A stretch of DNA of 61,589 bases from Microtetraspora sp. NBRC 16547 (lineage in GTDB: Bacteria; Actinomycetota; Actinomycetes; Streptosporangiales; Streptosporangiaceae), in NCBI RefSeq assembly GCF_030268965.1, contig NZ_BSSE01000035.1, positions 1 to 61,589 of the forward strand, read 5' to 3'. Positions within the stretch are counted from its first letter, which is position 1. The number at the start of each line of letters is the position of its first letter. The position numbers and the translations under genes were made by a program. Positions 1-61,589 of the stretch are shown one piece after another. The notes under the pieces are model-generated. The model did not search any database and was not told where the DNA came from. It saw only the letters and a list, made by a program, of their open reading frames with translations.

Positions 1-981
1 GTAGGCCGGATCAACGTGGATCACGGCGACCCCATGCCGGGCCGCCTTGTAGACGATGAAGCTCCCCAACTGGTGGAAACTCCACGAGTGCAGCGTGACC
101 CGCTGGGGCTTGCGGAGCCGTACCCGGTCACGGATCCCGCCCAGGTCTTCCAGAGCGATCCCGCGTCCGGTGCGTTCTGCCTCGGTCACGATGCGTTTGG
201 CGATGCGGTGATTGGTATCGGCGGCGAACCGCGCCTCCCTGCGGCGACGCTTCTTCAGCAGCCGTTTGGCGGACCTGGTGGCCTTGGCCTGCAACCGGCG
301 GCGCAGCTCCCGGTTGCGGTGGCGGACCGCGTTCAGGCCCTTACCGCAGTGGCGGGCGCCGTCGCTGGTGGTGGCGATGTTGGCGATGCCCAGATCCACC
401 CCGATGAACCCGTCCGGTTCGGTGACCGGAACATCAGGGATCTCGCAGGTCGCGTACAGAAACCACATGCCATCCCGGCAGACCAGGTCGGATTCGCCCT
501 TCCGGTACAAGGCGAGCATCTTGAACTGGTCGGCCGACCCGGTGAACGCGACATTCTTCAACCGGCCGGTCGTGGTCCAGATCGACACCGTGCGCGCGTC
601 GATCTGCCAGGACAGGCAGCGGTCATCGAACGGCTGCGCGGCACCGGCGCGGAAGACGATCGGTTTACTTGCGGCCCGCGCGCGGCGCCGGGAGCCTTCC
701 GGTCCCAGGTTCCCGGCCCGGATGTTGGCTTTCAGTGTGGTGTAGGCGTCGGCGACCTTCTTGATCACATGCTGGGCGGCCTGCGCCCCCAACCCGCGCG
801 CTTTCACCTCGCGATAGGTGTGCTTGCGCAACGCGTACTCGCGACGGTCCCCGGTCGTGAACGCCGTCACCGAGGCGAAGTTCGCGGCGTCGTTGCAGGC
901 GCGCAGGGTCGCCTCCAGAGCCGCCGCCTGCTCGGCCGTCGGCTGGAGCCTCACCTGCACCACCAGCTTCACATCGAACAC
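1..981 (-). CDS. tnpB: TnpB-type transposon-encoded nuclease, 3' end outside window
   Basis: Open frame on the reverse strand from a GTG at 979-981 running off the window start, about 327 residues seen. It matches the TnpB/IS605 accessory protein, the RNA-guided nuclease ancestor of Cas12. Seen: an N-terminal OrfB-like part beginning VFDVKLVVQVRLQPT, a central arginine/lysine-rich helical part, RuvC-I aspartate in GVDLGIANIATTSDG and RuvC-II glutamate in ALEDLGG. The C-terminal zinc ribbon and third RuvC aspartate lie beyond the edge, so completeness cannot be judged. It is divergent from a broken tnpA, the usual IS605 layout. The start is uncertain because the frame remains open upstream of the GTG. 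Confidence 0.88.
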   Translation of the reverse strand, partial: MFDVKLVVQVRLQPTAEQAAALEATLRACNDAANFASVTAFTTGDRREYALRKHTYREVKARGLGAQAAQHVIKKVADAYTTLKANIRAGNLGPEGSRRRARAASKPIVFRAGAAQPFDDRCLSWQIDARTVSIWTTTGRLKNVAFTGSADQFKMLALYRKGESDLVCRDGMWFLYATCEIPDVPVTEPDGFIGVDLGIANIATTSDGARHCGKGLNAVRHRNRELRRRLQAKATRSAKRLLKKRRRREARFAADTNHRIAKRIVTEAERTGRGIALEDLGGIRDRVRLRKPQRVTLHSWSFHQLGSFIVYKAARHGVAVIHVDPAY

Positions 982-1049
982 ATTATCGGTTGGTTCATGT
1001 CGCCGTGATGGAAACCGAATCCGGATGTCCGCCAAGGTCGCAGTGTGGT

Positions 1050-1431
1050 CTACAGGCCTACAGCCTCCACGCGCATCCGGTCTCCACCACCAAGTACCGG
1101 CGTGGTGTGTCACCGACGAACTCCTGGCACGCCGCGAAGTGATCACGATCGAGGTGTGCGACAGCTTCGGCGCGGAACTGGTCGAGTTCAATGGCGAACA
1201 TGACCATGTCCACCTGCTGGTCCACTATCCGCCCAATGTCGCCCTGTCCACTTTGGTCAACTCCCTCAAGGGTGTTTCGGCCCGGTTGCTGCGCAAGGGG
1301 TTTCCCCACTTGTCCGCAGGTACCTGTGGGGCGGCCATTTCTGGTCACCGTCGTACTTCGCGGCGTCCTGCGGCGGCGCCCCGCTGTCGATCATCAAGGA
1401 GTACATCGAGAATCAGAAGCGCCCGGACTAG
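1050..1431 (+). pseudogene. tnpA: IS200/IS605 TnpA (Y1 HUH transposase), two frameshifts
   Basis: Pieces of an IS200-type single-strand transposase are spread over three frames. The N-terminal piece reads HPVSTTKYRRGV; after a one-base loss near 1107 the frame gives VTDELLARREV, FGAELVEFNGEHDHVHLLVHY (the HUH pair is HVH) and LVNSLKGVSARLLRKGF; after a second shift near 1318 it gives YLWGGHFWSPSYFAASCGG and the tyrosine helix SIIKEYIENQ, ending at the TAG at 1429-1431. Both catalytic motifs survive but cannot be made as one protein, so the element should be immobile without help in trans. Confidence 0.85.
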
Positions 1432-1484
1432 CGTCCGGGCGAGGCGAGGGAAGCGATTCCTCCCGGGCGTGAACGCCCGGGGTT
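1421..1484. repeat. IS605-type end with two hairpins
   Basis: Two palindromes sit at the tnpA end: GCCCGGACTAGCGTCCGGGC at 1421-1440, overlapping the tnpA stop, and CCCGGGCGTGAACGCCCGGG at 1465-1484. Subterminal hairpins of this kind are what Y1 transposases recognise. The exact element end was not determined. The 150 bases beyond, up to the next gene, are GC-rich with no recognisable gene. Confidence 0.6.
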
Positions 1485-1647
1485 CCTCGCTATATACCGC
1501 TGAAACCCGCCCCGGCCGCCCGCCCCGGCCGCCCGCAGCGGCCGTCGCAGGTCCGCGTAGGGCCGGCCGGCGATCAGGGCCCGCCCACGCGTGTGCATGG
1601 TTTCCTTCCGTGGTCATGCCGTTTCCTGTGGTGGACGTGACTCGGCC

Positions 1648-2331
1648 TCAGGGTTCGCGGGCGCAGAGGTACGCGTCCAGGTCGGCGGCGCCCTTGAGCA
1701 TGGCGCGGCCCCGGGCGGACAGGCGGGCCTGCCAGTCGCGCAGGGTCGACTCCAGCGGGGCGACGCCTCCGGCGGAGCGGACCTGGGCGATCAGCGGGGC
1801 GATCTGCTCCAGCAGGTAGCCGCCCCGCCTGAGCTGGTGGGCCAGCCGGACGTCCCGTACGTCGGCCGCGCTGTAGATCCGGTAGCCCGTCTGCGGGTCG
1901 CGGCGCGGCCGGACCAGCCCGGCGTTCTCCCATTTGCGCAGGGTGGCAGGGCGGATGCCGAGCCTCCTGGCCAGGGGGCCGATGAAGGTGTCGCCGCGTT
2001 CCTGCGGCACGGGCGCCAGATCGCGGAGCGCGGCTTCGACGGCGTGGAGGGTGCGGCGGTCGTCGAGGAGCTGGCCGTGGCTCTCGTCGATGAGCCGCAG
2101 CGCGTCCTCGGTGGCACCCCGGTTGACCGCCTGCATGATCGACGTGGCCGTCTGGTGGCCGTGCCCGGGCACGAGGGCGAGGAACGCGCGCAGGGCTTGC
2201 GCGTGCAGCGGCGTATAGGTGCGGTAGCCGTGGACGGTGCGTTCGGCGGCGGGCAGGATGCCGGCGTCCTCGTAGTTCCTGATCGCCTGGGTGGACAGGC
2301 CGTGCTCGCGCGCCAGGTCCACTGGCCTCAT
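1648..2331 (-). CDS. TioE-like MerR-family regulator with two HTH modules
   Basis: A 227-residue MerR-type regulator of the TioE type, which carries two MerR-like helix-turn-helix segments in one chain. Module 1 starts at MRPVDLAREHGLSTQAIRNY and GYRTYTP; module 2 is GPLARRLGIRPATLRKWE with GYRIYSAADVRDVRLAHQLR. The ATG at 2331 was chosen because homologous proteins begin at MRPVDL; the frame extends 16 codons further upstream without family similarity. It is divergent from the erythromycin-esterase-family gene with about 90 bases between starts, suggesting that it controls that gene and itself. MerR proteins usually untwist promoters with long spacers, but I could not identify a clear 19-bp spacer here. 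A short dyad ACACCGAGTGT lies at 2390-2400. Confidence 0.85.
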   Translation of the reverse strand: MRPVDLAREHGLSTQAIRNYEDAGILPAAERTVHGYRTYTPLHAQALRAFLALVPGHGHQTATSIMQAVNRGATEDALRLIDESHGQLLDDRRTLHAVEAALRDLAPVPQERGDTFIGPLARRLGIRPATLRKWENAGLVRPRRDPQTGYRIYSAADVRDVRLAHQLRRGGYLLEQIAPLIAQVRSAGGVAPLESTLRDWQARLSARGRAMLKGAADLDAYLCAREP

Positions 2332-2420
2332 GGATGCATCACCGATTGAAGGTCCGTCGCGACGAGAAGGGGATTTCACGGAAAAGTTTACACCGAGTGT
2401 TCAGCGATACCGTTGAAGGT

Positions 2421-3587
2421 ATGGATATCAAGGACACGGCCCGGCCGCTCGATGGCGCGGGCGTCTCGGCGTTCCTCCGGTCGCTTCCCGCCCGGCCCCA
2501 GTTGCTCGGCCTGGGCGAGGCCAGGCACTTCGTGGGGGAGCTGGGCGAGCTGCGCAACGAGATCTTCCGGCATCTGGTCGAGCACGAGGGCTACCGGTCG
2601 TTCGCCATCGAGAGCGACTGTCTCATGGGCCTCGTGGTGGACGACTACCTCACGACGGGCGCCGGCACGCTCGACGACATCATGGAACGCGGCTTCAGCC
2701 ACGGCTTCGGCGCCTCACCCGCCAACCGCGAGCTCGTGCGCTGGATGCGGGCGTACAACGAGGAGCATGACGAAAAGCTCCGGTTCTTCGGGTTCGACGG
2801 CCCGCTGGAGTACTGGGCGGCGAGTCCGCGCCAGGCGCTCACCGCCCTCCACGCCCTCCTCGACGGCCCGCTCCCCTGCAGCGTGGAAACCCTCGACGCG
2901 CTGCTCGGCCCGGACGACCGGTGGTCGAACGAGGCCACGGCCATGGATCCGTCCCAGTCGATCGGCCAGTCCGCCGACGCCCAGCGGCTGCGACTGGTCG
3001 CCGACGACCTGGTGGCGCTGCTCGACACGCAGGCGCCGCGGCTGAGCGCGGAGGACAGGGAACGGGCGGCACTCTACGGCCGCACCGCCGTCGGCCTGCT
3101 TCGCTACCACTACTGGCTGGCCGACGCCTCCCCGGAACGGTGGACCCGGCTGTCGGCCCTGCGGGACGCGATGATGGCCGCCAACCTGTGTGCCGTCGCC
3201 GAGAACGGCCCGGCCCTGGTTTTCGCCAGCAACCTGCACCTGCAGCGGAACAAGAGCTTGATGTCGTTCGGCGACCAGACGCTGGAGTGGTGGAGTGCGG
3301 GGGCGATCGCCGAAACGCACCTGGGCGACCGGTACGCCTTCCTGGCCTCCGCCTTCGGCACGGTCGGCGACGACACCCCGCCCTCGGACACCGTCGAGGG
3401 CATCCTGTCCACGCTCCCGTGGGACCACTCGCTCATCGACGCCCGCCGCCTGGCCGAGGCCATCACGAAGCCCGCCCCGCGCATCTCCCACGATTTCGCC
3501 TATTTCCCGCTGGACCCGGCCCAGCTCGACATGATCGACGGCATCGTCTTCCTCAAGCAGGCTGTCAGGCTGGTCAGGCTGGGCTGA
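2421..3587 (+). CDS. Erythromycin esterase family protein
   Basis: A 388-residue protein of the erythromycin esterase (Ere) superfamily, whose characterised members hydrolyse the macrolactone ring of 14-membered macrolides; many relatives have other or unknown substrates. Seen: GLGEARHFVGE (the conserved GE.xH segment near residue 35-45), FAIESD, the SHGFGASPANRELVRWMRAYN segment and FFGFDG, spaced as in the family. ATG 2421 follows GTTGAAGGT and gives the family N-terminus; a longer in-frame start at 2334 lies inside the region overlapping the divergent regulator. Pairing with a TioE-type regulator suggests drug-inducible expression. Macrolide hydrolysis is inference. Confidence 0.82.
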   Translation: MDIKDTARPLDGAGVSAFLRSLPARPQLLGLGEARHFVGELGELRNEIFRHLVEHEGYRSFAIESDCLMGLVVDDYLTTGAGTLDDIMERGFSHGFGASPANRELVRWMRAYNEEHDEKLRFFGFDGPLEYWAASPRQALTALHALLDGPLPCSVETLDALLGPDDRWSNEATAMDPSQSIGQSADAQRLRLVADDLVALLDTQAPRLSAEDRERAALYGRTAVGLLRYHYWLADASPERWTRLSALRDAMMAANLCAVAENGPALVFASNLHLQRNKSLMSFGDQTLEWWSAGAIAETHLGDRYAFLASAFGTVGDDTPPSDTVEGILSTLPWDHSLIDARRLAEAITKPAPRISHDFAYFPLDPAQLDMIDGIVFLKQAVRLVRLG

Positions 3588-3732
3588 CACGCACGCGCAT
3601 CAATCGCACCATCCATGCCCGCCCGCTCGCCGAAGGCGGCGCCCGGGATCGCCAGGCGATTGCCGCTGTGCGGACTGGCCGCCGACCCGCTTTGACGGTG
3701 ACTGGCTGCCCGACCGGGAGTGTCAAGAAAAG

Positions 3733-4083
3733 GGCTCTGTCGCAGATTTCGGTGGTGACGGAACGTCCCGGTACGTAACGGTAAGCCGTTCATGATCTCG
3801 ACGAGCTTGTGAACGTGGTGTGTTCCGGATTATCGCCACTGGTCGTGGAGGACGTGGCGGACGAGGGCGAGTGGATCCAGGTACGGGCGCGAACCCCGGA
3901 CAGGCCGGTCGCCTGTCCGGGCTGCGGCGCTGAGACGGCACGTGTGCACGGCTATCACGAGCGGAGCGTTGCCGACGTCCCGGTCGATGCACGCCACGTG
4001 CTGGTGGTGGTACGGATCCGCCGCCTGGTCTGCCCGACCCGCGGCTGCCGCCAAACCTTCCGGGAACAGCTGCCCCGGGCCCG
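3733..4083 (+). pseudogene. ISL3-family transposase, 5' end only, with left inverted repeat
   Basis: The left end begins with GGCTCTGTCGCAG at 3733, about 75 bases before the transposase start at 3809. The reading frame gives the ISL3 N-terminal zinc-binding region: CPGCGAETARVHGY, SVADVPVDARHVLVVVRIRR and LVCPTRGC, about 90 residues. It stops abruptly at about 4083 where sequence of a monooxygenase gene begins, so the catalytic domain and right end are lost. A second ISL3 left end with a related terminal sequence lies at 20592. The preceding 145 bases after the esterase gene hold nothing I recognise. Confidence 0.8.
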
Positions 4084-4557
4084 ATGGGCGTGACCAAGGG
4101 CGTCGGCAGCCCCGTCCGGGCGCGAAACAGCCTTCCGTGGAGCCAGTGCTCGCGGGCAAGTTTGCGCGACAGCGGGTACGCGGTTGACTTCCGCGGCCAG
4201 GCCTTCGACGTGCTGAGCGCCGCGCACCAGGGCGCCGACGGGTTCCCAGAGCCACAGCTGCAGCTCGGAACGGGTCGTCACGACCCCGTCCATGGCGGTG
4301 ATTCGGACCGGGACGGAGGTGTTCGGGTCGAACATGATGGTTCGGGCGAGCGGATCCGCGGTCAGATCCCGCGGCACCAAGCCCAGTTGCCGCAGGGCTT
4401 CGAGATGCCTGTCGGTCAGGCTGATCGCCCAGCCGGCTTCGGTGATGACCGGCGCCTGCTCGACGACGGTGACCTCGATGTCGCCGGCGCGGCGGAGCCC
4501 GTTGGCCAAGGCCAGGCCGGTGAATCCAGCTCCGATGATCAGGACGCGGCGGGTCAT
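4084..4557 (-). pseudogene. FAD-dependent monooxygenase, N-terminal fragment
   Basis: The ATG at 4557 opens MTRRVLIIGAGFTGLALANG, the Rossmann GxGxxG of a PHBH-type FAD monooxygenase, followed by VVEQAPVITEAGWAISLTDR and ALRQLGLVPRDL. Similarity fades around WLWEPVGALVRG and the gene is cut at the ISL3 fragment. Its start overlaps the stop of the upstream SDR fragment by ATGA, so the two were an operon. About 150 of roughly 380-400 expected residues remain. Confidence 0.78.
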
Positions 4558-4700
4558 GCGATCGCCATCCCGCCGTCGATCGCGATCACTTGGCCAGTGA
4601 CCCACTCCGCAGCGGGGTCGACGAGCGCGACGATCCAACGGGCGACTTCGTCCGCGGTGCCGCGCCGCTTGAGCGGGAGCGATGCCGCCTCCAGCGCGAT
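4554..4700 (-). pseudogene. Short-chain dehydrogenase C-terminal fragment
   Basis: The last about 45 residues of an SDR enzyme are visible: PLKRRGTADEVARWIVALVD and WVTGQVIAIDGGMA, the typical cofactor-fold end. Nothing upstream to 4822 continues the SDR fold, so the 5' part was deleted. Translational coupling (ATGA) to the monooxygenase remnant shows the original operon order. Confidence 0.75.
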
Positions 4701-4822
4701 GATCGCAACCAGAGCGCGGCAGCGAACCCCGGCACGCGGCATGGTGTCGGGGCCGCTGCGAGCTGTATAGGTCAGCCTCCTGACTCCCGGTCCATCGGTC
4801 CGGCCCGCTGAGGCGGCGGCGT

Positions 4823-5758
4823 TCAGCGCGGGATTGCCCAGTCCGGCGCCCAGGTCCCGGCGGCGTCATGGCCGGCCGCTGTGGCGGCGAGGTGGGCGCG
4901 GAGGGTGGCCAGCGCGGGGTGGGGGTTGTCGCGGTGCCACAGGAGCGAATGCGGGTAAACGGGCGTGGGGTCGGTCACCGGGATGCGGCGCAGGCCGTGG
5001 CCGGCGGGCCAGACGAGGCGGGTCTGCCCGCCCATGAAGGTGGCCAGGGCCGGGGTGTCGGCGATGGTGTCGAGGAGCGCGTCGGAGCCGAAGTTGGGGC
5101 CGGTCGCCTCGATGGTGAGGCCGAACTCGGCGATGAGGTCGTCGTAGTAGGCGGTCCACTCGGTTCCGGGGGCGAGGCCGGGCATCCAGATCCGGTGCCC
5201 GGCGAGCTGAGCGACGGTCACCGACCGGGCGGACGCCAGCGCGTGGGCGGGGCCGATGAGGAGCTGGAGCGGCTCGTCGAGCACCCGGACGGACTCGATG
5301 TCCTCAGGAAGGGGCCGGCCGGGCATGGCGACGGCGCGGAAGGACGCGTCGATCGCACCGGACCGAATGGCGGCGACGGCCTTCTCGATCTCGAACAGCA
5401 TCACCACGTCGAGGTCGATCTCGGGGTGCGCGCGGTGGAAGCCGCGCATCAGGCCTGACGCCGCGCTGCGCGAAGCGATCATGTCGACGCGCAGCGGACG
5501 GCGGCCGGTGCCCACGGACGCGACCGCGCGCTCGGCGCCGCGCAGCAGCTCCCGGGCATGGGGCAGGAACGCCTGCCCGTCGATGGTGAGCTCGGCGCCG
5601 CGCGGCGTGCGGGTGAACAGCCGCACGCCGAGGTTGCGCTCCAGCGCGGCGATGCGCTTGGAGACGGCCTGCTGGGTGACCGCCAGCTCGGCGGCGGCCT
5701 CCTGGAATTGCCCCGCGTCGGCGGCGGCGACGAAGGTCCGGACGGTGTCGAGGTCCAT
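4823..5758 (-). CDS. LysR-family transcriptional regulator
   Basis: A 311-residue LysR regulator. The winged HTH covers residues 1-60 (MDLDTVRTFVAAADAGQFQE, LAVTQQAVSKRIAALE, GVRLFTRT), followed by a periplasmic-binding-protein-like effector domain (LRVDMIASRSAA to ALATLRAHLAA). It is divergent from an MFS exporter gene, with a perfect palindrome ACAACC-GTT-GGTTGT between them and a third half site further on. Its natural role is probably control of the exporter and itself. The effector is not predictable from sequence. Confidence 0.9.
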   Translation of the reverse strand: MDLDTVRTFVAAADAGQFQEAAAELAVTQQAVSKRIAALERNLGVRLFTRTPRGAELTIDGQAFLPHARELLRGAERAVASVGTGRRPLRVDMIASRSAASGLMRGFHRAHPEIDLDVVMLFEIEKAVAAIRSGAIDASFRAVAMPGRPLPEDIESVRVLDEPLQLLIGPAHALASARSVTVAQLAGHRIWMPGLAPGTEWTAYYDDLIAEFGLTIEATGPNFGSDALLDTIADTPALATFMGGQTRLVWPAGHGLRRIPVTDPTPVYPHSLLWHRDNPHPALATLRAHLAATAAGHDAAGTWAPDWAIPR

Positions 5759-5775
5759 GCGGACACTTTATGGAT

Positions 5776-5813
5776 ACAACCGTTGGTTGTGGCCGGGCGG
5801 CCCTACGGTTGTT
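5776..5813. promoter_or_regulatory. Probable LysR operator: palindrome plus extra half site
   Basis: ACAACCGTTGGTTGT at 5776-5790 is a perfect dyad with 6-base arms and a 3-base centre, 18 bases upstream of the LysR start. A third CGGTTGT occurs at about 5806-5812. A palindrome plus a half site between divergent genes fits a LysR autoregulatory and activation arrangement. Confidence 0.6.
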
Positions 5814-5892
5814 TGATCCCCGGGCACGGTGCTCGCTTTGATGCTTCCGATCGCGGATCGGTTGTGCGAGTGAGTGACGAGGGGCGTCGGAC

Positions 5893-7143
5893 ATGAGGAA
5901 CGGGCACCGGTTAGGGCGGCGGTTCGGGTGGCTCTGGGGAGCGTACGGGACCAGCGCGCTCGGCACGTGGCTCGCCTTCGGCGCGTTCCCGCTGATCGCG
6001 ATCCAGGTGCTGCACGCCGGGCCGGCGGAGGTCGCGGCGTTGTCCGCCGTGGGGGCTGCGGTGGGCGCGGCCGTGGCGGTGCCGCTCGGCCCGTGGGTGG
6101 AGTTCCGCCGCAAACGGCCGGTGCTGATCGGGATGGACCTGGTGCGGTTCGCGGCGCTGCTGACAATCCCCGCCGCGTTCGCGCTCGGCGTGCTCTCCTT
6201 CGTCCAGCTCCTGCTGGTCTCGGTCGTCGTCGCGGCGGCCGACATCACCTTCCGCGCCGCCTCCGGCGCGTACCTGAAGACGCTGCTGCCGGGCGAGGAC
6301 CTGCTCGTCGCCAACGCCCGATTCGAATCCACGGCCTGGACGACCACGATCATCGGACCGCCGCTGGGCGGTGCCGCGATCGGGCTCCTCGGTCCGGTGG
6401 CGACGGTGGTGGCCGACGCGGTCAGCTTCCTGCTCTCGGCCCTGGGCATCCGCGCGACGGGCAGCCAGGAGCCGCGGCCCGAGCGCCGGGAGGCCGCGCG
6501 CATGCGGGCCGGGGACCTGCTCGACGGTTGGCGGTACATCCTTGCCGACACGACGCTGCGTCCGCTGTTCTTCAACACCGCCTTGTTCAACGGCCTGGTG
6601 ATGGCCGCCGACGCGCTGCTGGCCGTCCTGATGCTCGGCCAACTCGGGTTCGCACCGTGGCAGTACGGCCTCGCCTTCGCCGCGCCCGCGATCGGCGGGC
6701 TGCTCGGTTCGCGGCTGGCCCGACCGCTCGTCACCCGGTTCGGGCAGCACCAGGTCCTGGTCGTGGCCGGGGCGCTGCGCGCGATCTGGCCCGTCGGGCT
6801 GGCCTTCCTGGGGCCGGGGACCGGAGGGCTGCTGCTGGTGATGGGCGTCGAACTCGGGCTGATCTTCTGCTGCGGGGTCTTCAACCCCGTCTACGCCACC
6901 TACCGCCTCGAGCGCACCGCGACCGGGCGGGTCACCCGCACGCTGTCCGCCTGGTCGGTGACGACCAAGGCCTCGACCGCGCTCCTGACGGCCGCATGGG
7001 GTGCGCTGGGCGGCCTGCTCGGCCCGCGCACGGCCATCGGCCTGGCCGGCGTGCTCCTGCTGGCGACCCCGCTGCTGCTCCCCCGACGGGCCGCGGCGCC
7101 CCTTGCCGAGCCGGAGATCGTGGCTCATGTGCCCAATGTGTAG
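5893..7143 (+). CDS. MFS transporter
   Basis: A 416-residue integral membrane protein with about twelve hydrophobic segments, typical of drug-efflux MFS proteins. Seen: GAYGTSALGTWLAFGAFPLI (first helix), the loop-2 region PWVEFRRKRPVLIGMDLVRF and the family motif FRAASGAYLKTLLPGEDLLVANA, found in the MFS_3/enterobactin exporter-like branch. It starts at ATG 5893 after an AGGGGC Shine-Dalgarno-like stretch. It is divergent from LysR, and an isochorismatase-fold gene follows 57 bases downstream, probably co-transcribed. The substrate is unknown. Confidence 0.85.
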   Translation: MRNGHRLGRRFGWLWGAYGTSALGTWLAFGAFPLIAIQVLHAGPAEVAALSAVGAAVGAAVAVPLGPWVEFRRKRPVLIGMDLVRFAALLTIPAAFALGVLSFVQLLLVSVVVAAADITFRAASGAYLKTLLPGEDLLVANARFESTAWTTTIIGPPLGGAAIGLLGPVATVVADAVSFLLSALGIRATGSQEPRPERREAARMRAGDLLDGWRYILADTTLRPLFFNTALFNGLVMAADALLAVLMLGQLGFAPWQYGLAFAAPAIGGLLGSRLARPLVTRFGQHQVLVVAGALRAIWPVGLAFLGPGTGGLLLVMGVELGLIFCCGVFNPVYATYRLERTATGRVTRTLSAWSVTTKASTALLTAAWGALGGLLGPRTAIGLAGVLLLATPLLLPRRAAAPLAEPEIVAHVPNV

Positions 7144-7200
7144 CCGGCCCCGGCGTGCGATCTCGCGTGTCAGGGCGCTTTTATCACCCAAGGAGAGAAA

Positions 7201-7833
7201 ATGACCGCCACGACCCCGGCGCTGGACCCCCGGACGGCCGCGCTGCTCGTCATGGATTACCAGCAGGGCATCCTGGCCTCGCTCCCCGGCCTGACCGACC
7301 CGGAAGCGCTGCTGTCACGGGTGGCCGGCGCCATCGCCGACATGCGAGCACACGGCGCCGCCATCGCCTACGTGCGAGTCGGATTCACCGAAGCCGACTG
7401 GGCGGCGATCCCGCCGGCCAACAAGACTTTCTCCTTCCTCGGGCAGCAGCGCCTCATGCACCACGCGGATCCCGCCACAGACGTCCACCGTCAGCTCGCT
7501 CCTGAGCCCGGCGACATCACCGTCCGCAAGACCCGCTACGGCGCGTTGTCCACCACAGATCTGGACCGGCAACTGCGGGATCGCGGAATCACCACCCTGG
7601 TCATCGCTGGCATCACCACCAGCGGCGTCGTACTGTCCACCGTCACTGACGCCGCCGACCGCGACTACCAGCTCTACGTCCTCTCCGACGGCGTCACCGA
7701 CCCGGACCCGCAAGCCCACCAGACCCTGATGACCAGCATTTTCCCGAGACTGGCCCACATCATCGACACCGCCGAACTGCGCTCCCTCCTGCACGAGAGC
7801 CATCCCGATCGGGCAAAGACCGGCAGGGCGTAA
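7201..7833 (+). CDS. Isochorismatase-fold protein lacking the catalytic cysteine
   Basis: A 210-residue cysteine-hydrolase (isochorismatase-like) fold. Two of the three catalytic residues are present: the aspartate in LLVMDYQQG and the lysine in ITVRKTRYGALS. The position of the nucleophile, usually TxxCVxxT, reads GITTSGVVLSTVTDA, so no cysteine is present. The family cis-peptide and dimer segment YQLYVLSDGV follow. A strong ribosome site AAGGAGAG precedes ATG 7201. It is probably in one transcript with the MFS gene. Cys-less relatives are known in this superfamily; whether this one is catalytic is open. Confidence 0.85.
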   Translation: MTATTPALDPRTAALLVMDYQQGILASLPGLTDPEALLSRVAGAIADMRAHGAAIAYVRVGFTEADWAAIPPANKTFSFLGQQRLMHHADPATDVHRQLAPEPGDITVRKTRYGALSTTDLDRQLRDRGITTLVIAGITTSGVVLSTVTDAADRDYQLYVLSDGVTDPDPQAHQTLMTSIFPRLAHIIDTAELRSLLHESHPDRAKTGRA

Positions 7834-8029
7834 CCGTCAATGATGATCAGCACCGTCAAGGTGATCGCTGTCAGCGGCCAGACCTCGGTTCTGGCCGCTG
7901 ACGGATCTCAGAACCTCTCGCAAAACAGGTTTCGCAAAATGCCCCCGCGCCGACGGCGGTCAGGTAGGCCCTCGGGGAGTATCGGAACGGGAATTAGCAG
8001 TAGCGACTGACGCAGTGCCGCGTCAGCGA

Positions 8030-8230
8030 GCGGGCTGCGCCGTCCCCGTACGAGAGCCGGGGATCTCGTCGGCCTGGAGGGCGGCGAAGTCGGCGTGGGC
8101 CGCCTCGACGGCACCCGGCTGTGCGGGGCGTGCGCCTTGATCTCCCGCACCGTGCGAAGCGCCTCCTCAAACTGCGGACGCACCCGCACACAGCGGGCGT
8201 AGCCGATGCGGATGTCCGCGCCCGGGGTGT
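8030..8230 (-). pseudogene. Serine recombinase (resolvase/invertase) remnant
   Basis: In one reverse frame DIRIGYARC, the start of serine recombinases, runs directly into VRVRPQFEEALRTVREIKAHAP, a segment normally about 55 residues further along, so an internal deletion has removed the catalytic region. No recombinase continuation is seen after that. The stretch 7834-8281 otherwise contains no gene. Confidence 0.55.
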
Positions 8231-8281
8231 CCTCGACGGCCGGTGCCGGGGGGCGGGGTGCCGGCACGTGGCTGCGGCACT

Positions 8282-8839
8282 TCACATTCTGAGCGGTCGC
8301 AGCGCCTTGCTCCAGGAGACGACCTGGTCGAGCAGCTTGCTCAGCATGTCCTCCTGGTGCGCGGCGGGCTTGAAGGTGGTGAAGTCCTCGAAGTCGGCGT
8401 GCATCAGCAGCTCCACGGCCGCCTGGACGTCGGCCACCTTGACCTGGCCGAGCACCTGCCGCAGGTGCTCGGCCGCCCGCACGCCGCCGCTGACGCCGTA
8501 GCCGACCACGCCTGCGGCCTTGTCGTGCCACTCGGCGAACAGGAAGTCGATGGCGGTTTTGAGCGCGCCGGTGGTCGAGTGGTTGTACTCGGGCGTCACG
8601 AAGACGAAGCCGTCGAAGCCGTCGATGGTGTCGGACCACGTCTTGGTATGCGGGTGCTCGTAGACCCCGGTGGCCGCGGCGAGCGGTTCGTCGAGGTGGG
8701 GCAGGTCGTAGTCCTTCAGGTCGACCAGCTCGTAGTGCGCGTCGCCGCGCCTGACCGCGTGGTCATGGACCCAGCGGGCGACGGCCTCGCCGTTGCGCCC
8801 CGGCCGCGTGCTGCCGACAATGATGCCAATTTTGATCAT
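8282..8839 (-). CDS. NAD(P)H-dependent FMN reductase
   Basis: A 185-residue flavodoxin-fold reductase of the NADPH-dependent FMN reductase family. The phosphate-binding loop GSTRPGRNGEAVARW (residues 9-23) and the flavin-contact motif FVTPEYNHSTTGALKTAIDF are intact. It overlaps the stop of the upstream NmrA-dehydrogenase fusion by ATGA (8836-8839), so it is translated from the same message. The pair suggests a redox module: one enzyme supplying reduced flavin or clearing quinones, the other reducing a carbonyl or quinone substrate. That role is inference. Confidence 0.88.
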   Translation of the reverse strand: MIKIGIIVGSTRPGRNGEAVARWVHDHAVRRGDAHYELVDLKDYDLPHLDEPLAAATGVYEHPHTKTWSDTIDGFDGFVFVTPEYNHSTTGALKTAIDFLFAEWHDKAAGVVGYGVSGGVRAAEHLRQVLGQVKVADVQAAVELLMHADFEDFTTFKPAAHQEDMLSKLLDQVVSWSKALRPLRM

Positions 8840-10455
8840 TTCTCCACCTTCAGTATGATTTTTCCGCGAATAAGGCCGCGCTCGGCGGCCCGGTGCAGGT
8901 CTGCCAGGGACTCCAGCGGGCGAGCGTCCGCCTTGACATCCACCACGCCCTTGTCGATCAGCGCCACGAGCTCGGTCAGCTGGCCTGGGTTGTTGCGGGC
9001 CACGAACTGGACGGCGCGCGGATGCTCGATCGGCTGGGTGATCGAAACGAACTCCCTGGCCAGCCGCGTCACCGAGGCGGGCACGTCGGCCACCAGGTTG
9101 ATCAGCACGTCGTTGCCGCCCGGCAGCGGAGCGGTGGTGTAGTCGACGACCTCGTCGGCGCCCAGCGCCCGCACGGCAGCGGCGCTGCGCGGGCTGGCGG
9201 TCGCCACCACGTGCGCGCCCGCATGCTTGGCCAGCTGCACGGCAAACAGCCCGACGCCGCCGCCGGCCCCGTTGATCAGCACCCGGCTGCCGCGGCCGAT
9301 GCGGGCATGCTCAAAGACCGCCTGCCACGCGGTGAGCCCGGCTACCGGCACGGCAGCCGCGTCCGCCAGCGGGATCCGCTCCGGTGCCCTGGCCAGCCCG
9401 CTCGCCTTCGCGACCGCGTACTCGGCCGCCGCCCCGTCGATGAGCCCGATCACTTGGTCGCCGGGGGCGAGGTCACCCGCCCCGGTGACCACGGTGCCCG
9501 CGACGTCCCAGCCGAGCGTGTGCGGCAGCGTGACGCCGAGCACGTCCTGCAGCAGGCCCATCCGTAGGCCGACCTCCGACGGGTTGAACGACGTCGCGGC
9601 CACCCTGATGAGCACCTCGCCCGGCCCAGGCTTCGGCACCGGCACCTCGTCCAGCGAGATCACCGAGGCGTCGCCGTACTCGTGGATGCGGGCGGCCCGC
9701 ATGGTGCCGAGGAAGTCCGCGGCGTGCTCGCTCGCCCACGTCTCGAACGTGCTCGCGGGCGCTCCGGTGACCTCCTCCACGGTCCCGGTGGCCGGGCCGG
9801 GCTCGGCGAGACCGCGCAGCATCCCGTCCACGGCCGGCGCGGGCCACCCCAGCCCGAGCAGCCGTAGCCTGGCCTCCTCCGGAGGCTCCTCCTCCCAGCG
9901 CACCGGCCGGCCGATCGCGGCGCCGATCGCCCGCGCCTGCTCCCGCTGGGTCAGCGGCCGGGGTCCGGTCAGCGTGTAGACCGCGCCGTGGCGCCCTTCG
10001 TCGAGCAGCGCGCGCACCGCGACGGCTGCGACGTCTCGCTCGTGGATGGGGGAAAAGGCCGCGTCGCCGTACGGCTGCCGCACGACGCCCGCGCGGACCT
10101 GCTCGGCCCACCGCAAGGTGTTGGCCGCGAACGCGTGCGGGCGCAGCACCGTCCACTCCCGGGCGGTCCCAGCGATCAGGCGCTCGATCTCGACCTCGTG
10201 CGGGCGGGCGGCGGCCGAGGACAGGTAGACCACCCGCCGCGCCCCGATCAGCTCCAGCACCTCGCGGGCGCCCTCAGCCGAGGCGAACGGCCACAGCAGG
10301 AACACCGCGTCGACACCGTCGAGAGCCGCCTCCAGCGCGACCGGGTTGGTCAGCTCCCTCGTCACCGTGCGCACGTCGGCGCCCGCGTCTTCAAGTTGGT
10401 TCACCAGAGAGCGGCCGATCGTGCCGGTCGCCCCGCTGACCAGGACTTTTATCAT
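8836..10455 (-). CDS. Fusion: NmrA-like NAD(P)-binding domain plus zinc-less MDR oxidoreductase
   Basis: About 539 residues holding two normally separate enzymes. Residues 1 to about 255: NmrA/atypical SDR with MIKVLVSGATGTIGRSLV, VVYLSSAAARP, FSPIHERDVAAVAVRALL and the end VEEVTGAPASTFETWASEHA. From about residue 258: a full medium-chain quinone-oxidoreductase-like enzyme (MRAARIHEYGDASVISLDEV, GWDVAGTVVTGAG, PVAGLTAWQAVFEHA, NGAGGGVGLFAVQLAKHAG) ending GLIRGKIILKVEK. No zinc-ligand cysteines are present. ATG 10455 gives the family start; 12 further codons are open upstream. It is coupled by ATGA to the FMN reductase and divergent from an AraC regulator. Confidence 0.85.
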   Translation of the reverse strand: MIKVLVSGATGTIGRSLVNQLEDAGADVRTVTRELTNPVALEAALDGVDAVFLLWPFASAEGAREVLELIGARRVVYLSSAAARPHEVEIERLIAGTAREWTVLRPHAFAANTLRWAEQVRAGVVRQPYGDAAFSPIHERDVAAVAVRALLDEGRHGAVYTLTGPRPLTQREQARAIGAAIGRPVRWEEEPPEEARLRLLGLGWPAPAVDGMLRGLAEPGPATGTVEEVTGAPASTFETWASEHAADFLGTMRAARIHEYGDASVISLDEVPVPKPGPGEVLIRVAATSFNPSEVGLRMGLLQDVLGVTLPHTLGWDVAGTVVTGAGDLAPGDQVIGLIDGAAAEYAVAKASGLARAPERIPLADAAAVPVAGLTAWQAVFEHARIGRGSRVLINGAGGGVGLFAVQLAKHAGAHVVATASPRSAAAVRALGADEVVDYTTAPLPGGNDVLINLVADVPASVTRLAREFVSITQPIEHPRAVQFVARNNPGQLTELVALIDKGVVDVKADARPLESLADLHRAAERGLIRGKIILKVEK

Positions 10456-10544
10456 GCCGTCAACCATATGAGCCATGAGTGAGGCGTCCAATGCGCTTCT
10501 GTCTGCAATTTATACGCGATCGTCTCCCACGTTAGACTTACGTC

Positions 10545-11591
10545 ATGGACGTGCTGAGCGACGTGATCGCCTCCATGCGCATGGGCGTGCCGCGCTCGGC
10601 GCGTGTCGAGTGGCCGGCGCCGTGGGGGCAGCGGTTCCCGTCAGCGCCTGGCTCGGCGGGCTTCCAGGTGGTGCTGCAGGGCTCGTGCTGGGCGATCCCG
10701 CCAGAGGGCGAGCCGATCCCGGTCGGGACGGGCGACGTGCTGTTCTTCCCCCACGGGCACGGCTACGCGCTGACCGACTCGCCCACCAGCCCCATCGCGG
10801 AGCCCGACTGTGATCCCTATGCCCACGCCGAGCTATTCGCCTCGGCCTCTATGGAGGGCACCGGGCCCGTCACCGTGACGCTCTGCGGCGGCTACCAGCT
10901 CGACTCCAGCCGGGCGCATCCGCTGCTCAGAGGGCTGCCCGAGATGATCCACCTGCCCGCCAGGCTGGGGCACAACACCGAACTGCGCGCCGCCGTCGAG
11001 CTGCTCGGCAAGGAGATCGACGACCCGCGGCCAGGCGCGGACATGGTGGTGTCGGCGCTGCTGGACATGCTGCTGCTGTACATCCTGCGTGCTTGGTTCG
11101 ACGTCTCGATGGAGCACTGCAAGGTTGACAGCTGGGCCGCCGCGCTGGCCGACCCGGCCATCGGCGCCGCGCTCGACGGCATCCACCGCGACCCTGCCCA
11201 CCCGTGGACGGTCGAGTCGCTCGGCCGCCGCGCCGGTCTCTCCCGCGCGGCGTTCTCCCGCCGGTTCACCCAGTTCGTCGGGCAGCCGCCGCTGACCTAT
11301 CTGACCTGGTGGCGGCTGGGCACGGCCGCGCGCATGCTGCGCGACTCCGACGCCGCGCTGAGCGAGATCGCTGCCGCGGTCGGCTACGGCTCGGAGTTCG
11401 CCTTCGCCAATGCCTTCAAGCGCGAGTACGGCATGGCCCCCGGCAAATACCGCCGCCTGGGCTGCCCGCCTACAGGCCGAACAGCGGCAGGCACCGCTCC
11501 AGCCCCCGGATCTCGAAACCCGGCTCGGCGGCTCACTTCCCAGACCCGGCGGGCGCGCTCCAGATCGTCAAGGCCGGACAGGTCGCCGTAG
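10545..11591 (+). CDS. AraC-family regulator with cupin-type sensor domain
   Basis: A 348-residue regulator. The N-terminal cupin-like domain carries GTGDVLFFPHGHGYALTD and TVTLCGGYQLD; the C-terminal double HTH has WTVESLGRRAGLSRAAFSRRF, PPLTYLTWWRLGTAARMLRD and EIAAAVGYGSEFAFANAFKR, ending normally near APGKYRR (about residue 305). The further about 40 residues are proline/arginine-rich and probably read into junk where convergent remnants begin, so the native stop may have been lost. It is divergent from the NmrA-MDR/FMN-reductase operon, which it likely controls. Confidence 0.87.
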   Translation: MDVLSDVIASMRMGVPRSARVEWPAPWGQRFPSAPGSAGFQVVLQGSCWAIPPEGEPIPVGTGDVLFFPHGHGYALTDSPTSPIAEPDCDPYAHAELFASASMEGTGPVTVTLCGGYQLDSSRAHPLLRGLPEMIHLPARLGHNTELRAAVELLGKEIDDPRPGADMVVSALLDMLLLYILRAWFDVSMEHCKVDSWAAALADPAIGAALDGIHRDPAHPWTVESLGRRAGLSRAAFSRRFTQFVGQPPLTYLTWWRLGTAARMLRDSDAALSEIAAAVGYGSEFAFANAFKREYGMAPGKYRRLGCPPTGRTAAGTAPAPGSRNPARRLTSQTRRARSRSSRPDRSP

Positions 11592-11670
11592 GTGGACTCG
11601 TGCGGCGCGGCGGCCCGCCGGTGCTGTTGATGCTGGCCCGGAACAGCGGCCCGGCTGTGTACCCGCCGCG

Positions 11671-11806
11671 CTCCCAGTAGTGCCGAAACGCCGTGTCGTC
11701 CCCGGCCTCGCGTGCCTTGTCCAGGTACTCGGCGTACCGGGCGGTAACGAACGAGGTCGGCGCGCCCTTGGGAACCTTGCGGCCGCCCAGCCGGTTCAGC
11801 TCCCTG
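11671..11806 (-). pseudogene. Tn3-family transposase fragment
   Basis: The reverse strand encodes KVPKGAPTSFVTARYAEYLD and KAREAGDDTAFRHYWE, matching an internal segment of actinobacterial Tn3-type transposases just before a usual ALRSGDV motif, which is absent. Further reverse-frame pieces downstream (11480-11670, for example GLDDLERARRVWE) are coding-like but unrecognised. Confidence 0.5.
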
Positions 11807-11982
11807 TGTCTGCTCGCTGTCGCCGCCCTGGCCCTCGTCCGCCCATGTGGGAACCTGCTGACCGAGGCGATCCAGCTGCTGCCGGACCTGTTGCGGCTCA
11901 TCCACCGGCTGGCCCGCGACCAAACCCTGCCGCGCGGGGTGCGTGTACGGCTGTGGCTGCTGCTGGCGTATCTGGCGCTTCG
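11807..11982 (+). pseudogene. DUF1232 (YkvA-like) membrane protein fragment
   Basis: The forward frame reads LLPDLLRLIHRLARDQTLPR and GVRVRLWLLLAYLAL, the conserved core of YkvA/DUF1232 proteins, preceded by a hydrophobic helix. It is cut immediately after LAYLAL, where the family continues P.DLIPDFIP, and the sequence passes into the end of the nitroreductase gene. Confidence 0.65.
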
Positions 11983-11998
11983 CGCTAGACGTCGATCG

Positions 11999-12373
11999 TC
12001 AGCCTGCGACCACGTCCATACGGAGGAACTCGGTGATGCGGAGCAGCCTCGGTGGGCGTGCCACCTCATCGGAGAGGGCCCGGAACGCCTCGCGTTCCCC
12101 GACGAGGCGTGGGGCGGCGAGTTCCACCTCCCTCCCGTCGACCCGGAGCCGCGCACCGTCGGCTGCCAGAACGTTCTGCACCCAGTCCGAGCGCGATCCG
12201 TACACCAGAACGAACAAGTAGCCGCCGTCGACAGGATGCGCATCGAGCGGCGTGCGGTACGTCGTGCCAGAGACGCGACCGACGTGAATCAGCACCGGCC
12301 ACCTCCCGCCCGCGATCGCGCGAGGGTTGAACACCCTCTTGTTCACGTGCCCCCACCACTTCGGCATCGGCAT
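11999..12373 (-). CDS. Deazaflavin (F420)-dependent nitroreductase-family protein
   Basis: A 124-residue split-beta-barrel protein of the DUF385/Ddn-like family, whose members bind F420 or FMN and reduce varied substrates. Seen: WGHVNKRVFNPRA, PVLIHVGRVSGTTYRTPLDA, the signature GYLFVLVYGSRSDWVQNVLA and the barrel end RVDGREVELAAPRLV. ATG 12373 (MPMPKWWG) follows AAGGAGAT, an excellent ribosome site, so the 24 upstream codons are excluded. It is divergent from a TetR gene across three CTTAC-N4-GTAAG palindromes, so it is probably the regulated target. Confidence 0.85.
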   Translation of the reverse strand: MPMPKWWGHVNKRVFNPRAIAGGRWPVLIHVGRVSGTTYRTPLDAHPVDGGYLFVLVYGSRSDWVQNVLAADGARLRVDGREVELAAPRLVGEREAFRALSDEVARPPRLLRITEFLRMDVVAG

Positions 12374-12455
12374 CGGGATCTCCTTCTCCCGCCCCGGCGG
12401 GGCGCGTCGCAGGTCAGACGTTCGCCGAGCCCCAGCTGATGCCAACCCGGGAGGA

Positions 12456-12507
12456 CTTACATCAGTAAGGCCAGCTTACGTGTGTAAGGTTGGCTTACGC
12501 TTGTAAG
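12456..12507. promoter_or_regulatory. Three tandem TetR-type operators at 19-bp period
   Basis: CTTAC-N4-GTAAG occurs at 12456-12469, 12475-12488 and 12494-12507: identical 5-base arms, different centres (ATCA, GTGT, GCTT) and a start-to-start spacing of exactly 19 bp. They lie between the divergent nitroreductase and TetR genes, the last ending 30 bases before the regulator start. Confidence 0.85.
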
Positions 12508-12537
12508 GTTGTCAACCGCCCATACCCCGGAGCCGTC

Positions 12538-13188
12538 GTGTCACCACCACCACAACCGCTCAGCAGAGGCCTCGTGCTGGAAGCGGCGATCCGGGTCGCG
12601 GATCGAGGCGGCGTAGAGGCGATCACGATGCGACGGGTGGCGCAGGAACTGGGCGTGGAGGCGATGTCGCTCTACCACCACGTGCCGAACAAGGACGCGA
12701 TCCTCGACGGCGTGGTCGACATGGTGTTCACGGCGATCGAGCTACCCAGCGTCGAGTGTGACGATTGGCGCGACGCGATCCGTGTGCGCGCTTCCTCTGC
12801 GCGTGCGGTCCTGTCGCAGCACAGCTGGGCTCTCGGCCTCATGGACTCCCGTCGTAACCCGGGGCCGGCGACGCTACGCCACCACGACGCCGTCCTCGGT
12901 GTCCTCCGGGAGGCAGGGTTCACGCTGCCGATGGCCGCGCACGCTGTCTCGCTCATCGACAGCTACATCGGCGGGTTCGTCCTCCAGGAGGCGAACCTGC
13001 CGATGACGACGCCGGACGATGTCGAGGACGTGGCCGGCAGCATCCTCGAGCACCTGCCGGCGGACGAGTTGCCGTACCTCACAGAGATGATCGTCGACCA
13101 CGCTCTGCGGCCGGACTACGACCACACGAGCGAGTTCAGCTACGGCTTGGACCTGATTCTGGATGCGCTCGAAGCCCGCCGGAGGTAG
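12538..13188 (+). CDS. TetR-family regulator
   Basis: A 216-residue regulator starting at GTG 12538. HTH: RGLVLEAAIRVADRGG, ITMRRVAQELGVEAMSLYHHVPNKDAI; the TetR_C-type ligand domain follows to LILDALEARRR. The ATG/TTG-region start further upstream would place the N-terminus across the operators, so GTG 12538 is preferred. It probably represses itself and the nitroreductase through the three palindromes. Confidence 0.88.
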   Translation: MSPPPQPLSRGLVLEAAIRVADRGGVEAITMRRVAQELGVEAMSLYHHVPNKDAILDGVVDMVFTAIELPSVECDDWRDAIRVRASSARAVLSQHSWALGLMDSRRNPGPATLRHHDAVLGVLREAGFTLPMAAHAVSLIDSYIGGFVLQEANLPMTTPDDVEDVAGSILEHLPADELPYLTEMIVDHALRPDYDHTSEFSYGLDLILDALEARRR

Positions 13189-13227
13189 AGCCCCCGACAC
13201 CGCCACGTGAGACTCACCTTGCCCCTC

Positions 13228-13377
13228 CCCCAAAGTGCTCGCAGCGGGGACCGGCGGCGTGTTCAGATCTCCCGCCACCAGCTGCTCCAGCACGGTCACC
13301 CCCGGCAGCAACACCCGATGCCGCCGCAGCCCGCCCGCCCTGCCTGCGCTGACCTCCCTCGTCACGCACGCCGACAC
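13228..13377 (-). pseudogene. Possible Tn3-type transposase N-terminal remnant
   Basis: The reverse frame gives GGLRRHRVLLPGVTVLEQLV, resembling the N-terminal (DUF4158) part of Tn3-family transposases, with no continuation. It lies between the TetR gene and the coiled-coil gene. The assignment rests on a short match. Confidence 0.4.
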
Positions 13378-13407
13378 CGACCTCGATGGAGAAGGACTCG
13401 GGGAAAG

Positions 13408-14589
13408 TCAGGGAGTGCGGGGAGCCTGCTCGTTGGCGTTCGCGTTCTCGGCGGCCGCCTCCTCAAGGCGGCTCGCCCGGAACTCGGCCGCGACCGCGCG
13501 CTCGCGAAGCTGAGCCGCCTCCGCCCGTGCCGCGTCGAGCTGTGCCCGTAGATCCTGCAGGCGCGCCCGCTCCAGGGCCAGCTCGGCGTGCAGTCGCTCC
13601 CGCTCGGCGGCGGCCGCACCGGCCTGTTCGGCCGCCTTGGCCAGCTCCTCGGTCGCGGCGCGCGCGTCCGCCGTGGCTTTCGCGGCCTCGACCTGAGTCC
13701 GCGCGGTCTCCGCGGCCGCGAGCGCGCGGGCCGACTCGGCCGCCTCCGCCCGGTCGCGTTCCCCGTCGGCGCGGGTGACGGCGCGGTCGCGCTCGGCCTC
13801 CGTTGCGTGGGCCCGTGCGATGGCCGCCGCGCTCGCCTGTTCGGCCTCCCGGTGCGCGCGCCGCGCCATCTCCGCCTCGGCCCTGGCACTGGACGCCTCG
13901 GCTTGGGCCCGCTCACTCTCCTGCCGCGCCTGTTCGGCCTCCGCCTGCGTCTGCTGCACCTCGGCGGAGGAGCGCTCGGTGTGCTCGGCCAGCTCGGCGA
14001 GCGCCTGTTCCCTGGAGGCCTCGGCCAGGTCCGCGCGCTTGCGGGCGTCCTCCGCCGCCTGCTTGGCCACCCTTTCCGTCGTCGCGGCCTCGCGAAGCGC
14101 GGCCAGCGCCTGTTCCCTGGCGGTCTCCGCGTCCGCGAACGCGGTGTCACGCTCAGCGTGCGCCTCCTCGGCCCGGCGGCGCGCCTCCTCCGTCTCCCGC
14201 CTGGCCTCCTCGGTCGCTTCGTGCGCCAGCCGTACCTGCTCGAACGCCTGCTCCCGTTCGGTGCGGGCGATGGCGACGCGGGTGTGCGCCTCGGCCTGGA
14301 TCGCGCTCAGCCTCGCCTCCACTCCGGCGGGGCTCAGCTCATCCGCCAGCACCTGCGCGAGCGGTGTGATCGCGGCAGCCAGCCCCTTCTCCATGCGCTC
14401 GTAGAGATCCTCGGCCCGGGCCAGCGCGCCTTCGAGTCCGGGCGTCGCCCGGCGCAATTCCCGCTCGCGCTTGGCCGCCGACTGGCAGTCGCCCTCCGGA
14501 CAGTACTCCCGGGGTCTCCCCCGCCCGGTCTGCTTCTCGATCGGCATGCCGCAGTGCCTGCACGGCGTCGCCGCCGGAGAGGTCGTCAT
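13408..14589 (-). CDS. Zinc-ribbon plus long alanine-rich coiled-coil protein
   Basis: About 393 residues from ATG 14589. The N-terminus carries a four-cysteine motif CRHCGMPIEKQTGRGRPREY then CPEGDC, followed by AAKRERELRRATPGLEGALA. From about residue 90 to the end it is an almost unbroken heptad-rich coiled coil of Ala/Glu/Arg repeats (ETEEARRRAEEAHAERD, RAEAEMARRAHREAEQAS) without proline. The layout recalls KfrA-type plasmid DNA-binding/segregation proteins, which have a DNA-binding head and coiled-coil tail and repress their own genes, but the head here is a cysteine motif, so identity is not claimed. A 10-base perfect inverted repeat lies just upstream and could be its operator. Confidence 0.7.
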   Translation of the reverse strand: MTTSPAATPCRHCGMPIEKQTGRGRPREYCPEGDCQSAAKRERELRRATPGLEGALARAEDLYERMEKGLAAAITPLAQVLADELSPAGVEARLSAIQAEAHTRVAIARTEREQAFEQVRLAHEATEEARRETEEARRRAEEAHAERDTAFADAETAREQALAALREAATTERVAKQAAEDARKRADLAEASREQALAELAEHTERSSAEVQQTQAEAEQARQESERAQAEASSARAEAEMARRAHREAEQASAAAIARAHATEAERDRAVTRADGERDRAEAAESARALAAAETARTQVEAAKATADARAATEELAKAAEQAGAAAAERERLHAELALERARLQDLRAQLDAARAEAAQLRERAVAAEFRASRLEEAAAENANANEQAPRTP

Positions 14590-14603
14590 GGTCGACAACT
14601 CTA

Positions 14604-14643
14604 GCAATTTCTGGATTTCTGGAAACCATAAGTCAGAAATTGC
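14604..14643. promoter_or_regulatory. Inverted repeat upstream of the coiled-coil gene
   Basis: GCAATTTCTG at 14604-14613 and CAGAAATTGC at 14634-14643 are perfect complements around a 20-base spacer that itself repeats TTTCTGG. It starts 15 bases upstream of the ATG in an A/T-rich patch, consistent with an autoregulatory operator overlapping the promoter. Confidence 0.6.
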
Positions 14644-14779
14644 GAGATCTTGCGTCGAAGCCGGCGTCGATAGCTTGGGAGATTGCCAATTCCCGCAAGT
14701 AATCGCACGCGGGTCACGCGCCACCGATGACTGCGGAAGGCGCGCAGCGGACGGTGAGCGTGGAGGCCACCGTGAGAAT

Positions 14780-14810
14780 GGTCACCTAGTTGGTCAGGGG
14801 TTTCGTCACT
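14780..14810. repeat. 31-base repeat, copy 1
   Basis: GGTCACCTAGTTGGTCAGGG and the following TTTCGTCACT match 22554-22584 with only two differences. The 290-base stretch 14644-14936 otherwise holds no recognisable gene. The function is unknown; an insertion-element terminus or a duplicated promoter fragment are options. Confidence 0.7.
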
Positions 14811-14936
14811 GCCGTCAGCGGGTTCCTCATGGCATGTCAGCGGCTTAGCCGCTTACTCGGCACCTGAAGCCCCCGGCCCCGACCTCACAAGCCGACGCTG
14901 ACAGCGGTCGAGCACGACGCCTCAAGCTGTTGGAGA

Positions 14937-15332
14937 TCATGCCGGGTCGGGTTTCTGGTCCGGGATGGGCTGGAAACCAGAGCACAGGATGCGCAGCCAT
15001 GTGATTCGTTCGCTGGCGACGTTGTAGTAGACCTGCTGTTCGACCAGGTAGCGAGTGGATCCGGTACGGACCTGCAGGCGGTAGGCGAGATGTTCGCGGT
15101 CGCCCATGCGGTCGGTGGCGACGTGCAGGAGACGTTCGATGTCGTCGTCGGGTCCGAACCAGTGACCAAGAATGATCTGGTCGACGACCTCGCCGAGGCT
15201 GTCGGCGTCCCAGTGGGTTCCGGGGGTGAGGGCCTTGAAGTCGAGCGGGTCGCCGAGCAGGGTGCGCAGCGTGCCGCGGTCCTTGGCGGCAAGAGCCTGC
15301 GCGAACCTCTCGCCGAGCGCGTGTCCTGTCAT
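14937..15332 (-). CDS. NTF2/SnoaL-like fold protein
   Basis: A 131-residue protein with the length and pattern of NTF2-like/SnoaL-like domains: an N-terminal helix FAQALAAKDRGTLRTLLGD, then DFKALTPGTHWDADS and C-terminal strands YRLQVRTGSTRYLVEQQVYY. No catalytic set is recognisable. Its ATG overlaps the stop of the rhodanese gene (ATGA, 15329-15332), so they form one operon. Function unknown. Confidence 0.75.
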   Translation of the reverse strand: MTGHALGERFAQALAAKDRGTLRTLLGDPLDFKALTPGTHWDADSLGEVVDQIILGHWFGPDDDIERLLHVATDRMGDREHLAYRLQVRTGSTRYLVEQQVYYNVASERITWLRILCSGFQPIPDQKPDPA

Positions 15333-15730
15333 CGGCGGTCCTCCTCCGCCTGGAGAGTCACGGGGCGGCCGTGCTCTTTCCAGGCATTGATGCCTCCGTC
15401 GAGGTGGGCGACGTTGGCGTAGCCGAGTTCCTGCAGCGCCAGGGTGGCGAGCGCGGAACGGCCGCCTGATGCGCAGTACAGAATGGTCGTGGCGGCGGGA
15501 TCGAACTCGGGCCGATGGTAGGGGCTGGCCGGATCGGCCCAGAACTCAAGCATGCCGCGCGGAGCGAGGACAGAGCCCGGAACGCTGCCGTCGCGGGCAA
15601 CCTCGCCGGGTTCACGCAGATCGATCAAGGTCACCGTGCCGGACTCCAGGGCCTCGGCCACCTCCGCGACCGACAGGTTCCGAACCTGTGCGCGAGCGTG
15701 AGCGATCATTTCGGTGACGGAGCTTGCCAT
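15329..15730 (-). CDS. Rhodanese-like sulfurtransferase
   Basis: A 133-residue single rhodanese domain. Seen: LSVAEVAEALESGTVTLIDL, REPGEVARDGSVPGSV and the active loop ILYCASGGRSALA with the persulfide-carrying cysteine, ending HLDGGINAWKEHGRPVT. ATG 15730 (MASSVTEM) follows AAAGGAC. It is coupled to the NTF2-like gene and divergent from the LuxR-type ATPase regulator with about 97 bases between starts. Confidence 0.9.
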   Translation of the reverse strand: MASSVTEMIAHARAQVRNLSVAEVAEALESGTVTLIDLREPGEVARDGSVPGSVLAPRGMLEFWADPASPYHRPEFDPAATTILYCASGGRSALATLALQELGYANVAHLDGGINAWKEHGRPVTLQAEEDRR

Positions 15731-15827
15731 TCGTTTGTCCTTTCGGGAGGCTCCCGATATCACACGTCATTCTCGAAGCGGGGACATCCGTGCTCAGTAC
15801 GGAACTTTTCTGGGGGATGATCGCGTC

Positions 15828-18308
15828 ATGGAGGACGCCGCGATACCGGGGACGTTGCGGGATGCCGGGGTCACCAGGCGGGAGGCGGAGGTCTTCTGGC
15901 TGGTCGGTGAGCGGTTGACGAACCGTGAGATCGCCGATCGGCTCGGGCTATCCGAGCGGACCGTGGAGAGCCATGTGTCGTCCCTGCTGCGCAAGCTCGG
16001 CCACACGGCCAGGAGGGACCTGGTCGAAGGCGCGGCGCGGCTCCGGAATCGAGCTCACGCTCTGCCCAGGCATCTGTCGTCGTTCGTCGGCAGGGAGCAT
16101 GAGCTCCGCGACCTCGCCGAACTGGTCGCCGATGACCGTATGGTGACTCTGACGGGGCCCGCGGGCATCGGGAAGACGCGCGTCGCCCTGCGCGTGGCCC
16201 ACGAGGCCGTCGGGCTGCCTCCCGCGGTCCTGGTCGATCTGGCCTCGGTCCCGCCCGGCAGACCGGTCGACCGGACGTTCGCCGACGCCCTCGGCGCGGG
16301 CGGCGACGGCGGGGACCTCGGCCCGCAGATCATCGCCGCGATCCGAGCACGCCCGTGCTGGCTGTTGGTCGACAACTGCGAGCACGTCGCCGACGCCGTC
16401 GCGGCCCTGCTGGCCGGTCTGCTGGCGGCGGCCGACGGTCTGCGCGTGCTGGCGACCAGCTATGGGCCGCTGGGAGTGAGCGGCGAGGCCGTCTATCAGC
16501 TTCCGCCGCTGCCGATTCCTGACGAGGCCGCCGATTCCGGAGAGATCCTGGACTGCGCCGCCGTCCGGCTGTTCACCGACCGCGCGGCAGCCGTCGCGCC
16601 CGGCCTCACCATCACGCCGGCCGACGCGACTGTGCTCGCCGCAATCTGCCGCCGCCTGGACGGGTTGCCGCTGGCCATCGAACTGGCCGCCGCCCGTACC
16701 CGGTTCGCCTCGCCCGCCGAGCTGCTGCGCCTGCTCGACGACCGGTTCGCGCTGCTGACCGATGCGCCGCGTCCCAACCGCCACCGCACCCTTGAGGAGG
16801 CCCTGCGGTGGAGCTACGACCTTCTGGACGACGACGAGCGCCTCCTGCTGGACCGCTGCTCGGTGTTCCCCGGCGAGTTCGACTACGACACTGCGACGCA
16901 GGTGTTGGCCGCGCCACCGCTCACCGACACCGACCTCACCCGGGTCTTCCCGCGCCTGCTGGACCGCTCGATGATCTCTGCCCGCCGCCAAGGCGGGCAC
17001 ACGCGGTACCGCCTGCTCGACAGCGTCCGCCAGTTCACTCACCACAGGCTGGCCGAACGGCAAGAGTACGAGCAGATCCACGACCGGCACGCCCGCCACC
17101 ATCTGACGCACGCCGTGTCGATCGTTCCCGCGCTGAGAGGAGGGAACCAGACGGCAGCCCTGCGCTGGTTCACCGACCGCTGGACCGATCTGAGGATGGC
17201 CGTGCGACGCGCCCTCGACTCCGGTGGCACCGCCGCGGCTTGGGGCTTTCTCGCCGGCGTCGGCACCGGATGGGAGACCCTCGGGGCACGCGGCGAACTG
17301 TTCACCTGGGTGAACGCGCTGCTTGACCGGCCCCTCCCGGAAGGCTCCGCGGGTGTCCGCGCCGCGATCACCTCCTGCCTTCTGCTCTGCTACCAGGACA
17401 CTGACAGGGCACTGGAGCTGGCCGGCTGGGCGGCGGACCACGCGGCGACCGAGGAGGAGCAGGCGTTGGCCGACTTGGCGGTCGGCTGCGTGGCCGTTCA
17501 CCGGCGCGGACACGCCGAAGCGGCCCGGGCACTCGACGACGCGGCCGCGGTCTTCGAACGGCTGGGTGATGACTGGCATCACGCGCTGGCACTGTCCGTG
17601 CTCGGGAGCATGGCGGCCGACACCGCGACCGCGGTGGGTCGGCTCAGCGCCGCGGCGGCCCTGTTCGGACGGCTAGGCGACCGCGTGAAACGCGCCAACT
17701 GTCTCAACCACCTCGCGGGCCGACTGATCCGCGACGAGATTCGCCTGACAGAGGCCGAGGCCTGCCTGAACGAGGCACTCGACCTCGCCCTGCGCACGGG
17801 AAGCGACCACGAACGCCTCCACGCCCAACTCCACCGAGCCCGCCTCACCCAGCACCGAAACGACCAAGAGGCGGCAACGGCACTTCTCACCGATCTCCTC
17901 CCGGAATTCCACCGCATCGGAGACCTCCGCTGTGCGACCCACTGCCTTCTAGGGCTCGGCCGCGCAGCCGCCTCACACGGCCACCACCGGCGCGCGCGAC
18001 GCCATCTCCTCAAGGGTGTCGACACCGCGATCGCCATCAACGACCACAATCTGATCGCTACCGGCCTGCGGCTACTCGCTGAGACCGAACACGCCGCCGG
18101 CTTCGCGGCCCGATCCGCCCAGTTGCTTGGCGCCGCGACACCCACCGGCAACGGCGGTCCAGGCGACAGCCGGCTGCGGCTCACGCTGCGCGCCGAGCTC
18201 GGCGAGGCGGCCTTCGCTTCCGCACTCACGGCCGGCCGCGGAACGCCGCCCGCCGCACTGCTCAAAACCCTCATGGCCGCGGACGGAGCCGACGCCGATG
18301 GCGAGTGA
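15828..18308 (+). CDS. LuxR-type regulator with AAA/NB-ARC ATPase and TPR-like domain
   Basis: 826 residues. Unusually for LAL proteins the LuxR HTH is at the N-terminus (VTRREAEVFWLVGERLTNRE, IADRLGLSERTVESHVSSLL, residues 10-70), as in the actinobacterial putative-ATPase family. Then Walker A GPAGIGKTRVAL (about residue 110), Walker B-like CWLLVDNCEHV, sensor LRVLATSYGPLGV, LDGLPLAIELAAARTRF and a helical TPR-type C-terminal half. ATG 15828 is preferred as it follows GGGGGATGATC and begins near the HTH; longer starts overlap the divergent promoter. The signal sensed is unknown; the divergent rhodanese/NTF2 operon is a candidate target. Confidence 0.87.
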   Translation: MEDAAIPGTLRDAGVTRREAEVFWLVGERLTNREIADRLGLSERTVESHVSSLLRKLGHTARRDLVEGAARLRNRAHALPRHLSSFVGREHELRDLAELVADDRMVTLTGPAGIGKTRVALRVAHEAVGLPPAVLVDLASVPPGRPVDRTFADALGAGGDGGDLGPQIIAAIRARPCWLLVDNCEHVADAVAALLAGLLAAADGLRVLATSYGPLGVSGEAVYQLPPLPIPDEAADSGEILDCAAVRLFTDRAAAVAPGLTITPADATVLAAICRRLDGLPLAIELAAARTRFASPAELLRLLDDRFALLTDAPRPNRHRTLEEALRWSYDLLDDDERLLLDRCSVFPGEFDYDTATQVLAAPPLTDTDLTRVFPRLLDRSMISARRQGGHTRYRLLDSVRQFTHHRLAERQEYEQIHDRHARHHLTHAVSIVPALRGGNQTAALRWFTDRWTDLRMAVRRALDSGGTAAAWGFLAGVGTGWETLGARGELFTWVNALLDRPLPEGSAGVRAAITSCLLLCYQDTDRALELAGWAADHAATEEEQALADLAVGCVAVHRRGHAEAARALDDAAAVFERLGDDWHHALALSVLGSMAADTATAVGRLSAAAALFGRLGDRVKRANCLNHLAGRLIRDEIRLTEAEACLNEALDLALRTGSDHERLHAQLHRARLTQHRNDQEAATALLTDLLPEFHRIGDLRCATHCLLGLGRAAASHGHHRRARRHLLKGVDTAIAINDHNLIATGLRLLAETEHAAGFAARSAQLLGAATPTGNGGPGDSRLRLTLRAELGEAAFASALTAGRGTPPAALLKTLMAADGADADGE

Positions 18309-18574
18309 GCTCACGGCGTCATCGATTCGCTGACCAGGATTCAGCAGGTCATACAGCGTCTCCCACGTCACGAAAGCGCGTGACGAAGCTGTACGCGGGT
18401 CTGTCCAGTCTTCGGCGTGCGCCGTGAAGCGCTGTGATTTGAGCGGAGGTGGGAGACCTTCGCCTTCGGCCTGTCGCAGCAGGTCGGTGAAGCTGAGGGC
18501 AGCCTGATCCGGGTGATGCCGGGGAGGGCGGGAGCAGCCCTGACAAAGCCGGGACGTGCCAGTACTGCCAGATG
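18309..18574 (-). other. Unrecognised coding-like fragment flanking the intron
   Basis: One reverse frame reads SFTDLLRQAEGEGLPPPLKS, RFTAHAEDWTDP and FVTWETLYDLLNPGQRIDDA, with coding-like composition but no start, no family I recognise and no continuation past the intron 5' end at about 18575. It may be a truncated gene. Confidence 0.3.
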
Positions 18575-19005
18575 GTGCGGGTCCGGTGAGCGTGATGGAG
18601 AGGAGTACGAGAGGAACCGACGTCGTTAAGTCCCTCAACTGGACGCCTGCTCGAACCTGGTGGATCTGGGCAGGACGCGGTGCGCACCCGCCGGCCGAGG
18701 CTGGCGGGGAACTCCTGGGTCGGTTTGCCGTTGCCGGCAGGGAGGCCATGAGGAAGGTCTGCGGCGTACTCATGGCGAGGCCGCAGGGACAAAGTCGGGC
18801 TCCTACTTCGTCGAGCGAATCACAGTGAACACGGGAACCACCCGGTCGCAGCTCCAGGCCGTGGGCATCCAGCCCGTTGGCCGGGATAGGTGCATCGACC
18901 ACTGGACGGGCCGGGTGGGGCGGAGCCGCCGTAGTAGTCCGAGGCCGGGAGAGCCGGTCACATGGCGAAGGGCGGCAGCGGCTTCGAGAAGGGATGGAGG
19001 CTGCA

Positions 19006-20481
19006 ATGCCGAAAGACGCGCCGCCGAATGGCGGCGCCTGGCCGGAGGCGGTCCCACTGGGGCCGAGTCGGCGGGTATCGGAGATGCAGGCCAAGCTTCA
19101 CCGTTGGGCGGCGGCTGATCCTGGCCGCCGGTTCGACGACCTGTTCAACTTCGTGCATGACCCGGCGACGCTACTCGTGGCGTTCGATCGGGTTGCGGGC
19201 AACCGCGGAGCACGCACTCCCGGCGTGGACGGCCTGACGGCCACCGACGTCGAGGAGCGCATCGGTGTTCCGGGGTTCCTGGACGACCTGCGAACCTCCC
19301 TGAAGGATGGTTCGTTCCGGCCTTTGCCGGTGCGGGAACGCAAGATCCCCAAACCGGGTGGGGCAGGAAAGGGAAAGGTCCGCGCTCTCGGGATTCCGAC
19401 GGTGGCCGACCGGGTCGTGCAGGCCGCGCTGAAACTCGTGCTGGAACCGATCTTCGAGGCTGACTTCGAACCGGTCTCATATGGGTTCCGGCCCAACCGG
19501 CGTGCTCAGGATGCGATCGCTGAGATTCATCATTTCGGCACCCGAGGCTATCGGTGGGTGCTGGATGCGGACATCGAGGCGTGCTTCGACCGGATCGACC
19601 ACACGGCCCTGATGGAGCGGGTGCGTTGCCGGGTGAAGGACAAACGCGTTCTGGCACTGGTCAAAGCGTTCCTGAAAGCCGGGATCTTGACTGAGCTCGG
19701 TGAGAACAAGAGCACCACGACCGGGACGCCGCAGGGCGGCATCCTGTCTCCGCTGCTGGCCAACATCGCCTTGTCGGTGCTCGATGAGCACCTGATGGAG
19801 CCATGGAAGCCCGGCGGGACGATGTCGAGCGAGGGCAAACGCGGACACCGCCGCCGCAAGGGGCTACCGACTTGGCGGCTGGTCCGCTACGCCGACGACT
19901 TCGTCGTCCTGGTCCACGGGACACAGGCCGACACGCTGGCGGTGCGCGAGGACGTCGCGAGAGTGCTGGAACCGATCGGGTTACAGCTGTCACCAGCCAA
20001 GACCCAGATCGTGCATCTGAGCGACGGGTTCGACTTTCTGGGGTTCCGCATCCAGTGGCGCCGCAAGAGGGGAACCGATAAGTGGTACGTCTACACCTTC
20101 ATCGCAGACCGGCCCATCCGGTCGTTGAAGGCCAAGATCCGTGCCCTGACCCACAGGAAGTCGCAACAAGACCTGAGGTCCGTGCTGATCAGGCTCAACC
20201 AGATCATGCGCGGCTGGGCCAACTACTTCAAGCACGCCGTGGCCAAAGACCGGTTCTCAGCCCTTCACCAATTTGCGTGGTGGCGGCTGATCCGGATGCT
20301 GCAAGTCCGGCACCGCTGGAGCTGGAAGGACGTCCGACGCCAGTTCACCACCCCGACCGGGTGGTGGCTGCCCATTACGGCGACGGACGGGACCGAGCTG
20401 TTCGATATCGCCAAGATCACGGTTACCCGATATCGCTGGCGGAGTAGCAAGATCCCCAACCCTTGGGCCACACCCGCATGA
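19006..20481 (+). CDS. ltrA: Group II intron reverse transcriptase/maturase
   Basis: A 491-residue protein from ATG 19006 (ribosome site GGGATGGAGG). RT domains in order: RKIPKPGGAGKGKVRALGIP, DRVVQAALKLVLEPIFEADF, SYGFRPNRRAQDAI, the catalytic aspartates in DADIEACFDRI and RYADDFVVL, TGTPQGGILSPLLANIAL and DFLGFRIQWRR. Maturase domain X is VLIRLNQIMRGWANYFKHA and WWRLIRMLQVRH. No HNH endonuclease follows domain X, so this is an endonuclease-minus protein that probably uses single-stranded or replication-fork targets. All catalytic residues seem intact. Confidence 0.95.
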   Translation: MPKDAPPNGGAWPEAVPLGPSRRVSEMQAKLHRWAAADPGRRFDDLFNFVHDPATLLVAFDRVAGNRGARTPGVDGLTATDVEERIGVPGFLDDLRTSLKDGSFRPLPVRERKIPKPGGAGKGKVRALGIPTVADRVVQAALKLVLEPIFEADFEPVSYGFRPNRRAQDAIAEIHHFGTRGYRWVLDADIEACFDRIDHTALMERVRCRVKDKRVLALVKAFLKAGILTELGENKSTTTGTPQGGILSPLLANIALSVLDEHLMEPWKPGGTMSSEGKRGHRRRKGLPTWRLVRYADDFVVLVHGTQADTLAVREDVARVLEPIGLQLSPAKTQIVHLSDGFDFLGFRIQWRRKRGTDKWYVYTFIADRPIRSLKAKIRALTHRKSQQDLRSVLIRLNQIMRGWANYFKHAVAKDRFSALHQFAWWRLIRMLQVRHRWSWKDVRRQFTTPTGWWLPITATDGTELFDIAKITVTRYRWRSSKIPNPWATPA

Positions 20482-20497
20482 CGGCAGAAACCGTGGA

Positions 20498-20531
20498 GAG
20501 CCCGTTGCGTTGAGAGGCGCACGGCGGGTTC
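20498..20531 (+). ncRNA. Group II intron domain V
   Basis: Exactly 34 nt, starting GAGCCCGTTGCGTTGAGAGG and ending CACGGCGGGTTC. The AGC catalytic triad, a GAGA tetraloop and complementary arms fit the domain V hairpin that forms the ribozyme active site. Confidence 0.88.
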
Positions 20532-20591
20532 GGCGAGCGGTCTGGAGAAACGGACCGGGAGTAATCCCGATACCGCGCTCCAGGCCGACTC

Positions 20592-20866
20592 GGCTCTGTC
20601 CCGTAATCGGTGGTGGCGCTGAGTGATCAGCTGCCAGCCTGAGGCGTGTTGAAGATCAACGATCTGATGGGCGTGGTGTTCTCGGGGCTGTCTGACCTGG
20701 TCATCGAGGATGTGGTGGACGAGAACGACCTCATTAGGGTCATAGCCCGCACTCGGGATGAGCCTGTGCCGTGCCCGGTGTGCGGGGTGCTGACCGGCCG
20801 TGTACACGGCTTCTGCGGCCGGACGGTCACGGACGTCCCGGTCGACGGGCGAAAAGTGGTGGTTCC
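20592..20866 (+). pseudogene. ISL3-family transposase, 5' end only
   Basis: Left terminal repeat GGCTCTGTCCCGTAATCGG at 20592, then from 20646 MLKINDLMGVVFSGLSDLVI, PCPVCGVLTGRVHGF and TVTDVPVDGRKV of an ISL3 transposase N-terminus, lost after about 75 residues. It is related to, but clearly diverged from, the ISL3 end at 3733. The following 135 bases include a different unrecognised reading-frame end (VLAGAQQYAVWDRTQFPTP, stop near 20996). Confidence 0.78.
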
Positions 20867-21001
20867 ACCGCGGCTAACAGGTCCGGGCGATCCGTGTCCT
20901 GGCCGGCGCCCAGCAATACGCCGTATGGGACCGCACCCAGTTCCCCACGCCGCAAGCGCCGCGCAAACCGCGTGCAAGCGGGCACCGGTAGCGTCCCGAT
21001 C

Positions 21002-21670
21002 ATGTCGATACGATGGCTAACGGGGGCAGCCGCGACGATGGCCGCGGCCGCGCTGTTGCTCCCCTCCCCCGCCTCCGGGACGGGGTCAGGTGACCACGCC
21101 GTTCCGAGCGCTCCGGCCGCCCGGACCGCTCCGGTCGCGCCGGCGACGGTCGCCAAGCGGCTGTTCGACGCCTGGCTGCGCGGCGACCGCGCGGCGGCGG
21201 CCCAGGTCGCCTCGCCGTCCGCGGTGAACACGCTGTTCTCCTACGTCTACCGCGCGCCCGACGGCTTCGCCGGATGCACCGGGAACCGGTGCCGGTTCAC
21301 GCACACCAGCGTCCGGGTGCCGGGCGGCCTGAACGGGATCCTGATGATCGTCTCGGGGACGAAGGTGACACGGGTCTACGAGTCCCGTCACCTCACCCGC
21401 CCGTCAACGGCGGCGGCGTACCTGTTCTCCGCGTGGCAGAAGGGTAATCGCGACCGCGGGCTGGAAGTCGCCTCGACGGCGGCCGTCTCCTCCCTGTTCC
21501 GCGCGAAGTACGACCCGGCCGGCGTGACGTACTACCCCCAGGGGTGCACGGTCGAGCCGAAGGGCTTCAGCTGCGCCTACTCCTACGAGGGCGGGGCCAT
21601 GCTGATCCACGTGACCGGGTCGCGCTCGTCCGGGTATGAGGTGCGCTCGATCAGCTACATTGCGGACTGA
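21002..21670 (+). CDS. Secreted protein with two internal repeats, function unknown
   Basis: A 222-residue protein with a cleavable Sec signal peptide (MSIRWLTGAAATMAAAALLL, probable cleavage near SPASGTG). The mature part has two similar halves: VAKRLFDAWLRGDRAAAAQV with SAVNTLFSYVYRA, and AAAYLFSAWQKGNRDRGLEV with AAVSSLFRAKYDP. Each half has a cysteine pair (GCTGNRC, and GCTVEPKGFSC), suggesting disulfides outside the cell. No enzyme motif seen; I do not recognise the family. Confidence 0.7.
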   Translation: MSIRWLTGAAATMAAAALLLPSPASGTGSGDHAVPSAPAARTAPVAPATVAKRLFDAWLRGDRAAAAQVASPSAVNTLFSYVYRAPDGFAGCTGNRCRFTHTSVRVPGGLNGILMIVSGTKVTRVYESRHLTRPSTAAAYLFSAWQKGNRDRGLEVASTAAVSSLFRAKYDPAGVTYYPQGCTVEPKGFSCAYSYEGGAMLIHVTGSRSSGYEVRSISYIAD

Positions 21671-21906
21671 CCAGAAGCGCGGCGCCCGGCGGACGCGGTT
21701 TCCGGTGAATGCGGCATTCACCAGATACCGGGCGCGGCGGGCGACGCGGCGGTCCGGCATCGCCCGGAGACCGGTCTCGCACAAGTCGTCGGAGCGCTTC
21801 GCGGTGATGGCAACGTTTTCGCTCTCGGCCGCGCCGACGCGTGTTCCGAAGGATGTCCTGCCGGAATGCCGCCCAGGGATCGTCACGGTCTGTCACGCTG
21901 TCTGGC

Positions 21907-22340
21907 GTGCTGCTGGCCTACGTGGACGAGAGCTACACCCGCGACCGCTAATACATGGCGGCGCTTCTGGTCCCTGACCACCAGGCGATCTCCCTCACCC
22001 GCGCCCTGGACGACGTCGTGGCCGACGCCGCGGACGCCTACGGTGTGACCCCGTCCGCAGAGCTGCATGGCACTGACCTGCTACATGGCAACCGTGACTG
22101 GGAGCCGCTCAAGAAGATGCCACGCGCCCGCATCGGGGTCTACCATGCCGCGTTCCAGGCGATCGGCGGCCACGAGGTCGCGGTGATCCTGCGCGGGGTG
22201 TGCACGGATCTACTGCGTCAGCGGTACGCCACGCCGTACGCGCCCCACCAGGATGTGCGGGAGGCCGGCCGCCCAACCTATCTCCACCGTGATCTGGCAC
22301 TGCCCGGCCACCGGCATCGACCTCCGCCCCATCCAGAGCA
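21907..22340 (+). pseudogene. DUF3800-family protein, dead
   Basis: GTG 21907 opens LLAYVDESYTRDR, the aspartate-containing start of DUF3800 (RNase H-like) proteins, then a TAA at 21949-21951 interrupts an otherwise continuous frame (YMAALLVPDHQAISLTRALD, GVTPSAELHGTDLLHGNRDW). After YATPYAPHQ there is an internal deletion and a shift to the family end DLRPIQST. There are three separate lesions. DUF3800 genes are common on mobile elements and in defence contexts. Confidence 0.75.
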
Positions 22341-22584
22341 CTTCACTGACAGTTCAGTGACCAAGTACAGGTTGACCAGGAGATTCGTCAGGAAGTCGTC
22401 ATGAAAATTGGTCATCAGGCGGGTCGCTCCCAAGGCCCAGCCCATCTGAGCAGTTACCCAGAGCATGATCTTCATCTCATGCCGCACAACCTTCCTGAGC
22501 TGGGAACTGACACCTGATGACCAAACGCAGTGACAGTTTCATGACCAATCACAGGTCACGTAGTTGGTCAGGCGTTTCGTCACT
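22341..22584. repeat. Gene-free stretch with 31-base repeat copy 2 and internal direct repeats
   Basis: No gene is recognised. 22554-22584 repeats 14780-14810 with two differences. Within the stretch, TTCAGTGACCAAGTACAGGT at about 22353 resembles TTCATGACCAATCACAGGT at about 22538, giving imperfect direct repeats about 190 bases apart. It may be the remains of a small insertion element. The downstream DUF2268 promoter begins 19 bases after the repeat. Confidence 0.5.
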
Positions 22585-22602
22585 ATGAAGAGCGCCGCTG
22601 GT

Positions 22603-22633
22603 TTGACCTTGACGCTGCGTCAACTTCTAGCAT
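22603..22633 (+). promoter_or_regulatory. MerR-type promoter with 19-bp spacer
   Basis: -35 TTGACC at 22603-22608, a spacer of exactly 19 bp, and -10 TAGCAT at 22628-22633. The spacer begins with the perfect dyad TTGACGC-T-GCGTCAA (22609-22623). This is the classical arrangement untwisted by activated MerR proteins. The ATG of the next gene is only 7 bases past the -10, so the transcript is probably leaderless. Confidence 0.85.
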
Positions 22634-22640
22634 CGGCGCC

Positions 22641-23525
22641 ATGTCGATCACTGTTCTTGACACCTACTCCGCCATGCGGCGGATCCTGCTGGCCCCGGTC
22701 GCGGACCGCGCTGACCTGCTGCGTTCGATGCTGGAGCCCAACAGCGGCATGTACCGCTACTACCCCGGCGAGGTCGACCTGGTGGCCATACACCTCGAAA
22801 CGTCCGGGTTCCCCATCGACCGCGACGAGGAGCGTTGCCTCGACGCGCTCGAAACTCTGGCGGCGGCCGGAGCCTGGGAGCGGATGCAACGCGCGCTCGA
22901 CAACGCTCTCGCCGTACTGCTGGAGGCGACGCCGGGGCTGGAGGCCCCGGACATCACCGTGCTGTTCGTCCTCGGCGATCCGGCTGACAAGCACTTCATG
23001 GGTCCCTGCCTAGGAATGACCGGGTTCGGCGGCATCTCGGGCAACATCGCCATCACGTTCTGGCCCTTCCCCGAGAACGTGGAGCGGCTGGAGGCCACCG
23101 CCGTGCACGAACTCCACCACAACCTGCGCTGGAGCCCGGGCGGGGTCGTGTGGGACCCGATGACCGTCACGGTCGGCGAGCACATCGTCGGCGAAGGCCT
23201 GGCCGACGCCTTCGCCCGCCAGCTCTACGGCGACGAGCTCGGCCCCGCCCGCATCGGCGTGCCGCACCTGCACGACGACGAGATCTTCGACAAGGTGCTC
23301 ACCGGGCTCGACGTGACAGGCATGCAGAACTTCACCGCCTGGGTGCACGGCGACCCCGGCGCCGAGCGCCTCGGTGTCACCCCGGTGGGGCTGCCGATGG
23401 GCGCCGGGTACGCGGCGGGAAACCGGCTGGTCGACACCTACCTGGCGGTGACCGGGCAGACGGCGGCGCAGGCCCTGCACGCCGACAGCTCGGAGATCAT
23501 CGCAACCACGCTCCGCCGCGGGTAA
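22641..23525 (+). CDS. DUF2268-type putative zinc metalloprotease
   Basis: A 294-residue protein with the DUF2268 fold, predicted zinc-dependent protease. The metal motif HELHH lies at residues 156-160 (ATAVHELHHNLRW) and a likely third ligand in VGEGLADAFARQLYGDE. No signal peptide, so cytoplasmic. It starts at ATG 22641 with no ribosome site and a -10 box seven bases upstream, which points to leaderless expression. The MerR/TipA-like gene follows after 10 bases and is co-transcribed; its family dyad sits in the promoter. DUF2268 genes often neighbour such MerR genes, so a drug- or peptide-induced response is likely. The substrate is unknown. Confidence 0.85.
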   Translation: MSITVLDTYSAMRRILLAPVADRADLLRSMLEPNSGMYRYYPGEVDLVAIHLETSGFPIDRDEERCLDALETLAAAGAWERMQRALDNALAVLLEATPGLEAPDITVLFVLGDPADKHFMGPCLGMTGFGGISGNIAITFWPFPENVERLEATAVHELHHNLRWSPGGVVWDPMTVTVGEHIVGEGLADAFARQLYGDELGPARIGVPHLHDDEIFDKVLTGLDVTGMQNFTAWVHGDPGAERLGVTPVGLPMGAGYAAGNRLVDTYLAVTGQTAAQALHADSSEIIATTLRRG

Positions 23526-23535
23526 CACTGAAAGG

Positions 23536-24294
23536 ATGGAGTGGACGATCCAGGAGCTCGCGGCGAGGGCCGGCATCACCAGCCGCACCCTGCGTCACTA
23601 CGACCGCATCGGGCTCCTGGCCCCGTCCCGGGTCGGCGCGAACGGGTACCGCTACTACAACCTCGCCGCGGTCGCCCGGCTACAGCGGATCCTGCTCATG
23701 CGCCGGCTCGGCATGGGCTTGTCGGCCATCGCCGAGGTCCTGGCCGACGAGGTGGACACGTGCGACGGGCTCCGCGCCCACATCGCCGCGCTGGAAGAGG
23801 AACGGGACCGTATCGAACGGCAGATCCGGTCGGTGCGGCACACGCTGGAGGCCCTGCAGTCGGGGGCGGAACCGCGGATGGACGTCATGTTGGCGGGGTT
23901 CAACGACGGCTACAAGGACGAGGTGATCTCACGCTGGGGCGAGCGCGCGTTCCAAGTGAGCAACGACTGGTGGCACGGCAAGAGCCTTGACCAGCAGCGG
24001 GCCTGGAAGCAGGACACCGAGGACCTCGTCGCCGCATGGGTCGCCGCAGCGAAGGCCGGGGTTTCCCCGACATCGGAACACGCTCAGTCACTGGCTGCCC
24101 GGCACGTCCGGTGGCTGAGCCAGATCCCGGGTACTCCCACGGCCGAGGGCGACCGGGAGCGCTCGATCGAGATGGTGAAATGCATGGGGGACATGTACGT
24201 CGACGACCCCCGCTTCGCCGGCATGTACGACGACGCCGCGGGGGCGACGTTCGTCCGCGACGCACTGCACGCGTACGCGCGGACCCAGATGTAG
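23536..24294 (+). CDS. MerR-family regulator with TipAS-like ligand domain
   Basis: 252 residues. HTH: WTIQELAARAGITSRTLRHY, GLLAPSRVGANGYRYY, a dimerisation coiled coil (HIAALEEERDRIERQIRS, about residues 80-105) and a C-terminal helical domain (EVISRWGERAFQVSNDWWHG, HVRWLSQIPGTP, MYVDDPRFAGMYD) typical of TipAS, which in TipA traps thiopeptides and other cyclic drugs. It starts 10 bases after the DUF2268 gene and likely autoregulates through the 19-bp-spacer promoter. Whether the cysteine needed for covalent drug capture exists is doubtful: the only C-terminal cysteine is in MVKCMGDMY. Confidence 0.9.
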   Translation: MEWTIQELAARAGITSRTLRHYDRIGLLAPSRVGANGYRYYNLAAVARLQRILLMRRLGMGLSAIAEVLADEVDTCDGLRAHIAALEEERDRIERQIRSVRHTLEALQSGAEPRMDVMLAGFNDGYKDEVISRWGERAFQVSNDWWHGKSLDQQRAWKQDTEDLVAAWVAAAKAGVSPTSEHAQSLAARHVRWLSQIPGTPTAEGDRERSIEMVKCMGDMYVDDPRFAGMYDDAAGATFVRDALHAYARTQM

Positions 24295-24372
24295 CTCGTC
24301 TGGTTCGCAGAAATGACCATTTTTGAGAATCACTCAGCGTCCGGTTGTGGCCCCCTGCCGAGCTGGGCGGGG

Positions 24373-24466
24373 GTGACTGAGCGCTTCAGGTGGCGGATAA
24401 GCGGTCGAGTCGGCGGGGCGGAGTCCTCCAGTTGGCGGGCTGCGACTTTTCGGGACAGGTAACACC
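24373..24466. repeat. Direct repeat unit A upstream of TmrB-like gene
   Basis: GTGACTGAGCGCTTCA at 24373-24388 and TGCGACTTTTCGGGACAGGT then AACACC at 24441-24466 both recur, in the same order, at 25530-25545 (exact) and 25577-25602 (near match). They bracket about 1.2 kb holding the TmrB-like gene. Confidence 0.65.
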
Positions 24467-24564
24467 TGACCTTGGTGGTTGACACTCTCCTGAGAAACGC
24501 GAAGCCGTACCGGATTTCCGCTGTGCCCGTTCCCCCGGCCCGCGCAGCGCTAGCGTTGGATCCC

Positions 24565-25086
24565 ATGATCGTATGGCTCAACGGCACCCACGGCGCAGGC
24601 AAGACGACGACCAGTGCACTCGTGCAGCCACTGATCCCAAACTCACGGGTGTTCAACGCCGAGAAGGTCGGCGAGACACTCATGGACATCACGCCGGGGC
24701 TGCCCTGGACGGGCAACTTCCAGCACTGGCCGCCGTGGCGGCCGCTCGTCGTCGAGACCGCCCGCCACGTACTCGACTACACCGGCGGCACTCTGGTGAT
24801 CCCCATGACTGTCCTGGTCGAGCAGTACTGGCGCGAGATCAGCACGGGCCTCGCCCAACATGCCATTCCAGTACGACACTTCGTCCTCCACGCTGACCAA
24901 GACACCCTCCGCGGGCGCATCGAGGGGGACACTGTTCTTGGGCCCTCCCCATTCCGTCTCGAATACCTTGAGCCCTATGCCGAGGCGGCCCGCACGTGGC
25001 TACATGGCGAGGCCGAGGTCGTCGACACCACGCATCTCACGCCCACCCAGGCCGCCCTGCAGATTGCGGAGGCCGTCAAGAGTTGA
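24565..25086 (+). CDS. TmrB-like P-loop ATPase (antibiotic resistance-type kinase fold)
   Basis: A 173-residue P-loop protein. Walker A WLNGTHGAGKTTTSALVQ (residues 4-21), then IPNSRVFNAEKVGETLMDI, VIPMTVLVEQYWREI and HFVLHADQDTLRGRIEGD, ordered as in TmrB, the Bacillus tunicamycin-binding resistance protein, and related AAA proteins. ATG 24565 follows a region without clear Shine-Dalgarno. The gene stands alone between two direct repeats, as if it were a cassette. The tunicamycin role is inference from fold similarity. Confidence 0.75.
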   Translation: MIVWLNGTHGAGKTTTSALVQPLIPNSRVFNAEKVGETLMDITPGLPWTGNFQHWPPWRPLVVETARHVLDYTGGTLVIPMTVLVEQYWREISTGLAQHAIPVRHFVLHADQDTLRGRIEGDTVLGPSPFRLEYLEPYAEAARTWLHGEAEVVDTTHLTPTQAALQIAEAVKS

Positions 25087-25529
25087 GGTCTTCCTGCCTC
25101 GCCGAGTTCGAGACGGTCTGGGCAGTGGTGCGCTCCGGCGTGGACCCGGTGGTTGTCAATCTCCCGGAGCTTGACGCCAACATCGAGCATGCCGCGATCG
25201 AGTACACCGCCCCGCAATAGAACGCCGCGGGAGCGTTGCCTCCCGAGAAGGGGTTGCCGTAGCATTCGAGAAAAATCGGGCGAATATGGCCCTGACCTGG
25301 TGTTTTGCTAATCCTGGTGGAGCAGGTCGGCAGGAGCCGGAGGCTGCGGCGTTGTAGGTGTTACCGGCGTCGAGCGTGGCAGGCCCAACCGGACCGTAGG
25401 TCAAGAATCACAGTTCCGATGTTCCTCAACCCCCGAACACGGATCACTTCAGAGTGTCGTGGCGGCCACTGATAGTCGCCACCGCCAGATTCGGACGGAC
25501 GGCCGGAATCCGTCCGGGCATTCCCCGCT
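25087..25529. other. Mostly gene-free stretch with one short unrecognised reading-frame end
   Basis: Forward, SSCLAEFETVWAVVRSGVDP and ELDANIEHAAIEYTAPQ end at the TAG near 25220; coding-like but unrecognised and without its own start. The remainder contains a short hairpin GGACGGA...TCCGTCC around 25490-25513 and no other gene signal. Confidence 0.4.
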
Positions 25530-26027
25530 GTGACTGAGCGCTTCATTTGGCGACCGGAGTGTCCGGTGTCGATGGGTGCGACCTTTCGGGGTGGATGACA
25601 CCGCGGTGCTGGGCTGAGCTGGGCCCCTGATGGCGCCTGTTCGCGCTGCTTGATACCGGAAGGTCGTTCTCTGTTGCCACCTCCGCCTGTTTTCGGTGGA
25701 GGCGTTGATCTCCTGGTGAACGACGTAGGAGGGGACGAACACGAAATCTCCGGGGCCCGCTTCGACTACGTGCTCCAGCCGGTCTCCCCACCGGAACCGG
25801 GACGTACCGCTGATGACGTAGAGGACGGTCTCCTGGTCCCCGTGATGATGGGCTCCAGTTACCGCGCCGGGCTTGACGGTGCTCAGGAACGCCGACAGAT
25901 GGGCCGCGTCCGGGTTGCGGGCGTCGAAAGCGACGTTGCGGATGAGCCCGGGTGTCTGCGCCGTATCGCCGTCGAGAGCGTCGCGGCGCGCGATCCTGAT
26001 CTGCTTGCCGGCGGAGATATCACTCAT
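25449..26027 (-). CDS. Cupin-domain protein, 3' end probably disrupted
   Basis: From ATG 26027 (MSDISAGKQIRIARRD) the frame encodes a single RmlC-type cupin: AFLSTVKPGAVTGAHHHGDQ (metal-binding histidines), ETVLYVISGTSRFRWGDRLE and AGPGDFVFVPSYVVHQEINA. After about residue 112 the family sequence stops and a low-quality tail of about 80 residues runs across repeat unit B to the stop at 25449. The core domain is intact and could fold. Function unknown; such small cupins sense or isomerise small ligands. Confidence 0.7.
   Translation of the reverse strand: MSDISAGKQIRIARRDALDGDTAQTPGLIRNVAFDARNPDAAHLSAFLSTVKPGAVTGAHHHGDQETVLYVISGTSRFRWGDRLEHVVEAGPGDFVFVPSYVVHQEINASTENRRRWQQRTTFRYQAARTGAIRGPAQPSTAVSSTPKGRTHRHRTLRSPNEALSHSGECPDGFRPSVRIWRWRLSVAATTL
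25530..25602. repeat. Direct repeat unit B downstream of TmrB-like gene
   Basis: An exact copy of GTGACTGAGCGCTTCA, followed by TGCGACCTTTCGGGGTGGAT and GACACC at 25577-25602. It overlaps the 3' end of the cupin reading frame on the other strand, where family similarity is already lost. Confidence 0.65.
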
Positions 26028-26175
26028 GACCGTGGTTCTCCAGCGTCGAAGGTGCTGTCCGTTCTCGCCACTGCCCGCCAGGGCTGACCTCCAACCGTGA
26101 AACGGAGCAGCCACGCCACAGCTCGTCGCTCTGCGGCGCATCGGGGACCTACGAGACCCGCGAGCGGTCGGCCCG

Positions 26176-26480
26176 TGACTGCGGATGATCGTGCGCAATC
26201 GGTGCCGCGGCCTGCTGCGCGCCTCCCGGCGGACCGAGCCGGCCGCCGAGCCTACGCTGCGCGATATCGACAACAGCCCCGGGGAGCTGCTGGAACGCCA
26301 TGCCATGCGGGACTGGGTGTGGGAGGCCATCGAGGAGCTCTCACCCGCGCTGCGGTTACCGCTGGTGCTGCGTCACTTCACCGAGGCCGTGACCGGATAT
26401 GAGCACATCGCCCAGCTCTGCGGCGTGCCCGTGGGGACGGTGCGCAGTCGCCTGAACCAGGCGCGCGGAGGCTCACTGCA
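26176..26480 (+). pseudogene. ECF-type sigma factor fragment
   Basis: The forward frame has the end of region 2 (VRNRCRGLLR), then region 4 (WEAIEELSPALRLPLVLRHF, GYEHIAQLCGVPVGTVRSRL, NQARGG). Region 2's N-terminal part and the C-terminal remainder are missing, so it cannot act as a sigma factor. Confidence 0.65.
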
Positions 26481-26532
26481 CCTCATAACCAACACAGCAA
26501 CGCTTTCCGCGCATCCGCTACTGGCCGATGGA

Positions 26533-26618
26533 ACGGAATCCGGCGTTAACCCACGTTCGGACTGGCGAGCGAGACGGGCTCACTGACCAGCGGGAACCAC
26601 GCTAACGCCGGATTCCGT
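26533..26618. repeat. Long inverted repeat, 18-base arms
   Basis: ACGGAATCCGGCGTTAAC at 26533-26550 and GCTAACGCCGGATTCCGT at 26601-26618 are complementary except at one position, separated by 50 bases. It lies between the sigma fragment and a serine-hydrolase fragment, at the point where both lose similarity, so it may mark an insertion-element scar rather than a terminator. Confidence 0.7.
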
Positions 26619-26802
26619 GCCAAATCTCTCTGACCCCGTACTCCCCGGGCTGACGCCGATGCCTGGTGGCGAGGTCGGCCACTCCTGCGGTGCCGAACTA
26701 TGTTCCGTAGGCGTCGTGAACTTCGGCGACGATACCGGGAATGCTGTCCTCGGCAGCCCAGTCCAGGATCTGCTGCACCTATTCGTGGATGTTTAGCGCC
26801 AT
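26619..26802 (-). pseudogene. Serine hydrolase (beta-lactamase family) N-terminal fragment with stops
   Basis: From ATG 26802 the frame reads MALNIHE, stop, VQQILDWAAEDSIPGIVAEV, HDAYGT, stop, FGTAGVADLATRHRRQPGEY, which is the N-terminus of class C beta-lactamase-like/D-Ala-D-Ala carboxypeptidase-type hydrolases. Two in-frame stops (replacing Q and W) and loss of the SxxK region make it dead. It follows the DrrB-like gene on the same strand. Confidence 0.72.
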
Positions 26803-26866
26803 TTTGATGTCTTTCGGAGGAGGACTATTCGGAGGAGAACACGCGGTCTGCAGATGCCTGGAGCGT

Positions 26867-27685
26867 TCAGCGTCCTCTGCGCATGTAGGCGCGGAGCGAC
26901 AGCGGGACAAAGATCACCAGCAGCGCGGCCGACCAGAGCAGGACGGTGGTCACCGGATGCGCGAGTGGCCAGGCCACGTTTCCGGACGGGGCGCCCGGGT
27001 TGCCGAACAGCTCCCGTGAGGCGGCGGTGAGCGCGCTCACCGGGTTCCAGTCGGCCAGGAAGCGCAGCCAGCCCGGCATGCCGTCGGTCGGGACGAATGC
27101 GTTGGACAGCATCGTGAACGGCAGGCCCAGCGGCACCATCGCGTCGGCGACCTGGTCGTTCTTCACCGCCAGGCCCACATAGACGCCCACCCAGCTCAGC
27201 GCGTACCGCAGCACGATCATCAGCAGGAACGCCTGGGCCGTGGGGATCAGGCCGCGGTGCGGCTGCCAGCCCACCAGCAGCCCCGCGCCCACCATGATGG
27301 CCAGCATCGGCAGGCCGGTCAGCAGGTCGGCGCCGGTCTGCCCGAACGGCACCGCCAGGCGCGCCATCGGCATGGAGCGGAACCGGTCCATCACACCGCG
27401 GGAGGCGTCGGTGGCCATCCGCGTCATGACCCCCAGCCACGCGGAGAAGGTCACCATCGCGAACAGGCCGGGCATGAGGTACTCGCGGTAGTCGCCGCCG
27501 TCCGGCACCTGGATCGCGCTGCCGAAGACGTACCCGAACAGCACCACCATGATGACCGGGAAGACCAGCGCAGCGACGATCTGTCCGGGCTCTTGCCGCA
27601 GCCGGCCCAGCTCGCGGCCGACCAGGGTCAGCCCGTCGGTGAACGTCCACCGCAGGCGGCCCAGTGGCGAGGTGAGGGCGGTCAT
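26867..27685 (-). CDS. ABC-2 type exporter permease (DrrB-like)
   Basis: A 272-residue membrane protein with about six hydrophobic segments. Seen: EPGQIVAALVFPVIMVVLFG, GDYREYLMPGLFAMVTFSAW, TDASRGVMDRFRSMPMARLA, ALSWVGVYVGLAVKNDQVAD and PLGLPFTMLSNAFVPTDGMP, the DrrB/ABC-2 layout. The ATG overlaps the stop of the ATPase gene by ATGA (27682-27685). Together they form a two-component drug exporter resembling daunorubicin-resistance DrrAB. The drug is unknown. Confidence 0.9.
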   Translation of the reverse strand: MTALTSPLGRLRWTFTDGLTLVGRELGRLRQEPGQIVAALVFPVIMVVLFGYVFGSAIQVPDGGDYREYLMPGLFAMVTFSAWLGVMTRMATDASRGVMDRFRSMPMARLAVPFGQTGADLLTGLPMLAIMVGAGLLVGWQPHRGLIPTAQAFLLMIVLRYALSWVGVYVGLAVKNDQVADAMVPLGLPFTMLSNAFVPTDGMPGWLRFLADWNPVSALTAASRELFGNPGAPSGNVAWPLAHPVTTVLLWSAALLVIFVPLSLRAYMRRGR

Positions 27686-28626
27686 TGGACGGGCTCCTCG
27701 CGGTTGGTGAGGCGCAGGAACACCTCGTCGAGGGTGGGGCGGCGCAGGCTCACATCGGCGGCGGCGACTCCGGCGTGGTCGAGCTCGCGCACGATGTCGG
27801 CGAGCCGGAGGCCGGTGGCAGGCAGGGTGACGCTGAGCCGGTCGGCGTCGGTCGTCGTGGGTTCGGTGCCGGCCAGGGTGTTCAGGACGGTCATCGCCGT
27901 AGGCAGCGCGGCGGGGTCTTCGAGGGTGACGTCGAGGCGGTCGCCGATCGTGGCCTTCAGCTCGTCGGGCGTGCCGGTGGCGATCACCTGCCCGTGGTCG
28001 ATGACGGCGATGGCGTCGGCCAAGTGGTCGGCCTCGTCCAGGTACTGAGTGGTGAGCAGAACTGTGGTGCCGTCCGCCACCAGCTCGCGGATGCTATCCC
28101 AGATCTCGCCGCGGCTGCGCGGGTCCAGGCCAGTGGTGGGCTCGTCCAGGAAGAGCACGTCAGGGCGCAGGATGAGGCAGGTGATCAGGTCGAGTCGGCG
28201 GCGCATGCCGCCGGAGTAGCCGACGACCGGGCGATCGGCGGCGTCCATCAGACCGAACCGTTCGAGCAGCTCGTCGGCCCGCCGGTGCGCATCGCGCCGG
28301 GACAGGTGGGAGAGGCGCCCGAACATGCGCAGGTTGCCACGGCCGGTGAGCTTCTCGTCCACAGCGGCGTACTGGCCCGCGAGCCCGATCCTGGCGCGCA
28401 CCTTGCCGGCCTCGCGGACGACGTCGTATCCGGCGATGCGGGCGTGCCCGGCATCGGGATCGGACAAGGTCGCCAGGATGCGCACCGCGGTCGTCTTCCC
28501 CGCGCCGTTGGGCCCCAGCACGCCGCAGACCGTTCCTCTCGGAACGCTCAGGTCCAGCCCCCGCAGCGCATGGGTGTTGCCGAAGGACTTGTGCAGCCCC
28601 TCGGCGACCACCATCGGATCCGTCAT
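27682..28626 (-). CDS. ABC transporter ATP-binding protein (DrrA-like)
   Basis: A 314-residue ATPase. Walker [22 protein letters not shown]-loop GLAGQYAAVDEKLTGRGNLR, signature VVGYSGGMRRRLDLITCLIL, Walker B PDVLFLDEPTTGLDPRSR, and the C-terminal DrrA extension ending RRPTLDEVFLRLTNREEPVQ. ATG 28626 follows GGAGGGA. The TetR gene is divergent; one of two matching GTACC(T/A)TGTACGC sites lies 15 bases upstream of this start, so repression by that TetR is expected. Confidence 0.93.
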   Translation of the reverse strand: MTDPMVVAEGLHKSFGNTHALRGLDLSVPRGTVCGVLGPNGAGKTTAVRILATLSDPDAGHARIAGYDVVREAGKVRARIGLAGQYAAVDEKLTGRGNLRMFGRLSHLSRRDAHRRADELLERFGLMDAADRPVVGYSGGMRRRLDLITCLILRPDVLFLDEPTTGLDPRSRGEIWDSIRELVADGTTVLLTTQYLDEADHLADAIAVIDHGQVIATGTPDELKATIGDRLDVTLEDPAALPTAMTVLNTLAGTEPTTTDADRLSVTLPATGLRLADIVRELDHAGVAAADVSLRRPTLDEVFLRLTNREEPVQ

Positions 28627-28640
28627 GATCCCTCCATTGA

Positions 28641-28691
28641 GTACCTTGTACGCGGTCTCGGGAAGGCTAGGCGATTGGGTACCATGTACGC
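28641..28691. promoter_or_regulatory. Two TetR-type operator sites 38 bp apart
   Basis: GTACCTTGTACGC at 28641-28653 and GTACCATGTACGC at 28679-28691 differ at one base and are 38 bp apart start to start, between the divergent drrA-like and tetR genes. Each contains a GTAC-N3-GTAC dyad. Confidence 0.75.
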
Positions 28692-28710
28692 AAACAAGGG
28701 GGGTGAAGCG

Positions 28711-29469
28711 GTGACCGACGCCGAGTACGTGAACATCTGGATGCGGCCCGAACGCCCGGCCTACGGGCCGAAGCCCACCTACAGCCGCGCGCAGATCACC
28801 GAGGCGGCGATCCGGATCGCCGACGCCGAGGGGCTGGAGGCCGCCACCATGCGGCGGATCGCCGCCGAGATCGGCGCGGGCGCGATGTCGCTCTACCGGT
28901 ACGTCCCGAGCCGCGACAACCTGGTCGAGCTCATGGCCGACCGGGTGATGGGCGAGATCGACGTCACGGGCATGCCCTCGGGCGACTGGCGCGCCGACCT
29001 GACCCGCTACGCCGACGAGCTGCGGGCCATGTGGCTGAGGCACCCGTGGATCGCCACCGTGCAGCGGTCACTCCCCAGTTTCGGCCCCAACCAGCTGCTC
29101 TTGATCGAACGGCTGATGGGAGTGCTCGACGCCTTCGTCCCCATCGACGAGAACCTTGGCCTCATGGCCATGCTGAACAGCTACATCGAGGGCACCGTCC
29201 GCGAGGAGATCAGCTCGGCCAAGGAATTCCGCCGCAGCGGGCTCAGCGAGTCGGAGTGGATGGCGCGGAGCTACCCGTACGTCGACCGGCTGGTGAAGAG
29301 CGGGGAGTACCCAATCTTCACCAAGATCGTGATGGAGGCGCGCCAGCCGCACCTGAGCCGCGACGACCAGTTCCGGTACGGGCTCCAGCGCGTCCTCGAC
29401 TGCATCGCCGCGGCCCTCCAATCAACGGCCGAGTCTCCGACGCCTCCTGGTTGCGACGAGCCCGCCTGA
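28711..29469 (+). CDS. TetR-family regulator of the DrrAB-like exporter
   Basis: 252 residues from GTG 28711, which has a strong AAGGGGGGTG ribosome site; the ATG at 28684 lies inside the second operator and is less likely. HTH: SRAQITEAAIRIADAEGLEA, ATMRRIAAEIGAGAMSLYRY, VPSRDNLVELM. The C-terminal TetR_C domain follows (LLIERLMGVLDAFVPIDENL to LQRVLDCIAAALQ). The divergent position and paired sites make it the likely repressor of the exporter genes. Confidence 0.9.
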   Translation: MTDAEYVNIWMRPERPAYGPKPTYSRAQITEAAIRIADAEGLEAATMRRIAAEIGAGAMSLYRYVPSRDNLVELMADRVMGEIDVTGMPSGDWRADLTRYADELRAMWLRHPWIATVQRSLPSFGPNQLLLIERLMGVLDAFVPIDENLGLMAMLNSYIEGTVREEISSAKEFRRSGLSESEWMARSYPYVDRLVKSGEYPIFTKIVMEARQPHLSRDDQFRYGLQRVLDCIAAALQSTAESPTPPGCDEPA

Positions 29470-29496
29470 GGGCGCGGACGCCCTGAGGCGGGCTCG
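29457..29496. terminator. Bidirectional-type hairpin terminator
   Basis: An 18-base stem with one mismatch, CGAGCCCGCCTGAGGGCG paired with CGCCCTGAGGCGGGCTCG, and a 4-base loop. It overlaps the tetR stop and lies 8 bases from the stop of the convergent gene. No T-run on either side. Confidence 0.75.
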
Positions 29497-29504
29497 TCGC
29501 ACGA

Positions 29505-30464
29505 TCAGCTGACGATGATCGCGTTGATCTTCCAGAAGTCCCGTTCCGCAGCGAAGGTAAGGTCCACCGTGTGACCGGTGGCTCCCCCATCGACGGTTCC
29601 GGAGAGCCAGGTGAAGACGCCAGGCGGGGTCACCTCGAGGAGCCGAGCGATCTCCCGGTTCCCCTCGCGTACGATCGTGCTCTGGTTGGCGTAGTCCTGG
29701 TCGCCGGTAAGGAAGTGGATCATGTGTTCGCCGGCCGGGACCGTGATCCGCAGCGTCCGGGCCGCCTGATCCTGAGCGAAGTCCGTGCGCAGCGTGTCCG
29801 GGCCGGAGCGGTCCCGCGCCTGCGGCTGCGCGCCGACCCAGCCGTAACCCCGGGTCGCGTCGAAGGCGTCGGTGGAGGCCAGCCTACGGTAGCCGGGGGC
29901 GACCGGGCTGGTGACCGAGCCGAGGTCCAGGGCGAGCACCGCATCCGCCGTCTCGGGGATCACCGCGACCCGGGTGCCCGCGGAGGCCGTGCCGCCGCCC
30001 GCCGGGACCGTCCACGCAGCAGACGCCGTGAGCTGCCCCAAGCCGGAGGCCGGGGCGGTGAGCCGCCAGGTGACGGTCCTCGACTCGCCCGGCTTCAGGC
30101 CCTCCTCGGTGATGTCGCCGGGCGTGGCCGTCCAGCCCTGCGGCACGGCCAGGGAGAGCTTCGTCGTGGAGATGAGCGGCCGGGTCGCCTTGTTGGCGAA
30201 GGTGACGGTCACCTCACGGGTCTGGCCCGGGGTGAACGAGGTCTCCTTGAGCCCGAACGCCAGCGTCGGAGCGGCCAGGGTCACCGGGCGGGCATCGCTC
30301 AGGGTCGTGTCGCCGTACGACACGGTGCCAGTAATCCGTCCCGGGGCGGTCGCCGAAGGCGGGACGGTGACCTTGAACGTGGCCGCGGTCTCCTCTCCCT
30401 TGTGCACCCGCTCCGACGCGGCCCGGACCGTCTCGACCGTCCAGTCCTCGGGGGCGCTCAGCAC
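29505..30464 (-). pseudogene. NEW3/NPCBM domain protein, 5'-truncated secreted glycan-binding protein
   Basis: About 319 residues of the C-terminal part of a secreted glycosidase-like protein. Two NEW3-type beta-sandwich repeats are visible (VTVPPSATAPGRITGTVSYG; LKPGESRTVTWRLTAPASGL), then a galactose-binding-like carbohydrate module (YGWVGAQPQARDRSGPDTLR, RTLRITVPAGEHMIHFLTGD, WLSGTVDGGATGHTVDLTFA, KINAIIVS end). No signal peptide or catalytic domain remains: the frame begins at about 30464, where an ABC-transporter fragment starts on the other strand. Confidence 0.7.
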
Positions 30465-30471
30465 TGCTGTC

Positions 30472-30787
30472 AGGTGGTGAGCGCCAGCGTGTCTCGATCG
30501 CGCGGGCGTTGCTGAAGAACGCGCCCATCGTGCTGCTGGACGAGGTGACCTCGGCGCTGGACCCGGTCAGCGAGGCGGCCGTCCACGAGGGCATCGAGCG
30601 CCTGATGGCGGGCCGGACGGTGGTGATGGTGGCGCATCGGATGCGGACCGTGCGACGCGCCGACCGCATCGTCTTTCTGGACGGCGGCCGGATCGTGGAG
30701 GAAGGCAGCCACGACGAACTGCTCGACCATGGCGGCCGCTACGCCGACTTCTGGAACATCTCCATGGCTCCCGCTGCGCAGGAATGA
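30472..30787 (+). pseudogene. ABC multidrug exporter ATPase, C-terminal fragment
   Basis: The fragment starts within the signature motif (GGERQRVSIARALLKNAP) and continues IVLLDEVTSALDPVSEAAVH (Walker B), VVMVAHRMRTVRRADRIVFL (H-loop) and the end YADFWNISMAPAAQE, as in half-size ABC exporters of the MsbA/siderophore type. Everything upstream of the signature is lost at a junction with the NEW3 fragment. Confidence 0.85.
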
Positions 30788-30914
30788 GCCCGCCAGGCCC
30801 GTGTTCCGGCCTTGGGGACCCCGATACAGCCGTTATGGTGACGGCCGCCGGTCTTCAACTCCGCGGGAACATTTGTCCAAGACTGACAGCCAGCCGCCCG
30901 TGCATAGTCTCCGC

Positions 30915-31742
30915 ATGAGTGAATACGACATTGAGCACTCGCATGGGATGCACGTGGTCCATGACGGCCCGCGGCAGGCGCCGCCGTTGTTGCTCATCCA
31001 CGGATCGGGGGCCTCGGGCGGCTTCTGGGGCCCGGTGGTCCCGGCGCTGGCCGGTCACCATCACGTCATCCGGGTTGACCTCCCGGGCTGTGGTCAGTCC
31101 CCGCCCGCGCCGTCGTATGATGTGCCCGCGCAGGCGGGCCAGGTGGCGGCGCTGCTGGACGACCTCGGGCTTCGTCACGTCGCGGTGGTCGGGCACTCCA
31201 GCGGCGGCTACGTCGCCGCCGCGCTTGCCGAGCAACGTCCCGACCTCGTGGGTTCGCTGGCGTTGATCAGTAGTGGCCCAAGTCCGGATGCTCTCCTCCG
31301 GCAGCCGTTCATCCTTCGGGCCCTGCTGGCCCCGCCGTTGGGCCCGCTCCTGTGGTCGAGGCGTTCGGATGCGATGATCCGCAAGGGGATCAGCGCGACG
31401 GCCGTTCGCCCGGTGGACCTCCCGGACGACGTGGTCGCCGATGTACGGGGCATCACCTACCGCGTGATGAGGACGGTGCTGCGCCGCAACACCGCCTACA
31501 TCGCCGAGCGGAGCGTGCCCGAGCGTCTGGCCGCCCTCGATGTCCCCGTGCAGGTGATCTTCGGAGCTGCCGACCCCCGCTGGGAGCGGTCGTCGGCGCA
31601 CCGGTACGACGCGGTGCCGAACGCGCGGGTCGAGCTGTTGCCCGGCGTCGGGCACCTACCCATGCTGGAAGCGCCCGAGACGGTCGGCAAACTGTTGCTG
31701 AGCTTTACGGCGACGGGCCGCCGACGACCGGTGATCCCCTGA
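30915..31742 (+). CDS. Alpha/beta hydrolase
   Basis: A 275-residue alpha/beta hydrolase. The oxyanion segment LLIHGSGASGGFWGPVVPAL, nucleophile elbow VAVVGHSSGGYVAAAL (Ser in GHSSG), acid in VQVIFGAADPRWERS and His in PGVGHLPMLEAPE form a complete triad. ATG 30915 (MSEYDIEHSHGMHV) fits the family start. An AraC regulator gene starts 16 bases after its stop, so the two are an operon. The substrate is unknown. Confidence 0.88.
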   Translation: MSEYDIEHSHGMHVVHDGPRQAPPLLLIHGSGASGGFWGPVVPALAGHHHVIRVDLPGCGQSPPAPSYDVPAQAGQVAALLDDLGLRHVAVVGHSSGGYVAAALAEQRPDLVGSLALISSGPSPDALLRQPFILRALLAPPLGPLLWSRRSDAMIRKGISATAVRPVDLPDDVVADVRGITYRVMRTVLRRNTAYIAERSVPERLAALDVPVQVIFGAADPRWERSSAHRYDAVPNARVELLPGVGHLPMLEAPETVGKLLLSFTATGRRRPVIP

Positions 31743-31758
31743 TGCCTAGACTGGCCAT

Positions 31759-32655
31759 GTGTTGCCGACCGGGACGTCACCTGACCGGGCGTGGGTGGAT
31801 GTTGCGGTCCCACCTCCGTCGGTTCGGCTGCCGGAGGTCAGCATGGCCGGGTTCCGCCATCATGCCCCGGCCTCGGTGGACATCTCCATGGTCGCCTACC
31901 CGTCCGTCACCCTGCTCGTCGATCTGGGCGAGGGTGCCGGCGTCGTCTACGAAACCCATGGCCGGCACGAGCGCGGCAGTGTCCTCGTCGGGCTCCTTCC
32001 CGGCGATCTCCGGGCAACTGGGTGGGGAGTCGGCGAGTTGCTCCAGATCCGGCTGGATCCGGTCGCGGCGGCTACATTGTTCGGCGCATCGACCGAGCTC
32101 AGCGGGACGGTGGCAGCCCTTGAGGACGTCTGGGGCCGCGACGCCGGGCGAGCCGAGGACAGGCTGCGCGCCGCCACGTCGTGGGACGAACGGTTCACGA
32201 TCGCGGCAGACATCCTCAGCCGGCGGCTGGGCGCCCACCCGCCGGTCGATCCGCAGGTCGCCCACGTCTGGCGGCGGACGCTCACCAGCCGGGGGCGGGT
32301 GCGGGTCGACGGCCTGGCGGACGAGGTCGGCTGGAGCCGCAAGCGCCTGTGGTCCCGCTTCCGGTCCCAGCTCGGCATCACCCCCAAACGCGCCGCCCGG
32401 CTGGTGCGCTTCGACCACGCCGCCCACCTGCTCGCGGCGGGTCACGCCGCCGCCCGCGTTGCCTCCGAGAGCGGCTACGTCGACCAGTCCCACCTCCACC
32501 GCGAGGTCACGACGTTCGCCGGGCTCACGCCCACGGCCCTGGCCGTCGCGCCGTGGCTCGCGGTCGACGACGTCGCGTGGCCGGCTTCATCGCCAGTCGG
32601 CGCAAGCACGCCTTCCTGCGATGGGCCATGCGCGCCAAGCTTCCGCCTCGGATGA
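31759..32655 (+). CDS. AraC-family regulator
   Basis: A 298-residue regulator from GTG 31759. The N-terminal ligand domain is ASVDISMVAYPSVTLLVDLG and VLVGLLPGDLRATGWGVGEL; the C-terminal HTH pair is RVRVDGLADEVGWSRKRLWS, LGITPKRAARLVRFDHAAHL and ARVASESGYVDQSHLHREVT. The family end is near TALAVAPWLAVDD; the last about 25 residues run into the downstream SDR remnant. It is co-transcribed with the alpha/beta hydrolase. Confidence 0.85.
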   Translation: MLPTGTSPDRAWVDVAVPPPSVRLPEVSMAGFRHHAPASVDISMVAYPSVTLLVDLGEGAGVVYETHGRHERGSVLVGLLPGDLRATGWGVGELLQIRLDPVAAATLFGASTELSGTVAALEDVWGRDAGRAEDRLRAATSWDERFTIAADILSRRLGAHPPVDPQVAHVWRRTLTSRGRVRVDGLADEVGWSRKRLWSRFRSQLGITPKRAARLVRFDHAAHLLAAGHAAARVASESGYVDQSHLHREVTTFAGLTPTALAVAPWLAVDDVAWPASSPVGASTPSCDGPCAPSFRLG

Positions 32656-32687
32656 CACCAGAACTCGCCACCCGCAAGTTCGCCGCC

Positions 32688-32819
32688 TCCGACATGAACC
32701 AGCAAACCGGCCAGCTGACGGTCACCGAAGGCACCGACCCGATCGTCGAACTCGCGATGCTCGACGCCGACGGGCCGACCGGGATCTTCATCGATCACCT
32801 CGGGCCCATCGGCTGGTGA
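32688..32819 (+). pseudogene. SDR oxidoreductase C-terminal fragment
   Basis: SDMNQQTGQL, VTEGTDPIVELAMLDADGPT and GIFIDHLGPIGW are the typical end of carbonyl-reductase-like SDRs (VN TDM ... GAD.IV.LA.L..DGPTG.F). Nothing upstream continues the fold. Confidence 0.72.
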
Positions 32820-33002
32820 TCCAGCGCACCTGTCACCACGCTCGATCGCCCGGCGCCTTGAGGTCGGCCCCCGGACATGAAGGAAACATGACGCCCGCTG
32901 ACCGGGCCGCAACTTCCATCGCCTCACATGTCCAGCAGTTGTTTCATCGGACCAGTTACACCGGGTCGCAAGGCCCGAAGTAGTAACCACCATGGAGGAC
33001 TC

Positions 33003-33354
33003 ATGTTCGCCGCTTACGCGACGATCACCATCTTCGCCGCGCTGCTGTTCGGCAGCGCGGCAGTCATCTCTCTGATCGGACACGAATTCCCGAAGGCCCA
33101 GCTGGACATGAAGCGCCTGCCGCGCTCGTGGGCGCCCGTCCTGGGCACGATGCTGGCGCTGGGCTTTGGGATTGCTGGGCGGATTCGCCATCCCCATGCT
33201 GGGAACTCTGGCCGCCTACAGCCTCGTGCTGTACTTCGCCGGCGCGCTCCTTGCGAACCTGCGAGTGGGGTCGCGCAAGCTCGGGAACTGGACCTTCTTC
33301 TTTGCCACCGCGCTGGCCGCACTGGGCGGGAGCCTGCTCTACCACTGGTGGTGA
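33003..33354 (+). pseudogene. DoxX/DoxX-like small membrane protein with a frameshift
   Basis: ATG 33003 has an excellent GGAGG site and encodes MFAAYATITIFAALLFGSAA and WAPVLGTMLALG; after a one-base shift near 33165 the neighbouring frame continues MGLLGGFAIPMLGTLAAYSL, YFAGALLANLRVG and WTFFFATALAALGGSLLYHW. Four hydrophobic segments match DoxX-like proteins. It is either a recent mutation or a sequencing error. Confidence 0.7.
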
Positions 33355-33436
33355 CGCTTCACCGGTGACACCGCCACTCTGACGCGCTGGCCCAAGTCCA
33401 TCACCGGCTCCACGCGAACCGCGCCATCTCGACGCT

Positions 33437-33472
33437 GCTGACCTGCTGACCTGCTGACCTGCTGACCTGCTG
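33437..33472. repeat. 8-bp tandem repeat
   Basis: Four complete copies of GCTGACCT plus a partial fifth (33437-33472) in the gene-free stretch 33355-33659. No protein is assigned across it. Confidence 0.9.
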
Positions 33473-33659
33473 GCCCACGGTCTCGGGCTGCGGCAGGGCA
33501 TCGACGGCGCGGTTGGCCTGTGAATGGACATCGAGTCTCGTGAGACCGCCGGGATGGGCAGGCATTGACAAGACAAGGGCATCGCCGGGGATGGAGTTCC
33601 GACCCACGTCCGGCCACCCGGCACATCGCCCACCAGGTGAGGGGCTTAAGCTGCACACC

Positions 33660-34193
33660 GTGTTTCCTCCAGTGAAGATCGTCTCCGGTGGGTTGGTGAT
33701 TCGTGAGTTCGGGCCGCAGGACGCCGTGCCTGTGGCGGCATTCGTGGCCTCCGGGGATCGAACGGCACTCCCCCCGGGCTCCCCTGAGACGGTCGCCGAC
33801 GTGGACGGGTGGCTGACCGACACCGTGCACCGGCGACGGCTGGACGGCGAGGGCGTACACCTGGCGATCGTGAAGCAGGCCACCGGCGAGATCGTCGGCA
33901 GTATCGGGTTGCGCGACACCGACTGGGAGGCCGGCCACACCGAAATCGGTTACGGAATACATGCCAGTCAGCGAGGTCGCGGCTATGCGACGGAGGCCGC
34001 GCGCGCGGTTGGCCGGTGGGCGCTCATCGACGGTGGGATACGGCGTGTTCAGTTGCGCTCCCGCATCGACAACGCCGCTTCCCTGCGGGTGGCCGAAAAG
34101 GCCGGATACCAGCGGGAAGGCACCCTGCGGATCGCTGAGCGGGACGGGTGCGAGGCTCATGACCTGGCCGTCTTCTCGATGATTGTCACATGA
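33660..34193 (+). CDS. GNAT acetyltransferase (RimJ/RimL type)
   Basis: A 177-residue GNAT enzyme; GTG 33660 was chosen because the core begins VIREFGPQDAVPVAAFVAS. Acetyl-CoA site YGIHASQRGRGYATEAARAV; C-terminal VQLRSRIDNAASLRVAEKAG and YQREGTLRIAERDG, typical of RimJ/RimL-like protein or small-molecule acetyltransferases. It stands alone. The substrate is unknown. Confidence 0.85.
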   Translation: MFPPVKIVSGGLVIREFGPQDAVPVAAFVASGDRTALPPGSPETVADVDGWLTDTVHRRRLDGEGVHLAIVKQATGEIVGSIGLRDTDWEAGHTEIGYGIHASQRGRGYATEAARAVGRWALIDGGIRRVQLRSRIDNAASLRVAEKAGYQREGTLRIAERDGCEAHDLAVFSMIVT

Positions 34194-34271
34194 GCAGCCG
34201 CAGAGGCTGAAGAGGCCGCCGCTCGCCAGATCCGCCCGGCCAACCTGCCCACCACCGAACGACGCGCCCCG

Positions 34272-34478
34272 CTACTGCACCGACATGGCCTGCGCCCGCC
34301 AGGGGCGAGCCAGCTCCAGCTGGTGCAGCTCCCGCCCACCTGCCCGCCGGGACTCGGCCGCCAGCTCGGCGGCAGTAAACGAGTGTTTCAGCAATCCGAT
34401 GGCCACCAAAGCTTCAGCCAGTTCCGCCGGATCGGCCATCGTGCCCAGGCCCTCGCGCTGCTCACCGATAGGTCTCAT
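34272..34478 (-). CDS. Small ORF coupled to Tn3 transposase remnant
   Basis: A 68-residue frame whose ATG overlaps the transposase stop (ATGA, 34475-34478). Content MADPAELAEALVAIGLLKHS, FTAAELAAESRRAGG. No family recognised; it may be a passenger of the Tn3-type element. Confidence 0.4.
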   Translation of the reverse strand: MRPIGEQREGLGTMADPAELAEALVAIGLLKHSFTAAELAAESRRAGGRELHQLELARPWRAQAMSVQ

Positions 34479-35110
34479 TCCTCCTCATCAGCGGCCGCGT
34501 TCGGATCACGCAGCTCGCGCAGGTGGCCGGCCAGTTCCGGGCGGTTGAACGGGTAGAACCCGTGGAAGTTGATGTGCTCGAACATCAGTGGCAGGAGTCG
34601 GGCGCGGATCTCGGGCGTGACCTGCCCACCCTTGATGCCCAGCGCGCCGGTCTCGAGCTTCTTGACCGCCGCGTCGATATAGAGCGAATTCCACCAAGTG
34701 ATGGCGTTCAGCCCGAGGCCGAGCGCACTCACCTGGTCCTCCATGCCGCGCTCATAGCCCCTGGTCAGGCGGCCGAGGTTGCCGAAGAAGACGCGGCGAG
34801 CGAGCTGGTGGCGGGACTCGCCGATGTTGAGCTGGGCTCCGATCATTCTGCGGTAGTCCTCGACGTGGATGATCTGGAGCAGGTGCAGCGATTTGAAGAC
34901 CCGGCCGTAGTGGGCGAAGGCGTCGCCCAGTCCGGTGAGGCGACCGTCGGCCATCATCATCCGGATCAGGTCATTGGCACGGACCTGGTTGGTGGCCAGC
35001 GACCCGGCCACCCGCACCATGTCATCCCAGTGCTGGACGCTCTTCGGGCGTCGGGTCCGCCACGAACCGGCCGTACCGGCCCACCTGCTCGTCAGACAGA
35101 TACTCATGCG
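34475..35110 (-). pseudogene. tnpA: Tn3-family transposase with large internal deletion
   Basis: The reverse strand begins with a Tn3 N-terminal piece (EYLSDEQVGRYGRFVADPTP, about 35050-35110) and passes directly, with a frame change, to the C-terminal catalytic part HWDDMVRVAGSLATNQVRAN, HYGRVFKSLHLLQIIHVEDY, GESRHQLARRVFFGNLGRLT, ALGLGLNAITWWNSLYIDAA and MFEHINFHGFYPFN. More than half of a roughly 980-residue protein is missing. Confidence 0.85.
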
Positions 35111-35176
35111 GCACGAGTTGTCACCGTACGGGGATGCTCCGTTACTACTCGCCGGTATGCCTAAATCGAGACCCGC

Positions 35177-35566
35177 TTGTCCCTGCTACAACCCGGACAC
35201 TCCGCTGACCTGCGCCTCAGCGCTTATCGAGAAAACTCGTTGGGATATGACCACGACCCCGAGTCCGACCTGGCCCCCCTCCGGGCCTCCCTACGCGCCT
35301 GGATCGATCCCATGCGTGCCGCCGAGCCACCTTTCGTCGTTCGCGACATGCTGGGCGGCATAACCGCACCGACCCTGGTCATCACCGGCGCTCACGACTT
35401 CATCTGCGGGCCCGCTTGGGGGCGTCTCCGGCACGAGGGCATCGCCGACTCCCGGCTCGTCCTCCTCGAAGACAGCGGCCATCTTGGGCACATCGAACAG
35501 CCCGGCACCTTCGCCTCCGCCATCACCGAATTCACGCGCGAAGCCACTCACGCGGCCACGAGATGA
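35177..35566 (+). pseudogene. Alpha/beta hydrolase C-terminal fragment
   Basis: ITAPTLVITGAHDFICGPAW (acid turn) and LVLLEDSGHLGHIEQPGTFA (catalytic His) end at 35566. The nucleophile elbow is absent. It resembles the end of proline iminopeptidase-like hydrolases. Confidence 0.75.
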
Positions 35567-35606
35567 GAAAGAAGGACCACCTGTGCGTGGGCCCCTGAGA
35601 AAGCCC

Positions 35607-35918
35607 ATGTCGGAGCGTAGGGCCTGGAAGGTGACAGCGAGCAGGGAGTTCGCACGCGTTCTCCCCCACCCTGCACTCCACGCAGCAAACCTGACCTACC
35701 GGAGGACGCACCGGGGCCTGCCGGTGTACGGCGGCGACTTCGTGGTCGCGACCGACAAGTCGGGCCAGGTCGTCCGGCCGTCGCCCCAGCCACAGAGCTT
35801 CAAGATTCCGATGGCCACGTTGCGCAGGGCCGCTATGACGGCGAGCCCCGAGCCGGTGCGGGCCTGGCCGCGTGAGCCGTGGGCGGCGACCAAGGAGCCG
35901 TCCACCGCTCATTCGTAA
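35607..35918 (+). pseudogene. M4/fungalysin-type metalloprotease propeptide fragment
   Basis: LTYRRTHRGLPVYGGDFVVA and TDKSGQVV are the FTP propeptide motif of thermolysin/fungalysin-type secreted proteases. No signal peptide before it and no catalytic HExxH after it. Confidence 0.6.
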
Positions 35919-35995
35919 AAACCGAGCTGTCACGCTCAACGTGAAACACGTCTTAATTTATCGCGTAGACGACGTCCCGGTGCGGGATCGTCCGG

Positions 35996-37561
35996 TCAGG
36001 CGAGGAACTCGGCGAGCGGGAAAGACCGGTGGGATCGCGGTGGAATCAGGAAATTCTGCCGGTGCGTCGTGTGCACGACAGAATTCAAGCCGGCACTCGA
36101 GGAGCGCGATGAGAAAGAGGCACGCCTGCCACTGGGAAACTCCCCGTCCATGGCAAGGCGCACGCGATTGAAGGTCTCGGTGGTCGGAGCGAAGAGCAGG
36201 AAATGCAATCCGACCGCCTTATCACTGCTGTAATGATCCCCGGCGGGATCTGAAGTGTAGTGGAATGGATTGTCCAGTGTGGCGAAGTCCCCGCGATTCG
36301 TGATGGCCGTATTAACGGGATAGGCGTGACCATAGTTGCTGGTTGTTTGCGTTTGCAGGCGGTTCACCGGCTGCATGCTTCCATTATGTCCATACGCGTG
36401 ATATTTCTGCACGTCACGTAGGACGTCTGCCTCATTTTGCTCGGGCGGGTCCGCTGTCACTGTTCCAGGCGGGAACGAAACTCCCGGGCGAAACATCGCA
36501 CGGATACGAGCATCAAATGTCGGAAACATTTTAGAGTACCACGCGACGAGGTCCTGGAACAGATGTGAGAGGGGCATGATCGTCCCGTGCTTGAAGTATC
36601 CGTTGGGCCATTGGTCCGTCCAGCCGGGCAGCGTCTCAAAGTTGGAGACCGGAACGGAGCTCTCCGCGTCCCGGAGCGTGGTTGTGAATCCGAGGAAGAC
36701 CGGTGAATGCTGGGGGATCAAATTCGCGCCGGGAATGCCTGCCGCGAGTGCCAGCTTGCTCGCCAGCCCCTGCCCATCGGTGTGGGCGCCACCGGTGAAG
36801 CCGCGGCGAATGCTTGTCACCTTGAACAGGCTGCCCGCTTGGTTGTTTCCCGTTCCGAAAATGGCGTTCGTGGCGGCCATGATGTTGGCGAGCGAGTCAC
36901 TGCGCAGCAGCACGGCCACGTCGTTCTGCTCCAGGCGAACTGGCCCGAATCCGGGAGGCGGCTCGTCGCTCGGAAATGTCCTGGACTCCTGCAGCGCATA
37001 GACGGCGTGGCCACGCTGCTTCGAAGTGATCAAATCTACCGGCAAATAAGCCGGGTACGACGTGCCCGCACGGAAATAGCTCGAACTCTTTTCGAGCCTG
37101 GGGATGTAATGCTCGAAATAAGGAAGCCCCCAGGCGATCACGATTCCCACCCCGCTCGGCGGGGGCGGGAGCTGCTGTTCCAGGCGTTGGAGCACGCTTT
37201 CCAGGTGCCGCTGCGCCTCCTGCAGAGGCTTCGCGCTCGCTGACACGTTCAGCTTGGCGGTGACGATATGGTTGTGGAACGGCGGGATCAGGACGGGGAT
37301 TTTGCCTTTATTGCTGGCGATTCCGGAGCCGTCGTCCATAATGAGCCGCGGGTGCGGGATGGCATATTGTTCCTGCGGCAAGGGCTGTCGCGCCGTCCCG
37401 ACCGGCGGCCGCTCGGGTGGCCCGACCAGCGCGTCAAGCAACTCGTAGATTCCCGCGGAAGCCAAGGCCGCGGCGAATGTCCCCCCTTGAAGTACGCTCC
37501 GCCTGCTCAGTTTTTTATGATTCGCCACACCATATGAGGGCACTCCGTCGCTATCTGTCAT
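35996..37561 (-). CDS. Tat-exported protein, possibly DyP-type peroxidase-like
   Basis: About 521 residues from ATG 37561. The N-terminus has a twin-arginine signal (KKLSRRSVLQGGTFAAALAS). The mature part includes GFTGGAHTDGQGLASKLALA, PVFLGFTTTLRDAESSVPVS and the end region GLHFLLFAPTTETFNRVRLA, which look like a divergent member of the DyP heme-peroxidase superfamily (possibly the DUF7405 type), but I cannot assign the heme histidine with confidence. The gene is visibly more A/T-rich than its neighbours (for example the 5' 150 bases), suggesting acquisition. It probably acts in the cell envelope or outside. The luciferase-like gene lies upstream on the same strand with a 140-base gap. Confidence 0.6.
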   Translation of the reverse strand: MTDSDGVPSYGVANHKKLSRRSVLQGGTFAAALASAGIYELLDALVGPPERPPVGTARQPLPQEQYAIPHPRLIMDDGSGIASNKGKIPVLIPPFHNHIVTAKLNVSASAKPLQEAQRHLESVLQRLEQQLPPPPSGVGIVIAWGLPYFEHYIPRLEKSSSYFRAGTSYPAYLPVDLITSKQRGHAVYALQESRTFPSDEPPPGFGPVRLEQNDVAVLLRSDSLANIMAATNAIFGTGNNQAGSLFKVTSIRRGFTGGAHTDGQGLASKLALAAGIPGANLIPQHSPVFLGFTTTLRDAESSVPVSNFETLPGWTDQWPNGYFKHGTIMPLSHLFQDLVAWYSKMFPTFDARIRAMFRPGVSFPPGTVTADPPEQNEADVLRDVQKYHAYGHNGSMQPVNRLQTQTTSNYGHAYPVNTAITNRGDFATLDNPFHYTSDPAGDHYSSDKAVGLHFLLFAPTTETFNRVRLAMDGEFPSGRRASFSSRSSSAGLNSVVHTTHRQNFLIPPRSHRSFPLAEFLA

Positions 37562-37701
37562 ATTGGCGTCGTGCCACGCCATCGGGCTGATCAAACGCTT
37601 CGTTCTGTCATCATTTGACGCGTGTGCCTGGCGCCTCGGAATTGTTCTCCCTCGTCCTCCTGGCAAGCGGACGCTGCACTCAGTGCCTGCGCTGGATCAG
37701 T

Positions 37702-38592
37702 TCATCGCGCGGGCATCCCCTGCTCGCCCAGCGCCTCGGCGAAGCGATCCACCTGGGCCACATCCGGCGCCCAGCAGTAGAGCATGACCTCGTCGGCACC
37801 GACATCGCTCATCTGGACAAGCGTGTCATGGATCTGGCTGGGGGTGGTGAGCATGCTTGCCACCGCGTCCTCGGCGAACCCCGCCGGCAGGTTCATATAG
37901 TGAGGGCCCCCGTAGTAGGTATGCAGTGACTCGCGTGCCTGCTCGATCAGGTGGTCCGGCCCCAGGACGGCGTTGAACTGCGCGACCAGCCGCGGACGGT
38001 CGGCGCGGCCCTCTGCCTGCCACGCCTGCTCGGCGTCCCGGAACTGGCGGGCGGCCTCGGCGAGGTGGGCTGCGCACAGCAGGCCGTCGCCGAAGCGAGC
38101 CGCGCGCCGAAGTCCGGCCTGGCTGAAGGTTCCGAAGAGCACCTCCGGGCCGCCCGCTTGGGCGGGCGCCGGGCCGATCGGGCCGATCCCCTTCCCGTAC
38201 GGCTCGCTGGACCACACACGCCGCATCACTGTCATCGTCTCATCCAGCCGAGCTCCCCGGGTGTGCACATCCACCCCCGCCGCCTCGTAGTCGTCCCGCC
38301 GCGCCCCCAGGCCGATACCGAGCGTGAAACGGCCACCCGACATGCGGTCCAGGGTCGCGGCCTGCTTGGCCAGCAGCGCGGGCTCGCGCAGCGGGGCAAG
38401 CAGCACCTCGGTCTGCACCCGGATCCGGGAGGTGGCCCCGGCGAGCACGCCGAGTGCCACCAATGGCTCGGGGTTGTCGTAGACGAGGCGGTCCAGCAGC
38501 CCGAGTGTGCTGAACGGTCCATCGTCCGCGCGCCGCGCCCACTCCAGCAGGCATTCGGGTTCGCTGATGGGCAGCCCGAGACCGACGTTCAT
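37702..38592 (-). CDS. LLM-class (luciferase-like) flavin/F420 oxidoreductase
   Basis: A 296-residue TIM-barrel protein: MNVGLGLPISEPECLLEWAR, GVLAGATSRIRVQTEVLLAP, ATLDRMSGGRFTLGIGLGAR, RDDYEAAGVDVHTRGARLDE and the C-terminal DTLVQMSDVGADEVMLYCWA. This fits the F420-dependent or FMN-dependent LLM oxidoreductases common in actinobacteria. The cofactor cannot be decided by eye. It sits upstream of the DyP-like gene on the same strand. Substrate unknown. Confidence 0.88.
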   Translation of the reverse strand: MNVGLGLPISEPECLLEWARRADDGPFSTLGLLDRLVYDNPEPLVALGVLAGATSRIRVQTEVLLAPLREPALLAKQAATLDRMSGGRFTLGIGLGARRDDYEAAGVDVHTRGARLDETMTVMRRVWSSEPYGKGIGPIGPAPAQAGGPEVLFGTFSQAGLRRAARFGDGLLCAAHLAEAARQFRDAEQAWQAEGRADRPRLVAQFNAVLGPDHLIEQARESLHTYYGGPHYMNLPAGFAEDAVASMLTTPSQIHDTLVQMSDVGADEVMLYCWAPDVAQVDRFAEALGEQGMPAR

Positions 38593-38814
38593 GTGTCCCC
38601 CTCACTGTCGCCGATCCGCGCACGGCCGCGCGCAGAGTCCCCTCCTGGCCACGGCTCACCGATGGTTGCGGTATGTGCTGGTACGCGTGCGCGTGGTATT
38701 CGTGCCCAGGCCGAGGGCGAGAATGCGCCTCAGTCCGTCCGTTCGAGGGTGCCTATCGTCGTCGGCCGGAGTGCCAACCCCGCCGGGCACCGCAGGTCGG
38801 GCGCAGTAGCTCGG

Positions 38815-39171
38815 TCACCCGCCACTCAGGCGTTCGGCCCAGTCGGCGGGCACCCGCCCGGCGGGCCCGGGGACGGGCTGGTCGACGGGGCGGCTCTCCG
38901 GCGGCGCCAACGCGGGCCCGGATTCGTAGAACTCCGAGGTGGTGTAGTCCCAGAACCACTCCTCGCCCGGTTCGAAACTGCGGATCACCGGGTGTCCCGT
39001 CTCCTTGGCGTGCGCCGTGGCGTGTTTGGACGGCGAGTCGTCGCAGCAGCCTATGTGGCCGCAGAGGGCGCAACGCCGCAGGTGCACCCACCATCCGCCG
39101 GTCGCGTCGCACTCGACGCAGCCGGTGCCGCTCGGTGGAACGGCGGGGTCGATCGCTTGCTCGGGACTCAT
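38815..39171 (-). CDS. UBP-type zinc-finger protein
   Basis: A 118-residue protein made almost only of a ZnF-UBP domain: CVEC (18-21), WWVHLRRCALCGHIGCC (28-43), HATAHAKETGHPVIRSF (50-66) and EEWFWDY, with the cysteine and histidine ligands of the family present. In eukaryotes this fold binds free ubiquitin C-termini; in bacteria the ligand is unknown. Its ATG overlaps the kinase stop (39168-39171). It is the last gene of a three-gene overlapping operon with a histidine kinase and a receiver-flavoprotein fusion, so it is probably a partner in that redox signalling set. Confidence 0.88.
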   Translation of the reverse strand: MSPEQAIDPAVPPSGTGCVECDATGGWWVHLRRCALCGHIGCCDDSPSKHATAHAKETGHPVIRSFEPGEEWFWDYTTSEFYESGPALAPPESRPVDQPVPGPAGRVPADWAERLSGG

Positions 39172-40625
39172 GGCAACTCCTCGGAGGTGTCCGGGTCGGC
39201 GGGAGACAGCGGGAGGCGGACCTGGAAACGGGTGTCGCAGGGCACGGACTCGACCCGCAGGTCGCCGCCGTGCCGGCCGACGACGATGCGCCAGGAGATG
39301 TCCAGGCCCAGCCCGGTGCCCTCGCCGACGGGTTTGGTCGTGAAGAAGGGGTCGAAGATGCGGTCGCGGATCTCGGGAGGCACGCCGGGGCCGGTGTCGC
39401 CGATCTCGACCAGCAGGCGGTCGCCGTCCCGTGCGGTGCGGACGGTCAGTGTGCCGTCTGCGTCCGTGCCGCCCATGGCGGAGAGCGCGTTGTCGACGAG
39501 GTTGGTCCACACCTGGTTGAGCTCGCCGGGGCACGCCGGAATCTCGGGCAGCGTGCGGTCGTAGTCCTTGACGACACTGACGCGCGCCCCGATCTTCTGC
39601 GAGAGCATGACCAGCGTACTGTCGAGCAGGTCGTGTACGTCGGTGTGCTGGTATGGCGCGCGGTCGAGTTGCGCGTAGTGCTTCGCCGCGTCGACCAGGG
39701 CGGAGATGCGGGTGGTCGAGTCCTCGATCTCGCTGAGGAGGAGTTCGGTCTCGACGGTGCAGTTCAGCCAGCGTACGGCCGCGTCGAGCACGTCCGGGGG
39801 CACGGCCGCGGCGATCCGGTCCAGCCAGGGGATATCGAGACCGGCCTGCACGAACGTCGGCGCGAGCTGCCATCCGTTGGCGATGCCGTGTTCGTCCAGC
39901 CAGTCTGTCAGGACGTCCTCCCGGTCCGAGGCCTCCAGTGGGCTGAGGGCGGGGGCCCGTGCGGCGAGTTCGGCGGTGTCTTCCTGAATCCTGGTCAGCG
40001 CGTCGACGCTGTCCCGCCGGATCGGGTCGGCCGCGATGTCGCCGAGCCCGTGACGCATTCCGGCCACCCGCTCCCGGAGTTCGGCGGTGGCCCGCACCGC
40101 GGCGGCGGCCGGGTTGTTGAGCTCGTGTGTGAGCCCGGCCGTCAGCGACCCGAGGGCCAGCAGGCGCTCGCGCTGGCCGATCGCCTGCTGGGTGTTCTTG
40201 GTCCCGAAGAACAGCCCCTCCAGCAGATGGACGGCCATGGGGAACCAGTCGCGCATGATCTCCGCGAAGGTCTCCGCGGGCAGGACGAAGAACCGGGAGG
40301 GCTCGGTGACCCGCATCGAGTTGTTGTAGACCTGTGGCACCTGGTCGCCCAGGTACGCCTGGAAGGCCCCGGCGTACACGCCGCGCATGGAGGTGCGGTT
40401 GACGTCCACGTCTTCACCGCCGACGCGGCGTGAGAGCACCACCGTGCCCTCGAAGAGGACGTACAGGTACGCGGCCGAGTCGCCCTCCCGGTAGACCGTG
40501 CCCGGGTCGGACCACTCCACCCGGCCGTCCCGGCACAGCCGGGCGAGCTGGTTGTCGGAGAGCTTCTCGAAAAGGAACAGGGAGCGCAGCTCTTCCTCGT
40601 CGCAGTGCGTTCCGGGTCGGGTCAT
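39168..40625 (-). CDS. Soluble histidine kinase with cyclic-nucleotide-binding domain
   Basis: 485 residues. Residues 15-135 are a cNMP-binding (CRP-like) domain (LFEKLSDNQLARLCRDGRVE, YREGDSAAYLYVLFEGTVVL, FVLPAETFAEIMRDWFP). H-box LLALGSLTAGLTHELNNPAA has the phosphoacceptor His167. N-box LNQVWTNLVDNALSAMG, G1 VEIGDTGPGVPPEI and G2 GEGTGLGLDISWRIV are all intact. No membrane segment, so cytoplasmic. ATGA overlaps both sides: with the receiver-FAD gene (40622-40625) and UBP gene (39168-39171). The receiver of the upstream gene is the obvious phosphorylation partner. Confidence 0.93.
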   Translation of the reverse strand: MTRPGTHCDEEELRSLFLFEKLSDNQLARLCRDGRVEWSDPGTVYREGDSAAYLYVLFEGTVVLSRRVGGEDVDVNRTSMRGVYAGAFQAYLGDQVPQVYNNSMRVTEPSRFFVLPAETFAEIMRDWFPMAVHLLEGLFFGTKNTQQAIGQRERLLALGSLTAGLTHELNNPAAAAVRATAELRERVAGMRHGLGDIAADPIRRDSVDALTRIQEDTAELAARAPALSPLEASDREDVLTDWLDEHGIANGWQLAPTFVQAGLDIPWLDRIAAAVPPDVLDAAVRWLNCTVETELLLSEIEDSTTRISALVDAAKHYAQLDRAPYQHTDVHDLLDSTLVMLSQKIGARVSVVKDYDRTLPEIPACPGELNQVWTNLVDNALSAMGGTDADGTLTVRTARDGDRLLVEIGDTGPGVPPEIRDRIFDPFFTTKPVGEGTGLGLDISWRIVVGRHGGDLRVESVPCDTRFQVRLPLSPADPDTSEELP

Positions 40626-42298
40626 GACTGCTCCAGATAGCGGTGCACGAGCATGACGGCCATGGCCCCCTCGCCGACCGCGGAGGCGACCCGTTTGGCG
40701 GACTCGGCCCGCACGTCGCCCGCCGCGAACACGCCCGGCACGCTGGTCTCCAGGTGGTATGGCGGCCGGTCCAACGTCCATCCGGCGGGCGGGCGCCCGT
40801 CCGGCGACAGGTCGGGACCGGTCAGGACGAACCCGTGCGGATCCCTGAGCACCGTGCCGTCCAGCCAGTCGGTCAACGGCGCGGCCCCGATGAACACGAA
40901 CATCCACTGGGTCTCCACGGTCTCGGTCTCTCCGCTCACCGTGTTGCGCAGCGTCAGCTTCTCCAGATGCTCCGTACCGTGAACGGCCTCCACGACGGTG
41001 TCGGTGCGCACCGAGATCACCGGGGACTCCATGACCCGCTGGAGAAGGTAGTGCGACATCGAGGCGGCCGGCGATGACCCGCGCACCACCAGGGTGACGG
41101 ACTTGGCACTCCGGGCAAGGAACATCGCGGCCTGGCCGGCCGAGTTCGCCCCGCCGACGATGTACACGTCCTGCCCCTGGCACGCGGGAGCCTCGGTCAG
41201 GGCTGCTCCGTAGTACACCCCGCACCCGGTCAACTCGGTGGCGCCCGGCACGTCCAACTGCCGGTACGAAACGCCCGTCGCCAGGATCACGCAGTGCGCG
41301 GAGACCTCGGAACCGTCCGAGAACCGGAGTGTGCGCGCCGCGCCCCGCACCTCCAACCCGGTGACCTGGCGCGCCGTCAGCAGCTCGGCCCCGAACTTCG
41401 TCGCCTGACGCCGCGCCCGGTCGGTGAGCTGCGCCCCGGAAACCCCGTCGGGGAAACCGAGGTAGTTCTCGATGCGTGAGCTCTGACCTGCCTGGCCGCC
41501 GGTCGCCTCGCGCTCCACCAGGACCGTCCGCAGCCCTTCAGAGGCTCCGTACACGGCCGAGCCCAGGCCGGCCGGTCCGCCACCAACGATGACGAGGTCG
41601 TAGAAGTCGGCCGCCGGAGTCGTCGACAGCCCCACCCGGCCCGCCAGTTCACGCTCCTCGGGCTCCACGAGCGCGGTGCCGTCCGGGGTGACCACCAGCG
41701 GCAGCCGAAGCCCGTCCTGGCCCGCGGCGTGGAGCAGTCGCCGGCCTTCCGGTTCGTCGGCCGAGTACCAGCGGTAGGGAACCTGGTTGCGGGCCAGGAA
41801 CTCCCGGATCTGCGAGGAGCGTGCCGACCAGCGGTGACCGACCACTTTGGTGGTGGGCGTCTCCTTGCCGTCGGTGACCCGCCAGGACTCCAGCAGGTCG
41901 TCCAGCACCGGATAGAGCTTCTCCTCCGGCGGGGCCCACGGCTTGAGCAGGTAGTGATCGAGGTCGACGACGTTGATGGCGTCGATCGCGGCGCCGGTGT
42001 CGGCATAGGCGGTGAGCAGCACGCGCCGGGCGCCGGGGAACAGGTCGAGGGCCTGCTCCAGGAACTCGACGCCGTTCATCCGCGGCATGCGGTAGTCGGC
42101 CAGGAGCACCGCGACGTGGCTGCCCCGCAATTTCAGCTCACGCAGAGCCTCCAGCGCCGACTCACCGGACTCGGCGCGGACCACGCGGTACCGGTCGCCG
42201 TAGCGGCGGCGCAGGTCGCGGGCGACGGCGCGGGACACCGCCGGGTCGTCGTCCACGGTCAGGATGACCGTACGCGATGCGTCGACGGCCTCCGCCAT
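40622..42298 (-). CDS. Receiver domain fused to thioredoxin-reductase-like flavoprotein lacking CxxC
   Basis: 558 residues. 1-135: response-regulator receiver with acidic DDD (16-18), phospho-Asp68 in VLLADYRMP and Lys119 in HYLLKPW. About 150-225: a small thioredoxin/glutaredoxin-like segment (WSARSSQIREFLARNQVPYR) where the CxxC position has no cysteine. 233-558: two-Rossmann TrxR fold with FAD motif IVGGGPAGLGSA (237-248), NADPH motif IVGGANSAGQAA (380-391) and FAD end PGVFAAGDVRAESAKRVASA. The usual redox-active CxxC is replaced by GCGVYYGAALTEA (from residue 358), so disulfide reductase chemistry is unlikely. First gene of the operon with the kinase and UBP finger. Confidence 0.92.
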   Translation of the reverse strand: MAEAVDASRTVILTVDDDPAVSRAVARDLRRRYGDRYRVVRAESGESALEALRELKLRGSHVAVLLADYRMPRMNGVEFLEQALDLFPGARRVLLTAYADTGAAIDAINVVDLDHYLLKPWAPPEEKLYPVLDDLLESWRVTDGKETPTTKVVGHRWSARSSQIREFLARNQVPYRWYSADEPEGRRLLHAAGQDGLRLPLVVTPDGTALVEPEERELAGRVGLSTTPAADFYDLVIVGGGPAGLGSAVYGASEGLRTVLVEREATGGQAGQSSRIENYLGFPDGVSGAQLTDRARRQATKFGAELLTARQVTGLEVRGAARTLRFSDGSEVSAHCVILATGVSYRQLDVPGATELTGCGVYYGAALTEAPACQGQDVYIVGGANSAGQAAMFLARSAKSVTLVVRGSSPAASMSHYLLQRVMESPVISVRTDTVVEAVHGTEHLEKLTLRNTVSGETETVETQWMFVFIGAAPLTDWLDGTVLRDPHGFVLTGPDLSPDGRPPAGWTLDRPPYHLETSVPGVFAAGDVRAESAKRVASAVGEGAMAVMLVHRYLEQS

Positions 42299-42465
42299 GT
42301 TTCACCTCCGGGACTTGTCAGCTCACGGCACGCCCGCGCCGCGGACCACCTGGCCGACTTTATTCGGTCGGTGGAGCACGACAGCGCGCAAGGCACTGTC
42401 GACTCCGACGGTGGTCGTACCCACCCACTTCCGCCGGGCACCACGATCCACTCCCTCGGCGCCGT

Positions 42466-43068
42466 GTTCGCATGGTGCTGGTCAACCGCAGAGTCGAGGA
42501 CCTGGAGACCCCCTACGTCACGGCCGACGATGTCACCGGGGTGACGCTGGCCGTCGAACACCTGGCCAGGCTGGGGCACACCCGCATCGCCCACCTTTCC
42601 GGGCCGCAGACCACCTCGACCGGAGTGGCCAGAGCGCGGGCCTTCCGCCACGCCGTACGCGACCGGGGCCTGGAGGACGATCCGTCACTCGTCGTGGAAT
42701 GCGCGCGCTGGAGCGAGGCCGACGGCGCCCACGCGCTGCGCCTGCTGCTGGACAGGGGGGCACGGTTCACGGCGGTCGTCGCGGGCAACGACCTCATCGC
42801 GCTGGGCTGCTACGACGTGTTCGCCGAGCGCGGCATCTCGTGCCCGGAGGACATGAGCGTGGTGGGCTTCAACGACATGCCCTTCCTGGACAAGCTCCGC
42901 CCCGCGCTGACCTCGGTCCGCATACCACACCACGGCATCGGCGTGGAGGCGGCGCACACACTGCTCGAGTGCATCGAGGAGCCCGCGCGGCCCCCGCGCT
43001 CGCTGCTGCTTCCTGTGTCCCTGGTCGTCCGCGACTCCACGGCGCGTGCGAACGAGCGCCGGCTGTGA
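42466..43068 (+). pseudogene. LacI-family regulator without its DNA-binding domain
   Basis: The sugar-binding domain from VRMVLVNRRVEDLETPYVTA through GYDVFAERGISCPEDMSVVG-like sequence and DMPFLDKLRPALTSVRIPHH to VSLVVRDSTAR is intact, but the HTH and first about 100 residues are absent. The preceding 42299-42465 is a different frame without family match. It cannot bind operators as encoded. Confidence 0.8.
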
Positions 43069-43163
43069 GCGGAGGGCGTCACCGCTCTCCGACCTGCGCT
43101 TCGACTGAGGCGCTGAGCAGCGTGAGTTCGTGGAATTTCTCTCACGCCAGAACTGTTCCGCAA

Positions 43164-43184
43164 GTTGAATGTTTAACATTCAAC
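43164..43184. promoter_or_regulatory. Perfect 21-bp palindrome upstream of pirin
   Basis: GTTGAATGTT-T-AACATTCAAC, 10-base arms and a single central T, 16 bases before the pirin ATG. The TTGAA...TTCAA form is typical of MarR-family operators; no MarR gene is adjacent (the nearest is at 50 kb). Confidence 0.85.
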
Positions 43185-43200
43185 CAAACTTGGAGGGACC

Positions 43201-44184
43201 ATGCCCGCCATCACCGCCAACACGCTGACGCTGCCCCGCGTGGTCGTGCCCGATCCCGCCGCGGCCGTCCAGCGCCCGGTCCGGTCGGTGACCACCGCGC
43301 CCAGCGCCTTCGAGGGGGAGGGCTTCCCCGTACGGCGTGCGTTCGCCGGGGTCTCCTTCGCCGACCTGGACCCGTTCATCCACATGGACCAGATGGGCGA
43401 GGTCGAGTACGCGCCCGGCGAGCCCAAGGGCACGGCCTGGCACCCGCACCGCGGCTTCGAGACCGTCACCTACATCATCGACGGGATCTTCGACCACCAG
43501 GACTCCAACGGCGGCGGCGGCACGATCACAGACGGCGACACCCAGTGGATGACCGCCGGCTCCGGGCTGCTGCACATCGAGAAGCCGCCGGAGCACCTGG
43601 TGGTGTCCGGCGGGCTGTTCCACGGGATCCAGCTGTGGGTCAACCTGCCGCGGGCGCACAAGTTCCACCCGCCGCGCTACCAGGACATCCGCGGTGGCGA
43701 GGCCACGCTGCTCGCCTCGGCCGACGGCGGCGCGCTGCTGCGGGTGATCGCCGGCGAGCTGGACGGTCACCAGGGGCCCGGGATCACGTTCACCCCGATC
43801 ACGATGGTGCACGCCACCGTCAGCCCGGGCGCGACGCTGGACATACCGTGGAATCCCGCCTTCAACGCACTTGCCTACGTACTGGCAGGCCAGGGCTCTG
43901 TGGGTGCCGGGCACGCGCCCATCCGCAAGGGGCAGCTGGCCCTCTTCGGACCCGGCGGGGCGCTCACGCTGGCCGCGGACCCGCGGCAGCCGCAGGCCGA
44001 GCCGAACCTGGAGGTGCTGCTGCTCGGCGGGCAGCCGATCCGCGAGCCCGTCGTGCATTACGGGCCCTTCGTGATGAACACACGCGCCGAGATCCTGCAG
44101 GCGATGGAGGACTACCAGGCCGGCCGCCTGGGCGTCGTCCCCGCCAAGCGGATGCCGCACACCGACGGAAAGGAGCGGCCATGA
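43201..44184 (+). CDS. Pirin-family bicupin protein
   Basis: A 327-residue pirin-like protein. The N-terminal cupin metal site is present: FIHMDQMGEVEYAPGEPKG, WHPHRGFETVTYIIDGIFDH (two histidines), DGDTQWMTAGSGLLHIEKPP; the C-terminal cupin starts TFTPITMVHATVSPGATLDI. Pirins bind iron; some have quercetinase activity or act as redox-responsive co-regulators. ATG 43201 follows TTGGAGGG. The stop overlaps the next start by ATGA. The upstream palindrome suggests MarR-type control. Confidence 0.92.
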   Translation: MPAITANTLTLPRVVVPDPAAAVQRPVRSVTTAPSAFEGEGFPVRRAFAGVSFADLDPFIHMDQMGEVEYAPGEPKGTAWHPHRGFETVTYIIDGIFDHQDSNGGGGTITDGDTQWMTAGSGLLHIEKPPEHLVVSGGLFHGIQLWVNLPRAHKFHPPRYQDIRGGEATLLASADGGALLRVIAGELDGHQGPGITFTPITMVHATVSPGATLDIPWNPAFNALAYVLAGQGSVGAGHAPIRKGQLALFGPGGALTLAADPRQPQAEPNLEVLLLGGQPIREPVVHYGPFVMNTRAEILQAMEDYQAGRLGVVPAKRMPHTDGKERP

Positions 44185-44495
44185 CCGCGACCCTGGCCGA
44201 GGAGTTCGCTCGCGGCCGGATGTTCTTCGAGCTCAAGGACTACATCGGCGCCGCCCGCATCCTGGCACCGGTGGTCGCCGCCGAGCCGGGCAACGTGGCG
44301 GCCCGCCTGCTGCTGGCCCGCGCCTACTACCACTCCGCCCAGCTGCGCGGAGCCGAGGCAGAGCTGCGTGCCGTCATCGAGCGTGATCCCACAGAGGAGT
44401 ACGCCCACCTGCTGCTGGGCCGTACCCTCCAGCGGGCCAACCGGCACGCGGAGGCGGAGACCCACCTTCGGTTGCACGCGGCCATGACCGGATGA
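44181..44495 (+). CDS. Small TPR protein
   Basis: 104 residues forming about two and a half tetratricopeptide repeats: ARGRMFFELKDYIGAARILA, EPGNVAARLLLARAYYHSAQ, LRGAEAELRAVIERDPTEEY and AHLLLGRTLQRANRHAEAET. It is translationally coupled to pirin (ATGA). Such TPR proteins serve as protein-protein adaptors; association with pirin is inferred from the operon. Confidence 0.88.
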   Translation: MTATLAEEFARGRMFFELKDYIGAARILAPVVAAEPGNVAARLLLARAYYHSAQLRGAEAELRAVIERDPTEEYAHLLLGRTLQRANRHAEAETHLRLHAAMTG

Positions 44496-44568
44496 TCGAT
44501 GGCGCCCCTGGCCGGCGCGGCCGGCCAGGGGCGCACTGAGCGCACGCTCGAGTGCTCACCTCGGACAC

Positions 44569-44805
44569 GCCGACCTTGATCGCCTCGGCTTGCGCGCTGT
44601 CGCCGGCGATCGGGCGCAGCTGGTGGGAGTCGGTGCGGATCATGTCCGCGGCCTCACCGATCTGCTCGGCGATCATCGCGTGCAGCCGGGCCATCCCCGC
44701 CACGCCCTCGGGCAGGCGGGCGTTGGCCAACCGGCGGCCGGATGCGTCCATCACCTCCACATCGTGATGCGCCTCGGCCCAGTCATCCCCGACGAACAGT
44801 CGCAA
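44569..44805 (-). pseudogene. IS110-family transposase remnant
   Basis: MRLFVGDDWAEAHHDVEVMD, GRRLANARLPEGVAGMARLH is the DEDD-type IS110 N-terminus; the next residues jump to MIRTDSHQLRPIAGDSAQAE, deleting the middle of the RuvC-like domain. Nothing follows after about residue 79. Confidence 0.82.
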
Positions 44806-44920
44806 CAGCTCTCCCCACTCAGAACACGATCACAAGCAGCAGCCCGCGGGAGAACCATCAGCGACCTAATCCCCATGGACGAACGAGCCGAGGACGCGCG
44901 CCGACGGCGGCGATCTCCCA

Positions 44921-44941
44921 TCGAGATAACCGACATCTCGA
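44921..44941. promoter_or_regulatory. Inverted repeat upstream of MFS gene
   Basis: TCGAGAT-N7-ATCTCGA, perfect 7-base arms, about 97 bases upstream of the proposed GTG start. A candidate operator for the MFS gene, perhaps bound by the downstream LysR. The stretch 44806-45037 contains no gene. Confidence 0.6.
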
Positions 44942-45037
44942 ACCATCGCCGTGAGTGGGGAAGCGGCGAGCGTCGTCGAGCGCTTGTGCCCCGTGAAAGC
45001 ACCGAGCAAGGTGCCCCTTCCTACGAAGAAGGTCTCC

Positions 45038-46276
45038 GTGTCCAAGTCATCCGCACTTCGCATTCCGCGCCGGAAGACCGTCGGTGCAGAGCCCGCTCAC
45101 GGTGTACCGGGCTGGCTGATCGCCCTGCTGGCCGTCGCCACCGGTACGACGGTCGCCAACCTCTACTACGCGCAGCCTCTGCTCTCGTCGCTGCGCGACG
45201 TCTTCCACATCAGCACCGCGACCGCGGGCGCGTTGATCACCCTCACCCAGGTCGGCTACGTGATCGGCATGCTCTTCCTGGTCCCCCTCGGTGACCGGCT
45301 GGAGAAGCGCGGCCTGATCACCGCACTGCTGACGATCACCACCCTCGCCCTGGTCGCGGCCGGTCTCGCGACCGGCTTCCCCATGCTGCTGGCCGCCTCC
45401 ATGATCAGCGGCGCCACGTCGGTCGTCGCCCAGATCCTGGTCCCTTTCGCCGCGAGCCTGGCCCCTGACCACGCACGCGGCCGCATTGTCGGTCGGGTGA
45501 TGAGCGGCCTGCTCACCGGTGTTCTGCTGTCCCGCACGCTCAGCAGCCTGGTCTCCGACATCGCGGGCTGGCGCGTCGTCTACCTCGGCTCCGCCGTCCT
45601 GATGGCCGTCCTGGCCATGGCGCTGCGGGCTGCGCTGCCCCAGCACGCGCGCACCACGTCCGTGCCGTACCACCATGTGCTGCGCTCCACGGTGACGCTG
45701 GTGCGCACACACCCGGAGTTGCTGCGCCGCGGCCTGTACCAGGCGGCGATGTTCGGCGCCTTCAGCGCTTTCTGGACCACTGTCTCCTACGTCCTCACCG
45801 GCCCCCACTTCCACTACTCCCCCGTCGGCGTCGGCGTGTTCGCGCTCGTCGGAGCCGCCGGTGCGGCCATCGCCCCGCTCGCCGGCCACTGGGCCGACCG
45901 CAGACTGACCCGGCCCATGACCGGCGCCGCGCTCGCCGTCGCCGCGCTGGCTTTCGCCGTCGCGGGCCTCGGTCAGCGCAGCATCGTGCTGATCGCCCTG
46001 GCCGCCATCGTCCTCGACATGGCCGTCCAGACCACCCTCATCCTCGGCCAGCACACCATCTACCAGCTCGATCCCAACGCCCGAGCCCGCCTCAACAGCG
46101 CCTTCATCGCCACCTTCTTCCTCGGCGGCGCCCTCGGGTCCGAGCTCGGCTCGATCGCCTACCACGCCGGCGGCTGGGGCGCGGTCAGTGTCCTCGGCGC
46201 GGCCCTGCCGGTCCTGGCACTGCTCTACTGGGTCACTGAGCACCGGGGCACTGGCCGACGCCCGCCCCGGAGGTGA
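45038..46276 (+). CDS. MFS transporter
   Basis: About 412 residues from GTG 45038; the frame is open further upstream but that part is hydrophilic and unconserved. About twelve membrane segments: GWLIALLAVATGTTVANLYY, YAQPLLSSLRDVFHIS, loop GYVIGMLFLVPLGDRLEKRG (motif A-like), ARGRIVGRVMSGLLTGVLLS and GTEHR-type end. It matches the YdeR/Bcr-like drug or metabolite efflux MFS branch with the N-terminal ANLYYAQPLL signature. A LysR gene follows on the same strand. Substrate unknown. Confidence 0.88.
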   Translation: MSKSSALRIPRRKTVGAEPAHGVPGWLIALLAVATGTTVANLYYAQPLLSSLRDVFHISTATAGALITLTQVGYVIGMLFLVPLGDRLEKRGLITALLTITTLALVAAGLATGFPMLLAASMISGATSVVAQILVPFAASLAPDHARGRIVGRVMSGLLTGVLLSRTLSSLVSDIAGWRVVYLGSAVLMAVLAMALRAALPQHARTTSVPYHHVLRSTVTLVRTHPELLRRGLYQAAMFGAFSAFWTTVSYVLTGPHFHYSPVGVGVFALVGAAGAAIAPLAGHWADRRLTRPMTGAALAVAALAFAVAGLGQRSIVLIALAAIVLDMAVQTTLILGQHTIYQLDPNARARLNSAFIATFFLGGALGSELGSIAYHAGGWGAVSVLGAALPVLALLYWVTEHRGTGRRPPRR

Positions 46277-46534
46277 CAGCGGTGCGCTCCTGGCCATCAC
46301 CGCATGCACCCCTGGACGACTCACCCCCGGCCTCCCCGCCTAGCGTCGCTCGCGTCTGGATAACACGCCGCTGTCTCGCAGATGATCCGTACCAGGGAAC
46401 CTGCAGACCTGGTTCTCGGCGGAGCACCTCGTCGACGCTCACCTTGGTTCGACCGGGGCCGTGAGCGCCTCGTCCGCCTACGATGCAGTGAAGATCGTCG
46501 CCCTGGACGGGCGCTGTGGCACTGGGAGCGGATG

Positions 46535-47404
46535 ATGGACCTGCGGCAGATGGAAGTTGTCGTCGCGGTGGCTGAGGCGGGTGGGTTCACAGCGGCGGCG
46601 AGGCGTCTGCACGTGGTCCAGTCCGCCGTCTCCGGGACGGTCCGCGCCCTTGAACGCGAGTTCGGCACTCCCCTGTTCACCCGGACCACACACCGCGTGT
46701 CGCTGACACCGGCCGGTGAAGCATTCGTACCCGCGGCACGAGCGGCGCTGCGCGCCGCCGAACTGGCGCGCGAGGCGGTCAATGCGGCCAAGGGAGAACT
46801 GCGCGGCCGGGTGACCGTCGGCACGATGCAGGGTGTCTGGGCGGGACTGCACCACGCGCTGGCCGCGCTCCGGGCGGAGCACCCGGGAGTGGTGGTCCAG
46901 CTGCGCCAGGCCGCGGTGGCCGACATTCGGCAGGCCCTGCGCGAGGGCACCGTCGATCTGGCGGTGGTGGCGCTCGACCGTCAGCAGCAGCGGGGGCTCG
47001 TGACCCGGCTGCTGTCCCGCGAGGACATGGTCCTGGTGGCTTCACCGCAGCGGGACCTCATCGCGAGAACCGCTGAGGGCAGGGTCGAACTGGCCGAGGT
47101 CGCCCGGCTGCCCCTGGTGGACTTCACCCCCGGCTGGGCGATCCGCCACGCCGTCGACCTGGCCTTTCGCGCCGCCGGTGTCGACCGCAGCACGACCTTC
47201 GAAGTCAACGACATCGTGGCCGCGTCCGAGCTGGTCCGCAACAACCTGGGCGTCTGCATCATGCCGCCGTCTATCGCGAACCACTTCCCCGACCTGCCGA
47301 CGTACCGGTTCGCCCGGCACGCACCCAGCTGGAGGGTGATGGTGGTACGGCCCCCGGGCGAGCCGCCCGCGGCGGTCGCTGCATTGCTGCGGCACATCGC
47401 CTGA
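46535..47404 (+). CDS. LysR-family transcriptional regulator
   Basis: A 289-residue regulator; ATG 46535 (MDLRQMEVVVAVAEAGGFTA) is the canonical LysR start, with a second ATG one codon earlier. HTH continues HVVQSAVSGTVRALEREFGT, LFTRTTHRVSLTPAG; effector domain GRVTVGTMQGVWAGLHHALA to SWRVMVVRPPG. The 258-base gap after the MFS stop has no gene. Control of the preceding MFS gene is plausible but not shown. Confidence 0.9.
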   Translation: MDLRQMEVVVAVAEAGGFTAAARRLHVVQSAVSGTVRALEREFGTPLFTRTTHRVSLTPAGEAFVPAARAALRAAELAREAVNAAKGELRGRVTVGTMQGVWAGLHHALAALRAEHPGVVVQLRQAAVADIRQALREGTVDLAVVALDRQQQRGLVTRLLSREDMVLVASPQRDLIARTAEGRVELAEVARLPLVDFTPGWAIRHAVDLAFRAAGVDRSTTFEVNDIVAASELVRNNLGVCIMPPSIANHFPDLPTYRFARHAPSWRVMVVRPPGEPPAAVAALLRHIA

Positions 47405-47460
47405 ACCACCCTTGCCGAGAGGACCCGCCGAAAACCTCACTCCAGCCGCGTGGTCATCCG

Positions 47461-48645
47461 CTATGACGACGCATCGCCACGCGGGCCCCGAACCGCACCG
47501 GTCGCGATCGTAACGGCGACCAACAGCACGCAGGCAGCCGCGATCGCCGCGACCACGGCGGCCACACCGATCGAGGGTGTCGCGAGTGGCAGCGACACGA
47601 TGACGGTGACGCAGGCCAGGACCGCGACGGGATGGGTGATCGGCTGTGCGACGACAAGCGCGTTCACCGCCCAAATCAGGGTGAGGAACACACCGACCGG
47701 GATGGCGACCGCGTAGCCGAGTGCCAACGACGGTGCCTGCACCCCGTGCCCGCTCTGCTCCACCGCCACTTCGAGCCCGGCGCCCAAGGCCGCCAAGGCC
47801 GCGAAGATGCCGTAGTGGCCGTATCCCCACAGGAACGACCGATGACGGCGGTCACCGAGACCTTCCCCGGGCTCCACGAGGAAGTAGAGCCACCAAAGAG
47901 CGAACAGCAGGACGAGGCCGGAGACGGCGATGACGACGAAGGGGCCGCTGATCCGGCCCGTTTCGAGCGCTCCCGCAACTCCCCTGCTCGCGGCCAGGAC
48001 ACTCTCACCGAGCAGAATGATCGTGAACAGACCGTAGCGTTCGGCGATGTGGTGCGGGTGCCAGTTCGTACGCCTGACCCGTTCCGCCCACCGTGGCACC
48101 GCCAGTTCCAAGACGACCAGGCAGATGAAGGACGGCAGCCCGAAGGACGTGTGCAGGACACCCGTCTCCTGCAGGACGAGGCGAAGTAGCCATCCCACCT
48201 GTACAAGGCTGATGCCGACGGCGTAACGCAGCGCGGTGCGGCGGCTCGCCGGATCTTCCAGGCCGGCCCGCAGCCATTGGACCACCAGCGCCATCCTCAT
48301 GATGAGGTAGCCCAGCGTGACGACACCGTAGTCGGAGTGACGGGCCGCGGCGGGCACACCGGCAGCCAGGACCAGCACGCCGGCCATCTGCACCATGGTC
48401 AGCAGCCGGTAGGCGACGTCGTCGGTGTCGTAGGACGAGGCGAACCACGTGAAGTTCATCCACGCCCACCAGATCGCGAAGAACACCTGGAGGAAGGGGA
48501 TCGAACCGGTGAGGCCATGACCGTCGGCGATGGCGTGCGCGAACTGGGCGGTGGCGCTGGCGACCGCGACGACGAAGGTGAGGTCGAACAGGAGCTCGAG
48601 CTGGCTGGAGACACGGTGCGGCTCGTCGGTGGGGCGAGCGCTCAT
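47461..48645 (-). CDS. ltrA: Low-temperature-requirement A family membrane protein
   Basis: A 394-residue LtrA protein with about twelve hydrophobic segments. ATG 48645 precedes the conserved start VSSQLELLFDLTFVVAVASA. Further markers: WWAWMNFTWFASSYDTDDVA, HHIAERYGLFTIILLGESVL and SFLWGYGHYGIFAALAALGA. The family was named from a Listeria cold-growth mutant; the molecular role is unknown. Not related to the intron protein that shares the ltrA symbol. Confidence 0.9.
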   Translation of the reverse strand: MSARPTDEPHRVSSQLELLFDLTFVVAVASATAQFAHAIADGHGLTGSIPFLQVFFAIWWAWMNFTWFASSYDTDDVAYRLLTMVQMAGVLVLAAGVPAAARHSDYGVVTLGYLIMRMALVVQWLRAGLEDPASRRTALRYAVGISLVQVGWLLRLVLQETGVLHTSFGLPSFICLVVLELAVPRWAERVRRTNWHPHHIAERYGLFTIILLGESVLAASRGVAGALETGRISGPFVVIAVSGLVLLFALWWLYFLVEPGEGLGDRRHRSFLWGYGHYGIFAALAALGAGLEVAVEQSGHGVQAPSLALGYAVAIPVGVFLTLIWAVNALVVAQPITHPVAVLACVTVIVSLPLATPSIGVAAVVAAIAAACVLLVAVTIATGAVRGPRGDASS

Positions 48646-48779
48646 CCGGACTCGGATCCGGATCGTGGTGCCGGTTGGTGGCAAGGTTCCGCTCCTGTCG
48701 CTCCGGGAGTCCGATCCATCTGAAAGACAGGACAGCAATCTATGACAGTGCGGCGCCAAGACCGCCTGTGTGCGCGACG

Positions 48780-48866
48780 TTGGTCGAGGTCGAGGGCGCC
48801 CCGCACGGCCTGCTGTGGACCCACACCACCGAGGCCAACCAGGCCCTGCTCGACTTCATCAAGTGG
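48780..48866 (+). pseudogene. Alpha/beta hydrolase extreme C-terminal fragment
   Basis: LVEVEGAPHGLLWTHTTEAN and QALLDFI form the catalytic-His strand and last helix of an AB-hydrolase; nothing upstream continues it. Confidence 0.6.
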
Positions 48867-48979
48867 ACAGTAAGGACACACGATGACACAGCCCACCCGG
48901 CGTCAGCCCATCGGCGCCGCCCTCGCCGCCTCCACATCCTGCCCGCCGCCTCCACCAAGACGCAGGGCGCGGCCAAGTC

Positions 48980-49265
48980 CAGGCGAAGCGAGGCGCGGCC
49001 GCCAACGCCTTCGCTCTGATGTTGGAAGACATGCGCGGCCAGGAAGTGCTGCCGATCGGCCGTTCCGGCACCGCGCACAATGTCGTCGAGGGCGACCTGA
49101 CGGTCCAACTGCGCAACCTCGAACGCCAGGCAGGTCTTGCGCCGCACCCTATGACCGCACCCGGATTTCATGCCCGCGCCCTGGCGATGCTGCGTGAGCA
49201 GGCCGCCCTACCCCCAAGGGGGTCACGCCCGGCTGGCTCGAACCGCTGCTCACCTACCCGGCCGT
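48980..49265 (+). pseudogene. Unrecognised reading-frame remnant with likely frameshift
   Basis: The frame AAANAFALMLEDMRGQEVLP, VEGDLTVQLRNLERQAGLAP and FHARALAMLREQAALPP looks coding; at the run CCCCCAAGGGGG (about 49208-49219) the sense passes to the next frame (KGVTPGWLEPLLTYPAVWT). No start or family identified. The area 48867-49400 has no other gene. Confidence 0.4.
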
Positions 49266-49400
49266 CTGGACGTGTCGTTGCGGTCGATCCAGGGGGCCGT
49301 CGCACGAGCGGTGACTCGTTCGAGGTGGCTTATCTCGATGTCGCAGGGGAGGTCCGCCGTCCGCTGACCGAGTGTTCGTGAGGCCACGGGTCCGTTCGGG

Positions 49401-50021
49401 TCAATGGGGCTTACGGGCGTTGACGCGTTCGATTGCGCCCATGGTCAGGCGCTCGGTCTCCTCGATGGTGGCACCGAGGCCGCGCAGGGTGGTGACGGGG
49501 CGGCGGGTGTAGTGCTCGCCCTGCAGGGGGACGCTGATCAGGTCCACGGCGTGCTGGAGTGCACGCAGTGGCCAGAAGGACGCTGCGACGTGGTCGGCTA
49601 GCAGCAGGCGTCCCCCGGGCCGCAGCACGCGGAGCGCCTCGATGAGAGCGGCGCGTTCGTCGGGGATGCAGCACAGGGCGAAGGTGCTGACGACGGTGTC
49701 GAAGGTCCCCGCGGGGAAGGGCAGCGCGGTCGCGTCGGCTTGGTGGAGCCTGACGGCCCGGTGGACCCGGTCTGCCTGCCGGCGTGCGGCCTGGACCATG
49801 GCGGGGCTCCAGTCGATGCCGGTCAGGTCGACGTCGTCGGGGTAGTGGCGGAGGTTGGCGCCGGTGCCGATGGCGATCTCCAGAGTGGTGCCGCGGGCCC
49901 GGCCGCAGACCCAGCGGCGGCTGTCCGCTAAGAACCGGCGTTCGGCCCCGGCCAATCTTCTGTCGTAGGTGGCTGCTTGCCGGTCCCAGTAGTCGACGAG
50001 TGCTCCAGATGACCGGTTCAT
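49401..50021 (-). CDS. Class I SAM-dependent methyltransferase
   Basis: A 206-residue methyltransferase. Motif I TLEIAIGTGANLRHYPDDVD, motif II-like LTGIDWSPAMVQAARRQADR, VRLHQADATALPFPAGTFDT, VVSTFALCCIPDERAALIEA and VLRPGGRLLLADHVAA. It resembles the UbiE/phospholipid N-methyltransferase-like group of small-molecule enzymes. Translation is coupled (ATGA, 50018-50021) to the upstream MarR gene, so a drug- or lipid-responsive modification is plausible. Confidence 0.9.
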   Translation of the reverse strand: MNRSSGALVDYWDRQAATYDRRLAGAERRFLADSRRWVCGRARGTTLEIAIGTGANLRHYPDDVDLTGIDWSPAMVQAARRQADRVHRAVRLHQADATALPFPAGTFDTVVSTFALCCIPDERAALIEALRVLRPGGRLLLADHVAASFWPLRALQHAVDLISVPLQGEHYTRRPVTTLRGLGATIEETERLTMGAIERVNARKPH

Positions 50022-50497
50022 GGTGCTGAGACTCTCGGTGTGTGGGCGCCGTGAGCTGGGGAGGCGTCGAGGATCTGAGCGAGAGCGGACTTGATGTCCT
50101 GGAGGCGGTCGGGTCCGACGATGGCACCCCAGCGGGCCTCCATGTCGGCGAAGTAGGTGGCGCTGATCTCGGCGGCATGGATCCCACGGTCGGCGTAGAT
50201 GACGACACGGCCCCGGCCATCGGTCGGGTCAGGGACACGTCGCACGTAGTCGCGTTGTTCCAGGTAGCCCACGAGTTCGCTCATCGCCTGAGGGGTCATC
50301 CCGGCTCGGCGGGCCAGCGTGGTGGGCCGGGTGCCGTCACAGTCCATGAACCGGAACACGTTCAGGCAGTGGGTGGGTCGCAGATCCTCGTGTCCGGCCT
50401 CGACAAGGTGGTGGTAGAGCTCGTCGAGGATCAGATCGAACGCCTGATTGATGAGCTGCGGCAGGAACAGCGCCGCACTTGTAGGTTCTTCGGCCAC
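50018..50497 (-). CDS. MarR-family regulator
   Basis: A 159-residue MarR protein from GTG 50497; the longer frame would translate intron-derived sequence. Core: SAALFLPQLINQAFDLILDE, HCLNVFRFMDCDGTRPTTLA, RRAGMTPQAMSELVGYLEQR and the wing DYVRRVPDPTDGRGRVVIYA. A dyad GCCTTCTAAGGC at 50509-50520 just upstream may be the autoregulatory site. A group II intron 3' end lies only about 70 bases upstream, so the promoter may partly derive from the insertion. Confidence 0.85.
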   Translation of the reverse strand: MAEEPTSAALFLPQLINQAFDLILDELYHHLVEAGHEDLRPTHCLNVFRFMDCDGTRPTTLARRAGMTPQAMSELVGYLEQRDYVRRVPDPTDGRGRVVIYADRGIHAAEISATYFADMEARWGAIVGPDRLQDIKSALAQILDASPAHGAHTPRVSAP

Positions 50498-50566
50498 CTT
50501 ATAAACCTGCCTTCTAAGGCTTCCTGAATACTTGTAGCGTAGCCCAAAGACGGGTGCCACCGGTCG

Positions 50567-50850
50567 GGTCGCCCCGGACGTCTCAGTCCGGGGCTCCCAC
50601 GGATCCGTGCGTAACAATCTCTCGTTACACGGCTCTCGTCGTTCTGGTCACCAGACTGTCGGGACCGTGTTCACCCAGACCCAGTGGGCGACGAATCTCG
50701 GCCGCGACTTCACGACCGTCTCCACTGGGCTTGGGCATTCTTACGGCCCCGCAGCCGCTTGTACTTGTTGCGCGACCACCGCATCAGGTAGGCGTTGATG
50801 CGGGCCAGGAGGGGATACAGCGCGGAGCGGTAGAACGCTCCTTAACGCCT
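50567..50850 (-). mobile_element. Group II intron remnant, 3' end with maturase tail
   Basis: On the reverse strand the end of an intron maturase (FYRSALYPLLARINAYLMRW, SRNKYKRLRGRKNAQAQW, stop near 50715) is followed by a 34-nt domain V and a domain VI hairpin (GCCCCGGAC...GTCCGGGGC, 50570-50594), ending near 50567. The RT domain and the ribozyme 5' part are gone. It is a different intron lineage from that at 18.6 kb, judging by maturase tail and domain V. Confidence 0.82.
50602..50635 (-). ncRNA. Group II intron domain V (remnant intron)
   Basis: The reverse strand starts GAGCCGTGTAACGAGAGATT and ends GTTACGCACGGATC: 34 nt, AGC triad, GAGA loop and a bulged lower stem. Confidence 0.85.
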
Positions 50851-50872
50851 CATCGCGCTCGATCCAAGACCA

Positions 50873-52480
50873 TCAGATGTTCAGGTCTCGGCGTCGATGC
50901 ATACGGCCGTCCCTGCCGAGCTCGATGAGAGTGTCGACTCCAATCCGCTCGAGGAACGCGAAGTCGTGGCTGACGACGAGAAGGGCCCCGCGGTACGCAT
51001 CGAGGGCCTCCGCGAGCTGCTCGACGCTGGCGATATCGAGATTGTTGGTGGGCTCATCCAGGACCAGCAGCTGAGCCGGCGGCTCCGACAAGAGGAGTCG
51101 CGCGAGGGAGACGCGGAACCGCTCGCCGCCGGATAGCGTACGCACCGGACGATCGGCGCTGTCGCCCCGCAGAAGAAGCCGGGCGAGCTGGTTGCGGATC
51201 GTGCCTGCTGGCGTCCCAGGGGCGACCGACTGCACATTCGCCATCGCGCTCGCATCGTCGTCGAGCCCGTCGAGACGCTGCGGGAGGTAGCCGACGAGCT
51301 CGGTCAGGAGACGCCCATGCGGCCGATCGGGCGCGGGAGCCGTGCCGCGGATGAGCTGCTCGATCAAAGTCGACTTTCCGGTGCCGTTCGCCCCGGCAAG
51401 CGCGACCCGCTCCGGCCCTTGGATCACGAAGGTGCGGTCCTGGTCATGCAGCTCCGCGAGGCGCCTTCCGCGCGGAACGTCGGGATCAGGCAGGACGAGG
51501 GTGATGCGCTCCTCTTCGCGTACGCGAGCGTCCGCGGCGTCGACTGCGGCTTGGGCCGCCTGGACCTTGTTGTCGAGCGTGGAGCGCATCGAGCCCGCGG
51601 ACGCCTGGGCCTTGCTGGCGCGGTTGCCCGCCAGGATCTTCGGGATGCCGCCGTCCCTCTGGGTCTTCTTCGCAGTGCGCTCCCTGCGCGCCAGCTTCGT
51701 CTCTGCCTCGACGCGCTGCCGCTTCTCGACCTTGAGCGCTTGCTGGGCCGACCGCGCGGCTTGGACCGCCGCCGCCTGCTCTTGCTCCTGGTGTTCCTTC
51801 CAGGCGCTGTAAGGGCCGCCGAAGGTGTCGAGGGTGCCGCCGTAGAGCTCGGTGGTGTTCTCCATGTGCTCCAGCAGTTCGAGGTCGTGGCTGACCACGA
51901 CGAGGGTCCCCGGCCAGTTGTCGACGAAGTCGGCGAGCTTGGCGCGGGTAGGCCGGTCGAGGTTGTTCGTGGGCTCGTCGAGCAGGGTGATCGGAGTGCG
52001 GCGGATACGCAGCCCGGTGATAGCGATGAGCATCGCCTCTCCGCCGGAGACCTCGGCCACGCGGCGGTCGAGGTCTCCGGCGGTGAATCCGATCTGGTGT
52101 AGGGCTTCGTCGGCGCGGGACTCGATGTCCCAGTCATTGCCGATCGTGTCGAAGTGGCGCTCGTCGACGTCCCCGGACTCGATGGCCCTCATCGCGGCGA
52201 TGATCTCATCGATCCCGAGGAGCTCGGCGATCGTCGCCTCTTGCCGGAGCGTGAGCGTCTGAGGCAGGTAGCCGACTTCGCCGATGGAGTCGATCTGGCC
52301 GGCGGTCGGCTGCAGGATGCCTGCGATCAGCCGCAGCAGCGTCGACTTCCCGGCACCGTTGCGCCCGATCAAGCCGGTGCGGCCGGTGCTGAAGGTGCCG
52401 TTGACGCCCGAGAGCGCAACGGTGCCGTCTGGCCATTCGAAGGTCAGATCGCGGAATGTGATGGCGGACTTTGTGGACAT
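50873..52480 (-). CDS. ABC-F family ATPase (ribosome-protection type)
   Basis: 535 residues with two ABC cassettes and no membrane domain. Cassette 1: Walker A GLIGRNGAGKSTLLRLIAG, signature VSGGEAMLIAITGL (degenerate), Walker B ITLLDEPTNNLDRPTR. Linker about residues 245-330 is charged (QQALKVEKRQRVEAETKLAR), the place of the P-site tRNA interaction motif. Cassette 2: GANGTGKSTLIEQLI, TLSGGERFRVSLARLLL, LLVLDEPTNNLDIASVEQLA. Architecture fits antibiotic-resistance ABC-F proteins that dislodge drugs from the ribosome, or housekeeping translation factors. The 54-base gap to the Cfr-like remnant upstream supports a resistance role. A short 7-base-arm hairpin CCCGTCA...TGACGGG at about 52505-52530 lies in its leader. 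Confidence 0.9.
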   Translation of the reverse strand: MSTKSAITFRDLTFEWPDGTVALSGVNGTFSTGRTGLIGRNGAGKSTLLRLIAGILQPTAGQIDSIGEVGYLPQTLTLRQEATIAELLGIDEIIAAMRAIESGDVDERHFDTIGNDWDIESRADEALHQIGFTAGDLDRRVAEVSGGEAMLIAITGLRIRRTPITLLDEPTNNLDRPTRAKLADFVDNWPGTLVVVSHDLELLEHMENTTELYGGTLDTFGGPYSAWKEHQEQEQAAAVQAARSAQQALKVEKRQRVEAETKLARRERTAKKTQRDGGIPKILAGNRASKAQASAGSMRSTLDNKVQAAQAAVDAADARVREEERITLVLPDPDVPRGRRLAELHDQDRTFVIQGPERVALAGANGTGKSTLIEQLIRGTAPAPDRPHGRLLTELVGYLPQRLDGLDDDASAMANVQSVAPGTPAGTIRNQLARLLLRGDSADRPVRTLSGGERFRVSLARLLLSEPPAQLLVLDEPTNNLDIASVEQLAEALDAYRGALLVVSHDFAFLERIGVDTLIELGRDGRMHRRRDLNI

Positions 52481-52533
52481 GGGTGGTCTTTCTCTTCTTT
52501 CTTCCCGTCAGCTGCGGAGGGGCGTGACGGGGA

Positions 52534-52635
52534 TCAGTTCGGTGTTGACGGAGCAGCGATCGTGGGGTCCGCCGCGAGGTATTTGGCGTGGAGCTGACCG
52601 CAAGCGGCATCAATGCCGGTGCCGAACTGCCGTCG
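52534..52635 (-). pseudogene. Cfr/RlmN-like radical-SAM rRNA methyltransferase, C-terminal remnant
   Basis: The reverse frame ends RRQFGTGIDAACGQLHAKYL, AADPTIAAPSTPN, stop. The QFG.(D/G)IDAACGQL(H/Y).(K/N)Y pattern is the C-terminus of Cfr-type 23S rRNA A2503 methyltransferases, closer to Cfr (QFGIDIDAACGQLYGNY) than to the RlmN ending as I recall them. Upstream sequence (52640 onward) is unrelated, so only about the last 33 residues remain. It lies 54 bases upstream of, and parallel to, the ABC-F gene. Confidence 0.65.
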
Positions 52636-52639
52636 CCTC

Positions 52640-53100
52640 GTCGCCTCGTCGCGTGCACGCCGCGCACGGTTAGCCCGCGCACGACGTGCGGTGCTGCATG
52701 GCCATGGCCTTTCGTGAGTGGTCGAATGCCAACGGAACTGGCGGGACAACCGACCACGGGCCGTGAGTCACTGCGGCGAGAGATTCGATCAGGGCTGCCG
52801 GGGCACCATCTGCGTGCGGCGCTGGGCCGCTGCCCGAGTGCTGGGCGATGGATGGATGGGCACGGGGAGGATCGAAGTCGCGCGCGTTCGGAGGCACAAA
52901 CCGGGGACCGAGGTCGGTGCGGTGCGAACGTGCCGGCAAATTTCACGCAGAGGTGTCAACGCCTCGGACGGGCGGACTCACGCTGCTGCGCTAGGAGAAC
53001 GGTCTTTCACCAGCGTGGGCATCGCCCACACGGATGAAAGCCACCGGCAGTTCGGTGGCTAGATTCTGTCGACCTCAATCTCCATGGCACCTATCGTAAC
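52640..53100. other. Gene-free stretch with one hairpin
   Basis: No coding signal recognised. AGCCACCG-N6-CGGTGGCT at 53039-53060 is a perfect 8-base-arm hairpin without a T-run; its role is unclear. Confidence 0.5.
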
Positions 53101-53169
53101 AAGGATCTCCTATGAGTTCGAACCCATGTCCCTTGGATCCGCTCTCTCTGCGAGTACTGGAGCCGTCGG

Positions 53170-53394
53170 ATGGCGGATACACACGGACAGCCCCCCGATG
53201 AAGGGAACTTGGTGAAGCATCGACGCCGCCCACCATCCCCCACCCAGAGATTGGTCTTCCGGGAGATGACGGTTGACGATCTCGATGACATGGCGAAGCT
53301 CTTGGGCGACCCAGAGGTCATGCGGTACTACCCGAGGCCGTACACCCATGACGAGCTCGTCGATCTCGTCGCGTCTCAGCGCGTTCATCCGTGA
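53170..53394 (+). pseudogene. GNAT acetyltransferase N-terminal fragment
   Basis: TQRLVFREMTVDDLDDMAKL, LGDPEVMRYYPRPYTHDELV is the RimJ/RimL N-terminal portion; the acetyl-CoA-binding core is missing and the frame ends shortly after. A reverse frame over 53110-53460 is open but unrecognised. Confidence 0.65.
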
Positions 53395-53473
53395 GGTGCC
53401 GACGTAGTACTGCCGGATGAGACCGGCCTCGCAAAGGATCCGCTGCAAGATCGTGGTCACCGTCGCGCACTGA

Positions 53474-55777
53474 TCATCGGGTTGCTCCCAAGGGCGGCGT
53501 GAGTTTGACGGCGAGGCTGATGACCGCGGCCCCGACGGCGGCGATGCCGATGGCGATCAGCTCGTTGGAGGGGCCGTCGGTGTCGAAGGCGAAGAAGTCC
53601 CGGACGAACGGGACTGCGAGCGCGAGTACGAAAAGCCCCGCCATGGCCGCGACGAGGCCGATCCGCCAAGCTGTCATCGGGCGTACGACCAGCATGAGCA
53701 CCCACCAACTGACCAGGAACAGGGTGATGACGGCAGAGGTGCGGTCCTGCTCCAGAGTGGAGGCGGGGATGTGCGCGGCCCAGAAGGACAGGAGCACCGC
53801 GGCCGCGCACGCGACTCCCGCGGGTACGGCGAAGCGCAGCACCCGGGACACGAACCCCGGTTCGGCTCGCTGGATGGTGGGCGCCAGCGCGAGGAAGAAG
53901 GCGGGGACGCCGATGGTGAGCGCGTTGACCAGGGTGGAGTGCCGCGGCGCGAAGGGGAAGGCTAGCCCGATCACGCCGGTGAGCAGCGACAGCGTGATCG
54001 CGTAGAAGGTCTTGGTGAGGAACAGGTTGGAGACGCGCTCGATGTTGGCCAGCACCCTGCGTCCTTCGCCCACCAGGTAAGGGAGAGTGGCGAAGCGGTT
54101 CTCCAGGAGGACCACCTGGGCGACCGCCTTGGTGGCGGGGCTGCCCGCGCCCATCGCGATGCCGAGGTCGGCGTCCTTGAGCGCGAGTACGTCGTTGACC
54201 CCGTCGCCGGTCATCGCCACCACGTGGCCGCGCGACTGGAGCGCGCCGACGAACATCCGCTTCTGCTGGGGGGTGACCCGTCCGAAGACGGTGTTGGCGT
54301 CGAGGATCTCGGCGATCTTGTCGGGGTCGTCCTCGGGGAGGGTGCGCGAGTCAACCGCCTTGTCACCCCCCGGGATGCCGAGGGCGGTAGCGATGGCGGA
54401 GACGGCCCGCGGGTTGTCGCCGGAGATGACCTTGACGGTGACGCCCTGCTTGGCGAAGTACGCCAGGGTTTCCTGGGCGTCGGGGCGCAGGCGCTGCGTG
54501 AGCGTGACGAGCGCGACGGCCTCCCCGCCCTGCCCGTCCAGGCCGGGGGCGCGACAGAGCGCGAGCACGCGGGCACCGGTGGAGGCGAGGGCGCTCGCCT
54601 CGGCATGCGCGGGGCTGCCAGGGTCGATGAGGACGTCCGGAGCGCCGAGGATCCACACCCCGTGGCCGTCGAAGTCCGCGCCGCTCCACTTCCGGGCGGA
54701 GGAGAACGGCACCCGGTCCCTGGCCGTCCAGCCGGGCGGTGCGGAGGGGTAGCGGGCCTGGATGGCCTGAGCCGTGGGGTTGGGGCGCGGGTCGGCGTTG
54801 GCGAGGGCGGCGAGAGCGTCCTCGACAGGCTCGCCGTCACGCAGCGGCAGCACCTCGCCGAGGTCCATCCCGCCTGCGGTGAGGGTGCCGGTCTTGTCCA
54901 GGCACAGGACGTCCACCCTGGCCAGGCCCTCGATGGCGGGGAGCTCCTGCACCAGGCACTTGCGGCGGCCCAGGCGGACGACGCCGACGGCGAAGGCGAT
55001 GCTGGTCATCAGCACGAGCCCTTCCGGGATCATGGTGACGATGCCGGCCACGGCGCCGGTGATCGCGGTGCCGAAGTCGGCGTGGTGGCTGACCTGGCTG
55101 TAGATCAGCAGCGCGCCGATGGGGACGACCAGCCAGGTGATGTACTTGATGAAGCGGGTGACGCCGTCGCGCAGCTCCGAGCTGGCCAGGGCGAACTTGC
55201 TGGCCTCGGCGGTCAGGCGGGCAGCGTAGGCGTCCTCGCCGACCTTGGTGGCGGTGAACGCGCCCGAGCCCGCGACGACGAAGCTGCCCGACAGCACCCG
55301 GTCGCCCGGCTCCTTGTGCATGGGGTCGGCCTCGCCGTTCAGCAGCGACTCGTCGACCTCCAGCCCCTCGGACGCGACGACCTCGCCGTCCACCAGCAGC
55401 CGGTCGCCTGGCCCGAGCAGGATGAGGTCGCCGAGCACGATGTCGCGCGGCTCGATCTCCCGCTCCGCGCCGTCCCTACGTACTCTGACCGGGGCCTCGT
55501 TGACCACGGCAAGGCGGTCGAGAGTGCGTTTCGCGCGGAGCTCCTGCACGATGCCGATCAGTGAGTTGGCCACGATGACCAGGCCGAACAGGCCGTCCTT
55601 CCACTCTCCGAAGATCATGATGAGCAGCCACAGGATGGCGATCACCAAGTTGAACAGGGTGAGGACGTTGGCTCTGACGATCGCGCCAAAGGATCTGCTC
55701 GACCTGCGCGGTACGTCGTTGCGTTTCGATACAGCCACTTGCGCTGACGTGAGCCCGTCCACTCGTTTCCCCCACAA
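53474..55777 (-). CDS. CtpE-like P-type cation-transporting ATPase
   Basis: 767 residues of a HAD-IC P-type ATPase. Actuator region VDESLLNGEADPMHKEPGD: the usual TGE reads NGE. M4 has TMIPEGLVLMTSIAF (PEGL, as in mycobacterial CtpE, a calcium transporter). Phosphorylation CLDKTGTLTAGG, nucleotide domain FSSARKWSGADF, P-domain AMTGDGVNDVLALKDADLGI, and about six C-terminal membrane segments after VSNLFLTKTFYAITLSLLTG. No N-terminal metal-binding cysteine domain, so not a copper/zinc P1B pump. It stands alone. Ion specificity by analogy with CtpE would be calcium; this is inference. Confidence 0.9.
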   Translation of the reverse strand: MWGKRVDGLTSAQVAVSKRNDVPRRSSRSFGAIVRANVLTLFNLVIAILWLLIMIFGEWKDGLFGLVIVANSLIGIVQELRAKRTLDRLAVVNEAPVRVRRDGAEREIEPRDIVLGDLILLGPGDRLLVDGEVVASEGLEVDESLLNGEADPMHKEPGDRVLSGSFVVAGSGAFTATKVGEDAYAARLTAEASKFALASSELRDGVTRFIKYITWLVVPIGALLIYSQVSHHADFGTAITGAVAGIVTMIPEGLVLMTSIAFAVGVVRLGRRKCLVQELPAIEGLARVDVLCLDKTGTLTAGGMDLGEVLPLRDGEPVEDALAALANADPRPNPTAQAIQARYPSAPPGWTARDRVPFSSARKWSGADFDGHGVWILGAPDVLIDPGSPAHAEASALASTGARVLALCRAPGLDGQGGEAVALVTLTQRLRPDAQETLAYFAKQGVTVKVISGDNPRAVSAIATALGIPGGDKAVDSRTLPEDDPDKIAEILDANTVFGRVTPQQKRMFVGALQSRGHVVAMTGDGVNDVLALKDADLGIAMGAGSPATKAVAQVVLLENRFATLPYLVGEGRRVLANIERVSNLFLTKTFYAITLSLLTGVIGLAFPFAPRHSTLVNALTIGVPAFFLALAPTIQRAEPGFVSRVLRFAVPAGVACAAAVLLSFWAAHIPASTLEQDRTSAVITLFLVSWWVLMLVVRPMTAWRIGLVAAMAGLFVLALAVPFVRDFFAFDTDGPSNELIAIGIAAVGAAVISLAVKLTPPLGATR

Positions 55778-55829
55778 AGCCCCTGAATCCTGCGGATGTA
55801 CCGGCTAAGAGATTGCCAGGTCGCCGGGT

Positions 55830-55975
55830 GGCCGGTTCACCGGGGTTGCGGAACACCGTACGGGGTGCGTTGGCCTGTGCCGTGGAGCATGGCGGTCGGG
55901 TCCGCGCCCGCCCGGTCATCGACCACGTGTTCGCCTTCGACGAGGCTCGCGACGCCTACCGCTACTACGCACCGT
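55830..55975 (+). pseudogene. Zinc-type alcohol dehydrogenase/quinone reductase C-terminal fragment
   Basis: AVEHGGRVRARPVIDHVFAF and DEARDAYRYYAPS match the C-terminal helix-strand of MDR dehydrogenases (RPVID.VF.FDEA..AYRY). Preceding and following sequence is unrelated. Confidence 0.65.
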
Positions 55976-56041
55976 CGGTGGTGATGGCGTGCGGTCGGTC
56001 GACGCGGCCGGCCACGCCAGACTCGTCGACGGACACATGGG

Positions 56042-56683
56042 TCAGAGAGCCTTTTCCCGTCCGTGTTCGGTGGCGATGCGGACGATGTCGGCCGGGGTGC
56101 CGGCCATGATGGTGCGGGCGTGCTCGGTCACCAGGTCGACCGGCCAGTGCCACCAGGCGGCCCGCAGCAGCCCTTCGATGTCGGCGTCGTCGAATCGTCG
56201 GCGGATGGTCCTCGCCGGGTTTCCGCCGACGATCGTGTAGGGCGGGACGTCGGCGGTGACCACGGCGCCGGCCGCGATGATGGCGCCGTCGCCGATCCGC
56301 ACGCCGGGCATGATGGTGGCCTGGTAGCCGAACCAGACGTCGTTGCCGACGACGGTGTCGCCGCGGCTGGGCATGCCGGTGACGATGTCGAGGGTGCGCT
56401 CGGTCCACTCGCCGCCGAACATGGTGAACGGGAAGGTGGACACGCCCATTGTGGGGTGGTCGGCGCCGGCCATCAGGAAGCGGGTGCCTGAGGCGATCGC
56501 GCAGTACTTGCCGATGATCAGCCGTTCCGGGCCGTAGGCGTAGAGGACGTTGCGGTGCTCGAAGCCGGTCGCGCCGTCGGGATCGTCGTAGTAGGTGTAC
56601 TCACCCACCGCGATCGTCGGCGAGCTGACCAGCGGTTTGAGGAAGACCACCCGTTCGTGCGCCGGCAGCGGATGGACGGTCAT
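56042..56683 (-). CDS. Vat-like xenobiotic acetyltransferase (streptogramin A type)
   Basis: A 213-residue left-handed beta-helix acetyltransferase. Hexapeptide repeats run through [40 protein letters not shown] and [20 protein letters not shown]; the catalytic histidine is in [10 protein letters not shown], and the C-terminus [20 protein letters not shown] is family-like. The N-terminal [20 protein letters not shown] closely resembles VatA-type enzymes that O-acetylate streptogramin A. ATG 56683 ([12 protein letters not shown]) was chosen; 7 further codons are open. CatB-type chloramphenicol acetyltransferases are the alternative. Confidence 0.88.
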
Positions 56684-56728
56684 CGGGTCAGGTATCAACA
56701 GCAAATCCTTCCAAATCAGAAATATGCC

Positions 56729-56920
56729 TCAGGTGAGGAGGTCGGCCAGGCCGCACCATTGGGAGGCATCCGCCAGGATGCGCGAAAGGGTGGACTTGCC
56801 CGAGCCGCTCTCGCTGACGATGCCCACCCGCTCATCAGGGTCGATCACCGGCGACAGGTTGCCGAGGATTCGCCGCACGCCACCGGGCTTGGTGGCTCCG
56901 CGCAAAGAAAGCCTGGGTGG
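56729..56920 (-). pseudogene. Oligopeptide-type ABC ATPase fragment (Walker A)
   Basis: The reverse frame reads GGVRRILGNLSPVIDPDERV, GIVSESGSGKSTLSRILADA then ends SQWCGLADLLT at a stop near 56729. The P-loop and its lead-in are intact; everything after the first helix is lost. Confidence 0.75.
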
Positions 56921-56948
56921 TCAGATCGAGCTCCAATCGCAACTACTG

Positions 56949-56961
56949 TAGCTTTAAGCTA
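56949..56961. promoter_or_regulatory. Palindrome upstream of TetR gene
   Basis: TAGCTT-T-AAGCTA, perfect 6-base arms, 17 bases before the tetR start at 56979, in an A/T-rich promoter patch between divergent vat-side and tetR genes. A candidate autoregulatory operator. Confidence 0.6.
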
Positions 56962-56978
56962 GTGCGCAGTGAAAATTA

Positions 56979-57635
56979 ATGCAACTGGAGTTGTCTTTGG
57001 AGAGCCTCAAGCGCCCCGGCGGGCGCAGCGCCCGGGTTCGTGACGCGGTACTGCAGGCGACCCTGGCCGAGCTGGCCGAGCGCGGATACGGCGGGATGAC
57101 CGTCGAGGGCGTCGCGGCTCGCTCAGGCGTGCACAAGACCACCGTCTACCGGCGGTGGCGCAGCGTCGAAGGGCTGATCGCCGATGCCCTGGAGATGGCT
57201 CGCGAGGAGCCCTGGCCCATTCCTGACACCGGCTCCGTCCGGGAGGACCTTCGTGGGGTCGTGGCCCTCGTTCGCACGGGGTTCGCCGACCCTTCGGCGG
57301 GGCCGGTCGCTTCGGCCTTCGTCGCCGCGGCCATGCAGAGCGCGGATGCCGCTGTCGCCTTGCGAGAGTTCCTGACCGCACGGCACCGGCAGGCGGCTGT
57401 GGTGGTACGGCGGGCCGTGGAACGGGGTGAGCTGCCCTCCGGCATCGACGCCCAGGAGGTGATCCGGGTGGCGGTTGCGCCGGTCTACTACCGGTTGTTC
57501 GTCACGCACGAACCGGTGAGCGCGCAGGATATGGAGCGCGCTGCGGACGCCGCGCTGGCGGCCGCGCGTACGGGGGTGTTGCAAGCCGCTCCCCATGACG
57601 ACCATGACGACATGTCGCAGGAGCCGCCCGGCTGA
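56979..57635 (+). CDS. TetR-family regulator
   Basis: 218 residues. HTH RSARVRDAVLQATLAELAER, YGGMTVEGVAARSGVHKTTV, YRRWRSVEGLIADAL; the C-terminal domain (VREDLRGVVALVRTGFADPS, LREFLTARHRQAAVVVRRAV) is of the TetR_C_16-like type. It lies between the Vat-like gene (divergent) and another TetR gene. The regulated gene is not obvious; the Vat gene is a candidate. Confidence 0.88.
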   Translation: MQLELSLESLKRPGGRSARVRDAVLQATLAELAERGYGGMTVEGVAARSGVHKTTVYRRWRSVEGLIADALEMAREEPWPIPDTGSVREDLRGVVALVRTGFADPSAGPVASAFVAAAMQSADAAVALREFLTARHRQAAVVVRRAVERGELPSGIDAQEVIRVAVAPVYYRLFVTHEPVSAQDMERAADAALAAARTGVLQAAPHDDHDDMSQEPPG

Positions 57636-57674
57636 GCGTTCCAGCACGGGCTTTCAACGCACACTGGACGGCTA

Positions 57675-57690
57675 CTACACGTGCGTGTAG
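57675..57690. promoter_or_regulatory. Palindrome upstream of second TetR gene
   Basis: CTACAC-GTGC-GTGTAG, 6-base arms, 32 bases upstream of the ATG at 57723; a partial second copy CTACATGCATG overlaps the start region. Probably the operator controlling the tetR-exporter operon. Confidence 0.65.
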
Positions 57691-57722
57691 CGTACTTTTC
57701 ACAGGGATAGTTCACTACATGC

Positions 57723-58415
57723 ATGGATAAGAGCAGGCTTGCCGTGGTGATGACCGGACCGGATCCCGAGGACCTCACCGCTCGCGCCCGGATCAGAGAC
57801 GCGGCGTTGCTGCATTTCGGCGAGCACGGGTTCGAGCGGGCGACCATCCGCGGGATCGCCGAGACCGCCGGGGTGTCCTCGGGGCTGGTGCGCCACCACT
57901 TCGGTTCCAAGCAAGCGCTGCGCGAGGCGTGCGACGCCCACTTGGTAAAGCTGATCAGCAGGCTCAACGACCAGGTCCGGGCTCATCCGACCACGGGCGA
58001 TGTGAACTACGTGGCCGCCGCCCGGGCCGCGATCGGGCCGTACCAGCGGTATCTGGCGCGCGCCCTGGCCGAGGGCGGCGCCGCACCGCTGTTCGACGCG
58101 ATGGTCCAGATGAGCGAGCAGTGGCTCGCCGAGGCCGACAAGAACCGTCCCGACATTCCCGACGTCGACCGCACAACCCGGGCTGCGGTAGGCACCGCGA
58201 TGGCGCTGGCCATCACGGTCCTGCACAAGCACGTATCCCGGGTCACGGGCGTCGAGGTGCTCAGCCCGGAGGGAGACCTGCTGCTCGCCCGCACGCTGAT
58301 CGACCTCTACTCCCACCCCATGCTCAGCCTGGAGGACGCCGCCTCGATTCGGGCCGCCCTCGACAAGCTCCAGAGCACATCCCCCCAAATGGACCGCGGG
58401 GGCACACCCCCGTAA
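57723..58415 (+). CDS. TetR-family regulator of the downstream exporter
   Basis: 230 residues. [55 protein letters not shown]; the C-terminal domain is all-helical. ATG 57723. The exporter ATPase gene starts 17 bases after its stop, forming one operon with two exporter genes, a common layout for TetR-controlled antibiotic export. Confidence 0.9.
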
Positions 58416-58432
58416 ATCCGAGGAGCATCGCG

Positions 58433-59356
58433 ATGACTGACGCCATATCGGTGGCAGGGTTAGTCAAATCATTCGGCTCGACAAAAGCGCTGGACGGTCT
58501 CGATCTCGTCGTACGCACCGGTGAGGTGCACGGCTTCCTGGGGCCGAACGGCGCGGGCAAGAGCACCACGATCCGGGTCCTGCTGGGCCTGTTGCGCGCG
58601 GACGCGGGCACCGCCCGGTTGCTCGGCGGCGACCCGTGGGCGGACGCGACCGCGCTGCATCGCCGGCTGGCCTATGTGCCCGGCGACGTCACACTGTGGC
58701 CCAACCTCTCCGGCGGCGAGGTGATCGACCTGCTCGGCCGGATGCGGGGCGGGCTGGACAAACGCCGCCGTGACGACCTGCTGGACCGCTTCGACCTGGA
58801 CCCCCGGAAGAAGGGACGCGCCTACTCCAAGGGCAACCGGCAGAAGGTGGCCCTGGTCGCCGCGCTGGCCTCCGACGTGGAGCTGCTGCTGCTCGACGAG
58901 CCGACCTCGGGCCTGGACCCCCTGATGGAGGAGGTGTTCCGCGACACGATCCGGGAGGAACAGCGCCGCGGCGATCGGACCGTGCTGCTGTCCAGCCACA
59001 TCCTCGCCGAGGTCGAGGCGTTGTGCGACCGTCTCACCATCATCCGCGACGGCCGAGCCGTCGAGACCGGTACCCTCGCCGACCTGCGCCACCTGACCCG
59101 CACCTCCATCCAGGCCGAGCTGGCGGGCCCGCCGGACGGGCTGGCCGACCTGCCCGGCGTGCACGACCTGCGCACGGAGAACGGACACGTGCGCTTCGAC
59201 GTCGACACGGCCGCACTGGACTCGGCACTGCGGCACCTCACCGCGGTGGGGGTGCGCACCCTCGTCAGCCGGCCGCCCACCCTCGAGGAGCTGTTCCTGC
59301 GGCACTACCACCGGAACGGCACGGCCGCCGAGAACGACGCGCAGGTATCGCGATGA
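58433..59356 (+). CDS. ABC exporter ATP-binding protein (TnrB2-like)
   Basis: 307 residues. Walker [22 protein letters not shown]-loop [20 protein letters not shown], signature [16 protein letters not shown] (SKGN in place of SGGQ), Walker [21 protein letters not shown] and H-loop [14 protein letters not shown], then a C-terminal extension typical of antibiotic exporters. ATG 58433 follows GAGGAG. Coupled by ATGA to the permease. Confidence 0.92.
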
Positions 59357-60963
59357 ACGAGCTCACCGGCACCGGCAAGCTGATCCGGCTGATCCTCCGG
59401 CGGGACAGGTTCCTGCTGCCGCTCTGGGTCCTGCCGCTCGGCGTCATTCCCATCTCCTACGTCGCCGCCATCAACGGGCTCTTCCCGACGCCCGCGGGAC
59501 GGCAGTTGTACGCCACCGCCAGCGCGCACAACGCCGGCTTCGTTGCGCTCTACGGCCCCCTCAACGGCTCCAGCCTCGGCGAGCTGGTCGCCTGGCGAGC
59601 GGGGTTCATCCCCCTCGTGATCGGACTGTTCAGCATCCTCACCGTCATCCGGCACACCCGAACCGAGGAAGAGGCGGGCCGCCGCGAACTGCTCGGCTCC
59701 ACCGTGACCGGCCGGCACGCCGGCCTGGCGGCGGCGCTGGTCACGACTTTCGGCGCCAACCTCATCCTCGGCACGATCCTCGCCCTGGGCATGATCGGCC
59801 AAGACCTGCCGACCGCCGGCTCATGGGCCTTCGGCGTGGAGTTCGCCGCCAGCGGTTGGATGTTCGCCGCGGTCGCGGCCGTGGCGGCACAACTGACCAG
59901 CGGCGCGGGCGGCGCGCGGGGGATCGCGATCGTCACCCTCGGCGCGGCCTATGTCCTCCGGGTCGTCGGCGACATCAGCGGTCTGACCGACGGCCCGCTG
60001 TCCGGGCTCTCCTGGCTGTCCCCGATCGGCTGGGTGCAGCGGATCAGTCCCTATGGCGACGACCAGTGGTGGATCATCGCGCCGGCCGCCGGCTTCACCG
60101 CGGTGTTCGCACTGGTGGCCGTCGCGCTCTCCGTACGGCGCGATGTCGGCGCCGGGATTCTCCCTCCGAGGCTCGGCCCCGCGTGGGGAGCCCCTCGGCT
60201 GCGCTCGCCGCTGGCGCTGGCCTGGCGGCTGCACCGCGGCCTGCTCGCCGGCTGGATCGCGGGGTTCGTAGTCCTCGGTGTGGTGCTGGGCTATCTCGCC
60301 GCGGGCGTCGGGGATCTGGTGCGCGACAACCAGCAGATGCGGGACATCTTCGCTCGCCTCGGCGGCGCGGAAGGACTCATCGACAACTATCTCGCCGGCA
60401 TGATGGGGCTGTTCGGCCTGATCGCGGCGGGCTACGCCATCCAGGCCGGCCTCAGACTGCGTAACGAGGAGACCGGCGGGCGCGCCGAGCCGGTGCTGGG
60501 CGCCGCGGTCGGGCGGTTCCATTGGGCGGGCAGCCATCTGGTCTTCTCGCTGCTGGGCCCGGCCGCCGTCCTGGCCGCCGCCGGGCTGGCCATGGGGCTG
60601 ACCCATGGGCTGAACACCAGTGACATCGGCCATGAGCTGCCGCGGGTCCTGGCAGGCGCGATGGTGCAACTGCCCGCGGTCTGGGTCCTGGCCGCGATCA
60701 CGATCGCGCTTTTCGGCCTACTGCCCCGGCTCACGGCCGTCAGTTGGGGCGCGCTGGCGATCTGCGCGCTGTTCGGCCTGGTCGGCACTGCGCTGGGGTT
60801 CGACGAATGGGTCCTGGACATCTCGCCGTTCACCCACCTCCCCCGGCTTCCCGGCGGGCAGTTCAGCGCGGCACCGCTCGTGTGGTTGTCGGCCGTCGCC
60901 GTAGCCTTGATCGCCGCCGGGCTCGTCGGCCTCCGCCGCTGCAGGGACCTGCCCATCACCTAG
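59353..60963 (+). CDS. ABC exporter permease of polyketide-antibiotic type (TnrB3-like)
   Basis: A 536-residue permease with about twelve membrane segments in two halves, the architecture of TnrB3-type 'exporter of polyketide antibiotics' proteins. Seen: [60 protein letters not shown] in the first half and the matching [20 protein letters not shown] in the second. It starts at ATG 59353 overlapping the ATPase stop. The stop TAG (60961-60963) abuts the end of an IS605-type element, so the insertion spared the coding sequence. Confidence 0.9.
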
Positions 60964-60998
60964 TGACTCCTCCGCTCCCTGAAGGGAGCGGCTTCTCG
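60964..60998 (-). ncRNA. IS605-type right end and probable omega-RNA 3' end
   Basis: Read on the reverse strand after the tnpB stop: CCGCTCCCTTCAGGGAGCGG (hairpin, 60971-60990) then AGGAGTCAC, ending at 60964. A 3' hairpin and TCAC-type terminus match IS200/605 right ends, which also form the 3' scaffold of the guide RNA used by TnpB; the guide would be read from the adjacent flank. Confidence 0.6.
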
Positions 60999-61589
60999 CT
61001 AAGCCGCTTCCGCAGCATCGCGAAGGGCAAGCCCTGCCCTGAGAATGTTGATCGCCGCGTTGACGTCGGCGTGCGCGGTATGCCCGCACGACACGCACCG
61101 GAACTCGGCTTGGGTGAGGCGGTTCTCCTTCGCGCAGTGCCCGCACCGGGCACACGTACGGGAGGTGTTGGCAGGGTTCACTGCGATCAGCTCTCGACCG
61201 GCGCTTTCAGCCTTGTGCGCGAGGACCGTCAGGAACACCCGCCAACCCGCATCCAGAATCGAACGGTTCAGCCCGGACTTGGCGGACCCGCCGTTGGGCA
61301 GATAGCCGCCCTCGCCGTCCGGTCTCGGGGCGGCCCGCCTGGTCATGTTGGTGATCTTCAACGCCTCGTGCACGATCACGTCATAGCCGCGGACCAGCGC
61401 ATTGGCAGCCTTGTGCGCGTCGTCCAACCGCTGACGGCGGACCTTGGCGTGCAGCGCGGCGGCCCGTGCCACGGCCTTGCGGCGGCGCTTGCTGCCCCGC
61501 TTCTTGCGGGCGAGATCCCGCTGGGCAGCCGCGAGCCGGTCAGCGGAGGCGGCCAGGTGGCGCGGGTTATCTACGGGGTCGCCGTCGCT
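60999..61589 (-). CDS. tnpB: TnpB-type transposon-encoded nuclease, C-terminal part, start outside window
   Basis: About 196 residues of the C-terminal half. Seen: a basic helix (RDLARKKRGSKRRRKAVARA), RuvC-II glutamate in YDVIVHEALKITNM, the zinc ribbon CARCGH...CVSCGHTAHAD (cysteine pairs in RTCARCGHCAKENRL and FRCVSCGH) and the third RuvC aspartate in HADVNAAINI. All visible catalytic and zinc residues are intact. It belongs to a different TnpB subgroup from the copy at the left edge. No tnpA is seen on this side. Confidence 0.93.
   Translation of the reverse strand, partial: SDGDPVDNPRHLAASADRLAAAQRDLARKKRGSKRRRKAVARAAALHAKVRRQRLDDAHKAANALVRGYDVIVHEALKITNMTRRAAPRPDGEGGYLPNGGSAKSGLNRSILDAGWRVFLTVLAHKAESAGRELIAVNPANTSRTCARCGHCAKENRLTQAEFRCVSCGHTAHADVNAAINILRAGLALRDAAEAA

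Follow-up and report, generated by a model that had tools for sequence, protein, structure and literature searches.

The window analyzed here is a stretch of 61,589 nt from Microtetraspora sp. NBRC 16547. Three genes follow one another on its minus strand, as do all features described below: gene 1 (40622–42298, 558 aa) encodes a receiver, a mycoredoxin-like insert and a thioredoxin-reductase-like flavoprotein in one chain; gene 2 (39168–40625, 485 aa), a soluble histidine kinase with a degenerate cNMP-type domain; and gene 3 (38815–39171, 118 aa), a stand-alone UBP-type zinc finger with a conserved C-terminal tail. Both junctions are ATGA stop/start overlaps, as the initial annotation had it: genes 1 and 2 share 40622–40625 (the overlap is possible in 76 of 80 loci), and genes 2 and 3 share 39168–39171 (possible in 71 of 74). 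Scanning of positions 36000–45000 for RNA elements yielded none above the gathering score.

The receiver of gene 1 (41927–42265, residues 12–124) scores 52.4 bits against Pfam Response_reg (cut-off 30.2), and D16, D17, D18, D68, T96 and K119 are invariant in 81 sequences, in agreement with its earlier description as phosphorylatable, with Asp68 (42095–42097) and Lys119 (41942–41944). The FAD/NADPH thioredoxin-reductase-like domain (40631–41602, residues 233–556) matches Pfam Pyr_redox_2 at residues 233–544 (111.5 bits) and obtains 232 bits with the NCBIfam equivalog TIGR01292, below the cut-off of 343.45. It had been described as keeping the FAD and NADPH motifs and having lost CxxC, and this holds: the FAD (GxGPxG, GD) and NADPH (GGxNSAGQ) motifs hardly vary among the aligned flavoproteins, whereas the position occupied by CAAC in thioredoxin reductase (PDB 7jyp) reads GAAL in gene 1 (41198–41209). 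CxxC is absent from this position in all 117 aligned flavoproteins (the window, 80 close relatives and 36 others from the survey and from plasmids), the sole CxxC-like string among them being CECC in L213, located elsewhere; in 40 further flavoproteins it is absent throughout the searched stretch. No other cysteine that might serve in catalysis is common to the 36 survey and plasmid relatives, C373 being present in 26 of them; at the site that replaces CxxC they carry Tyr363 (36/36) and Glu369 (35/36).

The insert (41624–41851, approximately residues 150–225), previously called Cys-less and thioredoxin-like, indeed has no cysteine in residues 145–228, and its family can be narrowed to a mycoredoxin/glutaredoxin-like one. 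The best PDB match of a profile of 13 inserts is Rv3198.1 (2lqo, E 2e-5), and Pfam Glutaredoxin matches five of the 13 single inserts (best E 1.1e-4), though not that of gene 1 itself. In the family alignment, the catalytic CxxC position of the insert reads SARS in gene 1; some cysteine is present in the insert in 35 of 117 aligned sequences. No transmembrane-like stretch is seen in gene 1 (maximum 19-residue hydropathy 1.29), and its AlphaFold model is of low confidence (pLDDT 62, pTM 0.43). The C-terminal tail H552–S558 is invariant in 81 sequences; it was considered as a ligand of the UBP finger and dropped, since its codons coincide with the ribosome-binding site and start of gene 2, and this coincidence may account for the conservation.

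With the thiols of the reductase and of the gene 1 insert gone and the nucleotide sites near invariant, the flavoprotein may be a non-catalytic, NADPH/FAD-binding redox sensor or scaffold, with the receiver setting its oligomeric or binding state. We consider this possible, though rather doubtful, as the replacement of CxxC is not random and the retention of Tyr363 and Glu369 is of the kind seen in a working active site.

In gene 2, called a soluble kinase earlier, we likewise find no transmembrane-like stretch (maximum 19-residue hydropathy 0.92). HATPase_c is recognized by Pfam at residues 368–474 (82.7 bits), while HisKA at residues 158–185 yields 16.6 bits, under the cut-off of 26.9, perhaps because of a helical insertion between the two dimerization helices (39804–40025, residues 201–274 in the AlphaFold model; mean pLDDT 73, pTM 0.39), which is conserved in relatives. 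The best Foldseek matches of the model (ZraS, HK853 and CckA) and the THELNNP motif, invariant in 79 kinase sequences (78 of the 79 readable relatives being aligned, and L039 left out), identify gene 2 as a genuine HisKA-type kinase, with the H-box His167 at 40125–40127. Of the cyclic-nucleotide-type sensor ascribed to it, the domain type stands, but not the canonical contacts. The match to cNMP_binding at residues 43–125 has 25.2 bits, under the cut-off of 27.5, compared to 76.9 bits in relative L156, and the sequence GE...R[ST]A, the canonical phosphate-binding cassette of cyclic-nucleotide-binding domains, is retained in relatives L156 and L129 and gone across the clade of gene 2, which itself reads GAFQAYLGDQ..VYNNSMRV. 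The absence of the cassette weakens the case for cAMP sensing by gene 2.

The zf-UBP domain of gene 3 (38923–39120, residues 18–83) scores 53 bits with the Pfam cut-off of 22.7. In an alignment restricted to fingers over 40 bits, C18, C21, C34, C37, C42, H50, H54 and H60 are present in 98 of 98 fingers and C43 in 97; hence, of the six cysteines of gene 3, five are invariant and the sixth nearly so, and its assignment as a stand-alone ZnF-UBP is confirmed. Beyond the finger, the C-terminal tail is conserved in close relatives. In eukaryotic UBP fingers, the ubiquitin C-terminus is held by arginine; in our alignments, the arginine of USP5 corresponds to His39 of gene 3, and that of USP16, to Asp44. 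In the two sets of aligned fingers, Asp44 is kept by 26/27 and 66/71, and His39 by 20/27 and 58/71 (the close-relative alignment comprises 71 of 74 relatives, with L032, L035 and L054 left out). The suggestion of a eukaryotic-style reader of peptide tails is not supported by these positions. Fingers of the same family also reside on plasmids of Rhizobium, Variovorax, Deinococcus and Nostoc, lineages that, to our knowledge, have no Pup. Given His39, Asp44 and the presumably Pup-less plasmid hosts, reading of ubiquitin or Pup tails was rejected as the leading idea.

The initial annotation expected similar arrangements in other actinobacteria, with conserved co-occurrence of the three genes, and the trio is kept in Streptomyces and relatives. 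A kinase adjoins the gene 1 relative in all 80 closest loci (in L071 the contig ends within the kinase, and in L039 the kinase aligns only partly), and a UBP finger does so in 74 of them, an association far beyond chance. Substitutions are mostly synonymous, with dN/dS about 0.10–0.42 (three comparisons for gene 3, four for the other two genes). Among 296 surveyed genomes of the class, at least 155 contain a gene 1 relative at E ≤ 1e-70, and a gene 2 relative lies within 3.5 kb of 102 of the 122 full-length gene 1 relatives among the matches listed; a separate search gave 531 relatives, which may include ordinary thioredoxin reductases. The trio is a real, widespread variant of a two-component system. 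In Tsukamurella, it is followed by a gene for S-(hydroxymethyl)mycothiol dehydrogenase.

The integrity of the receiver tracks the adjacent kinase, an observation new in this analysis. Each of the 39 receivers examined beside a kinase (fewer than exist) has its phosphorylation residues intact, while of 20 receivers without an adjacent kinase, 17, in seven families, have lost some of these residues and three are intact; these cases are not independent of one another, as nine of the 17 degenerate ones belong to one family. The count leaves out relatives judged, from annotation, Pfam or alignment, to have a cNMP input or none at all (for L152, L158 and L216 the alignment was the sole ground), and keeps apart L210, with a kinase 2.6 kb off, and L236, at a contig end. 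In the strictest count, we left out L235 and L248, whose contigs end close downstream, so that a kinase may be hidden, and called intact L240 and L252, which keep Lys119 and whose degenerate status depends on the alignment; receivers are then intact in 39 of 39 cases with a kinase versus 5 of 18 without it, the other 13 being degenerate (p 3.5e-9). The intact receivers of L237–L239 have no kinase within 5 kb, a relative being located approximately 17–23 kb off on the same contigs. As the receiver tends to degenerate in the absence of the kinase, the co-decay indirectly supports a predicted phosphotransfer from the neighboring kinase to the fused receiver, and turns it into a sharp prediction.

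Two kinds of input domain are interchangeable: where gene 1 has a receiver, relatives of the flavoprotein bear a cNMP-type domain on the same polypeptide, or have no input domain. Three of the flavoproteins that adjoin a UBP gene (L120, L143 and Rhodococcus L202) exceed the Pfam cut-off for cNMP_binding. The operon composed of CbpM, ClpB, thioredoxin, UBP and cNMP-flavoprotein genes is observed in Rhodococcus L202 and Streptomyces L218, and also in L143.

The UBP finger accompanies the flavoprotein, not the phosphorelay: it is found beside degenerate receivers that have no kinase and beside cNMP-type relatives of the flavoprotein, and near at least 30 of the 122 full-length gene 1 copies of the class survey (the listing was supplemented with three UBP places from a separate phylum search, one of which, G161, yields one of these 30 pairs), so that its proposed role as the output of the phosphorelay is not borne out. 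Ninety-two UBP places were found in the phylum; of the 90 examined (the window's own excluded and the neighborhood of G175 left out), 18 adjoin the flavoprotein, and as some contigs are short, these linkage counts are lower bounds. One may ask whether only the kinase and the receiver-flavoprotein cooperate, in a stable neighborhood where the UBP gene is an unrelated co-transcribed passenger. The finger is, indeed, optional, being absent from six of the 80 close loci and from beside most of the listed receiver-type copies, and it has other partners, mainly Na+/H+ exchangers: it lies beside an exchanger in 17 of 89 loci and equally often (17 of 89) beside the flavoprotein, and the linkage is not exclusive. 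Still, the linkage recurs in several gene orders and several phyla, 29 of 32 linked places (from a wider set picked by similarity) have the genes on one strand, and in L156 kinase and UBP are fused. With approximately one flavoprotein gene in a 4-Mb genome and a 12-kb neighborhood, and with kinship ignored, a rough estimate puts chance linkage at well below one of the 90 places, compared to the 18 observed. We therefore regard a mere passenger as unlikely.

The reading we prefer, and hold to be somewhat more probable than its negation, is that the trio forms a cytosolic two-component system with an enzyme-like flavoprotein output, to which the UBP finger is an accessory. The output of the response regulator would be a thioredoxin-reductase fold with its FAD and NADPH sites kept and its electron-relay thiols lost twice, in the CxxC of the reductase and in the CxxC of the attached redoxin. 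Upon a stress signal, perceived via the modified cNMP-type domain, whose ligand is unlikely to be plain cAMP, gene 2 would autophosphorylate on His167, and the phosphate would pass to Asp68 of the fused receiver, a step for which the co-decay argues strongly. Phosphorylation may then alter the packing of the receiver, the redoxin-like insert and the flavin domain, and this change could switch on or off either the passage of electrons from NADPH to an acceptor other than a thiol or an NADPH-reporting conformation. Such gating of NADPH-flavin chemistry by phosphorylation would be as hypothesized in the initial annotation. The UBP finger, given its linkage, would bind the flavoprotein as an accessory subunit rather than read ubiquitin.

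Electrons might instead be exchanged with a cysteine pair in trans, the flavoprotein reducing or oxidizing a separate thiol protein (for instance thioredoxin, mycoredoxin or even the UBP finger). The thioredoxin gene in the operons of L202, L218 and L143, the S-(hydroxymethyl)mycothiol dehydrogenase gene after the trio in Tsukamurella and the near-universally kept six cysteines of the UBP finger are consistent with this possibility, which we nevertheless find improbable: the cysteines of the finger are likely not free because they occupy zinc-ligand positions, and thioredoxin reductases, as far as we know, rely on their own CxxC beside the flavin. A bolder and very improbable extension is that a phosphorylation-gated flavin switch lacking a disulfide of its own uses electrons from NADPH to set the redox and zinc state of the UBP cysteines in trans, making the finger a redox-controlled adaptor. 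Through this adaptor, a two-component signal (or a sensed ligand) would act on protein-damage control, and the same finger would do a matching job on Na+/H+ exchangers.

The components of the trio have recognizable relatives. The FAD/NADPH fold of gene 1 is common to thioredoxin reductase (PDB 7jyp, 2q7v) and AhpF, the latter carrying an N-terminal redoxin-type part; unlike both, gene 1 has no CxxC at either place. The similarity of the insert to the glutaredoxin Rv3198.1, known as mycoredoxin-1, is weak but specific, the catalytic CxxC of Rv3198.1 contrasting with SARS in gene 1. The closest solved relative of the gene 3 finger is the "Hypothetical protein" 2ida (E 1.6e-25), presumably bacterial. 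The UBP domains of USP5 and USP16 belong to the same zinc-finger family, their tail-binding arginines being replaced in gene 3; compared to these and to 2ida, gene 3 and its close relatives have the additional conserved tail. Records named "Cyclic nucleotide-binding domain-containing thioredoxin-disulfide reductase", some of them beside a UBP gene, have the insert and the CxxC-less flavoprotein as in gene 1, with an in-chain cNMP-type input in place of its receiver. Some database records name such proteins thioredoxin-disulfide reductases, but in all 157 sequences examined the disulfide that characterizes this enzyme is missing from its usual place. Given the number of surveyed genomes with a relative, a flavoprotein with a misleading name and presumed phosphorelay or ligand control is common in the class. 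Fusions of response regulators with thioredoxin reductase ("Mycobacterium-like" REC-thioredoxin reductase), with both end domains in one chain as in gene 1, are already in print (PMC5847659); the passages of that paper on these fusions give a census name and mention no loss of CxxC, no redoxin-like insert, no kinase and no UBP. Bacterial UBP mini-proteins have been described as well (PMC2602986). Among the literature matches listed, no paper deals with the trio of kinase, receiver-flavoprotein and UBP. The repeated link to the flavoprotein offers a concrete partner for testing prokaryotic UBP fingers.

In a search for known stress operators upstream of the operon, a script located an OsdR/DevR-like palindrome in 2 of 81 regions. 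A conserved element unrelated to this palindrome is present in upstream regions of the operon.

The window, contig 35 of a genome of 7.8 Mb, has three minus-strand genes at 42298–38815 that share an ATGA at each of their two junctions, as the initial annotation had claimed, and the residue numbers given there are correct. Gene 1 (42298–40622; 558 aa) comprises a receiver (residues 12–124) and a thioredoxin-reductase fold (233–556). In gene 2 (40625–39168; 485 aa), a domain of cNMP type is combined with a histidine kinase core, and gene 3 (39171–38815; 118 aa) encodes a UBP zinc finger. Immediately upstream of gene 1, on the opposite strand (42277–43068), a frame with a LacI-type sugar-binding domain (Peripla_BP_3, 126 bits), in which no DNA-binding domain was found, looks like a truncated regulator gene. 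On the minus strand, a 555-aa open frame with DUF7405 (35999–37663) neighbors a luciferase-like monooxygenase (37705–38592); neither is seen near gene 1 in the 80 close loci.

At least 531 stretches with gene 1 relatives, some possibly ordinary thioredoxin reductases, have been identified in the bacterial genome scan. The best 80 of these loci (L003–L082; 80–90% identity to gene 1) have record titles naming Streptomyces, Kitasatospora, Streptacidiphilus, Yinghuangia, and one “Actinobacteria bacterium”. The similar arrangements expected in other actinobacteria are indeed present: the kinase lies downstream of gene 1 in all 80 loci, and the UBP finger is found in 74 (absent from L005, L018, L024, L055, L068, and L071, the last being a contig that runs out). 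A start codon allowing for the 4-base overlap is observed at the first junction in 76/80 loci and at the second in 71/74; substitutions in the trio are mostly silent, with dN/dS about 0.10–0.42.

A promoter-like element, GATCGAACATACGATGG (up to three mismatches), is located approximately 50–120 bases upstream of gene 1 in 70 of these 80 loci. In the window it does not appear within the 250 bases preceding gene 1. The 16-mer GATCGAACATACGATG (at most one mismatch) has a single match in ten of the 12 genomes searched and none in two; this match is just upstream of gene 1 in nine genomes, and elsewhere in the tenth (G182).

The relay thiols of the reductase fold are lost, which agrees with the earlier reading: gene 1 has GAAL at the CxxC position, and the pair is missing in all 117 aligned sequences (the window, 80 close relatives, and 36 from the survey and plasmid loci), while 40 further relatives have no CxxC anywhere in the searched stretch. 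Gene 1 scores 232 bits with the thioredoxin reductase equivalog, below the 343-bit cut-off. In the aligned flavoproteins the motifs for FAD and NADPH hardly vary; Tyr363 is kept in 36/36 and Glu369 in 35/36 survey and plasmid relatives, and these two residues mark a conserved non-thiol site. The insert of gene 1 is Cys-free, as claimed, and its assignment can be sharpened from thioredoxin-like to mycoredoxin-like: a profile built from 13 inserts matches 2lqo (E 2e-5), with Pfam Glutaredoxin matching five of the 13 single inserts and not gene 1’s own. The AlphaFold model of gene 1 is too poor for use. Phosphorylation would alter the flavin chemistry or conformation.

The cyclic-nucleotide-type sensor claimed for gene 2 stands as to domain type, cNMP, but the GE...R[ST]A cassette, retained in loci L156 and L129, is replaced by GAFQAYLGDQ..VYNNSMRV or near it in the Streptomyces-type clade. 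In the AlphaFold model of gene 2 a helical insertion (residues 201–274), a family mark among its relatives, divides the dimerisation helices; for the catalytic half, the matches are ZraS, HK853, and CckA.

Kinase and receiver residues decay together. A gene 1 relative (E ≤ 1e-70) is present in 155 of 296 genomes of the class, and 102 of 122 full-length gene 1 rows among the matches listed have a gene 2 relative at most 3.5 kb away. We examined all 20 rows without a near kinase and 20 with one, plus earlier loci. The acidic pocket, Asp68, Thr96, and Lys119 are all kept in 39/39 kinase-adjacent receivers (window included), whereas 17/20 receivers without an adjacent kinase have lost at least one of them and three are intact (Fisher p 4e-12, overstated because the 17 degenerate rows come from only seven families, as labeled by the search tool). 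The direction is uniform. A stricter count, excluding L235 and L248, where the contig stops shortly downstream of gene 1, and treating as intact L240 and L252, which keep Lys119 and whose losses hinge on alignment, yields 39/39 vs. 5/18 intact (p 3.5e-9, overstated likewise). The three intact kinase-less rows (L237–L239) have an adjacent UBP finger and a kinase relative approximately 17–23 kb off on the contig. Judging by these sequences, kinase and receiver are predicted to belong together, and phosphotransfer would proceed from His167 to Asp68.

Nine degenerate rows (L242–L247, L249–L251; family f86) keep Asp68 and have Lys119 replaced by Arg and Thr96 by Val. Each of these genomes also has a kinase-adjacent copy, intact in the six checked (L256, L257, L259–L262), and such paralogue pairs constitute a natural control in nine genomes.

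We file the trio as a variant of the two-component system with a predicted enzymatic output. Two censuses name REC–thioredoxin reductase fusions (PMC5847659) and bacterial zf-UBP mini-proteins (PMC2602986), respectively; the literature search found no study of the trio, the missing CxxC, or the UBP link.

Searched for UBP fingers, 296 genomes from the phylum yielded 92 UBP places in 68 genomes, of which 90 neighborhoods besides the window’s own were examined, one place, in genome G175, being left out. A flavoprotein family member adjoins the UBP finger at 18/90 places (17 loci): 13 loci have a receiver, degenerate in one (L116), two (L120, L143) have a cNMP domain above the Pfam cut-off, and L152 and L158 are put with the cNMP type by alignment alone. 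The input domains of the family are swapped, receiver vs. cNMP type. The UBP–flavoprotein link is also present on annotated plasmids of Rhodococcus, Streptomyces angustmyceticus, Rhizobium, and Paraburkholderia and, by profile matches, on a Gemmatirosa plasmid (L216). The Rhodococcus plasmid (L202) has the gene order J-domain/CbpM/ClpB/thioredoxin/UBP/cNMP-flavoprotein; the S. angustmyceticus plasmid (L218) has the same order from CbpM on, the examined stretch starting within CbpM, and the CbpM-to-flavoprotein operon, with a J-domain gene, recurs in L143. The Rhizobium flavoprotein has a cNMP match of 25.4 bits, under the cut-off, and in the Paraburkholderia one, neighboring UBP and a Clp ATPase gene, no input domain was found. 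Deinococcus, Caballeronia, and Gloeothece have receiver-flavoprotein and kinase without an adjacent UBP finger.

Since chaperones and thioredoxin are among the neighbors, and a universal-stress-protein gene relative is near gene 1 in 53/80 close loci (orientation from three examples), a stress role is suggested. At locus L201 (762–1634) the universal stress protein gene is divergent, upstream of the gene 1 relative.

Among fingers scoring >40 bits, eight zinc-ligand positions are invariant in 98/98 aligned sequences and the ninth in 97/98. The solved structure nearest to gene 3 is 2ida (“Hypothetical protein”, E 1.6e-25), a bacterial protein. The tail-contact arginines of USP5 and USP16 align to His39 and Asp44 of gene 3. 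UBP fingers also neighbor degenerate receivers that lack a kinase (L116, L235), cNMP-flavoproteins, and input-less flavoproteins, either upstream or downstream, and on the same strand at 29 of 32 linked places, a set including plasmid loci picked by similarity and hence not a random sample; one finger is fused to the kinase (L156). As the linkage holds regardless of input type, is mostly same-strand, and includes this fusion, we read the UBP finger as a likely partner of the flavoprotein, whose binding may be part of the system. Against this partnership, the matches listed place UBP near just 30 of the 122 full-length gene 1 copies, a lower bound; against its exclusivity, a Na+/H+ exchanger is present in 17/89 UBP neighborhoods, as frequent as the flavoprotein. 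Exchangers fused to a C-terminal UBP finger occur in L184 and L144, and the only other UBP gene in the genome of the window adjoins a convergent Na+/H+ exchanger.
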